Below are positions 1 to 37,980 of a stretch of DNA of 37,980 bases, one piece after another. The position numbers and the translations under genes were made by a program. The notes below the pieces were generated by a model. The model was not told the origin of the DNA, did no database searches, and saw only the letters and a list, made by a program, of their open reading frames with translations. Every line of letters starts with the position of its first letter. Positions within the stretch are counted from its first letter, which is position 1. The stretch comes from Oscillospiraceae bacterium (GTDB lineage Bacteria > Bacillota > Clostridia > Oscillospirales > Ruminococcaceae): the NCBI GenBank assembly GCA_017829005.1, contig JAGAJF010000047.1, forward strand, positions 1 through 37,980, read 5' to 3'.

Positions 1-90
1 GGCGGAACGGTATGATGTGTTCTTTTATTTCCATTAATATATCCTTTTTAAGGAACTGAAAAAGGAACTTTTTATGGTGAGTAATAAGAA

Positions 91-119
91 TTGATATATT
101 CTGCCTAATTATGTAAAAT
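91..119 (+). promoter_or_regulatory. sigma-A type promoter upstream of the first small-gene cluster
   Basis: A -35 box TTGATA (91-96) and a -10 box TAAAAT (114-119) are separated by 17 bp, with a TG directly before the -10. It lies just before a GAAGGGAG ribosome binding site (126-133) and probably drives the small genes that follow. Confidence 0.55.
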
Positions 120-142
120 TATGTTGAAGGGAGTGAACGACC

Positions 143-478
143 ACGAATATCGATTTAGACAACCTTGATGAAACCGGTATCTATGAAGCACTTGGCGTTG
201 AAGGACACGAAGATGATGCGCTTAATGACAGCTATCTCGATCTTTACGAACTTCTGGGCAAAGAAGCTATGCTCAAGCTGTTCAAGCATTTCCGAGGGGA
301 CAAAATTGAATGCCCTATGAGAATGTACCGTGCGGAATACATAGCCGACCTTGCCAAGCAGACAACCGACAGACGTGAACGTGCTAAGATTGCCCGTGCG
401 GGTGGATATACCATTAAATTCATCGAGGGTATTCTCAGCAAGCGTAAAAACGAAAATGATGGTAAAGGAGAAATGTGA
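143..478 (+). CDS. Mor-like small DNA-binding protein, apparent ACG start
   Basis: Product unknown; 111 aa if read from codon 143. The C-terminal half (YRAEYIADLA, RRERAKIARAGGYTIKFIEG) resembles the Mor transcription activator/helix-turn-helix family of phages and mobile elements; this is a recalled resemblance. The frame stays open from 137 and reads as an acidic, well-formed N-terminus (NIDLDNLDETG). A GAAGGGAG ribosome binding site ends 9 nt before codon 143, exactly where an ATG would be expected, but the codon is ACG. Either ACG is used as a rare start, or the gene is silenced by a T-to-C change, or translation begins at ATG 269, which would remove 42 residues and has no good ribosome binding site. 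The next gene begins within its stop codon region (ATGTGA), which suggests co-translation. Confidence 0.5.
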   Translation, partial: TNIDLDNLDETGIYEALGVEGHEDDALNDSYLDLYELLGKEAMLKLFKHFRGDKIECPMRMYRAEYIADLAKQTTDRRERAKIARAGGYTIKFIEGILSKRKNENDGKGEM

Positions 479-480
479 AA

Positions 481-684
481 ATGAGAGTTACTCAGACACC
501 ACAAAGATCCCCAATATGTGTTTTCTGCAAATATTGGATGGGAGATGCAGAAATTGAAATAAAAAGATATGGCGTTGAATTTGAAAAATATGCAAAAGGA
601 CCTTGTATGAGACGTCGAGGTGGTGAAACATCAGCTTGGTATAGCTGCAAGGAATACTCACCAAGTCCAATTGCTGAAAAATAA
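481..684 (+). CDS. small cysteine-rich hypothetical protein
   Basis: A 67-aa protein of unknown function. Four cysteines (PICVFCKYW, GPCMRRRG, YSCKEY) are arranged like a small zinc-binding knuckle. The ribosome binding site AAGGAG (465-470) serves either GTG 475, 4 nt away and overlapping the stop of the upstream gene, or ATG 481, 10 nt away; I prefer ATG. It probably sits in one transcript with the Mor-like gene. Such mini zinc proteins are common in phages and conjugative elements, but nothing here shows a specific role. Confidence 0.55.
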   Translation: MRVTQTPQRSPICVFCKYWMGDAEIEIKRYGVEFEKYAKGPCMRRRGGETSAWYSCKEYSPSPIAEK

Positions 685-768
685 TATCTGATAATTCTTT
701 CAAAACACGGAATAAATCGGGTGTGAGTTTGAAGCGTATAAATTAATTTGATTTTGGAGGTGATAGAT

Positions 769-1227
769 ATGGGATTGTTTAGTTTATTTGAAAAAGCATA
801 TGAAAAATTTGATAAAAGTCTTCCTCAAATTATGGATACATTATCCAACATTAATGATCAGATTGACAAAAATCAGCAAAGAATTGATGAAAGGTTCGAA
901 TCAATAATAGAAACCTATAATGAATATCCATTAAGGGTGCTAAAGAATGAGCTTTCTCGACTAAACGCCTCAGACGGTTCTGATGATACTATAAGGGAAA
1001 AGGCACTTAACAAAATAATCAAGGAACGCAACAGCAAAATCGATAACTTTGTGCTTAACTACTCGAGATTGTCAAGCTCAACTTTAAGAGAGGAACGCGT
1101 TAATGTAATACATGGCAGGGCAAATTACTGTAACGAATCTTACGGTTGTATGGAAATAACTAAAGTTGAAGCGGAATTAAGAATAATCGCAATTGATAAA
1201 TTACTTAATGAAAGAAATGACTACTAA
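769..1227 (+). CDS. hypothetical helical protein
   Basis: A 152-aa protein I do not recognise. The start at ATG 769 is set by GGAGG at 756-760 with 8-nt spacing. The N-terminal third (FEKAYEKFDKSL, then INDQIDKNQQRIDERFESI) is highly charged and heptad-like, suggesting an amphipathic helix or short coiled coil. The rest is also predicted helical by eye. There is no signal peptide or membrane segment. It is followed 17 nt later by another small gene, so the two are probably co-transcribed. The AT-rich composition matches the other small genes at this end of the window. Confidence 0.6.
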   Translation: MGLFSLFEKAYEKFDKSLPQIMDTLSNINDQIDKNQQRIDERFESIIETYNEYPLRVLKNELSRLNASDGSDDTIREKALNKIIKERNSKIDNFVLNYSRLSSSTLREERVNVIHGRANYCNESYGCMEITKVEAELRIIAIDKLLNERNDY

Positions 1228-1244
1228 TAAAGGAGATGTTAGAT

Positions 1245-1553
1245 ATGTTATTTGGTCCTAAAAAACTTCCGAGAATTCCCAGCGACCTTGTTTCCTACAT
1301 TCAAATTGAAACAGAGGCTATCAAAGACTATAATGACAAACAGATGATATCAAGTTACTGTCTCGACAAACTTAAAACTGTTGAATGGTATATTGATCTG
1401 CTTAGACATGGTTCTGAAAAGTATATTGTTCCGCATAGGCGTGAAGAGCTGGAGTATATCCGTGACCAGCTCCGTGCTTGTCACAGAGAAATCATGGCTG
1501 TAAAGATCAAAAAACCTAATAGCAGCCCATATCCTAAAGGCTACGAAGGCTGA
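1245..1553 (+). CDS. hypothetical small protein
   Basis: A 102-aa basic protein, not recognised. I chose ATG 1245 (MLFGPKKLP) over ATG 1236 because AAGGAG (1230-1235) lies 9 nt before it. The middle contains a helical stretch ending in HRREELEYIRDQLRACHRE. The start MLFGPKK echoes MGLFSLF of the preceding gene, so the pair may be related short paralogues or partners; this is weak. A strong hairpin follows the stop codon. Confidence 0.55.
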   Translation: MLFGPKKLPRIPSDLVSYIQIETEAIKDYNDKQMISSYCLDKLKTVEWYIDLLRHGSEKYIVPHRREELEYIRDQLRACHREIMAVKIKKPNSSPYPKGYEG

Positions 1554-1566
1554 CTGAGCAAACATC

Positions 1567-1594
1567 GAATGGGAGAGCTGGTGCTCTCCCATTC
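1567..1594 (+). terminator. perfect 12-bp hairpin after a small gene (terminator or processing site)
   Basis: GAATGGGAGAGC pairs perfectly with GCTCTCCCATTC around a TGGT loop. No clear T-run follows, so it may be a weak terminator, an attenuator or an mRNA stabiliser rather than a strong intrinsic terminator. Confidence 0.55.
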
Positions 1595-1627
1595 ATGCTA
1601 TATTTATTCAATAGAGGTGAAACATAA

Positions 1628-1822
1628 ATGAAAAATATTCCTCCTTGCAACAAGTGTCCATATAAACTTGGACTAATCCAGACACTAAAGAATCCATGCC
1701 CGCAGTGTAAAATTGAAGGGTATAAAATGATTGATGTATTCAGAAGTCAGACAGGATATTTTGGCTCAGAAGAAATTATAGATGAATCAAATAAAAGCAA
1801 AAGAATGAAAAATGGGATTTGA
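1628..1822 (+). CDS. small zinc-ribbon-like protein
   Basis: A 64-aa protein with two CxxC pairs (PPCNKCPYK and NPCPQCKIE) about 20 residues apart, the pattern of a small zinc ribbon. The C-terminus is charged and lysine-rich. The ribosome binding site is AGAGGTGA (1613-1620), 7 nt before ATG 1628. Function unknown. It is the last gene of the leftmost small-gene group and is followed by a terminator about 100 bp downstream. Confidence 0.55.
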   Translation: MKNIPPCNKCPYKLGLIQTLKNPCPQCKIEGYKMIDVFRSQTGYFGSEEIIDESNKSKRMKNGI

Positions 1823-1915
1823 AAACGAAACCGTGTAAATGCACTACAAATCTCTGATGACCAAACTAGCTTAACTTTGTATGGTTTGGTTCGCCGAAAT
1901 TATCAATTTAAGTTA

Positions 1916-1963
1916 ATGCCTTGAAACCCTGTTGTATGCAGGGTTTCGGGCATTTTTCTTTTT
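1916..1963 (+). terminator. intrinsic terminator
   Basis: GAAACCCTG (1923-1931) pairs with CAGGGTTTC (1939-1947) around a 7-nt loop; flanking ATGCC and GGCAT extend the stem. A T-rich run follows (about 1953-1964). It probably ends the small-gene transcript. Confidence 0.75.
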
Positions 1964-2257
1964 ATTGGGATTTTGATGTTTTTTAGCTCAAATGGCAGTT
2001 TTTATTATGGTAAGCATCAAACAACATATCTATATGATTTGCTTTGCCTTCATAGTTTCTTCATACGTAATAAAAAAACAGTAACGCCAACCATAGTATT
2101 GTTGCCCATACCGAAATCACATTTTTCTGTGTATCTTACTATAATCATTCATAGCGTTAAAGCGTCTATTCTACGTTGTTTCAGGCGATATTTACATTTC
2201 AGATCCTGCTTTATTTTTACGTAGTTTTATATGCTTTTTTTCTCATTTTTTCAGATT

Positions 2258-2279
2258 TGGGAGACAAATGGGAGACAAA
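2258..2279. repeat. two-copy tandem 11-bp repeat
   Basis: TGGGAGACAAA occurs twice back to back (2258-2268 and 2269-2279). No gene covers it. It could be an integrase arm site or scar of a former element, but there is nothing nearby to prove it. Confidence 0.6.
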
Positions 2280-2445
2280 TCCATGTCCTTATATCATACT
2301 ATCTCAAATTCATAATCTCCGTGAACGGGTATATTCTTCGACTCGATACGGTCAACAGAACCCCATCTGAGGTTTTCAAGGAGGCTGAATATCCAACTGT
2401 GTAAATGCCAATAATACCCACAAAGAAATTTGGAGGTAAAGAATT

Positions 2446-2694
2446 ATGGCAAACAGAAATCACGGTTTAAGCGAAAAGGAAATGGAGCTTGTAAAGCTTC
2501 TCATGGCAGATTGCGAAAGCACAGGAGATATTCAGGCAAAATTAAAGCGATTATTCGCCGGAACTATCGAGCAGATGCTTGAAGCAGAGATGGACGAGCA
2601 TCTCGGTTATGAGAAAAATTCTGTCCTCGGAAACAACTCCGGCAACAGCAGAAATGGTTACGGTATTATACCATTTTTCTCCTGCTTTGTATAG
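2446..2694 (+). pseudogene. IS256-family (mutator-type) transposase, N-terminal remnant
   Basis: Residues 1 to about 73 match the conserved start of IS256/Mutator transposases: KLLMADCESTGDIQAKLKRL, then GTIEQMLEAEMDEHLGYEK and GNNSGNSRNGY. Full-length members have about 400 residues with a DDE catalytic core; here homology stops right after NSRNGYG (about base 2664). The frame continues for only ten unrelated residues (IIPFFSCFV region) to a stop at 2694. The start is well formed (GGAGG before ATG 2446). The catalytic core is missing and I see no other part of it in the window. The truncation lies 60 bp from the end of the defence-like operon, so the island or a deletion linked to it probably removed the rest. 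Confidence 0.85.
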
Positions 2695-2723
2695 GGTTTT
2701 TTAGAGGTTGCCATATACCTTTT

Positions 2724-3143
2724 TTAAACAAACTTATCCATCATCTCAATCAAAGCAAACATAAACTCTTCCTCGTCATATTTATCGAAATTCGGAATCA
2801 TCTGCTTTATTATCTCAAATCCCGTGTTTGCATATTCTTCTGCAATACCATATACAACATTTGTATCGGTGATTTGATTTTCCTGACCGCTTTTGCGAAG
2901 TTCATCAACAGCCACGGAATAAATGAACGACATTAACGAATCCTTGCCTTTGGCAGAGTTTTCAAGGATAAATCCAAGTTTTGACTTTGAAGGTGTTCTC
3001 TCTCCCTTGTTCACTCCGAGAGCAAGAGCTATCATAAATATATCCGCTCTTTCTCCGTTTGTTTTCATATTCAGCAAATCCACCCTGTCAAAATCTTCTA
3101 TCAGATCCTTGTACTGAGTTCCGATTGAAAGTCTGTCAGCCAT
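2724..3143 (-). CDS. 139-aa protein, last gene of the defence-like operon (possible dnd-associated small protein)
   Basis: Unknown function. It is a mostly helical soluble protein. The segment GERADIFMIALALGVNKGER followed by SKSKLGFI resembles, from memory, small proteins annotated as dnd-system-associated, where a conserved 'A-lalG ... R-p' motif is typical; I could not verify this. A relationship to DndE cannot be shown by eye. ATG 3143 has GAGGTG 5 nt upstream, and the gene starts 4 nt after the stop of the SMC-type ATPase, so the two are translationally coupled. In dnd operons a small gene also follows dndD. The final residues are acidic and helical (DEEEFMFALIEMMD). Confidence 0.65.
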   Translation of the reverse strand: MADRLSIGTQYKDLIEDFDRVDLLNMKTNGERADIFMIALALGVNKGERTPSKSKLGFILENSAKGKDSLMSFIYSVAVDELRKSGQENQITDTNVVYGIAEEYANTGFEIIKQMIPNFDKYDEEEFMFALIEMMDKFV

Positions 3144-3147
3144 CAGA

Positions 3148-5127
3148 TCACCTCATTTCTGTAGTTATCTCGTCTGTAACAAGCTTTGATACAGTCGATG
3201 CTGTACTGTCATTCAGTACCGATTTTATTTCCTCCGAATACTCAGAGGGCGTAAACGCAAGAATAATCTGCTTTTTCTTGCTTATGTCAAGAAGCACCTG
3301 AGCAAAATTCTCCCTGTTTTCATCAGACACTCGTCCAACGGGAGTATCAATAAAAAGGAGATTATCATAACCCGAAACCTCGTGAACAGCAAGTGTAAAT
3401 GCAAGTGCTAGCAGTTCCTTCTCTGCTGCCGAGCAGCTGTTAAGGCACGATGACATTGTAATCTTATGATATAGCTTCAATCTGAAATTAGCATCAAGCT
3501 CAACCCTGCCGTATGTGCCCTTTTTCCATATCAGTGCATCAAACAGCTCCATTGTCTTACTCTCAAGCTGTGTGGTAATATCGGTTACTATTCCATTTTT
3601 GATTTTTACAAGCAGATCCTTTGCTCTCTGAACAAATTCGTATTTTTCTCTGATTTCCTTGCACGCTTGATTTGCTGCCAGAGCATCGGAATACTCCTTG
3701 TTTTTCTCCTGCAGCTTTTTCCTCATAGACTCCAGCTGTTCCTTATACTTGCCTATCTTTTCACGGTTGGAATCCCTTAGCTTTTCATTATCTTCTCTCT
3801 GATGTGTGGCAGCTTCAATTTCTTCAATGCCTGTTACGGTTGATATTCTCTTGAAAAGAACTTCATTCTCTTCCTGAAGCTTCCGTATTTTCTCACTTGC
3901 CTTGTTCAACCTGTCAAACAATGCTTTTTTCGCAGACTCATACTCACTTACATCAAGGCCTCTGCGCACATCATTTTTGATCTCAACAAGTCTTTGAAGA
4001 GATATATTAGAATCATATTTCTGAATAAGCTCTTGGAAATGGTGCTCTGTTGCCTGTGCAAGATTTTCTCCGCACACAGCGCACTTATGTGTCTGAATAC
4101 TCTTTTTCAGAATATCAATATCGGCAACAGGTGAAACGTCATTATCATTCTGCCGCATTTCGATATACTCGTTTGTACGGGAATTCACATCTCTAAGCAT
4201 TATTTTAACAAGGTACTGACGAATAAATTTTGCCAGATCCTTTTTTATTGTTATGAGTTCGGCTTCCTTATCCTTTATTTCTGCTTTATTGCCCTCAAAA
4301 CGTTTATTATCCTCAACAACCGTGTCTGTATTCTTAATAAGCTGATTGCACTTATCAATTTCTTCCTCCGCCATTGCGATCTGCTCTGTCAGAGTGTTGA
4401 TCTCCTTTTCCTTGCTGTCAATATTTTTCTGAATTGTATCAATTTCATCGGCAATGGAATTTGTGATCGGAGATAATTCCTTGATCTTCTTCTGAAATTT
4501 CTTTATAAATGATTCCAGATTTTCAATGACAGACTTATCGATAATATTCACCTGAGCGATTTCATAAATGCTGTCACGAAGGTGAGATACATTTGTGCCC
4601 GTAATGCCAAAATAATTCAGAAGCTGCTCACCGTCGAAAAAGAAATACTCCCTGATTTTTCTCGGCATCTTCTCGGAAATTATTTCGTTTGCAGCATCGC
4701 CGTCACAGAATTTGGTTATTCCGTCAGCCGCTGTAATACCGATCTCAAACTTATCCTTTCCCGCTTGCAATTCGGTTTCCACAGAAATATTTGCAGTTCT
4801 TGTAAATGTGTATTTGCTGCCTGCATCAGTAGCTTCAATAACAACAGATACCATACATACAGTGTCCTTGTTATTACGACATTCACTCAGCGACTGAATA
4901 TTTGCAAGGGGCAGCTTGTCCGCTTTTTCTTCTCCCTCAACAGCCGCTCCCGAAGTGTGGGGTTCATCGCCATACAAGCACCAATTTATTGCATTCAGCA
5001 GATTAGTCTTGCCCGTTCCATTAGTGGCAATAACCAGATGAATATCATTTGCTCCGTTAAGAGAAAAATCGAAGTTCAGATCACGATACTGCCTGTAATT
5101 ATGTATCTTTATCGATTCAAATCTCAC
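3148..5127 (-). CDS. DndD/Rad50-like SMC-family ATPase
   Basis: A 659-aa ATPase with head domains split by a long coiled coil. Walker A is ATNGTGKT (34-41), a Q-loop-region motif FFFDGEQL spans 162-169, and coiled coils run about 195-345 and 370-500. A Rad50-type hook CAVC (349-352) lies near the middle. A degenerate signature SAAEKE (566-571) and Walker B LLFIDTPVGRVSDE (590-603) close the head. FFFDGEQ and IDTPxGRxxxE are hallmarks of the DndD/AAA_23 group that acts in DNA phosphorothioation and related phage-defence operons. The start is GTG 5127, with GGAGGAG 8 nt upstream; the GTG overlaps the TGA of the preceding 63-aa gene. DndC, DndB and a cysteine desulfurase are absent, so this is DndD-like, not a proven DndD. 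It probably binds DNA ends or structures and gates the helicase/nuclease. Confidence 0.85.
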   Translation of the reverse strand: MRFESIKIHNYRQYRDLNFDFSLNGANDIHLVIATNGTGKTNLLNAINWCLYGDEPHTSGAAVEGEEKADKLPLANIQSLSECRNNKDTVCMVSVVIEATDAGSKYTFTRTANISVETELQAGKDKFEIGITAADGITKFCDGDAANEIISEKMPRKIREYFFFDGEQLLNYFGITGTNVSHLRDSIYEIAQVNIIDKSVIENLESFIKKFQKKIKELSPITNSIADEIDTIQKNIDSKEKEINTLTEQIAMAEEEIDKCNQLIKNTDTVVEDNKRFEGNKAEIKDKEAELITIKKDLAKFIRQYLVKIMLRDVNSRTNEYIEMRQNDNDVSPVADIDILKKSIQTHKCAVCGENLAQATEHHFQELIQKYDSNISLQRLVEIKNDVRRGLDVSEYESAKKALFDRLNKASEKIRKLQEENEVLFKRISTVTGIEEIEAATHQREDNEKLRDSNREKIGKYKEQLESMRKKLQEKNKEYSDALAANQACKEIREKYEFVQRAKDLLVKIKNGIVTDITTQLESKTMELFDALIWKKGTYGRVELDANFRLKLYHKITMSSCLNSCSAAEKELLALAFTLAVHEVSGYDNLLFIDTPVGRVSDENRENFAQVLLDISKKKQIILAFTPSEYSEEIKSVLNDSTASTVSKLVTDEITTEMR

Positions 5128-5315
5128 GTTGTCTTCTCCTCCTTCATCTGAGCGATTGCTTTATCTATAGCATCAGAATACTTTTTCTTGTACTGTGTAG
5201 TTTCATAGCTGTTTTCGATAATGGTATGGAGAAATTCATTCATTATCGGATCGTCTTTTGTCTTTTCTTCAAGCTGCTTTGCAAAGGTAGGATTTTTTAT
5301 TGTAAGCTGACTCAT
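5124..5315 (-). CDS. 63-aa operon-specific small protein
   Basis: A short, charged, helical protein of unknown function (central FLHTIIENSYETTQYKKKYS, lysine-rich end). It overlaps the helicase stop by 4 nt (ATGA) and the ATPase start by 4 nt (GTGA), so all three are translated together. A GAGGTG ribosome binding site precedes ATG 5315. Its fixed place between helicase and SMC ATPase suggests a bridging or regulatory subunit; small proteins in this position occur in DNA-modification operons, but I cannot assign a named family. Confidence 0.7.
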   Translation of the reverse strand: MSQLTIKNPTFAKQLEEKTKDDPIMNEFLHTIIENSYETTQYKKKYSDAIDKAIAQMKEEKTT

Positions 5316-7432
5316 TTCTGCACCTCTCTCAGAATCGAATAAACCGTATTGCAGACAGTTACATTATCAAGAGCATTTCTGCTCAGATCAAGCACTCTGT
5401 CCATTTCTTTCTTAAAAATACGCAGCTCAAACTGCCGCATTTCATCATTAAACCCGTTCAGATCGGGTTTTATTATCATATCATAAATATCTGCCTGATA
5501 CTTTCCGGGAGCCTGGCGAATAATTCTGCCGATTCTCTGAACGTATTCTCTCGGATTTGTGCTGCTTGCCATAACGATTGCTCTTTTGGCACTTGGTATA
5601 TCTATACCTTCATCAAGGCATTTTATCGCAACAAGCACCTGATATTTCTTAATTTTAAAGCATTCAATAATATAATCACGCTCAGACCTGCCGCCATATC
5701 TTGTAGAGGGCTTTGTTCCCTGCTGCTGAGTATATGGAGTTGCAGTAATATTTCGTGAAGCAAGTATTCTCATTACCTCATTGATCTGACCGGGATCAAC
5801 AAAAATAATCGTATCGGTAATATCCTCACCGATTTCATCAAGTATTCTTTTAAGCTCGTTATACTTGTTACGGGCTTTTTTCTCAATACCCGCACGCTGA
5901 AATCTCAAACGCTGCAGCCATTCATTTTCTTCATTCTTAGAATAACAGCTTGCCTTTCTGATTTTTTCGGTCAGCCTCTTGTATTCTTCAAGCTCATCAT
6001 CCGTCATCGTAATAAATCTGGGGTGATAATGATAATTAACAAGAAAGGTTTTGCCCGTAAGCGGATTATGCTCTCTCAACGCATCTTCTATTGAAAATAT
6101 AAACGAATCGTTCCCGAAATACTCCTCAATTAGCTTGCTGCCAGCATCATCAAACCATCTTTGCGGAGTTGCACTCAGACCAAGCCGATAAGTATAATCA
6201 TCAACAAGGGCATTCTTCATTTTACCTGCACCCATTCCGTGAACTTCATCACCGACCAGGAACTTCGTTATTCTTGAAGATGATTTTTGCAGCTTATCGA
6301 GGAATTTCTCCGAATGACATATATCGTGTGTTGTATAGACAAACAAATGCTCATATAATCCTGTACTGAGCTTCCGTATCTCTTTTAACAATGCAATGTC
6401 CCAATTCGGAACATTTCCATTGATCTCCATTGAATTTTTCAGCCCAATGTCAAGCTTGTCAATATCAGTTTTCCATTGAGATGATAGATCAGGCTGTGGC
6501 GTTGATATGATTATCAGGATTTTCTTTGTATCTTCAAGAGCATTTTTGATACAACCTATTGCTGTCCTTGTCTTACCTGTTCCCGTTGCCATCTGCAATA
6601 AAAGCTGACGGTTATTGTCGTTCCATTTCTTGACAGCATTCTCCTGATAATAGAACAGTTTCAAGGGCTGTTTTTCTTTCCCTATGCTTTGCCTTGAATA
6701 TTTTTTAGAACTGATCCTTGTCGGCTCAAAATCGGAGCTAACCTTCAGCAAATGTTCCTTTACTGCCTGAGGCACATCTCTGATTTCAACATCGCTTCTG
6801 CTTCCGCTCCAGAAGTTGTTAAATTTCTGAATATCTGAATTTATGAAATCAGTCATACCTTCCCAGCTCATAAAAACCTTAAATTCTTCCGTATTTCCCA
6901 TCCAGCCCGATACAGATTCATTGTTCGAGCCTGAGAAGGTTAATATATTTCCTGCCTGATCACGCATTATCCCGACTTTTTGATGCATAATGCCGCTGCC
7001 AACTATTTCTTCTTGAGATAAACATCTTCCGTTCTTTTTTATTACGGCAATTTTCATCTGAAGCTTTCCGTTTGCAAGCATCCACCCCAAAGCCTTAACG
7101 TGATCCCTTTGGAATTCAGTTTCAATTTCTTCGTATGATTTTATGAAATGATCGGATAGGATCTCGTCCATATTGTTGACAGACTTTTCAAGCATAGATA
7201 TATCGTTGGAGCTGAGCTGCGGACACGTTACCAATCTCATAACTCCGCCGTTAGATATAAATTCGCTTATTCCCCTTGCAGCGATTGCAAGTGATGACGA
7301 TGAAAAGAACCCTGCTATTCTGTCATATGAATTCGCCCGTGACAGTACGGGAATGTAGAAATCCCATACAAGATCATCTTCACCCGAATCATATGCGACT
7401 TTAAGCGGTAAATCCGAAAAATCCAATATCAA
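5312..7432 (-). CDS. PLD-nuclease/SF2 helicase fusion
   Basis: A 706-aa two-part protein. The N-terminal ~250 residues form a phospholipase D-type nuclease domain with one HKD motif: His150-x-Lys152, Asp158, then SGSNNES (167-173). The C-terminal part is a DEAD/DEAH-type SF2 helicase: Walker A ATGTGKT (282-288), DEVH box (395-398), SATP motif III (420-423), the motif V region CLDEGIDIP (605-613) and motif VI QRIGRIIR (632-639). The start is TTG 7432, 7 nt after GGGGTG. A PLD domain normally needs two HKD motifs in one active site, so dimerisation is likely. Helicase-PLD fusions occur in restriction and phage-defence loci. Here it would be the effector that unwinds and cuts invading DNA, working with the SMC ATPase encoded downstream. 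Confidence 0.88.
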   Translation of the reverse strand: MILDFSDLPLKVAYDSGEDDLVWDFYIPVLSRANSYDRIAGFFSSSSLAIAARGISEFISNGGVMRLVTCPQLSSNDISMLEKSVNNMDEILSDHFIKSYEEIETEFQRDHVKALGWMLANGKLQMKIAVIKKNGRCLSQEEIVGSGIMHQKVGIMRDQAGNILTFSGSNNESVSGWMGNTEEFKVFMSWEGMTDFINSDIQKFNNFWSGSRSDVEIRDVPQAVKEHLLKVSSDFEPTRISSKKYSRQSIGKEKQPLKLFYYQENAVKKWNDNNRQLLLQMATGTGKTRTAIGCIKNALEDTKKILIIISTPQPDLSSQWKTDIDKLDIGLKNSMEINGNVPNWDIALLKEIRKLSTGLYEHLFVYTTHDICHSEKFLDKLQKSSSRITKFLVGDEVHGMGAGKMKNALVDDYTYRLGLSATPQRWFDDAGSKLIEEYFGNDSFIFSIEDALREHNPLTGKTFLVNYHYHPRFITMTDDELEEYKRLTEKIRKASCYSKNEENEWLQRLRFQRAGIEKKARNKYNELKRILDEIGEDITDTIIFVDPGQINEVMRILASRNITATPYTQQQGTKPSTRYGGRSERDYIIECFKIKKYQVLVAIKCLDEGIDIPSAKRAIVMASSTNPREYVQRIGRIIRQAPGKYQADIYDMIIKPDLNGFNDEMRQFELRIFKKEMDRVLDLSRNALDNVTVCNTVYSILREVQK

Positions 7433-7450
7433 GTCTGATCACCCCTGAAT

Positions 7451-8140
7451 TTACTCCCAGATAAATTTGTCAAAGAGATTTATGCTGTCATTGCAAAGGT
7501 CACAAATCTCCTTTACCATAGTTTTAACATTTGATCTGCGCCTGATAACTGTGCTTTCGCTGAGGCAAGTCCGCATAAGCTCCGTAGGATAAGCACTTCC
7601 GTACAATGAATCTGCCATAACCTTCTGAATAATAGGGATTTTCATATACAGCTTTGGACGAAGTAGAAGTTTTTCCTTTTCCGATAATTTCATATAACTC
7701 TCACCGAAATATGTAACACGAAACGGTGCTTTTCGGGTGACAAGTCCCATAATCGACGCCGTTTTATAATGATTCTCACCATATTTACGATGGGCGCCTT
7801 CCTTTGCGTCCTTTTTATAGTAATATCCAAAAAGTTCGTAATCACCATCGGGATTTGTTTTAACGGTAGAAAGTATAGTATTTACATAGTTTATATCACT
7901 GAACTGAGGAATATTCTTTGAATCCATTGTACCGATAAGTTCATCATTATCATCAATGAAATCAATTATATCTTCTATACACATATCACTTATGTGTTTT
8001 ATCATAATATCGGCAGCTTTGATACATCTTTCGTCACCATTATCGGTACTTTCAAATGAATCGCTGTAATTGAAGAAAAATGCTTTTAGAGCCGTTTCAT
8101 AGTCTGATGAAAGGATTGCAGAGGTATAATCACTATCCAT
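7451..8140 (-). CDS. hypothetical 229-aa protein of the defence-like operon
   Basis: Not recognised. It is acidic in the first 80 residues (IEDIIDFIDDNDELIG), then basic, and ends with a segment (ESTVIRRRSNVKTMVKEICD) that could be part of a winged helix or DNA-recognition region; this is a guess from composition. No catalytic motif is visible. ATG 8140 has GGAGGAG about 8 nt upstream. It starts 5 nt after the radical SAM gene and ends 18 nt before the helicase, so it is firmly part of the operon. A DNA-specificity or adaptor subunit would fit the position. Confidence 0.7.
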   Translation of the reverse strand: MDSDYTSAILSSDYETALKAFFFNYSDSFESTDNGDERCIKAADIMIKHISDMCIEDIIDFIDDNDELIGTMDSKNIPQFSDINYVNTILSTVKTNPDGDYELFGYYYKKDAKEGAHRKYGENHYKTASIMGLVTRKAPFRVTYFGESYMKLSEKEKLLLRPKLYMKIPIIQKVMADSLYGSAYPTELMRTCLSESTVIRRRSNVKTMVKEICDLCNDSINLFDKFIWE

Positions 8141-8145
8141 AGATC

Positions 8146-9465
8146 TTACTCCTCCTTTTTCTGCTTTTTCAGAAGCTTCTCTTTTTCTTTCTCAGCTTTT
8201 AATCTCTTGCGTCCTATTACATATTCCTGCTCATTGTATTTCATATCAAAATATGCCGCAGCTATTTCGGGAAACTTCTCTTCAAATTCGGTCATAGCAG
8301 CCATAGCGGAGCATAACGTTCCCTCAGTCTTATGATAAGCCTGATTTGCTTCACAATATTCTCTGAAAGAATAATTACGCATAAAGGAAGGCTGATTGCA
8401 CCAACGGGCAATAGTAATGAATAAACTCCGATAAGGGCTTGTCTGATAAAGCTCGTGACGCATTATGTAAGGAAAACAGCCATAACGAATAAGTATCTGT
8501 ATTCTCCTGAACACGCTCTCTATCTCACGTTCGTCCTGTGAGGCAAATCCCGCAAGAACATACAGCTTTGTGGATTTATGACAATACTGCCGCCAGAGCT
8601 GCAGCTTCTGCTCAATGATCTCCGCATCTTCTATATGATCAAAGGCAAAAATAATATCGCCGTGATATTTGGCTTCATTCAGTATTCTTGCCTTTTCCTC
8701 AGTCAAGAGCCTTATATCCATACCCTGACGGAACTGAAAAGGCTTGCCTATTTCTTTCAGCTCTTCAAATACATCTCTCCAATGGGAATATCCGAAAATG
8801 TTATCATCCCAAAGATATATAGCTTTACGGGTAGGATCATACCATTCCGAAATATGAGAGTGAAAGTTGACACGCTTAACATTGTGATTAACACAGAAGG
8901 CACACTGTCTGAAACACCCTCTTGTGGCAAAGCCGATAGAGTAGTTCAGATAGTCCTTGAAATAGACCTCTTTATTCTTGTGAGTAGTATCGTGCTCGAT
9001 ATACTGATCATAAATATGATAGTCGGGCATATGATGCTCGATGCAATCAGGCAGTTTGGGAGCGTGATCGAAAAAGAAGCCTGTACCGCCGATATACACG
9101 TTTGGCAGAGTAAGAAGTTCTGTATTTATCTTTGTAAAATCGAACACCTTTGAAATATAAATAGCATCATACTCCTGAGCTTTTGAGAAATCATAGCCGG
9201 AATCGTCGGGCATCGAACAGCTATTTATCAGTGTCCGTTCAGTAAACAATTCCGAATAATCTTCAATAAGTCGGACTGTACAGCCATTCTCCTTAAAATA
9301 ACCCGATAGTTTCATAATGACAAGATTCGGGTGCCTTGTTCCTGCATCGAGCAGATCCGCATCAACCAGCGCAATGTTGCCAATAATATCGTATCTTAAT
9401 TCGATTTGATCAATAGCTGATAAGGGATATATTCCATGATCGTTTGGCAGATCTGATAATCGCAT
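8146..9465 (-). CDS. radical SAM enzyme, first gene of the defence-like operon
   Basis: A 439-aa radical SAM protein. The N-terminal ~130 residues look like a Rossmann-type (cobalamin-binding-like) domain containing IALVDADLLDAG and HPNLVIMKLSGYF. The radical SAM core begins at TRGCFRQCAFC with Cys184-x3-Cys188-x2-Cys191 for the 4Fe-4S cluster, followed by LWDDNIFGY and a barrel. The tail is a lysine/glutamate-rich helix. I chose ATG 9465 because AGGTG lies 7 nt before it; GTG 9501 has no ribosome binding site and lies too close to the expected transcription start. Relatives with a PNLaLMKlSaYhK motif occur in phages and mobile DNA with unknown substrates. In this operon it may modify DNA or a nucleotide, or make a signal; none of this is shown. 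Confidence 0.85.
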   Translation of the reverse strand: MRLSDLPNDHGIYPLSAIDQIELRYDIIGNIALVDADLLDAGTRHPNLVIMKLSGYFKENGCTVRLIEDYSELFTERTLINSCSMPDDSGYDFSKAQEYDAIYISKVFDFTKINTELLTLPNVYIGGTGFFFDHAPKLPDCIEHHMPDYHIYDQYIEHDTTHKNKEVYFKDYLNYSIGFATRGCFRQCAFCVNHNVKRVNFHSHISEWYDPTRKAIYLWDDNIFGYSHWRDVFEELKEIGKPFQFRQGMDIRLLTEEKARILNEAKYHGDIIFAFDHIEDAEIIEQKLQLWRQYCHKSTKLYVLAGFASQDEREIESVFRRIQILIRYGCFPYIMRHELYQTSPYRSLFITIARWCNQPSFMRNYSFREYCEANQAYHKTEGTLCSAMAAMTEFEEKFPEIAAAYFDMKYNEQEYVIGRKRLKAEKEKEKLLKKQKKEE

Positions 9466-9521
9466 AATCAAACACCTGTTTTCTTGAATATATAATGACA
9501 CTATAAATATGTATATAGATC

Positions 9522-9550
9522 ATTATACACAATTAGTATGTGTATGTCAA
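9522..9550 (-). promoter_or_regulatory. perfect consensus sigma-A promoter of the defence-like operon
   Basis: On the minus strand, TTGACA (9545-9550) and TATAAT (9522-9527) are separated by exactly 17 bp: a full consensus promoter. The start point would be near 9515, about 50 nt before ATG 9465. It lies in the divergent region shared with the XRE regulator, which suggests that the regulator represses it. Confidence 0.85.
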
Positions 9551-9555
9551 TAAAT

Positions 9556-9614
9556 ATCACCATTTTTTATGGGCATATTTTTATGATGTATGCACTATAA
9601 TTGTTATAGGTGAT
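9556..9614. promoter_or_regulatory. possible XRE operator region and regulator promoter
   Basis: A plus-strand -10 box TATAAT (9596-9601) lies 16 nt before ATG 9618 with only a weak -35. ATCACC (9556-9561) and GGTGAT (9609-9614) form an inverted pair around it; the right half overlaps the ribosome binding site. This fits autoregulation, but the operator is not proven. Confidence 0.4.
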
Positions 9615-9617
9615 TAT

Positions 9618-9926
9618 ATGATTGATGAAAAATACATTTCAGATAGGATCGCAAATCTGAGAAGTGCTATGAATGTTTCTGCACGTGATATGAGCCTTTC
9701 TTTAGGACAAAGCCCCAATTATATCAACAACATTGAAAACCATAAAGCATTGCCATCAATGACAATGTTTCTGATCATCTGCGATTATCTGAAAGTATCC
9801 CCAAAAGAATTCTTTGATGAAGATTTAAAAAAACCTGTTTTGATAAATGAGTTATGCAGTATTGCCACAAGGCTTAATAGTGAACAGCTTGAACATTTAA
9901 TCGGTTTTATAAAAAATAAAGATTAA
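9618..9926 (+). CDS. XRE-family helix-turn-helix regulator
   Basis: A 102-aa protein with a typical Cro/C1 HTH: ISDRIANLRSAMNVSARDMS, then LGQSPNYINNIEN and PSMTMFLIICDYLKVSP. The start is ATG 9618 behind AGGTGAT; an upstream in-frame extension lacks a ribosome binding site. The C-terminal 30 residues form a short helix pair often used for dimerisation. It is transcribed away from the six-gene defence-like operon and probably controls that operon and itself. Such divergent XRE genes commonly restrain costly defence operons. Confidence 0.88.
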   Translation: MIDEKYISDRIANLRSAMNVSARDMSLSLGQSPNYINNIENHKALPSMTMFLIICDYLKVSPKEFFDEDLKKPVLINELCSIATRLNSEQLEHLIGFIKNKD

Positions 9927-9942
9927 TCATTTCTTATACCCA

Positions 9943-9968
9943 GAAATGCCCCCAAACGGGAGCATTTC
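9943..9968. terminator. hairpin between convergent genes
   Basis: GAAATGCCCCC pairs with GGGAGCATTTC with one mismatch around an AAAC loop. ATATTTTTG follows on the plus side. It lies between the convergent XRE and resolvase genes and could end both transcripts. Confidence 0.6.
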
Positions 9969-9990
9969 AGATATTTTTGCACATATATTG

Positions 9991-10548
9991 CTAATACTCT
10001 CTTTTTATTCTCTCATAAAACGCCGATTTCCTAAGCCCCACCCTCTTCATAAACTCCACTGCTGTGATCTCCCCATTCCTCCACTTGACATACAACTCGT
10101 CCCAAAGCTTTGGGTCTATCTGCTTCTTAGGCTTGCCTCTGTACTTGCCATGCGCTTTGGCAATAGCAATACCCTCACGCTGGCGGTCAAGTATGTATCC
10201 ACGCTCAAGCTCTGCAACGGCAGCAAATACAGTAAGCATAAATTTGCCTGCTGGGGTGGTAGTATCAATGCTTTCCTTCTTGGAGATGAATTCAACGTGC
10301 CTTTCGGTCAGGCTTTCAACCAGTTCAAGCAGGTCTTTGGTATTTCTTGCAAATCGTGAAATGGATTCAACAATAACAGTATCACCCTCACGAACAAAGC
10401 CCATCATCTCTGTAAGCTGAGGACGGTCTGTGGATTTTCCCGACATTCTGTCAATGAACAGCCTGTCAACCTTCATCTCTGCCATCAGCACTTCCTGACG
10501 TGCGGTGTTCTGTTCTTCTGTTGATACTCTGACATATCCTACCTTCAT
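9991..10548 (-). CDS. small serine recombinase (resolvase/invertase type)
   Basis: A 185-aa site-specific recombinase of the Tn3-resolvase/DNA-invertase group. It opens with MKVGYVRVSTEEQN, where Ser9 is the nucleophile, followed by IDRMSGKSTDRPQL, then ESISRFARNTKDLL and AELERGYILDRQREGI. The C-terminus carries the usual short HTH (ITAVEFMKRVGLRKSAFYER). Length is normal for the family. The ribosome binding site AAAGGATGG precedes ATG 10548. A repeat-rich stretch just upstream looks like its recombination and operator site. It may belong to the amidoligase cassette or be a leftover of a transposon or plasmid. Confidence 0.92.
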   Translation of the reverse strand: MKVGYVRVSTEEQNTARQEVLMAEMKVDRLFIDRMSGKSTDRPQLTEMMGFVREGDTVIVESISRFARNTKDLLELVESLTERHVEFISKKESIDTTTPAGKFMLTVFAAVAELERGYILDRQREGIAIAKAHGKYRGKPKKQIDPKLWDELYVKWRNGEITAVEFMKRVGLRKSAFYERIKREY

Positions 10549-10562
10549 ATATATCCATCCTT

Positions 10563-10666
10563 TCCGTTTAGGGTATCCGTAATTTGCGGACGTCCATTAT
10601 AATGCGAAAACGACTTAAAACGGATACTTTTCATATGTCCGTTTAGAGTATAGCCAAAACGGACAC
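10563..10666. repeat. res-like recombination/operator region
   Basis: TCCGTTTAGGGTAT (10563-10576) recurs as TCCGTTTAGAGTAT (10638-10651). AAAACGGATAC (10617-10627) recurs as AAAACGGACAC (10656-10666). The right part is a 30-bp near-perfect dyad, TGTCCGTTTA to AAAACGGACA (10636-10665). Several related half-sites in about 100 bp, directly ahead of a resolvase, are the usual organisation of a res site. A TATAAT on the minus strand (10596-10601) inside it would allow autoregulation. Confidence 0.7.
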
Positions 10667-10722
10667 CATATCAAAAAATGATAACCTGATACTGCCACTG
10701 TCGGCAGCATCAGGCTTAAATT

Positions 10723-11673
10723 TTATCCTCCGTATTCGCAGGTCATCATATCTCTGTACTCACTGACGATCGCTCTCATACTGAAAGGTTCATACAGCAT
10801 TTCTTCTATCTCAAGTGCATCATACCCCAAATCAACCAGCATCAGTATGTCACTTTCGTCAAAGCCGAAGTATCCTGCACACCTTATAAGTGTATCAAGC
10901 TCGGTTTCGTCGATATCGGAATCATCATATCTGCTCCAATAGGGATAGAAGGAATACCCATAATCCTCGTTATCGAAGCTGCTTCTGCTGATGGAACCGT
11001 CAGCTGATATCTTCACTATCTCACCGGCTTTGATATCAACATTGCTCTTCTTATGGATATGAAGTCTCTTGAGTGTTTTGTCGATAATATCTGCAGTGCT
11101 TGCATACAGATAATATCCACCGCATTCATATATCACAAGAGGATTGCTGCCCTTCACAAGATACAGGTCATTAGTGTCAGTCAGTATAGAAAAGCAGAAT
11201 GAGCCGCTTACAGTTTCTGCCATTTTTGCAATGCTATCAAAAGTTATCTCCCCGTAATGCTCAAGGAGCTGCACTGCTATGTAGCTGTCGGTTTCTATGG
11301 TAGTATTCGGCAGATCCATAGTCCTTCTGAGGTATTCATCGTTATTCAGAACACCATTATGAGCAAGAGCAAATCTTCCGCTTGGCACTCTACCATAGAA
11401 CGGATGATTGTTGCTGTTGATATCCTGACTGCCCTTAGTGGTCATTCGTGTATGTCCAATGACAATATGGCTCTCCCTGGGGAGAGTGAACTTGAATTTA
11501 GATGCTGCCACGGGTCGTTTATATACATGCATACCGTCATTCGATACATATGCTATGCCCGTTGCATCCGTACCTCTGACCTCACATTCCTGTGAAAGTA
11601 CACGCAGAATAGTCCTTCTCGCAAATGTGGGAAGGCTGTTTTTATAGTCGATAATTCCAAATAAGCTGCACAT
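10723..11673 (-). CDS. class II glutamine amidotransferase (Ntn hydrolase) paired with an amidoligase
   Basis: A 316-aa protein starting Met-Cys (MCSLFGIID): Cys2 becomes the N-terminal nucleophile that releases ammonia from glutamine. Further family motifs are RGTDATGIAY, GHTRMTTKG, LAHNGVLNN and TIETDSYIA, as in GATase_6/7 domains. There is no sugar isomerase or synthetase domain, so the acceptor reaction must come from a partner. The upstream gene, only 1 nt away, encodes an amidoligase, the known genomic companion of such stand-alone GATases in phages and mobile elements. The C-terminal 80 residues are acidic with a helical repeat (DESDILMLVDLGYDALEIEEM). GGAGG lies 10 nt before ATG 11673. 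Confidence 0.85.
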   Translation of the reverse strand: MCSLFGIIDYKNSLPTFARRTILRVLSQECEVRGTDATGIAYVSNDGMHVYKRPVAASKFKFTLPRESHIVIGHTRMTTKGSQDINSNNHPFYGRVPSGRFALAHNGVLNNDEYLRRTMDLPNTTIETDSYIAVQLLEHYGEITFDSIAKMAETVSGSFCFSILTDTNDLYLVKGSNPLVIYECGGYYLYASTADIIDKTLKRLHIHKKSNVDIKAGEIVKISADGSISRSSFDNEDYGYSFYPYWSRYDDSDIDETELDTLIRCAGYFGFDESDILMLVDLGYDALEIEEMLYEPFSMRAIVSEYRDMMTCEYGG

Positions 11674-11674
11674 A

Positions 11675-12763
11675 TCAATATTCCTCCGTTTCTGTTACAG
11701 GTTCATTTACATAGAGTCTTCGTTCTTTGAGATACTGAATAAGCTCAGGCTCGGTAATTACAGATACAAACTCAGGCCAGGACAGCGATGTAATTTCTTC
11801 ATCTGTCATGCTGATAGCCGCCTTACATATACGATCTACCATCTGAAGCGTTGCTATCAGGGTATTGTGTTTGAGAGTGCCCCTGAAAATCCTGAACTCA
11901 ATGGTATAGTAGTTGCAAAGGTTAATGCAGGCATATCGTCCTTTGCCTGTTGTCTTGGCATTATCCATGACCTGCTTGGGGTTGTCCTTGATGCCGTATC
12001 TTGCTGCCCAGCGGTTTATCTGAGATTCTGTTCTTCTTGAAAACCTAAGCATTTCCTGCCAGAAGCGTTCTATAAAGAACAGTATCCTTGAGATCACCGC
12101 ATCCTGTTCGGACTTATCACATCCGAAAGCTGTTCTGTTTACATGAACGTGAAGTCCGCAGGTAGATGTCTTGTGTGAACGATAGCCCAAAGAAATAGCC
12201 TTGGAGGTCAGTTCTCTCCAAGGCATTGTGTTATGATGATATTCAAGAGTCATAGGGTGTGTAACAAGCTCCATTCCTTCGTCAAGGCTTCCGTCCGTCT
12301 TGATATACAGCTGTGATTTATCTGCAATATCACACAAAGTCCCTGCACTGCTGTCCTCACAGCCTGCACCATCTATCTCAAGCTCAACTCCCATATACAG
12401 TTTTCCATCTCCATGGAATATGGGTTCGGGCTTGTAGGAATAGCTGTGAATAAACTTCCTTTTGTGATTGGAATAACAGCTGTGGCAGTAAGGATAGTCG
12501 GAATCCTCGTCCATGTAGTATGCATCATCATCGTGGATAAGCCTTCCGCAGTCCTCACAGCTAACATAGTGATTATCACGGCAATGACGGCAAAGCGTGA
12601 TATTATCATCACCCTCATCATCCTCATTCCATATTCTTTCACCACAGCATTCACAGGTGCGGGTATTTGAGTCATAGCAGTCCTCACACATTATGGTATC
12701 TCCCATGGTATAGATATCATTCTCGTCAAGTTCGCAGCCGCAATTGGCACATATTATGCTCAT
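11675..12763 (-). CDS. zinc-ribbon + amidoligase (COOH-NH2 ligase) protein
   Basis: A 362-aa two-part protein. The first ~110 residues carry repeated CxxC units (CANCGCEL, CEDCYDS, CECCGERI, CRHCRD, CEDCGRL, CHSCYS) typical of treble-clef/zinc-ribbon modules. The rest matches the Amidoligase_2 family of the glutamine-synthetase-like fold: YMGVELEIDG, KTDGSLDEGMELVTHP, CGLHVHVNR and the EFRIFRGT motif. These enzymes are inferred to join an amine to a protein or peptide carboxylate with ATP. ATG 12763 is preceded by GGAGGAG; a longer in-frame extension lacks a site. The stop lies 1 nt before the amidotransferase gene, so ammonia delivery or peptide modification by the pair is likely. Target unknown. 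Confidence 0.85.
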   Translation of the reverse strand: MSIICANCGCELDENDIYTMGDTIMCEDCYDSNTRTCECCGERIWNEDDEGDDNITLCRHCRDNHYVSCEDCGRLIHDDDAYYMDEDSDYPYCHSCYSNHKRKFIHSYSYKPEPIFHGDGKLYMGVELEIDGAGCEDSSAGTLCDIADKSQLYIKTDGSLDEGMELVTHPMTLEYHHNTMPWRELTSKAISLGYRSHKTSTCGLHVHVNRTAFGCDKSEQDAVISRILFFIERFWQEMLRFSRRTESQINRWAARYGIKDNPKQVMDNAKTTGKGRYACINLCNYYTIEFRIFRGTLKHNTLIATLQMVDRICKAAISMTDEEITSLSWPEFVSVITEPELIQYLKERRLYVNEPVTETEEY

Positions 12764-12790
12764 TATTTTTTCTCCTCCATAAACATAATT

Positions 12791-12822
12791 ATCCCACAGG
12801 CACCTCTTGGTGCCCATGGGAT
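12791..12822 (-). other. 14-bp intercistronic hairpin
   Basis: On the minus strand ATCCCATGGGCACC pairs fully (two G-U pairs) with GGTGCCTGTGGGAT around AAGA. It sits between the DUF960 gene and the amidoligase gene and has no T-run. An RNA processing or partial attenuation role would fit. Confidence 0.55.
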
Positions 12823-12828
12823 TTGGTT

Positions 12829-13116
12829 TCAGTATTCTTCTGCAAGCAGCATAGTGCAGTAATCGCCATCATCAATAACAAACACCTTCTGAGTTACAAC
12901 CGCTTCGGGCCATTGGAATGACAAGATTTTTCTATACGCCGGCTGTTCCTGCTCGTGGATGATTGTCTGGATACCATTCTTTCCTGACAGTCTGAATACC
13001 TGCAAGTAGTCTTTTTCTGCCGGGATATCCGATATCATTTTCCACATGACCAGCTGGAGCACTATTGGGATTGCTGCATTCACACCCTGTGTCAGATATC
13101 TTTCAGATTGGAACAT
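12829..13116 (-). CDS. DUF960 family protein
   Basis: A 95-aa protein resembling DUF960 of Firmicutes: FQSERYLTQGVNAAIP near the start, DYLQVFRL, HEQEQPAY and a C-terminal VIDDGDYCTMLLAEEY. Function of the family is unknown; members occur on mobile elements. ATG 13116 follows AGGCGGTG closely; an upstream in-frame extension is less likely. The start overlaps the end of a 33-codon membrane-peptide frame, implying translational coupling. It is the first full-size gene of the amidoligase/amidotransferase transcript. Confidence 0.75.
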   Translation of the reverse strand: MFQSERYLTQGVNAAIPIVLQLVMWKMISDIPAEKDYLQVFRLSGKNGIQTIIHEQEQPAYRKILSFQWPEAVVTQKVFVIDDGDYCTMLLAEEY

Positions 13117-13193
13117 ACAGAGATCACCGCCTTGCCTATCAAAATGAGCCAACTTACAGCCAAGAATATTGTCCTTATTACTATTGCTTTCAT
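13092..13193 (-). CDS. 33-aa predicted membrane peptide
   Basis: A short frame from ATG 13193 with GGAGG 8 nt upstream. It encodes MKAIVIRTIFLAVSWLILIG followed by KAVISVCSNLKDI: a basic start and one hydrophobic helix. Its end overlaps the DUF960 start by 25 nt. It could be a leader for translational coupling or a true small membrane protein. No homologue is recognised. Confidence 0.45.
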   Translation of the reverse strand: MKAIVIRTIFLAVSWLILIGKAVISVCSNLKDI

Positions 13194-13308
13194 ATTCCTG
13201 TCCTCCTACATATTATTTGAAGCAAATTATATTTTCTGCCTCTATAAATATGATATATAATTATCATGGGAGGAGTTGCGATAGAGAGAAATCATAAGCG
13301 GATTTATC

Positions 13309-13337
13309 TTGACGTTACCTACAATTTGCGGTATAAT
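13309..13337 (+). promoter_or_regulatory. promoter of the methyltransferase gene
   Basis: TTGACG (13309-13314) and TATAAT (13332-13337) with a 17-bp spacer, about 60 nt before the TTG start at 13396. Confidence 0.75.
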
Positions 13338-13395
13338 AAAATAAAGAGAGTAACAATACTGCTCGAAATATCGGAATTTATGGAGGACAAAAAAA

Positions 13396-14157
13396 TTGGA
13401 AAGCAAACAACCATCTTTTATTGACTTGTTACTTGAAACACACATCGGGTTGGAACGGCAGGGACCGGGAAGCCCCGAAACAATGAAACAGGCTCTTGGA
13501 TTTTTGGGATCGTTGAAACAGTTTGAACAGATCGCAGATTTAGGATGTGGGTCCGGTGGACAGACTATGCTCTTGGCGGAATATTTACCGGGGGTTATTA
13601 CCGGATTAGATATGTTTCCCGACTTTATTGCTCGGCTCATGGAGAAAGCAAAAAGCAAGGGGCTTGAAGGCAGAATTAACGGCATTGTCGGCAATATGGA
13701 GGATCTGCCTTTTCGTAAGAATTCCTTTGATCTGATTTGGTCAGAAGGTGCGATCGACAATATCGGTTTTGAAAAGGGACTCCGTTATTGGCATGATTTT
13801 CTCAAAAACGACGGCTATGTTGCAGTGACGTGCCCGTCTTGGATAACGAAAGAACATCCGCCTATTGTTGAACAGTTCTGGTCTGATGCGGGATCTCATA
13901 TTGATCCAGTAGAAAAAAACATTGAGATCATGCAGAATTCCGGCTATAAGTTCATTGCCTCGTTCATATTGCCTGAAGAATGTTGGACTGACAATTATTT
14001 CTTCCCAAGAGAGTCTGCCATTCAGAAATTGATGCTCAAATATCCTCAGAGCGATAACATGAAGAAATATGCAGAAATGAATCGACATGAGGTCGAATTA
14101 TTCTTGAAATATAAACAGCATTATGGCTATGTATTCTATATCGGGCAAGCGATATAA
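13396..14157 (+). CDS. class I SAM-dependent methyltransferase
   Basis: A 253-aa methyltransferase. The SAM-binding motif is IADLGCGSGGQT (about residues 46-57), followed by ITGLDMFPDF, a GNMEDLPF post-motif and FDLIWSEGAI. The C-terminal half has no further recognisable domain; substrate unknown. The start is TTG, chosen because GGAGG (13382-13386) lies 9 nt upstream and no ATG is in frame nearby. It has its own promoter and stands alone between the amidoligase cassette and the flavodoxin gene. Relatives in Clostridia are usually annotated only as methyltransferases. Confidence 0.85.
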   Translation: MESKQPSFIDLLLETHIGLERQGPGSPETMKQALGFLGSLKQFEQIADLGCGSGGQTMLLAEYLPGVITGLDMFPDFIARLMEKAKSKGLEGRINGIVGNMEDLPFRKNSFDLIWSEGAIDNIGFEKGLRYWHDFLKNDGYVAVTCPSWITKEHPPIVEQFWSDAGSHIDPVEKNIEIMQNSGYKFIASFILPEECWTDNYFFPRESAIQKLMLKYPQSDNMKKYAEMNRHEVELFLKYKQHYGYVFYIGQAI

Positions 14158-14161
14158 ATTC

Positions 14162-14521
14162 CTATTTGCGGTGCAGATTATTTCTATCGTTACCGAGCCG
14201 CCTGCTTCCAAATAGTCGTTCTGCCGGATGCACGAGATTATGTGATTTAAGCGCCTTAATATATTCTTTTTCAGAATAGGAATAACGAATCAAGTGCTTA
14301 CTGTGGACATTCACCGACTTTGGATTTTTTGAATATTTAGCCCAACCTGAAGCCATATAGTAAATAAAAATATCATCAATAAAATCGAAATTGCGATAAA
14401 AGGCATTACGTGAACTACTGCTCTTTGGCATATGGAGTTTATCGTGATACGAGGCAGTCAACGATTGATAATGATTTTTGGTTCCGGTTGATGAATAAAA
14501 AGTATTTAGGAGCAAATCAAT
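14162..14521 (-). pseudogene. possible gene fragment between convergent/divergent neighbours
   Basis: No plus-strand gene lies here. A minus-strand frame is open throughout and reads as protein-like (FDFIDDIFIYYMASGWAKYS, then SYSEKEYIKALKSHNLVHPA), ending 4 nt after the methyltransferase stop. There is no convincing start or ribosome binding site, and its upstream end runs into the flavodoxin gene. It may be the 3' remnant of a lost gene, or chance. No family recognised. Confidence 0.25.
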
Positions 14522-15886
14522 ATGAAAATAGCGGTTATTAACGGAAGTCCAAAAGGCAAATACAGCATTACCTTGCAAACGGTGTTGTATTTACAAAGAA
14601 AGTTCCCGGAGCATACCTTTGATGTGCTTCATGCCGGACAGAATATCAAAACCTTGGAAAAGGATTTCTACAAGGCGAAACACCTGATGGAATCTGCAGA
14701 TGCGATTTTGTTCTCTTACCCGGTGTATACTTTCCTCGCACCGTCTCAGCTGCACAGGTTCATAGAGCTGACAAAGGAAAACGGAGTGTGCCTGAATGGA
14801 AAGTACGCCACCCAGATTTCTACATCCAAGCATTTCTATGATGTGACGGCACATAAGTACATAGAGGAAAACGCCCTTGATCTTGGATTGGGATATATCC
14901 GGGGTTTGTCTGCGGATATGGAGGATCTATTGTCCGAAAAGGGGCGCAAAGAAGCGGAGCAATTTTTTGAGCGTTTTCTCTGGGCAACCAAAGAGAATAT
15001 CTGCGTGAGAAAAACAGAACAGGCAGATCGGTACAAGTGTGTGAAAGCGACTGTTCCCCAGACTGTACGGAAACAGCGGCCGGAAAGTAAGGACATCGTG
15101 ATTCTGACGGATTGTACCGATCCATCATCCAACCTGAGCAAAATGATTGCACGCTTCCGGATGCAGCTGCCCTACGAAAGCCGTATTGTGAATATTGCGG
15201 AGTATCCTCTGGCGGGGGGATGTCTCGGATGCTTCCATTGCGCTGTTTCGGAAAAATGTGTATACCGGGATGGGTTTGATTCATTCCTGCGGGAGAATAT
15301 CCAGAAGGCTGACGCCATTGTGTATGCCTTTACGGTTTCGGATCATTCCATGGGCGTTCGTTTCAAGATGTATGATGACCGCAATTTCTGCAACGGTCAC
15401 AGAACCGTGACTGTCGGGATGCCAATCGGATATCTTGTTTCAGGGCCTTATTCTGCCGAGCATAATCTGAGAACGGTGATCGAGGCGCGCAGCGAGACAG
15501 GTGGCAATTTCCTCGCGGGCGTGGCAACGGACGAAAGGGAGCCCGACCTTCAGGTGGATCAGCTTTGCAAGAGCCTGTCCTTCGCGCTGGAGACCGGACA
15601 TACTGCACCGCGTAATTTCTGGGGCGTGGGAGGAATGAAGATATTCCGAGACCTGATTTATCAGATGCGCGGTATGATGCGGGCGGATCATAAGTTCTAC
15701 AAAAAGCAGGGAATCTACGATTTTCCCCAGAAGAAGCAGCTGACCTCTCTGAAAATGTATTTGGTTGGAATGCTGCTTTCCAACGAGAAGATCCTTCGGA
15801 AAATGGGAAACAAAATGAATGAGGGCATGCTTGCCCCCTATGCCAAACTGTTTGCCCGGTTGGACAAGGAGAATGGTGCTGATTAG
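14522..15886 (+). CDS. double flavodoxin-fold NAD(P)H oxidoreductase
   Basis: A 454-aa protein with two flavodoxin-like units. Unit one (1 to about 165) has the FMN phosphate loop INGSPKGKYSIT and a SYPVYTF motif. Unit two (about 185-345) starts VILTDCTDPSSN and carries a cysteine cluster GCLGCFHC plus C of EKCVYRD, as in iron-sulfur flavoproteins. The last 100 residues are basic and helical (RDLIYQMRGMMRADHKFY). It probably transfers electrons from NAD(P)H via FMN to a small acceptor. AGGAG precedes ATG 14522. A membrane hydrolase gene follows after 11 nt. Codons are GC-richer (CTG, CGC, GCG) than in the left island, pointing to separate acquisition. Confidence 0.85.
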   Translation: MKIAVINGSPKGKYSITLQTVLYLQRKFPEHTFDVLHAGQNIKTLEKDFYKAKHLMESADAILFSYPVYTFLAPSQLHRFIELTKENGVCLNGKYATQISTSKHFYDVTAHKYIEENALDLGLGYIRGLSADMEDLLSEKGRKEAEQFFERFLWATKENICVRKTEQADRYKCVKATVPQTVRKQRPESKDIVILTDCTDPSSNLSKMIARFRMQLPYESRIVNIAEYPLAGGCLGCFHCAVSEKCVYRDGFDSFLRENIQKADAIVYAFTVSDHSMGVRFKMYDDRNFCNGHRTVTVGMPIGYLVSGPYSAEHNLRTVIEARSETGGNFLAGVATDEREPDLQVDQLCKSLSFALETGHTAPRNFWGVGGMKIFRDLIYQMRGMMRADHKFYKKQGIYDFPQKKQLTSLKMYLVGMLLSNEKILRKMGNKMNEGMLAPYAKLFARLDKENGAD

Positions 15887-15897
15887 GAGGAAATCAG

Positions 15898-16668
15898 ATG
15901 GTAAATATCAGAGATCCGAACCGTAACGCAATTATGCTTAAAGGTGCTCTTGCCGTGTGCCTGATAGTGCTTCTTGTCATCGGGATAGGAGGTTATGTCT
16001 ATGTGTCCGACTACTATCACGCCGATGAGACAGCCTTGGAAGCTATGGTATATCATACTGACGGTGTGCAGGTAGAGCAGGACAGGAATGTGATTTGGTT
16101 TGTCCCTGAAAAGCCGACAATTGGGCTGATATTTTACCCCGGTGGCAAGGTGGAGTATACAGCCTATGCGCCCCTTCTGCGAGCCTGTGCGGAACAGGGG
16201 ATCCTCTGCGCACTGGTGCAGATGCCCGGCAATCTGGCGGTGCTGGATTCAAACGCAGCGGACGGACTCCAACAAGAGCACTCGGAGATCACCGCCTGGT
16301 ACATAGCCGGACACTCTCTGGGCGGCGCTATGGCTGCAAACTATGCTGCAGGACATAACGAGGACTTCGGTGGACTGATCCTGCTGGCCGCCTATTCCAC
16401 AAAAGATCTCACCCAAACAAATCTGCGGGTACTCTCTGTCTATGGCTCGGAGGACGGCGTGATGAACCGCGAAGCCTATGAAAAGAATCGCGCAAATCTT
16501 CCTGCAGATACCACAGAATTGGTGCTGAATGGCGGCTGCCACGCTCAGTTTGGCAGCTATGGGCCGCAGGACGGCGACGGTGTCCCCGCTATTTCGGGCG
16601 AGGAACAGGTTCGCCAAACCGCAGAAGCGATCTCGGCTTTCATCGTACAGTTAGGAAGCAGAGCATGA
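15898..16668 (+). CDS. membrane-anchored alpha/beta hydrolase
   Basis: A 256-aa protein with an N-terminal membrane anchor (about residues 14-36, ALAVCLIVLLVIGIGGYVYV) and an outside alpha/beta hydrolase domain. The nucleophile elbow GHSLGGA places the catalytic Ser near residue 142; YGSEDGVM and GCHAQFG supply the likely Asp and His. The family (Abhydrolase_5 type) includes esterases and dienelactone-like hydrolases; substrate unknown. GGAGG precedes ATG 15898 and the gene follows the double flavodoxin by 11 nt, so the two form an operon with shared GC-rich codon use. Confidence 0.85.
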   Translation: MVNIRDPNRNAIMLKGALAVCLIVLLVIGIGGYVYVSDYYHADETALEAMVYHTDGVQVEQDRNVIWFVPEKPTIGLIFYPGGKVEYTAYAPLLRACAEQGILCALVQMPGNLAVLDSNAADGLQQEHSEITAWYIAGHSLGGAMAANYAAGHNEDFGGLILLAAYSTKDLTQTNLRVLSVYGSEDGVMNREAYEKNRANLPADTTELVLNGGCHAQFGSYGPQDGDGVPAISGEEQVRQTAEAISAFIVQLGSRA

Positions 16669-16815
16669 TTTTGCGGTATGGTTGTGGCAGTGATCTGCAT
16701 ATCGACTGCTTGAGGCTGTAATTCAGCTGTTGGAGCGACAAGCGGAATTTTTTTATAGCTCTGGTAATGTATATAAAATCTAATTTATTTGAACTGATAA
16801 AAAGGAGAGGTAAAA

Positions 16816-17427
16816 ATGACCGAAAAAGAAAAAATGATAGCAGGAAAAATATATGACCCATCCGATAAAGAACTTGTTGCACTTAGAACAAAAGCCCATA
16901 GGCTTAGCAAAGAATACAACGAACTTCTTGAAACTGATGAAAAACGTGCAGAAATTATAAAGGAGCTTGGAATAGTGGGGGATGCCTTTTATTTTCAAGG
17001 ACCTGTTCAATTCGATTATGGCTGCCTTACATCCATTGGAAAAAATTTCTATGCAAATTTCAATTTTACTTGTGTTGACTGCTGCCCCGTAACAATTGGC
17101 GATAATGTATTTTTCGGTCCAAACGTATCACTCCTTACTCCTATACATCCGCTTCGTTGGCAGGACAGAAATCAGTATGTAAAACAGGACGGTACTCCTA
17201 CCGATAAAGAATACGCCAAACCAATTACTATTGGCAATAACTGCTGGATCGCAGGAAATGTCACCATATGTGGAGGAGTTACTATCGGTGATGGTTGTGT
17301 AATCGGTGCGGGAAGCGTAGTTACAAGGGATATTACACCAAATTCGCTTGCAGTTGGAGTGCCTTGTCGTGTAGTTCGTGAAATAACAGAAGCTGATTCA
17401 TTGGAGAATCACCCTGAACTGTTCTGA
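16816..17427 (+). CDS. maa: maltose O-acetyltransferase-type hexapeptide acetyltransferase
   Basis: A 203-aa enzyme of the left-handed beta-helix group. The N-terminal Mac domain (MIAGKIYDPSDKELVALR) precedes hexapeptide repeats (ITIGNNCWIAGNVTICGGVT, IGDGCVIGAGSVVTRDI). The catalytic His is in LLTPIHPL. It transfers acetyl from acetyl-CoA to a sugar hydroxyl, in the cytoplasm. Close relatives are Maa/NodL/LacA; the choice among them is by length and Mac domain. GGAGAGG precedes ATG 16816. It stands alone and is AT-richer than the operon before it. Confidence 0.88.
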   Translation: MTEKEKMIAGKIYDPSDKELVALRTKAHRLSKEYNELLETDEKRAEIIKELGIVGDAFYFQGPVQFDYGCLTSIGKNFYANFNFTCVDCCPVTIGDNVFFGPNVSLLTPIHPLRWQDRNQYVKQDGTPTDKEYAKPITIGNNCWIAGNVTICGGVTIGDGCVIGAGSVVTRDITPNSLAVGVPCRVVREITEADSLENHPELF

Positions 17428-17578
17428 TATAAGAATACTTCAGCATAGTAACCTTTCAAATACCAATTTGTCATTCACTTAAACTTACGTTACCGAGCCC
17501 CAAATGAGAAATTTTTGGATGTTTTTTCGGTTTATATAAAGCGAAAAGATTTGAGTACAGATTTAGGCAGATTGCACA

Positions 17579-17607
17579 TTGAATATTATGGAAAAATGTA
17601 GTATAAT
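17579..17607 (+). promoter_or_regulatory. promoter of the secreted serine hydrolase
   Basis: TTGAAT (17579-17584) and TATAAT (17602-17607), 17-bp spacer, about 30 nt before ATG 17639. Confidence 0.7.
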
Positions 17608-17638
17608 TTGTAGGATTTTGTTTATGGGGAAGGTAATT

Positions 17639-18628
17639 ATGTTGAAAAAGATATTGGCTGTTTTATCGGCTGTCATGCTTTGTATGACAACGACCTTTAC
17701 TGCGGAAGCGAAGGCTTTCAGCAGCGAGGATATTACCGGAAAATGCATTGAAATAATGAAAAAGCACTGTAGCATTTCTCGGACGCCTATCAGAATTGAC
17801 CCTCAGGCAAAAAAGGAAAATGTCACCTTTGGCGGAGAAGCTTTCACTTATACAAATACTGATTTCAGGCTGGAAATGGCGGACAACGGCAAGCTTATCT
17901 CTCTTCTCAAAAGTGTAAAATACAATAAAAGCTTTATCCTTTATGACATTGAAAGCGGTGCGGCGCTTAGCTACAATGACAGCAAGTATTATCCCGTTGC
18001 AAGCACAGTCAAGGCTCCGTTTGTAATGACCTGCCTCAGTTCTATTGACAGCGGCGAACATTCCCTTGACGAGAAAATGACCTATACATCAAAATTCTAT
18101 GCAGGCGGCTGCGGTACAATAAAAAAATCGGCTTACGGAACAGTTTACGACCTCCGCTCCATTATCACGACCACCATTGTTAACAGCGACAATTCGGGAT
18201 ATCATATGCTGCAAAACCACTTCGGATATGAAAATTACAACAGCTTCCTCACATCGCTGGGCAACAAGGCAACTATCAACAAATATGTGAAATGGGGACA
18301 GACCTCTCCTATGGATTCTCTCAGAAACTGGGCTGAAATTTATAATTACACCGAAAGCGGCACTCAAAGCGGCGATTTTCTGAAAGAGCTTCTTACAAGC
18401 ACCACCGACAGCTGCATTCGCCCCACTATCGGTGAACGGCACACCATTGCAAACAAGATGGGCTGGATGTTCGGCACCTGCTGTCACGATCACGCCATTG
18501 TTTATGACGAGAAGCCGTACATACTCATCATTATGACCGACGGAGACGGCTATGACAAGAACCAGCAGTATGTGGGCAAGCTTGCGCTTATGCTTGATGA
18601 TATACACGAAATGATGATATCGGAATGA
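17639..18628 (+). CDS. secreted class A beta-lactamase-fold serine hydrolase
   Basis: A 329-aa protein with a signal peptide (MLKKILAVLSAVMLCMTTTF, cut near AEA-KA). The domain has the three beta-lactamase/DD-peptidase landmarks: Ser122-x-x-Lys125 (STVK), SDN (183-185) and a KTG-like KMG (273-275). The change from KTG to KMG, the absence of a clear Glu-omega loop motif by eye and the extra ~90 residues before the SxxK suggest a serine hydrolase of the beta-lactamase2 family rather than a proven resistance enzyme. The start is ATG 17639, with GGGGAAGG upstream and a promoter fitting it; longer starts lie inside the promoter. A strong bidirectional terminator overlaps its stop. Confidence 0.8.
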   Translation: MLKKILAVLSAVMLCMTTTFTAEAKAFSSEDITGKCIEIMKKHCSISRTPIRIDPQAKKENVTFGGEAFTYTNTDFRLEMADNGKLISLLKSVKYNKSFILYDIESGAALSYNDSKYYPVASTVKAPFVMTCLSSIDSGEHSLDEKMTYTSKFYAGGCGTIKKSAYGTVYDLRSIITTTIVNSDNSGYHMLQNHFGYENYNSFLTSLGNKATINKYVKWGQTSPMDSLRNWAEIYNYTESGTQSGDFLKELLTSTTDSCIRPTIGERHTIANKMGWMFGTCCHDHAIVYDEKPYILIIMTDGDGYDKNQQYVGKLALMLDDIHEMMISE

Positions 18629-18671
18629 AAAAACACCTATGACAGTTTCTATGCTGTCATAGGTGTTTTTT
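18628..18671. terminator. perfect 18-bp bidirectional terminator
   Basis: AAAAAACACCTATGACAG (18628-18645) pairs without mismatch with CTGTCATAGGTGTTTTTT (18654-18671) around an 8-nt loop. A/T runs on both sides let it stop the hydrolase gene (+) and the dxs-like operon (-). Confidence 0.92.
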
Positions 18672-18694
18672 CGTATTACTGATATAATTGATGA

Positions 18695-20440
18695 TTACAG
18701 AACGTCATTTACGATCTGTTCGGGCATAAGATGATTTTCTCTGAGAATATCATCAACAGAATACCTGTCGATAAACTCCTTCTTCAAACCGTAGTTATAT
18801 ACCTTAACATCGGTAGGACCATAGAAACGGGCAATTTTCTCACCAAAGCCGCCGTCAAGAATACCATCCTCAAGAGTGATGACCTTTGAGTGAGATTTTT
18901 TCAGAGCCTCAAGCATTTCGGTGTCAATTCCTGTGATGTAGCGGGGATTGATAAGTGTTGGAACAGTGCCTGTTTTTTCGGCAATAAGCTTTGCAAGCTT
19001 CTCACCTATCTGATAGAAATCACCAAGTGCAATTATGGCAATTTCACTGCCCTGCCCCGTTATCTTATATTTATTCAGCTCGCTGTAATCCGTATCCACA
19101 GGTGCATTCGTGTGGATAACGCCGTTGCAGGGAATCCTTACAGCCACAGGATATTTATCCTGCTCAATGCTCCAGTCAAGCATTGCAAAATATTCCTCGC
19201 AATTAGTGGGAGCAAGATAAACCAGATTCGGGATATTTGATATCATCGGTATATCGAATATTCCCAGATGCGTCACGTCATTCATTCCGTAAACCGAAGC
19301 GGTATTTACAAGAAGAGTTGCAGGATTTCCGTTTACGCAGAGATCCTGGGATATCTGATCGTATGTCCTCTGGAAGAAGCTTGAATGGGTGGCAAATACA
19401 GGCTTTCCTCCATTCTTTGCAATTCCCGAAACCATTGCAACAGCGTGTTCCTCTGCTATTCCCACATCAACAAACTGCTTTCCCGCCGTTTTCCGCTTGT
19501 CCTCAGTGAAGCCGATATTTGTGGGAACAGCCGCAACCATTGTTACCACCCTTTCATCAGCCTTCATCTTTTTCAGCAGATAATCGCAGGTCAAATTGCC
19601 ATAGTCCTCGCCTCCGCCGCTGAATTTGCTTTCTCCCGTTTTTTCATCGAAGGGCATACACCAGTGCCAGTTTTCCTTGTTCTCTTCTGCGGGAGAATAG
19701 CCTTTTCCCTTAAGGGTATTAATATGTACAACTATGGGGTGGTCTGAATCCTTTACCTTTGAAAATGCATTTATAAGCTTTTCAATATCATTTCCTTCCG
19801 AAACATAGATATAGTCAAGTCCCATTGCCTTGAAAAGATTACATTCACAAGCTCCCTCCGAGTCACGAAGAGCCTTGAGATTTTTATATAGACCGCCGTG
19901 ATTTTCCGCAATGGACATATCATTATCATTTACAATTATAATGAAATTGCTTTCAAGCTCCGAGGCAAAGTCAAGACCCTCAAGAGCCTCGCCGCCGCTG
20001 AGAGAACCGTCTCCGATAACGGCAATGATATTCTCCTTATCACCCTTCAGATCACGTCCCTTTGCAAGTCCGCAGGCAAGGCTGACAGAGGTAGAGGTGT
20101 GTCCTACATTGAAGAAATCGTGTTCGCTTTCCTCGGGATTTGTATAGCCCGAAACATCTCCGAAATGTTCGTCGGAAAGGAATGCATCCTTGCGTCCCGT
20201 AAGCATTTTATGGGCATAGCTCTGATGTGAAACGTCATAGACGATCTTATCCCTTGGGGAATCGAAAACATAATGAAGGGCAATTGCCGCCTCAACAAAT
20301 CCGAAATTTGGTCCGAAATGTCCTCCCTTTTTAGAAAGACGGTTCATAAGACCGCTTCTTATTTCCGAGGCAAGAACCGTAAGCTCTTTTACGGATAGTC
20401 CTTTAATGTCCGCTGGTGAATTGATTTTTTCGATATACAT
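18695..20440 (-). CDS. divergent, shortened DXS-like thiamine diphosphate enzyme
   Basis: A 581-aa transketolase-family protein closest in pattern to 1-deoxy-D-xylulose-5-phosphate synthase, which is normally about 620 aa. Visible motifs are His41 in GGHFGPNFG (standard DXS reads GGHLxSNLG), DVSHQSYAHKMLTGR (66-83 region), GDGSLSGG (143-150) with NDND (171-174) for ThDP-Mg binding, GIAEEHAVAM with the catalytic Glu, and ATHSSFFQRTYDQ. The linker after residue 190 is shortened. Changes around the substrate pocket mean it may be a paralogue with another substrate. It is the third gene of a MerR-controlled operon, 11 nt after the decarboxylase-cupin gene. AGGAG lies 8 nt before ATG 20440. Confidence 0.85.
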   Translation of the reverse strand: MYIEKINSPADIKGLSVKELTVLASEIRSGLMNRLSKKGGHFGPNFGFVEAAIALHYVFDSPRDKIVYDVSHQSYAHKMLTGRKDAFLSDEHFGDVSGYTNPEESEHDFFNVGHTSTSVSLACGLAKGRDLKGDKENIIAVIGDGSLSGGEALEGLDFASELESNFIIIVNDNDMSIAENHGGLYKNLKALRDSEGACECNLFKAMGLDYIYVSEGNDIEKLINAFSKVKDSDHPIVVHINTLKGKGYSPAEENKENWHWCMPFDEKTGESKFSGGGEDYGNLTCDYLLKKMKADERVVTMVAAVPTNIGFTEDKRKTAGKQFVDVGIAEEHAVAMVSGIAKNGGKPVFATHSSFFQRTYDQISQDLCVNGNPATLLVNTASVYGMNDVTHLGIFDIPMISNIPNLVYLAPTNCEEYFAMLDWSIEQDKYPVAVRIPCNGVIHTNAPVDTDYSELNKYKITGQGSEIAIIALGDFYQIGEKLAKLIAEKTGTVPTLINPRYITGIDTEMLEALKKSHSKVITLEDGILDGGFGEKIARFYGPTDVKVYNYGLKKEFIDRYSVDDILRENHLMPEQIVNDVL

Positions 20441-20451
20441 ATATTTTACTC

Positions 20452-21219
20452 CTATTCATTATATTTCAGTCCACTGTATTGTTCATCGGTTACCGCTTCG
20501 AGCCATTCGGTTGAGCAGTTTTTACCGGGAACCTCTATTGCAAGATGTGAGAACCAGCAATCGTCAGCCGCACCATGCCAATGCTTTACCCCTGCCGGAA
20601 TATTTATGCAGTCTCCGGGTTTCATTTCAACGGCAGCTTTGCCCCATTCCTGATAATATCCCTGTCCTGCCACGCAGACAAGTATCTGTCCGCCGCCATT
20701 GTCGGCATTATGAATATGCCAGTTATTTCGGCATTTCGGCTCAAACGTAACATTGAAAATACCTATCTGCGACGTGGAAACAGGCGCAAGATAGCTCTTT
20801 CCGATAAAGTATTTTTCAAAAGCGACATTAGGTTCGCCAATGGGAAATATCATTTGCGCTTCGTGAGCAGACTTTGCATCATTTGCTTCTTTGCCCTCAT
20901 TCCAGACTTCTTTTGCCATATTAAACATTGCCCAGCCCTTAGGCCACCCAACATAAAATGCAGCGTGAGTAATTATTGCTGCAGCTTCTTTTTTCGATAC
21001 GCCGTGTGCTTTGGCATTCATCATATGAAATTTCATTGATGAGTCGATATTTCCTGCGCCCATCATTGCAGTCATTGTCACAATACATCTTGTTTTCAGA
21101 TCAATATCTGTGTTGTTCCAGTTCTCACCAAAAAGCACATCGTCATTGAAATGCGCAAATTCGGGAGCAAAATCGCCAAGCTGTGCTCTGCCTGCGGTCT
21201 GTACAATTTTCTCACTCAT
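20452..21219 (-). CDS. carboxymuconolactone decarboxylase-cupin fusion
   Basis: A 255-aa fusion. The N-terminal ~110 residues are a carboxymuconolactone-decarboxylase/AhpD-like domain (TDIDLKTRCIVTMTAMMGAG, HMMNAKAHGVSKKEAAAII, ITHAAFYVGWPKGW) without the CxxC of peroxidase AhpD. The C-terminal ~130 residues are a cupin (NNWHIHNADNGGGQILVCVA, PGDCINIPAGVKHWHGA) with metal-ligand histidines. Such fusions are usually electrophile- or quinone-related enzymes of unsettled activity. ATG 21219 has GGAGAGTGAT upstream. It lies between a MerR regulator and the DXS-like gene in one operon. B. subtilis adhR also neighbours a CMD-like gene (yraC), which supports an aldehyde/electrophile link. Confidence 0.85.
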   Translation of the reverse strand: MSEKIVQTAGRAQLGDFAPEFAHFNDDVLFGENWNNTDIDLKTRCIVTMTAMMGAGNIDSSMKFHMMNAKAHGVSKKEAAAIITHAAFYVGWPKGWAMFNMAKEVWNEGKEANDAKSAHEAQMIFPIGEPNVAFEKYFIGKSYLAPVSTSQIGIFNVTFEPKCRNNWHIHNADNGGGQILVCVAGQGYYQEWGKAAVEMKPGDCINIPAGVKHWHGAADDCWFSHLAIEVPGKNCSTEWLEAVTDEQYSGLKYNE

Positions 21220-21243
21220 TTTTATCACTCTCCTCATTCAGAT

Positions 21244-21636
21244 TTATTTGCAGGAACCTTCCTCGTCCCATTTCAGAACGCCTGTCCGTACTGCTTCATC
21301 ATACTTTGATATCTTGTATTCAAGCTTTTCCAGAGCATCGTCATATTTTTTTCGCTCGGCAAGGATACGTTCCTTTGCTTCAATTAACAGATCGCGTCTT
21401 GCCCCGAAGGTCTCATCGCCTTCACGAAAGAGCTTCACATATTCGATAAGCAGCTCAATAGGCATTCCCGCACTGCGAAAACAAATTGCTGTTGCCACCC
21501 AGTTCAGATCTTCCGCGCTGTAATCACGTATACCGCCTGCCGTTCGGTGAACCTCGGGAATTACTCCCACCCGCTCATAATACCTGAGGGTATCGGCAGA
21601 AACATCAAATTTTCTGCATACTTCCTTTATAGTCAT
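21244..21636 (-). CDS. MerR-family regulator, AdhR/NmlR type
   Basis: A 130-aa MerR regulator. The winged HTH reads MTIKEVCRKFDVSADTLRYY with ERVGVIP and GGIRDYSAEDLNW, and a dimerisation helix fills the C-terminal half. Cys52 in ICFRSAGMP occupies the position of the redox/electrophile-sensing Cys52 known in B. subtilis AdhR. There is no metal-binding Cys set at the C-terminus, so metal sensing is unlikely. AGGAGG precedes ATG 21636; longer starts would reach into the promoter. Its own promoter has the 19-bp spacer typical for MerR activation, so it should activate the whole three-gene operon. Confidence 0.88.
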   Translation of the reverse strand: MTIKEVCRKFDVSADTLRYYERVGVIPEVHRTAGGIRDYSAEDLNWVATAICFRSAGMPIELLIEYVKLFREGDETFGARRDLLIEAKERILAERKKYDDALEKLEYKISKYDEAVRTGVLKWDEEGSCK

Positions 21637-21661
21637 AACAGATACCTCCTCCTTGTTTTTT

Positions 21662-21692
21662 ATTATACACCTTAGAGTCAACTCCAAGTCAA
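21662..21692 (-). promoter_or_regulatory. MerR-type promoter with 19-bp spacer
   Basis: On the minus strand TTGACT (21687-21692) and TATAAT (21662-21667) are 19 bp apart. The spacer holds the dyad TTGGAGTTGACTCTAAG. An overlong spacer with a central dyad is the signature of MerR-activated promoters, and CTTGGAGT...ACTCTAAG resembles AdhR/NmlR-type operators. Confidence 0.9.
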
Positions 21693-21747
21693 TGGGTATT
21701 CTGAATTTTGTATATTTGCATAAAAGTGCATAGAGTATTTTTGCATA

Positions 21748-22227
21748 TTGCATAATTATATTGTAAGCGAATTCGTAAATTCAAATTTCACAGAACACAA
21801 TCTATGTTCAATAGCCGCAATTCATAGGGGTGAGTATATCTATGATCCCTCGAGAAATAATCCGCATGTACACATTGTTGTATCTACCCGAACAATTGAT
21901 GCTGACGGGTTCAGCAAAAAGAAGTTCCGTGAATATGACAAGCCCATTTACCTAATGCACTGGCGTGAACATTGGGCTAACATACAGAACAGAGCCTATG
22001 AGCGAAATGGTCTGGATATACATGTCAGTCACGAAAGCCTTGAAAAGCAAGGTATTGATCGTGAACCTGTAAAACACCTTTCCTTAATTGACTGGCAGAA
22101 GGAACTGCGTGGAGAACATACAGAAGCAGGCGATGAAAATCGTTTAATAAGGAAACGAAATCAGGAACGTTCTCGTCAGGCGGAGCTGCAGCGTGAGCTT
22201 GAATCTGAAATTGATATATATCGTTAA
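21748..22227 (+). pseudogene. MobA/MobL-type relaxase fragment
   Basis: A 159-aa stretch matching the middle of MobA/MobL relaxases: the metal-binding NNPHVHIVVSTR motif (HxH), DADGFSKKKF, HWREHWANIQNRAYERNGLD and GIDREPVKHLS. The N-terminal ~90 residues with the catalytic Tyr are missing, as is the long C-terminal part. Reading starts at a TTG without a ribosome binding site, a few dozen bases from the MerR promoter. It is therefore a non-functional remnant that marks an old mobilisable element next to the serine recombinase. Confidence 0.85.
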
Positions 22228-22370
22228 TTTTGGCAGTCTATGCCGTATATAAGAGTTTCGATTCCATTATGAGCTGCAACGAGATTACGATTTAAAGATA
22301 GCAGATTTTTCTTCTTGCTTTCGTATTAAGTAAAGATATATTTATATATTATCAGATTGAGGTGAGGAAA

Positions 22371-22472
22371 ATGTCCAAAATATATTACTCTGAATCCCGG
22401 AATATATTTTCCAAAACAGAGAAAAATAACTTCAGGAGGAATATTTATGACAACAGAAGAAAAAGCGAATAA
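22371..22472 (+). CDS. 33-aa leader-like frame before the recombinase block
   Basis: GAGGTGAGG precedes ATG 22371; the product begins MSKIYYSESRNIFSKTEK and is very basic at the end. It overlaps the following 47-aa gene by 26 nt in another frame and contains that gene's ribosome binding site. Translation here could expose or block the downstream start. It may also be chance. Confidence 0.3.
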   Translation: MSKIYYSESRNIFSKTEKNNFRRNIYDNRRKSE

Positions 22473-22590
22473 ACTCTATCTGAAAAAGCTTACCCTCAAA
22501 GCCTGGACAATGATACTCCACAAGCAGGGTAAGATCAGTCTCGCCAAATGCAACAAAATGATCGCAATGATCGAAAAGCTGGCGGCGTAA
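22447..22590 (+). CDS. 47-aa small protein upstream of the large serine recombinase
   Basis: From ATG 22447 with AGGAGG 7 nt upstream. The product MTTEEKANKLYLKKLTLKAW continues to a lysine-rich helical end. Short basic proteins of this kind often precede large serine recombinases in Clostridia elements; no function is assigned. A strong terminator follows its stop by 5 nt, separating it from the recombinase. Confidence 0.65.
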   Translation: MTTEEKANKLYLKKLTLKAWTMILHKQGKISLAKCNKMIAMIEKLAA

Positions 22591-22594
22591 TTAC

Positions 22595-22620
22595 GGGCAG
22601 GAGCTATCCTGCCCTTTTTT
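22595..22620 (+). terminator. intrinsic terminator
   Basis: GGGCAGGA pairs with TCCTGCCC around GCTA, followed by six T. Confidence 0.9.
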
Positions 22621-22641
22621 CACAAAAACATACGAAACGTC

Positions 22642-22670
22642 TTGACAAAAAGCGTTTGGTATGGTAACAT
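22642..22670 (+). promoter_or_regulatory. promoter of the large serine recombinase
   Basis: TTGACA (22642-22647) and TAACAT (22665-22670) with 17-bp spacer. AAACG and CGTTT flank the -35 as a small dyad, a possible operator. Confidence 0.7.
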
Positions 22671-22706
22671 CAAGATATAACTTATAATACATATAGGAGG
22701 TCACCT

Positions 22707-24407
22707 ATGGATATATACGAAGCCGCCAACAAAATGAAATACGAGCAGAAAAACATCTTTGACCTTAAACTGAGAGTGACCTTTTACGCCCGTGTTTCCA
22801 CCACTAAGGAAGAACAGGAAAATTCTATTGAAAATCAGATAGCCTACTTTACGGATTTTATAAAGAATAACAAAAACTGGACCTATGTCGAGGGCTATGT
22901 TGACCGTGTACGAGGCGAGTACGCCGTAAACCGTGCCAACTTTATGCGAATGATCGAGGACGGCAAGGCAGGAGTGTTTGACCTTGTACTTACCAAGGAG
23001 GTCAGTAGATTTGCCCGAAATACAATCGACAGCCTGACATATACCCGTGAGCTGCTCCGTGCAGGCGTCGGCGTTTTCTTCCAGAATGATAACATCTGCA
23101 CCATCGACACTGATAGCGAGCTGCGTCTCACAATAATGTCAAGTATCGCCGCAGATGAAGTCCGCAAGCTGTCCGAGCGTGTCCGCTGGGGACATAAGCG
23201 TGCCATCGAAAGCGGCAATGTTATGGGAAATAACCGCATTTTCGGCTATGACAAAAAGGACTGCAAGCTTGTCATAAACGAAAGCGAAGCCGAAATGGTA
23301 CGCCTGATATTTGAGGAGTACGCAACGGGCAAGTATAGCGTCCGCAAGATAGAGGATATATTGTACAACAAAGGCTACCGTGGACGAAACGGCACACGGA
23401 TACACCACAACACCATATCGGGCATAATCCAGAATCCCAAATACAAAGGCTACTACTGCGGCAACAAGGTAAAAATTATTGACTACCGCACCAAAGAACA
23501 GCGCTTTCTGCCCGAAGAAGAATGGGTAATGTACAAGGACGAAACGGGAGAGATAGTCCCCGCAATCGTCAGCGAAGAGCTTTGGGATAAATGCAATGAG
23601 ATATTCCGTGCAAGAAGTGCCGTAGTAAAATCCCGTGAGCGTTCCCTGAAAGATAAAAGCGTTTTCACAGGAAAGATCTTCTGTGCAGCCGATGACAAAG
23701 CCTATTGGCGCACAAGCTACTCAAACAGCGTTTCCAAGGGCAAGCCTATATATCAGTGGATATGCAGCGAAAAACGCCGTTTCGGTGCCAAAGCCTGTGC
23801 GTCCTTCTCCATTCTGGAATCCGACCTTTATCAGATGCTTTCCGAGCATTTCAAGGACATTGCCGAGAATATCGAGGACTATGTTGATACTTTCCTGAAA
23901 ATCTACCGTGAAGCCGACACATCCTCAACCACTCAGAAAGAGCTTGATTCTCTGCGAGCAAGGCTTGAAAAGGAAAAAGCCAAGCGTGAAAAGCTCCTTG
24001 ACGCATACACCGAGGATCTTATCACCAAGGCGGAGTTCAAGGAGCGAAATGACGCTTCCAATATCACCATCAATAATCTTGAAGAAGATATATTTGCTCT
24101 TGAAAAGAAATCACTTGAATCGGACGATTATGTCCGTGAGCTTGAAAAAATCGAAAAATACTTCAAGGAGATGTACAGTCCCGACAGAGATATGACCCAT
24201 GAGGAAGTGGACGAAATGGTGCTGACGATAATCGAAAGGATAAATGTCATTCCCCGAAACGAGGAATGTATGAAGCTTGAAATTAAGCTGAAAACAGGCG
24301 CAAACCGCGATGTAACCTATGTCAGGGGACGCAATATAAACGGTTGTCGTTCGGGACACATCTGTAAGAAAATGATCGACAACTACAAGCAGGGTCTCAA
24401 CGGCTAA
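22707..24407 (+). CDS. large serine recombinase (integrase/transposase)
   Basis: A 566-aa site-specific recombinase. The resolvase-type catalytic domain (about 22-165) has Ser31 in FYARVSTTKEEQ and SRFARNTIDSLTY. The recombinase domain (about 175-300) reads GNNRIFGYDKKD and IIQNPKYKGYYCG. The zinc-ribbon region keeps Cys326, Cys353 and Cys364, but the second position of the first CxxC is Asp329. A coiled coil (about 400-490) follows. It integrates or excises an element between att sites. AGGAGG precedes ATG 22707 and it has its own promoter. Its position at the edge of the accessory region, 60 bp before chromosomal genes, suggests that it moved some of the DNA to its left. Confidence 0.93.
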   Translation: MDIYEAANKMKYEQKNIFDLKLRVTFYARVSTTKEEQENSIENQIAYFTDFIKNNKNWTYVEGYVDRVRGEYAVNRANFMRMIEDGKAGVFDLVLTKEVSRFARNTIDSLTYTRELLRAGVGVFFQNDNICTIDTDSELRLTIMSSIAADEVRKLSERVRWGHKRAIESGNVMGNNRIFGYDKKDCKLVINESEAEMVRLIFEEYATGKYSVRKIEDILYNKGYRGRNGTRIHHNTISGIIQNPKYKGYYCGNKVKIIDYRTKEQRFLPEEEWVMYKDETGEIVPAIVSEELWDKCNEIFRARSAVVKSRERSLKDKSVFTGKIFCAADDKAYWRTSYSNSVSKGKPIYQWICSEKRRFGAKACASFSILESDLYQMLSEHFKDIAENIEDYVDTFLKIYREADTSSTTQKELDSLRARLEKEKAKREKLLDAYTEDLITKAEFKERNDASNITINNLEEDIFALEKKSLESDDYVRELEKIEKYFKEMYSPDRDMTHEEVDEMVLTIIERINVIPRNEECMKLEIKLKTGANRDVTYVRGRNINGCRSGHICKKMIDNYKQGLNG

Positions 24408-24420
24408 GCTGTAAATCATA

Positions 24421-24457
24421 AAAAACGGAGCTCATTCCTTCTGAATGGCTCCGTTTT
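24421..24457. terminator. terminator between recombinase and diguanylate cyclase genes
   Basis: AAAAACGGAGC-TCATTC pairs with GAATG-GCTCCGTTTT. A-run and T-run flanks suit both convergent genes. Confidence 0.85.
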
Positions 24458-24466
24458 AATTATTGG

Positions 24467-26509
24467 TTAAAATGTACTGTCAAAGGTGGCATTAGTCTCC
24501 ACAACATCTATCCTTGTCTCGCTGCCTGCATAGGCGAAGTTTGATTTACCGCTCTTTTTGATCTTGTACATAGCGGTATCAGCCGCCTCAAGGAGCTCAG
24601 CGGAATTTGAGCCGTTTTCACGGAAGAACGCAATTCCGATACTGCAGTGGATATTAAAATGAAGCTCTGTAGACTCGGAAATAAAGCCCTCATTCAGAAT
24701 GCTTATTACCTCAGCAGCTGCCTTACCCGCATCACCGATGAGGGTAAGATTTGTAAGGCACATAACAAATTCATCTCCACCGAGACGTCCTCCGAAGCCT
24801 CGTTCATAGGTGACTTCTTTAATTGTGTCTGCCACGAATTTAAGCACCTCGTCACCGCACTTGTGACCGTATTCATCATTAAAGTGCTTGAAATCATCAA
24901 GGTCGATGAACATAAGAGCGTCAAGACTTCTTCGTGAATAGGACTTGTTCATCTCCTCGTCCAGCATACGCAGGAACGTGGGACGGTTATAAAGCTGAGT
25001 GAGAGCGTCAAAGCTTGCCTTCTGGATAAGTGTAATGGCACTCTTTTTCTCCTTGTCGATATCCACAAGCAGACCGATTATCTTTGAGGGAGCGCCTGTT
25101 CTGTCAAAGAATTTCTTGCCCTTGACCCTTATCCACGTAAAATCTCCGTAGAGATTTTTCATACGATACTCGCCCTCCCACTTGTCTCCCTGAGAGGAAA
25201 CGATGGTGTCAAGATCGTCCCTGTAACGCTTCATATCGTCCTTGTGTATTTTCATCTTGTATAAGAAGCTTTCACCAATGGAATCGTCCTTTGCACGGTA
25301 GCTGAATTTCTGATTGAAATTATTGGATACATAAACCTTGAAGCTCTTGAGATTTATCTCAAAAACCACGTTATCCATCATCGAGACCACGGTACGGTAA
25401 CGCTGCTCACTCTCGAAAATGCTGTCAAACATTGCGTTGAACTCAGTGCTGATCTGACCGAATTCATCATTGGAATCAAAATCAAGGCGTACATTGACAT
25501 CGCCCTTGTTTTTCTTAGAGATTACGGAAATAAGCTTCTTTATAGGCTCGGTGAAGAAATAGCAGACCAGAATGATCGCTGCAGATGCAAGTATGGAAAT
25601 GGCAATGACCGCCGCACGAGCGCCCGACACAGAAAAGGAAGCCGCCTTTTCGGCACCGTCTGACTCAAACAAGCTCACAACGCTCCAGCCCCCGTTTTTG
25701 ATCGGAGTACCGAAGAAGTGATATCCCTCCGCTTCCTTTACCACCGTATCGCTGCCGTTTGTTTCACCGTAATATGGTATTGCTTCGGGAATACTTTCAG
25801 CAATTGCCCGATATTCCACAACATCCTCAAGCTTTCGGGGATTGCTTACGCTGCCGGAGATATATTTTCCGTTTGAATCCACAATAAGAGAAGCAGCAAA
25901 ATTGCTGTAGCCCGAGATCTTCAGCATATCCGCCGCTTCCTCAAGGCTCACCTTCTGAACTGCCACGCCCACCTTTTTATTATTAAGTGTATAGATTCTG
26001 CGGCAGGAATAGAAATAGCATTTATCAGAGGCTGTGGGAGGATATATACCCGAAATTCCGCTGTTTGAACCCGAGAATGAAATGTATTCATCGATCTGCT
26101 TGTCATTCTGACCGATAATGTCCGTATTGAATGCCGCAAGAATTGTTCCGCTGTCGTCCAGAATAAACATATCGGTAACGGCACTGCTGCGGCGGACTGT
26201 ATCACGGATAAGTTCATTTACATATTTTAGCTCATCATCGGAATGTGAATCCGAGCTTTCGTGTTCCACAAATTCCCTTACGCCATTGTCGGAAGTAAAG
26301 CTCTTCTGAGAAATGATGATATTTCCGAGAAACTCATTGAGATATGCCGCCCTGTCCCCGTTAATTGTCTCAAGAAAATTTATTTGTCCGTTAACAATTG
26401 CCTTGGCGCACTTTGACGAATAAACTGCAGAAACCACGATCATCGGTATGATAAGTATAATAAGCATAAGCCCTGCAAGCTTAAATCTTATCTTCATTGG
26501 GACAGTCAT
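24467..26509 (-). CDS. membrane diguanylate cyclase (sensor-HAMP-PAS-GGDEF)
   Basis: About 680 aa. A first membrane helix (LAGLMLIILIIPMIVVSAVY) precedes an extracellular dCache-like sensor of about 260 residues. A second helix (VIAISILASAAIILVCYFF) leads into HAMP, then a PAS domain (VVSMMDNVVFEINLKSF region) and a C-terminal GGDEF domain. The active motif GGRLGGDEFVM is intact, so it should make cyclic di-GMP from GTP; the product-inhibition RxxD site is not present before GGDEF. The start is uncertain: ATG 26509 (GGAAGG just upstream), ATG 26497, or ATG 26554, which would lie about 6 nt from the predicted transcription start. The external ligand is unknown. Confidence 0.88.
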   Translation of the reverse strand: MTVPMKIRFKLAGLMLIILIIPMIVVSAVYSSKCAKAIVNGQINFLETINGDRAAYLNEFLGNIIISQKSFTSDNGVREFVEHESSDSHSDDELKYVNELIRDTVRRSSAVTDMFILDDSGTILAAFNTDIIGQNDKQIDEYISFSGSNSGISGIYPPTASDKCYFYSCRRIYTLNNKKVGVAVQKVSLEEAADMLKISGYSNFAASLIVDSNGKYISGSVSNPRKLEDVVEYRAIAESIPEAIPYYGETNGSDTVVKEAEGYHFFGTPIKNGGWSVVSLFESDGAEKAASFSVSGARAAVIAISILASAAIILVCYFFTEPIKKLISVISKKNKGDVNVRLDFDSNDEFGQISTEFNAMFDSIFESEQRYRTVVSMMDNVVFEINLKSFKVYVSNNFNQKFSYRAKDDSIGESFLYKMKIHKDDMKRYRDDLDTIVSSQGDKWEGEYRMKNLYGDFTWIRVKGKKFFDRTGAPSKIIGLLVDIDKEKKSAITLIQKASFDALTQLYNRPTFLRMLDEEMNKSYSRRSLDALMFIDLDDFKHFNDEYGHKCGDEVLKFVADTIKEVTYERGFGGRLGGDEFVMCLTNLTLIGDAGKAAAEVISILNEGFISESTELHFNIHCSIGIAFFRENGSNSAELLEAADTAMYKIKKSGKSNFAYAGSETRIDVVETNATFDSTF

Positions 26510-26566
26510 TTCCTTCCGCTGCGGATTGAACAAAGCCTTGCCGTGTTCCTGCATAGTTATAGCTTA

Positions 26567-26595
26567 ATTTTACCACAATTCCGAAAAATTGTAAA
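26567..26595 (-). promoter_or_regulatory. promoter of the diguanylate cyclase gene
   Basis: On the minus strand TTTACA (26590-26595), 17-bp spacer, TAAAAT (26567-26572). It favours a start codon downstream of 26554. Confidence 0.6.
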
Positions 26596-26675
26596 TAACT
26601 TTGAGCTTTTTTTCATATATCAAATCATTTTTCGTTATTTGTGACAAATATTTTTAATTATTTTCGGCATATTGA

Positions 26676-27953
26676 TTATCCGTACATATCCATAAGTGCA
26701 GGAAGAAGCCTGTAGTTTTTCCTGAAAATTTCGGGATATTCTGAAATATCAAGGGGACACTCCCCTTCCCCTATCTCAATAAGAATAGGAACAGTTTTAC
26801 CGCCGCCCCTTGCGATCATCCTGTCGCAAAGCCCCGCGCATGAGGTCTTGTCATAGGGATTGAGCTTGTACCCCGTCATATCGGAGATAAGCTTTGCTTC
26901 GGCGTAGCATCTGCTTCGGAAATTACCCTGCTGTGCATAATCCCACCACACCACCGAGCCTGTGGCGTGATAGCTTATTACGGTAACAGGGTCTGAAAGC
27001 GAGCCGATAAGCTTTACTATTGCCCTGCTTTCCGCCTCGGACTCGGGTGACGTTCCCTTGTAGCCCCAGCCCGACGCACATTTTAGCTTCTCTGCCATTT
27101 CCCATTTGCCGTTGAAATTACGGTTTATGTCCACTCCGTGAGCATTTGCTTTCCATCTTTCATAATACCTTGCTTCGGAATAAGATGTATAACCGTATGT
27201 CACCGCATTTTTATACATCACAGCCACATTTTTTCTAAGCTGCGGATTTTTAAGTCCCTTTGCCCCCAGCTGGCTTATTGTGACCCCGTCGGGGTTTAGC
27301 ATCGGGACGATATGTACCTGAAAATCCTCAAAATAATCGGATATGAGCTTTCCCTTGTAGGATCTTTTATTATAACCCTGCAAATAATATTCAGCCATAT
27401 CCATTACCAGGAGACAGGTCATATATTCCCTTCCATGACAGCCTGCCTGTATCACTATCTGTCTGTCCGCCTTGTCATTTCCGATAATAATATCGTATAT
27501 CTTCCGCTTATCGGCGGTAGTACCGAGCACCTCTGCCCGCAGAAGCCCGGGATAAGCCGCAATAAGCTTGTCGATATCCTCGCGCATATCGTCATAGGAA
27601 TATTTTGAGTCGGTGTTGTCAACTATCTTTTCGGATTTTTTCTTTCCGCTTTCCGAAAGCTTGTTTTCGGAAGTCTGCTGTTTTTCGGGAGCCTTCGGCT
27701 TTTCCGTAATATCAGTAACCGAACCACTCCAAGGTGAAACCGGTACGGGTGATGTTGTCTGCTGGGCTGTATCATTATTAAAAGGCTCCGTTTCGGCAGC
27801 TGTCGCTTCGGTCTCTTTGGGTACCTCCTCGTCCTCAAGGATATTTCCCGTATTTCCCAACACACCGCCGTAGCCGTAAACAGTACAGCCCGCCGAAAAA
27901 AACGCAATGACCGACAAAACCGTCAGAACTGCTTTTCTAAAAAAACTTCCCAT
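26676..27953 (-). CDS. M14 zinc carboxypeptidase, predicted lipoprotein
   Basis: A 425-aa exported enzyme. The N-terminus has a signal with a lipobox-like end at FSAGC (Cys23), then a ~90-residue Thr/Pro/Glu-rich linker. The catalytic domain holds His173 and Glu176 (GCHGRE), MLNPDGV, GVDINRNF, the third zinc ligand His329 in SYHA and the general base Glu393 in LIEIGEG. M14 enzymes remove C-terminal amino acids; this gamma-D-Glu-type arrangement without inhibitory propeptide suggests peptidoglycan-peptide or dietary-peptide trimming outside the membrane. The first 31 nt overlap the end of the GNAT gene, so MATE, GNAT and carboxypeptidase form one transcript. Confidence 0.88.
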   Translation of the reverse strand: MGSFFRKAVLTVLSVIAFFSAGCTVYGYGGVLGNTGNILEDEEVPKETEATAAETEPFNNDTAQQTTSPVPVSPWSGSVTDITEKPKAPEKQQTSENKLSESGKKKSEKIVDNTDSKYSYDDMREDIDKLIAAYPGLLRAEVLGTTADKRKIYDIIIGNDKADRQIVIQAGCHGREYMTCLLVMDMAEYYLQGYNKRSYKGKLISDYFEDFQVHIVPMLNPDGVTISQLGAKGLKNPQLRKNVAVMYKNAVTYGYTSYSEARYYERWKANAHGVDINRNFNGKWEMAEKLKCASGWGYKGTSPESEAESRAIVKLIGSLSDPVTVISYHATGSVVWWDYAQQGNFRSRCYAEAKLISDMTGYKLNPYDKTSCAGLCDRMIARGGGKTVPILIEIGEGECPLDISEYPEIFRKNYRLLPALMDMYG

Positions 27954-28720
27954 AAAAAGACCTCACACCCTAATTTCGCATACCAGTTATACACATTTGT
28001 ATAATGTATAAAGCAGCTTTCACAGCCTCTCCTTTTTAGCTCTTCCATTGCAAGGGCCACCATTTTAAGCCCTATGCCCTGTTTTCTGAATTTCGGAACA
28101 GTACCCACACAGCCCACGCTGCCCGTTCTTCTGCCGTCTGAAATAAGACAGGTCTCATCATCGCCTAAAATGCAGAACGAAGCAATTTCACCGTTTTGAT
28201 ATCCGCAGAAGACCTCGCAACCGTCAAAATACTGCACCCAGTCCTCCTCAACAGCCGCCACCGCCGCTTTCAGCTCGGGACATATGGGAGATAACCCAAA
28301 TTCCACACCCTCGGGAACGGCAATACCATAATTTTCATAACTGAAATCCGAAAGGCTCCGCTTCATTTCCGCACACCCCCCTGTTTTCACATAACCAAGC
28401 TTTTCCCAGAAGGGGCAGTCAGCGTCAATATTCTCAGCAGGAACACCGATAAAAAGCCCCGAAGAAAAGCCGCCCGCATAAATCTTATCAAATCCCCTGC
28501 CTGCGATTATCTCCTCAGCTTTTCGGACAAGCCCCGTTCCTATTCCCTGCCTGCGGAAATTTTCCAAAACGCATACAAGCCGAAGCTCGTTCCCCTTTAT
28601 CAGAGCAAATCCCCTTTCCCCGTCCTCAACAGCTTCACAGCCGCCGCAAAGCTTCTCAAATGCGTCACGGCAAATAGGTATCTGCGGAAAGCATTCTTTA
28701 AACAACAAATATCTGTCCAT
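27923..28720 (-). CDS. tandem GNAT acetyltransferase
   Basis: A 265-aa protein with two GNAT folds. Each carries the acetyl-CoA pyrophosphate loop: FRRQGIGTGLV near residue 56 and FRKQGIGLKMV near residue 212. Each repeat ends with the NxYNWYAKLG/FWEKLGY type motif. Either both sites are active or one has become structural. Acceptor unknown. GGAGAC precedes ATG 28720. It lies 12 nt after the MATE gene and overlaps the carboxypeptidase gene. Confidence 0.82.
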   Translation of the reverse strand: MDRYLLFKECFPQIPICRDAFEKLCGGCEAVEDGERGFALIKGNELRLVCVLENFRRQGIGTGLVRKAEEIIAGRGFDKIYAGGFSSGLFIGVPAENIDADCPFWEKLGYVKTGGCAEMKRSLSDFSYENYGIAVPEGVEFGLSPICPELKAAVAAVEEDWVQYFDGCEVFCGYQNGEIASFCILGDDETCLISDGRRTGSVGCVGTVPKFRKQGIGLKMVALAMEELKRRGCESCFIHYTNVYNWYAKLGCEVFLWEVFLEKQF

Positions 28721-28732
28721 AGTCTGTCTCCT

Positions 28733-30082
28733 TTAATTCAAAGCATTTTTCTCCTTCTCCGAAAGCTCCCTTGCAACCATGACCGCAATGGGTATGGAGA
28801 CCGCCGCACTCAGTACATCAGCCGCCGCCTGAGTTATCTGTATGCCGAAGAAGCCGAAGGCTCCCGAAAGAATGTACAAAAGCGGAATAAAGAAAAGTCC
28901 CTGTCTTGCAATGGCAAGAATTGTCGCACGGACAGTCCTGCCCATATTCTGCATTATCATATTGGTCATAACGCATACGCCCTGCAATGGAGCCGTAAAG
29001 CACTGAAACCGCAGGATATCCGTTCCCGCCATAACCACCTCCGGGTCGTCTCTGAAAAACTGTATAAGCTGAGGAGCAAATGCATACACCACCGCACCGA
29101 ACACAGTCATAAACAATGTGGAAATCTTTATGCAGAAAAGGTAGACCTTCTTTACTCTTCCATACTTTCCAGCTCCCCTGTTAAAGCCGCATACGGGTTG
29201 AAAGCCCTGTCCGAAGCCAATGATGACCGATCCGCCCAGCATTACTATCCTGTTGACCACCGAAATAGCCGCAATAGCAGCAGGACCGTACACCACCGCA
29301 GCGTGACTTAGACATACGGAAGCAACGCTCATTATTCCCTGCCTGAAAAGTGAAGGCGAGCCGAATTTGAAAAGAGCCGTAATTATCTCACTTGAAGGCT
29401 TGAAGATGGGCATTTTAAGCTGAAGCCTGCCGCTCATTTTAAGAAGTATAACAAAGGAAACGATCTGACTTATGACCGTAGCAAGCGCCGCTCCCCGCAC
29501 CCTCATTCCAAGAACGGAAATAAAAATGGGGTCAAGAATAACGTTCAGCACCGAGCCTCCCGCCATACCTATCATACCGTAAAAAGCGCTGCCCTGAAAA
29601 CGAAGCTGATTGTTCATCGTAAATGAAGCCATCTGAAAGGGCACGCCTATAAGCAGAACGGAAATGTATTCAAGAGTGCTTTCCATAAGTATCTCGTCCG
29701 CCCCGAGAAAAGCAGCCAGCTGTCTGTCAAAAATAAGCCCGAATACCGCAATGACCGCTCCCGTCAGCAGTGAAAGCACCGCAGCCGTATCGCCCATTAC
29801 CGCCGCAGAACGGGTGTCCCCCGCTCCAAGCTTTCCCGAAATGTAGTTGCCCGAACCGTGACCGTAGAAAAAACCAAGCGCCTGTATGATATTCATAAGG
29901 GGCAGAGCAATGCCCACAGCCGCCGTAGAAACGGTGTCCAGCCTGCCCACGAAATATGTGTCCGCCATATTGTAAAAGGCGGTTATCATCATTGTAATGA
30001 TAGTCGGAACCGCAAGCCTGCACACAAGAAGCTCAACAGACTCCTCGAGCATCTGCCGTCTTTTTTCCTCCGCAGATATCAA
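28733..30082 (-). CDS. MATE-family multidrug efflux transporter
   Basis: A 449-aa polytopic membrane protein with about 12 helices. MATE signatures are visible: LAVPTIITMMITAFYNMADTYF at the start, FFYGHGSGNYIS, and FGQGFQPVCGFNRGAG in the second half. It exports drugs or metabolites by Na+ or H+ antiport. The start is TTG 30082 with GGGAGAGGA upstream; ATG 30052 is an alternative, but its ribosome binding site is 14 nt away. It leads the three-gene minus transcript. Confidence 0.92.
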   Translation of the reverse strand: MISAEEKRRQMLEESVELLVCRLAVPTIITMMITAFYNMADTYFVGRLDTVSTAAVGIALPLMNIIQALGFFYGHGSGNYISGKLGAGDTRSAAVMGDTAAVLSLLTGAVIAVFGLIFDRQLAAFLGADEILMESTLEYISVLLIGVPFQMASFTMNNQLRFQGSAFYGMIGMAGGSVLNVILDPIFISVLGMRVRGAALATVISQIVSFVILLKMSGRLQLKMPIFKPSSEIITALFKFGSPSLFRQGIMSVASVCLSHAAVVYGPAAIAAISVVNRIVMLGGSVIIGFGQGFQPVCGFNRGAGKYGRVKKVYLFCIKISTLFMTVFGAVVYAFAPQLIQFFRDDPEVVMAGTDILRFQCFTAPLQGVCVMTNMIMQNMGRTVRATILAIARQGLFFIPLLYILSGAFGFFGIQITQAAADVLSAAVSIPIAVMVARELSEKEKNALN

Positions 30083-30117
30083 AGCTGTCCTCTCCCTTGA
30101 TTTTACATATTTATATA

Positions 30118-30145
30118 ATTATAACATTTTTTCGCATTTTGTTAA
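30118..30145 (-). promoter_or_regulatory. promoter of the MATE-GNAT-carboxypeptidase operon
   Basis: On the minus strand TTAACA (30140-30145), 16-bp spacer and an extended -10 TGTTATAAT (TATAAT at 30118-30123), about 35 nt before TTG 30082. Confidence 0.65.
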
Positions 30146-30224
30146 ACGGAAAATTTATTAACTTAAAAATAAAATTTATGTAAACAATGCAGGGCAGACA
30201 GAAAATATCTGCCCCGCAAAAAAA

Positions 30225-30542
30225 TCACATATCCTGTAAATCAGCCGCCGTAATGTCGTTTTCCAGATTATCCCTTGCAAGATCGTTGTCTATGGCAGAA
30301 TAAACCGAGGAAATGGGCTTCTCCGCCTTTTTCCTTGAATAAGGAACATTGTTCCTCGAGTGAGGAACAGTGTGGTATACTTTAAGCTCGGGAGAATGAG
30401 TTCCCGCAATTATGGGATTTGCCCTTTCCTTGCCGCTTTTCGCCTTGCCCGAAAGCTCGGGAACGGGAGCTATGCCGTTTTTATGCTCCGTTTCATTGCT
30501 GTCATATCGTCTCATGCCTTGCTTTGCCATATTTGCTGCCAT
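30225..30542 (-). CDS. small basic hypothetical protein
   Basis: A 105-aa (or 101-aa from ATG 30530) hydrophilic, probably disordered protein: MAKQGMRRYDSNETEHKNGI, PVPELSGKAKSGKERANPI, and an acidic tail DNDLARDNLENDITAADLQD. From memory, similar small proteins with a MAKQGMRR start and a DNLENDI tail occur in Ruminococcus-type genomes, without known role. The ribosome binding site GGGAAAGGATGG favours ATG 30530. It is divergent from the polyamine operon. A hairpin (30192-30214) follows its stop. Confidence 0.6.
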   Translation of the reverse strand: MAANMAKQGMRRYDSNETEHKNGIAPVPELSGKAKSGKERANPIIAGTHSPELKVYHTVPHSRNNVPYSRKKAEKPISSVYSAIDNDLARDNLENDITAADLQDM

Positions 30543-30646
30543 CCTTTCCCAAAGGTTTTCGGCTTAAAATAAGCCGTGTATGCAGTATTTCCGAAAGACA
30601 TCTATATATTCTGCCTCGGCATTTCAAAACTTTTTTTGCAATTCTC

Positions 30647-30675
30647 TTGACTTTTTTGACGAATAAGGTTATTAT
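30647..30675 (+). promoter_or_regulatory. promoter of the polyamine operon
   Basis: TTGACT (30647-30652), 17-bp spacer, TATTAT (30670-30675). The leader to ATG 30753 is about 70 nt; no clear riboswitch fold was seen. Confidence 0.7.
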
Positions 30676-30752
30676 ATATAATGTGTAATAGTGTATAAAC
30701 TTCCGACAACCTTTTTTTGGAACATCGGAAGAATATTTCCGAAAGGAACGTG

Positions 30753-31559
30753 ATGTTAGGGTTGAACGATAAGCTCAAGCTTTACGGGTTTAATAACCTT
30801 ACAAAAACTTTAAGCTTTAATATATATGATATCTGCTATGCCAAGAGCCAGAGGGAGCAGCAGGATTATATCAAGTATATCGACGAGCAGTATAATTCCG
30901 ACCGTCTCACAAAGATACTCTGTGATGTTACCGAAGCCATCGGCGCACACGTGCTTAATATATCCAAGCAGGACTACGAGCCTCAGGGTGCGTCTGTAAC
31001 TCTCCTTATCTCCGAGGAGCATATCTCCAGGGAGGATATGGACGAGTCCTGCAATATGAGGGGCGTTCCCCAGAAGCAGGATATTGCAGGTCATCTTGAC
31101 AAGAGCCATCTTACCGTTCATACCTATCCCGAATTTCACCCCGATAACGCCATAACCACCTTCAGAGTGGATATTGACGTTTCCACCTGCGGAGAGATCA
31201 CCCCTCTGAAATCTCTCGATTATCTTATCGGCAGCTTTGATTCGGATATCATCACCATAGATTACCGAGTAAGAGGCTTCACCCGTGACGAAAAGGGCAA
31301 AAAGCTCTTTATCGACCACGATATCACCTCTATTCAGGACTATATCGCCAAAGAGACCCTTGAAAGGTACGACGCAATTGATATAAATGTTTATCAGGCG
31401 AATATCTTCCATACAAAGATGATGATAAAGGAAATTTTCTTACAGAATTACCTTTTCAACACCGACACCTACGAGCTTGCCCCCAAGCGCAGGCTTGAGA
31501 TAAATGACCTTCTGAGACGTGAAATGATCGAGATATTCAGCGGAATGAATATCTTCTGA
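30753..31559 (+). CDS. speD: S-adenosylmethionine decarboxylase proenzyme (long, gammaproteobacterial type)
   Basis: A 268-aa proenzyme that cleaves itself in [11 protein letters not shown]: Ser118 becomes the pyruvoyl group. It makes decarboxylated SAM, the aminopropyl donor for spermidine. Length and motif match the E. coli-type SpeD, not the short B. subtilis SpeH. ATG 30753 is chosen because GAAAGGAACG lies just upstream; an earlier in-frame ATG has no site. It is the first gene of speD-speA-speE-speB. Confidence 0.93.
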
Positions 31560-31592
31560 GCATGGGTATTTTATTGAATGGGGGTAATCACC

Positions 31593-33047
31593 TTGAATCA
31601 GAACAACGCTCCTATTTACGAAGCACTTAACAGATACAACGAAGCAAGAGTAGTTCCCTTTGACGTGCCGGGACACAAGCACGGCAAGGGAAACCCTATG
31701 CTTACAGAGTTTCTGGGGCAGACCTGTATGAATGTTGACGTAAACTCAATGAAGCCCCTTGATAATCTCTGCCACCCCGTTTCGGTGATAAGAGACGCAG
31801 AGCGGCTTGCCGCCGAGGCATTCGGGGCAGGTCTCTGCTTTTTTATGGTAAACGGCACCACCTCCTCGGTGCAGTCAATGGTGCTTTCGGTCTGCAAGGA
31901 AGGGGATAAGATAATCATTCCCCGAAACGTACACCGAAGCGCAATAAACGCAATGATAATAAGCGGCGTAAAGCCCGTTTATGTAAACCCCGGAGTAAAC
32001 CGCCGTCTCGGCATACCCCTCGGAATGAGCGTCAAGGACGTGGAGAAGGCAATTCTCGAAAATCCCGACGCAAAGGCGGTTTTCGTGAATAACCCCACCT
32101 ATTACGGCATATGCTCCGACCTTAAAAGCATAGTAAAGCTTGCCCATTCCCACGGAATGAAGGTGCTTGCTGACGAGGCACACGGCACACACCTTTATTT
32201 CGGTGAAAATATGCCCATATCCGCAATGGCAGCGGGAGCGGATATGGCGGCAGTGTCAATGCATAAAACAGGCGGTTCTCTCACCCAGAGCAGCTTTCTT
32301 CTTGTGGGCAAAAACACCGACCTTACCGAGGGTCATGTAAGAGCCATAACCAACCTTACCCAGACCACCAGCGGCTCCTATCTCCTGCTGTCCTCTCTTG
32401 ATATCGCAAGAAAATACTACGCTACTCAGGGCAAGGAGCTTTGCGCACAGATTATAAAATCTGCCGAATACGCAAGAGAAGAAATAAACAAGATTGGCGG
32501 CTATTACGCTTACTCCGACGAGCTTGTTAACGGCGATGATATCTTCGCATTTGACAAGACAAAGCTGTCAATATATACCCGTGATATCGGACTTGCAGGG
32601 ATTGAAGTATACGACCGTCTCCGAGATTCCTACGACATTCAGATGGAGCTTGGGGATATCGGCAACGTGCTTGCCATAATCTCCCCCGGCGACCGCTGGA
32701 AGGATATCGAGCGTCTTGTTTCCGCCCTTTCGGAGATAAAAAGACGGTTCGGCAAGGACAGCGCAGGACGAATTGACCACGAATACATAAATCCTCAGAT
32801 AATCCTCTCCCCCAAGGAAGCCTTTTACGGCGAGCAGGAGGTGCTGCCCATAATGGAAAGCGCCGGGCGGATATCCTGCGAGTTTGTAATGTGCTATCCC
32901 CCGGGCATACCCATAATCGCCCCCGGCGAGCTGCTCACCCCCGAAATACTCGAAAATATCGACTACAGCAAGAAACGGGGCTGCTTTATGACGGGCACCG
33001 AGGATATGAATATCGAAAAGATAAGAGTAATAAGGCAGGATCATTAA
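31593..33047 (+). CDS. speA: arginine decarboxylase (AAT-fold Orn/Lys/Arg decarboxylase)
   Basis: A 484-aa PLP enzyme. The motifs are FDVPGHKHGKG near the start, LADEAHGTH, and SMHKTGGS with the PLP lysine at residue 225. Length and motifs fit the B. subtilis-type SpeA rather than the large biodegradative forms that have an N-terminal wing domain. Operon context with agmatinase makes arginine the likely substrate (arginine to agmatine). The start is probably TTG 31593, 8 nt after GGGGG; ATG 31578 has no ribosome binding site. Confidence 0.88.
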   Translation: MNQNNAPIYEALNRYNEARVVPFDVPGHKHGKGNPMLTEFLGQTCMNVDVNSMKPLDNLCHPVSVIRDAERLAAEAFGAGLCFFMVNGTTSSVQSMVLSVCKEGDKIIIPRNVHRSAINAMIISGVKPVYVNPGVNRRLGIPLGMSVKDVEKAILENPDAKAVFVNNPTYYGICSDLKSIVKLAHSHGMKVLADEAHGTHLYFGENMPISAMAAGADMAAVSMHKTGGSLTQSSFLLVGKNTDLTEGHVRAITNLTQTTSGSYLLLSSLDIARKYYATQGKELCAQIIKSAEYAREEINKIGGYYAYSDELVNGDDIFAFDKTKLSIYTRDIGLAGIEVYDRLRDSYDIQMELGDIGNVLAIISPGDRWKDIERLVSALSEIKRRFGKDSAGRIDHEYINPQIILSPKEAFYGEQEVLPIMESAGRISCEFVMCYPPGIPIIAPGELLTPEILENIDYSKKRGCFMTGTEDMNIEKIRVIRQDH

Positions 33048-33063
33048 GAAAGGCGGAATATTT

Positions 33064-33918
33064 ATGGAGCTGTGGTTCAGCGAATATCATTCAAAAGGCG
33101 CAAAAATGTCCATCAGAATAGACAAGCAGCTTTACAGCGGACAAAGTGAATTTCAGAGAATAGACGTCTTTGACAGCCCCGAGTTCGGCAGATTTCTCAC
33201 CCTCGACGGACTTATGATGCTGACCGAAAAGGACGAGTTTATGTACCACGAGATGATAACTCATGTGGCAATGGCTTCAAATCCCGACATAAAGAAAATT
33301 CTCGTTATAGGCGCAGGGGACGGCGGCACCGTAAGGGAGCTTACCCGCTATAAGACCGTTGAGCATATTGATATGGTCGAAATAGACGAGGAAGTTGTTA
33401 CCGTATGCAAGGAATACCTTCCTCAGACAGCCTGCAAGCTTGATGACCCAAGAGTACACCTCTATTTTGAGGACGGACTCAGATATGTCCGCACAAAAGA
33501 AAACACCTATGACCTGATAATCGTTGACAGCACCGACCCCTTCGGCCCCGGCGAAGGACTTTTCACCAGCGAATTCTACGGCAACTGCTTCAATGCCCTT
33601 ACTGAAAACGGCATACTCGTAAATCAGCACGAAAGCCCCTATTACGAGGAGGACGCCAAAGCAATGCAGAGAGCCCATAAGCGCATAAGAGAATTTTTCC
33701 CCATATGCAAGGTATACCAGGTGCATATCCCCACCTACCCCTCGGGACATTGGCTCTTCGGCTTTGCCTCAAAGACTGTTGACCCTATGAGCTTTGACGC
33801 CGATAAATGGAACGAGCTGGGAATAAAAACAAAATATTACAACACCGACCTGCATAAGGGCTGTTTTGCCATTCCAAACTATGTAAAGGAGCTTCTCGAG
33901 GATGCTTGCACAAACTAA
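33064..33918 (+). CDS. speE: spermidine synthase
   Basis: A 284-aa aminopropyltransferase. The N-terminal strand domain (MELWFSEYHSKGAKMSIRI) is followed by a Rossmann core with VIGAGDGGTVREL (81-93), MVEIDEEV and the catalytic IIVDSTDPFGP; YHEMITH binds the diamine. It transfers the aminopropyl group of decarboxylated SAM to putrescine. AAGGCGGA precedes ATG 33064. It overlaps speB by 17 nt. Confidence 0.94.
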   Translation: MELWFSEYHSKGAKMSIRIDKQLYSGQSEFQRIDVFDSPEFGRFLTLDGLMMLTEKDEFMYHEMITHVAMASNPDIKKILVIGAGDGGTVRELTRYKTVEHIDMVEIDEEVVTVCKEYLPQTACKLDDPRVHLYFEDGLRYVRTKENTYDLIIVDSTDPFGPGEGLFTSEFYGNCFNALTENGILVNQHESPYYEEDAKAMQRAHKRIREFFPICKVYQVHIPTYPSGHWLFGFASKTVDPMSFDADKWNELGIKTKYYNTDLHKGCFAIPNYVKELLEDACTN

Positions 33919-34768
33919 TTCATTCATAGCCTGCGATACCCCATTTGAAGAGGCGCAGGCGGTAATATTCGGCGCACCCTTTGACAGCACAACGTCATTT
34001 CGTCCCGGAACCCGCTTCGGACCCTCTGCAATGCGCTCCGAAAGCTTCGGGATAGAGACATATTCCCCCTATCAGGACAAAGATCTTCTTGACCTTAAAG
34101 TGTTCGATTCGGGAGACCTTGAGCTTTGCTTCGGTTCCCCCGAAAAAGCCCTCGAGGATATTGAGGAGCATACAAAAAAGATACTTGACTCGGGAAAACT
34201 CCCCGTAATGCTTGGCGGCGAGCACCTTGTGACCTTAGGCTCATTCAGAGCGGTTCAGAAAAAATATAACGACCTCTATCTTCTCCACTTTGACGCTCAC
34301 TGCGACCTGAGAGAAGATTATCTCGGACAGAAGCTCTCCCACGCCTGCGTTATCCGCTGCTGCCACGATATCGTGGGAGACGGCAGGATATTCCAGTTTG
34401 GAATAAGAAGCGGCGACAGGGACGAATTCCGCTTTGCAGCAGAGGGTCACACCGAAATGTACAAAACAGGCATAAAAGGCGTATCCTTTGAAGCCCTCCC
34501 CTCGGTCATAGAAAAGCTCAAGGGCAAAAATGTTTACCTCACCATAGATATGGACGTTCTTGACCCCGCATATTTCTGCGGCACAGGCACTCCCGAAGCA
34601 GGAGGAGCCACCTATAACCAGCTTCTTGAAGCCATAATTATGATAGGCGAAAGCCTTAATATCGTGGGAGCAGACCTAAATGAGCTTTCCCCCCATTACG
34701 ATCAGAGCGGAGCATCAACTGCTATTGCCTGCAAGCTTCTCAGAGAGCTGCTTTTAGCGGTGCTTTAA
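33902..34768 (+). CDS. speB: agmatinase
   Basis: A 288-aa ureohydrolase. The binuclear manganese ligands are visible: His108 (GGEH), Asp131, His133 and Asp135 (DAHCDLR), and the two Asp in TIDMDVLDPA. It turns agmatine into putrescine and urea, linking SpeA to SpeE. It lacks the arginase-specific loop; context favours agmatinase. GGAG lies 10 nt before ATG 33902, inside the end of speE. Confidence 0.92.
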   Translation: MLAQTNSFIACDTPFEEAQAVIFGAPFDSTTSFRPGTRFGPSAMRSESFGIETYSPYQDKDLLDLKVFDSGDLELCFGSPEKALEDIEEHTKKILDSGKLPVMLGGEHLVTLGSFRAVQKKYNDLYLLHFDAHCDLREDYLGQKLSHACVIRCCHDIVGDGRIFQFGIRSGDRDEFRFAAEGHTEMYKTGIKGVSFEALPSVIEKLKGKNVYLTIDMDVLDPAYFCGTGTPEAGGATYNQLLEAIIMIGESLNIVGADLNELSPHYDQSGASTAIACKLLRELLLAVL

Positions 34769-34771
34769 GCT

Positions 34772-36127
34772 ATGAAAAACAAGATAAAAAGCATATTTTC
34801 GGATAAAGAAAATATATTTTCCCAAAACACCGTATTCTTAAAATGGCTTGTCATCGCCGTATTTTCGGGAATTGTGATAGGAGCGGTGGGAGCGGTCTTT
34901 CACGAGCTTTTAGGCTATGTGACCGTTCTCAGGCAAAACAACAGCTTTCTTATACTTCTTCTCCCCATAGGCGGCGTAATTATCGTATGGCTCTATAAGC
35001 TGTGCGGAATGGATAAGGACGGCGGCACCAACAGCATTATAAAGGGCGCAAGAGGCGAGGAGACCGTCTCCCCGAAAACTGCTCCTCTCATAATCATCGC
35101 CACACTTCTTACCCATCTGTTCGGCGGCTCCGCAGGACGTGAGGGAGCGGCTCTCCAGCTTGGAGGAAGCCTTATCTCCCCTCTCAGAAAGCCCTTGAAG
35201 CTCAGCGACGAGGATTATTCCACCCTCATAATGTGCGGAATGGCAGCAGGCTTCTCCGCCCTTTTCGGCACACCCGTTGCAGCTGCGGTATTCGCTATTG
35301 AGGTCACAGTAGTCGGAATAGTCCACTACAGCGCAATAGTTCCCTGCCTTATTTCCTCGGTAACTGCCGCAATAACCGCCTCGGCAATAGGAGTTCACCC
35401 TACCGCTTTCACTGTGGAAACCGTTCCCCAATTCGGCTCTGGCTCGGCTGTCACCGCTTTGCAGGTACTCCTTATGGGAATAGCCTGCGCACTGGTAAGC
35501 GTGCTTTTCTGCGCCGCCATTCCGGGGATATCGGGCGTATATAAAAAATATATTCCCAATGCCTATCTCAGAGCCGCTGTCGGAGGACTCATCGTTGCCG
35601 CACTTTCCTTTGGTCTTTACTTCCTCACAGGGACCTTTGACTATAACGGCGCAGGCACCGACGTTATCGAAAGAGCCTTTGCGGGAGAATACCGTCCCGA
35701 AGCCTTTCTGATAAAGATACTCCTTACCGCCCTCACCTTAGGAGCGGGCTTTAAAGGCGGCGAGATAGTCCCCACAATGTTTACGGGAGCCACCTTCGGC
35801 TGCCTGTTCGGAAGCCTTATCGGTCTGCCCCCCTCGTTCGGAGCAGCACTTGGACTTGTTGCGGTTTTCTGCGGAGTAACAAACTGCCCCTTTTCCGCAA
35901 TAATACTGAGCATTGAGCTTTACAGCACCAAAGGGCTGCCCTATTTCGCCCTTGCCATCGGACTTTCATATATGCTCTCCGGCTACAGAGGACTTTACAG
36001 CGCACAGAAATTCTATGACAACAAGCTCAGAAATAAGAAATTCAAGCGCTTCCGTACATATCAGGAGATACGTGATAGCCTTAAAAATCAAGATACAAAG
36101 GATGATAATAACAATGGAACTGATTGA
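34772..36127 (+). CDS. CLC-family anion channel/antiporter
   Basis: A 451-aa membrane protein with about ten helices. The gating-Glu motif reads THLFGGSAGREG (114-125, Glu124), then LFGTPVAAAVFAIEV and the third anion-site region FKGGEIVPTMF. The selectivity stretch that is GSGIP in classic CLCs is DGGTNSIIKGARG here. THLFGGSAGREG is, from memory, shared with the branch that contains fluoride-exporting CLC-F proteins, so chloride is not certain. It starts 3 nt after speB without a clear ribosome binding site, so it is translationally coupled. It may balance charge or pH during polyamine synthesis. Confidence 0.87.
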   Translation: MKNKIKSIFSDKENIFSQNTVFLKWLVIAVFSGIVIGAVGAVFHELLGYVTVLRQNNSFLILLLPIGGVIIVWLYKLCGMDKDGGTNSIIKGARGEETVSPKTAPLIIIATLLTHLFGGSAGREGAALQLGGSLISPLRKPLKLSDEDYSTLIMCGMAAGFSALFGTPVAAAVFAIEVTVVGIVHYSAIVPCLISSVTAAITASAIGVHPTAFTVETVPQFGSGSAVTALQVLLMGIACALVSVLFCAAIPGISGVYKKYIPNAYLRAAVGGLIVAALSFGLYFLTGTFDYNGAGTDVIERAFAGEYRPEAFLIKILLTALTLGAGFKGGEIVPTMFTGATFGCLFGSLIGLPPSFGAALGLVAVFCGVTNCPFSAIILSIELYSTKGLPYFALAIGLSYMLSGYRGLYSAQKFYDNKLRNKKFKRFRTYQEIRDSLKNQDTKDDNNNGTD

Positions 36128-36656
36128 ATGTATAAAGACCCGCCGCACCGTCCGCAAATTCACGGATAAGTCCATTTCAAAGGAAACACTTATGGAGATT
36201 ATCTCAGCAGCGGCATATGTTCCCTCCTGGAAAAACTCCCAGACAGCCAGATGGAACATCATCACCGACAAAGCGGTAATCGAAAAAATAGCGCTCGAAG
36301 CCACCTTCGGCTTTGAGCATAACAGAGAAATAATCCTGGGCTGCCCCTGCCTTGTTGTCCAGAGCGCTGTCACCAAAAGGTGCGGCTATGAACGTGACGG
36401 AAGCTTCACCACCTCAAAGGGCGACAGCTGGGAGATGTACGACAGCGGAATTGCCGCACAGACCTTTTCTCTTGCGGCTCATAACGCAGGCCTCGGCTCG
36501 GTGATAATGGGAATAATCGACGATAAAAAAATAGCCGAGATAATCGGTCTCCCCGATACCGAAAGGATAACCGCCGCCATTGCCGTAGGATATCCTGCCG
36601 AAGAGCCGAACTGCCCTCCCAAAAAATCAGCGGAAGAAATTGCAAGATTTATCTGA
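36114..36656 (+). CDS. nitroreductase-family FMN oxidoreductase
   Basis: A 180-aa protein. The motifs are IKTRRTVRKFTD at the start (FMN phosphate contact), SWKNSQTARW, then AAHNAGLGSVIMG and a C-terminal GYPAEEPNCPPKK typical of small nitroreductases. The predicted form is a homodimer with FMN. ATG 36114 overlaps the CLC gene's end by 14 nt, with AAAGGATG upstream; longer in-frame starts lie deep inside the CLC gene. Substrate unknown. Confidence 0.88.
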   Translation: MELIECIKTRRTVRKFTDKSISKETLMEIISAAAYVPSWKNSQTARWNIITDKAVIEKIALEATFGFEHNREIILGCPCLVVQSAVTKRCGYERDGSFTTSKGDSWEMYDSGIAAQTFSLAAHNAGLGSVIMGIIDDKKIAEIIGLPDTERITAAIAVGYPAEEPNCPPKKSAEEIARFI

Positions 36657-36677
36657 ACCAAGGAAAGGAACATACAT

Positions 36678-37142
36678 ATGGGCTATATATCCGATATAAG
36701 AAAATATGTGGGACATATGCCCGTTCAGCACACCGCCGCCAGCGTGATAGTTGAAAACGAAAAAGGCGAGATACTTCTCCAGAAGCGAAAGGACAACGGC
36801 ACCTGGAGCTACTGCGGAGGAGCGGTGGAGCTTTTTGAACGTGTGGAGGATGCCGCCGCAAGGGAACTTCTTGAGGAAACAGGACTTACAGCCCTGAGCC
36901 TTGAGCTTTTCGGTATATTCTCGGGCGAGGAGCAGCATTACATTTACCCAAACGGCGACGAGGTAAGCACCATCGACATCTTATACATCTGCCGACGCTA
37001 TTCGGGGGAGCTTAAATGCCAGCCCCAAGAGGTTAAGGAACTGAGATTTTTCGGCATAGACGAGATCCCTGAAACCATCAGCCCGCCAACCTGCGAACCG
37101 CTCCGCAAATATATGGAATACCGACGAGGAGCTATGTTCTGA
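36678..37142 (+). CDS. NUDIX hydrolase
   Basis: A 154-aa enzyme with an intact Nudix box at residues 47-69 (GG-x-VELFERVED ... RELLEETG). It hydrolyses a nucleoside diphosphate-X bond; substrate not predictable. AAGGAA precedes ATG 36678, 21 nt after the nitroreductase, and it closes the long polyamine-CLC transcript. Confidence 0.9.
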   Translation: MGYISDIRKYVGHMPVQHTAASVIVENEKGEILLQKRKDNGTWSYCGGAVELFERVEDAAARELLEETGLTALSLELFGIFSGEEQHYIYPNGDEVSTIDILYICRRYSGELKCQPQEVKELRFFGIDEIPETISPPTCEPLRKYMEYRRGAMF

Positions 37143-37196
37143 CGATACTGAAGCCAATTCAGCACATCAAAACAACAATATACGGAGGAAAAACCA

Positions 37197-37980
37197 ATGC
37201 TTTTACTTGACGAACTCAGACTGGAGCTTGAGGGCTACAGAAAGGATATGAAGGAGCTTTATGTAATTCTTAACATTGATAAGCTCAAGGAAGAAATTTC
37301 TCAGTTACAGGAACAGTCTGCAGCAGACGGCTTCTGGGACGACCTTGAAAATTCCCAGAAGGTAATGCAGACCATCAAGCAGAACGAAGCCACAATTGAG
37401 GGCTACAAAAAGCTCAACGATATGCTTGAGGACACACTTACAATGATCGAGCTTACCGTAGAAGAGGGTCAGGATGAGGACGAGGATACCGTTAACGAAC
37501 TGAGAGCCGAGGCTGACAAATTCAAAGCGGAGCTTGAGACCACCAAGCTCACCACTCTTCTCACAGGCGAATACGACAGCAAAAACGCAATTCTCACCTT
37601 CCACGCAGGCGCAGGCGGAACGGAAGCGCAGGACTGGGCAGAAATGCTTTTCAGAATGTACAACCGCTGGGCAGAGCGCCACAACTTCAAGGTTACAACC
37701 CTTGATTATCTCGACGGAGACGAAGCAGGTATCAAATCCGCTTCAATACTTGTTGAAGGACTTAACGCATACGGCTTCTTAAAGTCGGAAAACGGCGTTC
37801 ACCGTCTTGTCCGCATCTCCCCCTTTGACTCCTCGGGAAGACGTCAGACCTCCTTTGCTTCACTTGAAGTTATGCCTGAAATGGACGGTGCAAATCTCAA
37901 TATCGAGATACGCCCGGAGGATCTGGAGATCGACTTCTACCGTGCCAGCGGCGCAGGCGGACAGAAGGTCAACAAGACCA
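37197..37980 (+). CDS. prfB: peptide chain release factor 2 (3' end beyond the window)
   Basis: 261 codons are visible. The coiled N-terminal domain (ELRLELEGYRKDMKEL ... DGFWDDLENSQKVM) is followed by FHAGAGGTEAQDWAEML, the RF2 stop-recognition motif SPF (in RISPFDSSGRR) and the catalytic GGQ in SGAGGQKVNKT near the end. It releases peptides at UGA and UAA. GGAGG precedes ATG 37197. No in-frame TGA or CTTTGAC site occurs in the first 50 codons, so the common programmed +1 frameshift is absent here. Confidence 0.95.
   Translation, partial: MLLLDELRLELEGYRKDMKELYVILNIDKLKEEISQLQEQSAADGFWDDLENSQKVMQTIKQNEATIEGYKKLNDMLEDTLTMIELTVEEGQDEDEDTVNELRAEADKFKAELETTKLTTLLTGEYDSKNAILTFHAGAGGTEAQDWAEMLFRMYNRWAERHNFKVTTLDYLDGDEAGIKSASILVEGLNAYGFLKSENGVHRLVRISPFDSSGRRQTSFASLEVMPEMDGANLNIEIRPEDLEIDFYRASGAGGQKVNKT

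What the first reader, a model, noticed from the sequence alone, without database searches (positions are those of the whole stretch)
2724..9550. Candidate undescribed defence operon: radical SAM + PLD-helicase + DndD/Rad50-like ATPase
Six genes with 4-nt overlaps or gaps under 20 nt share one perfect promoter and sit between an IS remnant and a resolvase. The combination has parts of DNA-modification/restriction systems (DndD-like ATPase, helicase, nuclease domain), but no desulfurase, DndC, DndB, DndE-like enzyme that I can recognise, or methyltransferase. A radical SAM enzyme is the only candidate modifier. Inference: either a radical-SAM-based DNA modification with a helicase-nuclease restriction arm, or a nuclease complex fed by a radical-SAM product.
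Basis: partly seen in the sequence, partly recalled or inferred. Interest (0 to 1): 0.88.

Follow-up and report, generated by a model that had tools for sequence, protein, structure and literature searches.

The report
Radical-SAM version of Pbe phage defence
Four of these six genes are a known bacterial virus-defence machine that normally reads a sulphur mark on DNA; here the sulphur-marking genes are absent and a radical-SAM enzyme with an adaptor protein stands in their place, which hints at a still unknown chemical mark on DNA.

Summary
The operon is real. Four of its six genes are not undescribed: PbeA (HKD/PLD nuclease-helicase), PbeB, PbeC (CxC/DndD-like ATPase) and PbeD (DndE-type), i.e. 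the PbeABCD or 'CxC' system, known as a restriction partner of phosphorothioate (PT) DNA. The other two, a radical-SAM enzyme (rSAM) and a 229-aa protein ('mid'), matched no defence family. rSAM, mid and PbeA occur together in 19 loci including the window; in one rSAM and mid are fused. The same rSAM-mid pair also stands with two other restriction-type modules (ParB/SNF2 helicase in 6 loci, GmrSD-type in 4). 'Mid' is homologous by profile to DUF7226, a domain of R-M-linked proteins. In 23 usable PbeA loci, rSAM and PT-type genes never share a locus (7 rSAM, 13 PT-type, 3 neither; Fisher p=0.0005). DndC passes its cut-off in 2 of 22 rSAM-Pbe genomes. Viral contigs carry rSAM genes without mid, 43-53% identical to the window's, some beside DNA methylases or Mom. 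Best reading: rSAM, with mid, writes a self mark that is not PT, and PbeABCD attacks unmarked DNA. The chemistry is unknown and untested. Verdict: new variant of a known system, with a portable writer module I found no report of.

The parts
8146..9501 (-). rSAM: radical SAM enzyme (451 aa from GTG 9501; probably 439 aa from ATG 9465); B12-binding-like N domain (by relatives), C196-C200-C203 cluster site, QGMD motif
   Evidence: PHROG 9298 'radical SAM domain protein' 2.7e-45; three Cys invariant in 41 of 41; AF2 pLDDT 88, Foldseek top hit 2qgq prob 1.00, E 2.5e-3, TM 0.28/0.43; start codon
7451..8140 (-). mid: 229-aa adaptor homologous by profile to DUF7226, C-terminal domain of R-M-linked proteins (KYGENH...RRRSN motifs); predicted DNA-reading or adaptor subunit
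   Evidence: hhalign prob 96.1, controls at most 0.5; DUF7226 proteins next to DNA methylases; fused to rSAM in L171
5312..7432 (-). PbeA: HKD/PLD nuclease domain + SF2 helicase (706 aa)
   Evidence: PADLOC PbeA 3.5e-215; TIGR04095 7.6e-103, below cut-off; motifs
5124..5315 (-). PbeB-like small protein (63 aa)
   Evidence: position and 4-nt overlaps; local HMM finds it in the same place in relatives; no PADLOC match
3148..5127 (-). PbeC: CxC-type DndD-like ABC ATPase (659 aa, CAVC hook)
   Evidence: PADLOC PbeC 3.5e-82; TIGR03185 DndD 8.5e-35, below cut-off; motifs
2724..3143 (-). PbeD: DndE-type partner (139 aa)
   Evidence: TIGR04062 6.6e-6, below its cut-off; same place in relatives
9522..9550 (-). 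consensus sigma-70 promoter TTGACA-17-TATAAT of the operon
9540..9926 (+). divergent Cro/C1-type HTH gene (ATG about 9618), possible regulator
   Evidence: HTH_19 2.1e-8; an HTH_26 gene directly precedes rSAM in L067 and an HTH-like ORF in L092 by reading; link inferred

Best explanation
A PbeABCD (CxC ATPase-DndE) defence system whose self mark is written by a radical SAM enzyme instead of the PT enzymes. Steps: (1) rSAM plus mid puts a covalent, non-PT mark on host DNA, with mid (DUF7226-type) as DNA-reading or docking subunit [inferred]; (2) PbeC-PbeD scan DNA and PbeA translocates and nicks or blocks unmarked invading DNA, PbeB gating this [by analogy with DndCDEA-PbeABCD and the model in PMC10853773]; (3) rSAM-mid is a portable module that also stands with ParB/SNF2 and GmrSD-type modules [co-occurrence shown]; (4) phages carry rSAM genes of the same family without mid, plausibly to mark their own DNA and escape [presence shown, use inferred].
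For: Four genes are Pbe. rSAM, mid and PbeA occur together in 19 loci including the window: 12 with six intact genes in order; L066, L073, L076, L083 cut at contig ends (L083 also has a stop in PbeC); L080 with PbeC frameshifted; L141 with rSAM on the opposite strand; L171 with rSAM-mid fused. Of 31 genome loci found by rSAM, 24 have mid, and all 24 carry one of three restriction-type modules: Pbe 14, ParB/SNF2 6, GmrSD-type 4. rSAM and PT-type genes exclude each other around PbeA: 0 both, 7 rSAM, 13 PT-type, 3 neither, p=0.0005; without L159, whose PT call rests on its own gene as marker, p=0.0013. DndC is over its cut-off in 2 of 22 rSAM-Pbe genomes, with one more weak match, and has no match in three single-contig ones. 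Four of the 7 have another radical SAM subfamily right after PbeD. Rows from viral contigs are 43-53% identical to the window rSAM (14), next to Mom or DNA methylases in some. PT-marked virus escapes archaeal DndCDEA-PbeABCD (PMC6459918, passages), so Pbe there spares marked DNA.
Against: No direct evidence of any DNA modification, substrate or defence activity. mid distances track PbeA and PbeC (r 0.90, 0.93) far more than rSAM (0.42) in 11 loci, so mid may belong to the restriction side. Two rSAM-Pbe genomes do have DndC (one, G723, beside a second PbeABCD). Three of 23 PbeA loci have neither writer. The 23 loci are related to each other, so the Fisher p is too small if read as independent events; PT genes beyond the fetched stretches would be missed, and DndC is an imperfect sign of PT (2 of 4 PT-type genomes tested pass its cut-off). 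11 of 17 viral loci were not shown to have a DNA-modifying gene within two genes of rSAM.
Confidence: 0.55

Rival explanations
1. rSAM modifies a protein of the machine (PbeC, PbeD, mid, or a replication protein) or an RNA, not DNA.
For: B12-like radical SAM enzymes act on proteins and RNA too (established knowledge); the best solved-structure match is 2qgq, TM_1862, which I recall as RimO, a ribosomal-protein methylthiotransferase.
Against: rSAM stands with three different restriction-type modules and in viral contigs without Pbe or mid in the stretches seen, so no single protein partner explains all; no second cysteine triad is invariant.
Confidence: 0.15
2. rSAM makes a small antiviral molecule (such as a chain-terminating nucleotide, viperin-like) that stops replication; PbeABCD senses or assists.
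For: Archaeal DndCDEA-PbeABCD blocks replication without cleaving viral DNA (PMC6459918, passages); prokaryotic viperins are radical SAM defence enzymes (PMC12926258 passage).
Against: No PADLOC or NCBIfam match for rSAM; phages themselves carry the gene; it takes the place of a DNA writer beside Pbe.
Confidence: 0.12
3. rSAM-mid removes or alters protective modifications on invading DNA, or marks it, so that the modules attack modified (type IV-like) DNA.
For: GmrSD-type partners in four loci belong to a family known for restricting modified DNA; mid resembles a domain of R-M-linked proteins.
Against: rSAM in phages would then expose their own DNA; PbeABCD spares marked DNA in the one tested system.
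Confidence: 0.1
4. rSAM and mid are passengers in a defence island without a working link to PbeABCD.
For: rSAM distances track PbeA only moderately (r=0.40).
Against: Same order in different flanks, fused rSAM-mid inside the operon, junctions of 5 and 18 nt, exclusion with PT-type genes.
Confidence: 0.04

Closest known systems
DndCDEA-PbeABCD (Xiong 2019, PMC6459918)
   Same: PbeA, PbeB, PbeC and PbeD; PbeA and PbeC by PADLOC profile
   Different: no DndC or DndA in the operon; rSAM and mid instead; DndC over its cut-off in only 2 of 22 rSAM-Pbe genomes
CxC ABC ATPase-DndE systems (Rakesh 2024, PMC10853773)
   Same: CxC-hook ATPase (CAVC), DndE-type partner, HKD-helicase, small protein; that paper says such systems also occur without the DndD-centric system and some with cytosine methylases (section 16 read)
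   Different: that paper mentions radical SAM twice, in the passage on the claimed DndC mechanism; no radical SAM partner or mid is described in the passages and the two sections I saw; its supplements were not seen
R-M-linked proteins of the DUF6996-DUF6997-DUF7226 type (endonucleases by inference)
   Same: mid is homologous by profile to their DUF7226 C-terminal domain
   Different: mid lacks the DUF6996 and DUF6997 parts, and its partner is a radical SAM enzyme, not a methylase
GmrSD / DUF262 restriction enzymes
   Same: GmrSD_N proteins stand with rSAM-mid in L075, L081, L082, L084
   Different: none in the window operon; known GmrSD work without a writer (recalled)
Phage PHROG 9298 radical SAM proteins
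   Same: same family as the window rSAM (2.7e-45); 14 viral rows 43-53% identical
   Different: no mid in the stretches seen; no function annotated beyond the name
Prokaryotic viperins
   Same: radical SAM enzymes in phage defence
   Different: rSAM matched no PADLOC or NCBIfam model
EVE-linked cobalamin-dependent radical SAM genes (PMC7641849)
   Same: a radical SAM gene beside a modified-base reader domain, reported in Alteromonadales (passage)
   Different: no Pbe, mid or GmrSD module is mentioned in that passage

Membership tests
PbeABCD (CxC ATPase-DndE) system | PbeA: HKD nuclease + SF2 helicase | tested here: met
   PADLOC PDLC02707 3.5e-215; HxK, GSxN and helicase motifs
PbeABCD (CxC ATPase-DndE) system | PbeC: DndD-like ATPase with CxC-clade hook | tested here: met
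   PDLC02712 3.5e-82; CAVC at 349
PbeABCD (CxC ATPase-DndE) system | PbeD: DndE cognate | tested here: inconclusive
   TIGR04062 6.6e-6, under its cut-off; right place and length; conserved in relatives
PbeABCD (CxC ATPase-DndE) system | PbeB: small fast-evolving protein between PbeA and PbeC | tested here: met
   63 aa, overlaps of 4 nt on both sides; homologue in relatives; no PADLOC model matched
PT-based DndCDEA-PbeABCD | DndC and DndA (PT writer) in the locus or genome | tested here: not met
   none among the operon's profile matches; no DndC match in G000; DndA not sought genome-wide
Radical SAM superfamily | CxxxCxxC cluster site in a TIM-barrel fold | tested here: met
   C196, C200, C203 in 41 of 41; AF2 model with 2qgq and HemN among Foldseek hits, none at E 0.001 or better; Pfam PF04055 only weak (best 0.11, 2 of 4 members)
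B12-dependent radical SAM | cobalamin binding | not testable with these tools
   Pfam B12-binding matches the related PbeD-adjacent rSAM of L142 (1.2e-12), not the window protein
DUF7226 | Pfam gathering score | tested here: not met
   1 of 25 mid proteins, at E 0.011; profile-profile homology only
Viperin | match to a defence or NCBIfam family model | tested here: not met
   no PADLOC or NCBIfam match for rSAM at E 1
Anti-phage defence | protection in a phage assay | not testable with these tools
   needs a bench test

The most novel reading that the evidence does not exclude
A radical SAM enzyme plus a DUF7226-type reader is a portable DNA-marking module making an undescribed, non-PT mark, used as self label by at least three different restriction modules, and taken up alone by phages as counter-defence.
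Probability: 0.45. Interest if true: 0.93.

Novelty: new variant of a known kind. Interest (0 to 1): 0.8.

Why it matters
In the work I saw, PbeABCD was tested only with PT-marked DNA. If a radical SAM writer can replace PT, the Dnd/Pbe core reads marks of very different chemistry, radical chemistry becomes a source of DNA self marks in bacteria, and one writer module is shared by several restriction modules and by phages. It also gives a direct test: DNA mass spectrometry of named isolates that carry it, such as Peptacetobacter hominis ZHW00191 (L065) or Anaerovibrio sp. JC8 (L079).

Tried and rejected
Rejected: 'wholly undescribed system' (PADLOC); 'PT system with hidden DndC' (no DndC match in G000); viperin (no family match); passenger genes (recurrence and fusion). 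Led nowhere: PDB sequence searches (one weak hit each); Foldseek of mid in PDB and in viral models (no significant match); VIA-align (library not present); mid in plasmids (no match); viral scan with PbeA (no relative confirmed); a PADLOC family search for PbeA over 391 genomes that rang in 390 of 391 and in all 14 controls through its generic helicase part (I then fetched seven stretches, six of them high-scoring PbeA places); the paper 10.1093/nar/gkaa726, the earlier CxC survey by recall, is not held, so whether it names rSAM I do not know; 'DUF7226' in papers: 0.

A test of phage neighbours by sequence motif gave 4 of 17 viral loci (L111 dropped as a repeat of L110) with a methylase-like gene within two genes of rSAM, 1.08 expected for a random gene of the same loci, p 0.0037; the motif rule misses some methylases, and one of its four (L104) failed Pfam at 1e-5. 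In one search I tested only ten chosen neighbours, so the Pfam count is not a rate.

The count of six intact genes fell from 13 to 12, because PbeD of L073 runs off its contig.
Full report
WHAT IS THERE. The window is the whole contig C156 (37,980 bases) of a 2.9 Mb, 163-contig genome (contig length). On the minus strand lie six genes from 9501 down to 2724 with junctions of 5, 18, -4, -4 and 4 nt, behind a 12-of-12 sigma-70 consensus at 9550-9522 that occurs in 1 of 100 shuffles of the window. A divergent HTH gene, a resolvase and a transposase fragment (read by eye) flank it. The four other genomes of the same genus listed have no match to the radical SAM gene, so the locus looks accessory.

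FOUR GENES ARE KNOWN. PADLOC names the 706-aa gene PbeA (3.5e-215) and the 659-aa gene PbeC (3.5e-82); NCBIfam gives the PT restriction enzyme TIGR04095 (7.6e-103), DndD TIGR03185 (8.5e-35) and, for the last gene, TIGR04062 'DNA phosphorothioation-associated protein 4' (6.6e-6), all below their curated cut-offs. The 63-aa gene holds the PbeB place. In PMC6459918 (passages) DndCDEA-PbeABCD blocks virus replication in an archaeon and PT-marked virus escapes. PMC10853773 (outline, passages and sections 16 and 17) identifies this with the CxC ATPase-DndE system, says it also occurs without the DndD-centric system, sometimes with cytosine methylases, and mentions radical SAM only for DndC.

TWO GENES ARE NOT. 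The 451-aa protein has no PADLOC or NCBIfam match and no significant Pfam one, but matches phage family PHROG 9298, 'radical SAM domain protein' (2.7e-45). Its CxxxCxxC is invariant in 41 relatives, and no other cysteine is (C342 in 39 of 41). An AlphaFold2 model (pLDDT 88) is nearest to 2qgq, TM_1862 (Foldseek prob 1.00, E 2.5e-3, TM 0.28/0.43); HemN, a radical SAM enzyme, is sixth, many of the others listed are other barrel enzymes, and none reaches E 0.001. The 229-aa protein ('mid') has no PADLOC or Pfam match. Its 25-member profile aligns over 155 columns with the DUF7226 region of eight proteins at probability 96.1, against at most 0.5 for five unrelated families and 20 column shuffles (three of the eight rows entered at full length because the trimming rule did not find their motif; with all eight at full length 96.5). 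The two DUF7226 proteins run through Pfam (L163, L170) have DUF6996-DUF6997-DUF7226 architecture, and one stands beside a D12 and one beside an N6/N4 DNA methylase; that they are restriction endonucleases is inferred. In Pfam alone only 1 of 25 mid proteins hits DUF7226 (0.011), 4 of 25 hit AAA_assoc_C (best 0.00068); so does L170 (1e-5).

THE SIX GENES RECUR. The rSAM profile found 31 loci in one genome scan: 14 rSAM-mid-Pbe, 6 rSAM-ParB-135aa-SNF2-ParB-like-mid (all four partner genes found by BLAST in each), 4 rSAM-mid with a GmrSD_N protein (in L075 divergent), 1 rSAM with a split GmrSD-type homologue but no mid (L088), 2 in elements with a C5-methylase-like gene nearby (L089, tested; L090 by reading), 1 cut by its contig end (L091), 3 short or partial (L093-L095). 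In 12 all six genes are complete and in order (window, L058, L065, L068, L070, L072, L074, L079, L085, L086, L092, L140); L066, L073, L076 and L083 are cut at contig ends (L083 also has a stop in PbeC), L080 has PbeC in two frames, L141 has rSAM on the other strand, and in L171 rSAM and mid form one 632-aa protein (rSAM 535.5 bits, mid 158.8 bits) followed by PbeA, PbeB, PbeC and PbeD. Flanks differ between the loci listed. The tree of 41 rSAM proteins mixes module types and phages: 'Pbe' needs 9 changes, 6 forced by well-supported branches; it is still somewhat clustered (21 of 500 shuffles as low).

IN PLACE OF THE PT WRITER. PbeA was sought in 398 genomes of the phylum at E 1e-50: 24 genomes match. 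I fetched the 23 other than the window, dropped L145 (a 7-kb contig with a partial PbeA), and scored radical SAM (HMM, E 0.01) and PT-type genes (BLAST, E 1e-8, to DndC, DndA and PAPS-reductase-like markers taken from L059, L063, L143, L147, L153 and L159) in each stretch: 0 both, 7 radical SAM only, 13 PT-type only, 3 neither, Fisher p 0.0005. Markers from L143, L147, L153 and L159 score their own locus; L147 and L153 are PAPS_reduct by Pfam, and L143 also matches the DndA of L059, but L159 rests on its own untested gene; moving it to 'neither' gives p 0.0013. The loci are related, so p is a guide only. Of the 7, three carry the window-type rSAM (window, L140, L141) and four (L142, L144, L152, L156) another radical SAM right after PbeD, related to the first by profile (99.2 for L144+L156, 99.4 for L152, 94.0 for L142); Pfam Radical_SAM passes its cut-off in L144 only, and L142 has a B12-binding domain (1.2e-12). 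DndC (TIGR03183) was sought in whole genomes: over the cut-off in 2 of 16 window-type carriers (G723, beside a second PbeABCD; G1041, the MAG of L083; a third, G1033, has a weak match), 1 of 6 ParB/SNF2 carriers, 0 of 4 GmrSD-type carriers, and no match in 6 further radical-SAM-Pbe genomes, three of them single-contig. As controls, G874 and G799 were positive; G934 and G716, whose Pbe loci carry a desulfurase-type gene by reading, had no match; of four PT-type genomes two pass the cut-off (G1200, G1373) and two match weakly (G1226, G1366); of the three 'neither' genomes G1182 and G1435 have no match and G1137 one below the cut-off. DndC alone thus does not catch every sulphur route, and several carriers are draft assemblies.

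PHAGES. A viral scan gave 18 loci, of which L110 and L111 have the same match. The 14 viral proteins put into alignment A5 (L108-L111 left out) are 43-53% identical to the window rSAM in it. None of the 18 shows mid by HMM in the stretch held, but L099, L100 and L109 end soon after rSAM, so a mid there cannot be ruled out. Chosen neighbours tested with Pfam are Mom (L102, 1.4e-41), N6/N4 methylases (L097), MT-A70 (L101), D12 (L112) and C5 methylases (L099, further off; L105, L106); a neighbour in L104 failed at 1e-5. So 6 of 17 distinct loci have such a gene within two genes. In an Oscillospiraceae phage record the gene overlaps a DNA methyltransferase gene. A motif-based test gave 4 of 17 against 1.08 expected, p 0.0037. 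L171 is a viral contig that carries the whole system.

HOW IT MOST LIKELY WORKS. The tested PbeABCD spares PT-marked DNA. Here the PT writer is missing and a radical SAM enzyme holds its place, so the simplest reading is that this enzyme writes the mark, with mid as reader or docking subunit; phages that carry the enzyme alone would be marked as self. Shown: gene content, recurrence, fusion, exclusion with PT-type genes in this sample, sharing with phages. Inferred: that the substrate is DNA, that the mark protects, that mid reads DNA. Against a simple writer subunit for mid: its distances follow PbeA and PbeC (0.90, 0.93) much more than rSAM (0.42) in 11 loci, so mid may be the link between writer and restriction side, while rSAM is exchanged more freely.

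NOVELTY. Paper searches and passages of PMC10853773, PMC9239176, PMC12926258 and PMC7641849 gave no report of a radical SAM partner of PbeABCD; the nearest is a radical SAM gene beside an EVE modified-base reader in Alteromonadales (PMC7641849 passage). The library holds open-licence papers only, supplements were not seen, and the earlier CxC survey is not held. I file it as a new variant of the Pbe/CxC system, not as a PT system, because the PT writer was sought and not found.

Noticed in passing
L144, L150, L152, L156, L161: PbeA in these loci is preceded by a large protein (958-1320 aa). Of the three tested, L152 and L161 hold Sigma70_r4 over its cut-off (L152 also RNA_pol_A_CTD), L150 both just below cut-off; role unknown.
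   Followed up: partly
L067:11170-15731 and L069, L071, L077, L078, L087: rSAM-ParB-135aa-SNF2-ParB-like-mid: a second candidate defence operon, same layout in six loci; the 135-aa protein has a PD...E-K nuclease-like stretch by reading.
   Followed up: partly
L144:15565-16911: An Hsp90-like ATPase (HATPase_c_3, 2.1e-15) follows the second type of Pbe-linked radical SAM; a similar-sized ORF follows in L156.
   Followed up: no
L085:14708-18295 (L025): A further large PLD-helicase-like gene (1051 aa) and a 143-aa gene stand right after PbeD.
   Followed up: no
L089, L090: What looks like one element in Faecalimonas and Blautia carries the rSAM gene near a C5 methylase gene, after a 1831-1832-aa protein.
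   Followed up: no
window 17579-18628: An ORF that reads like a serine beta-lactamase-type hydrolase; not searched.
   Followed up: no
window 10723-12817: A glutamine-amidotransferase-like and an amidoligase-like ORF beside the resolvase, as seen in mobile elements; by reading only.
   Followed up: no
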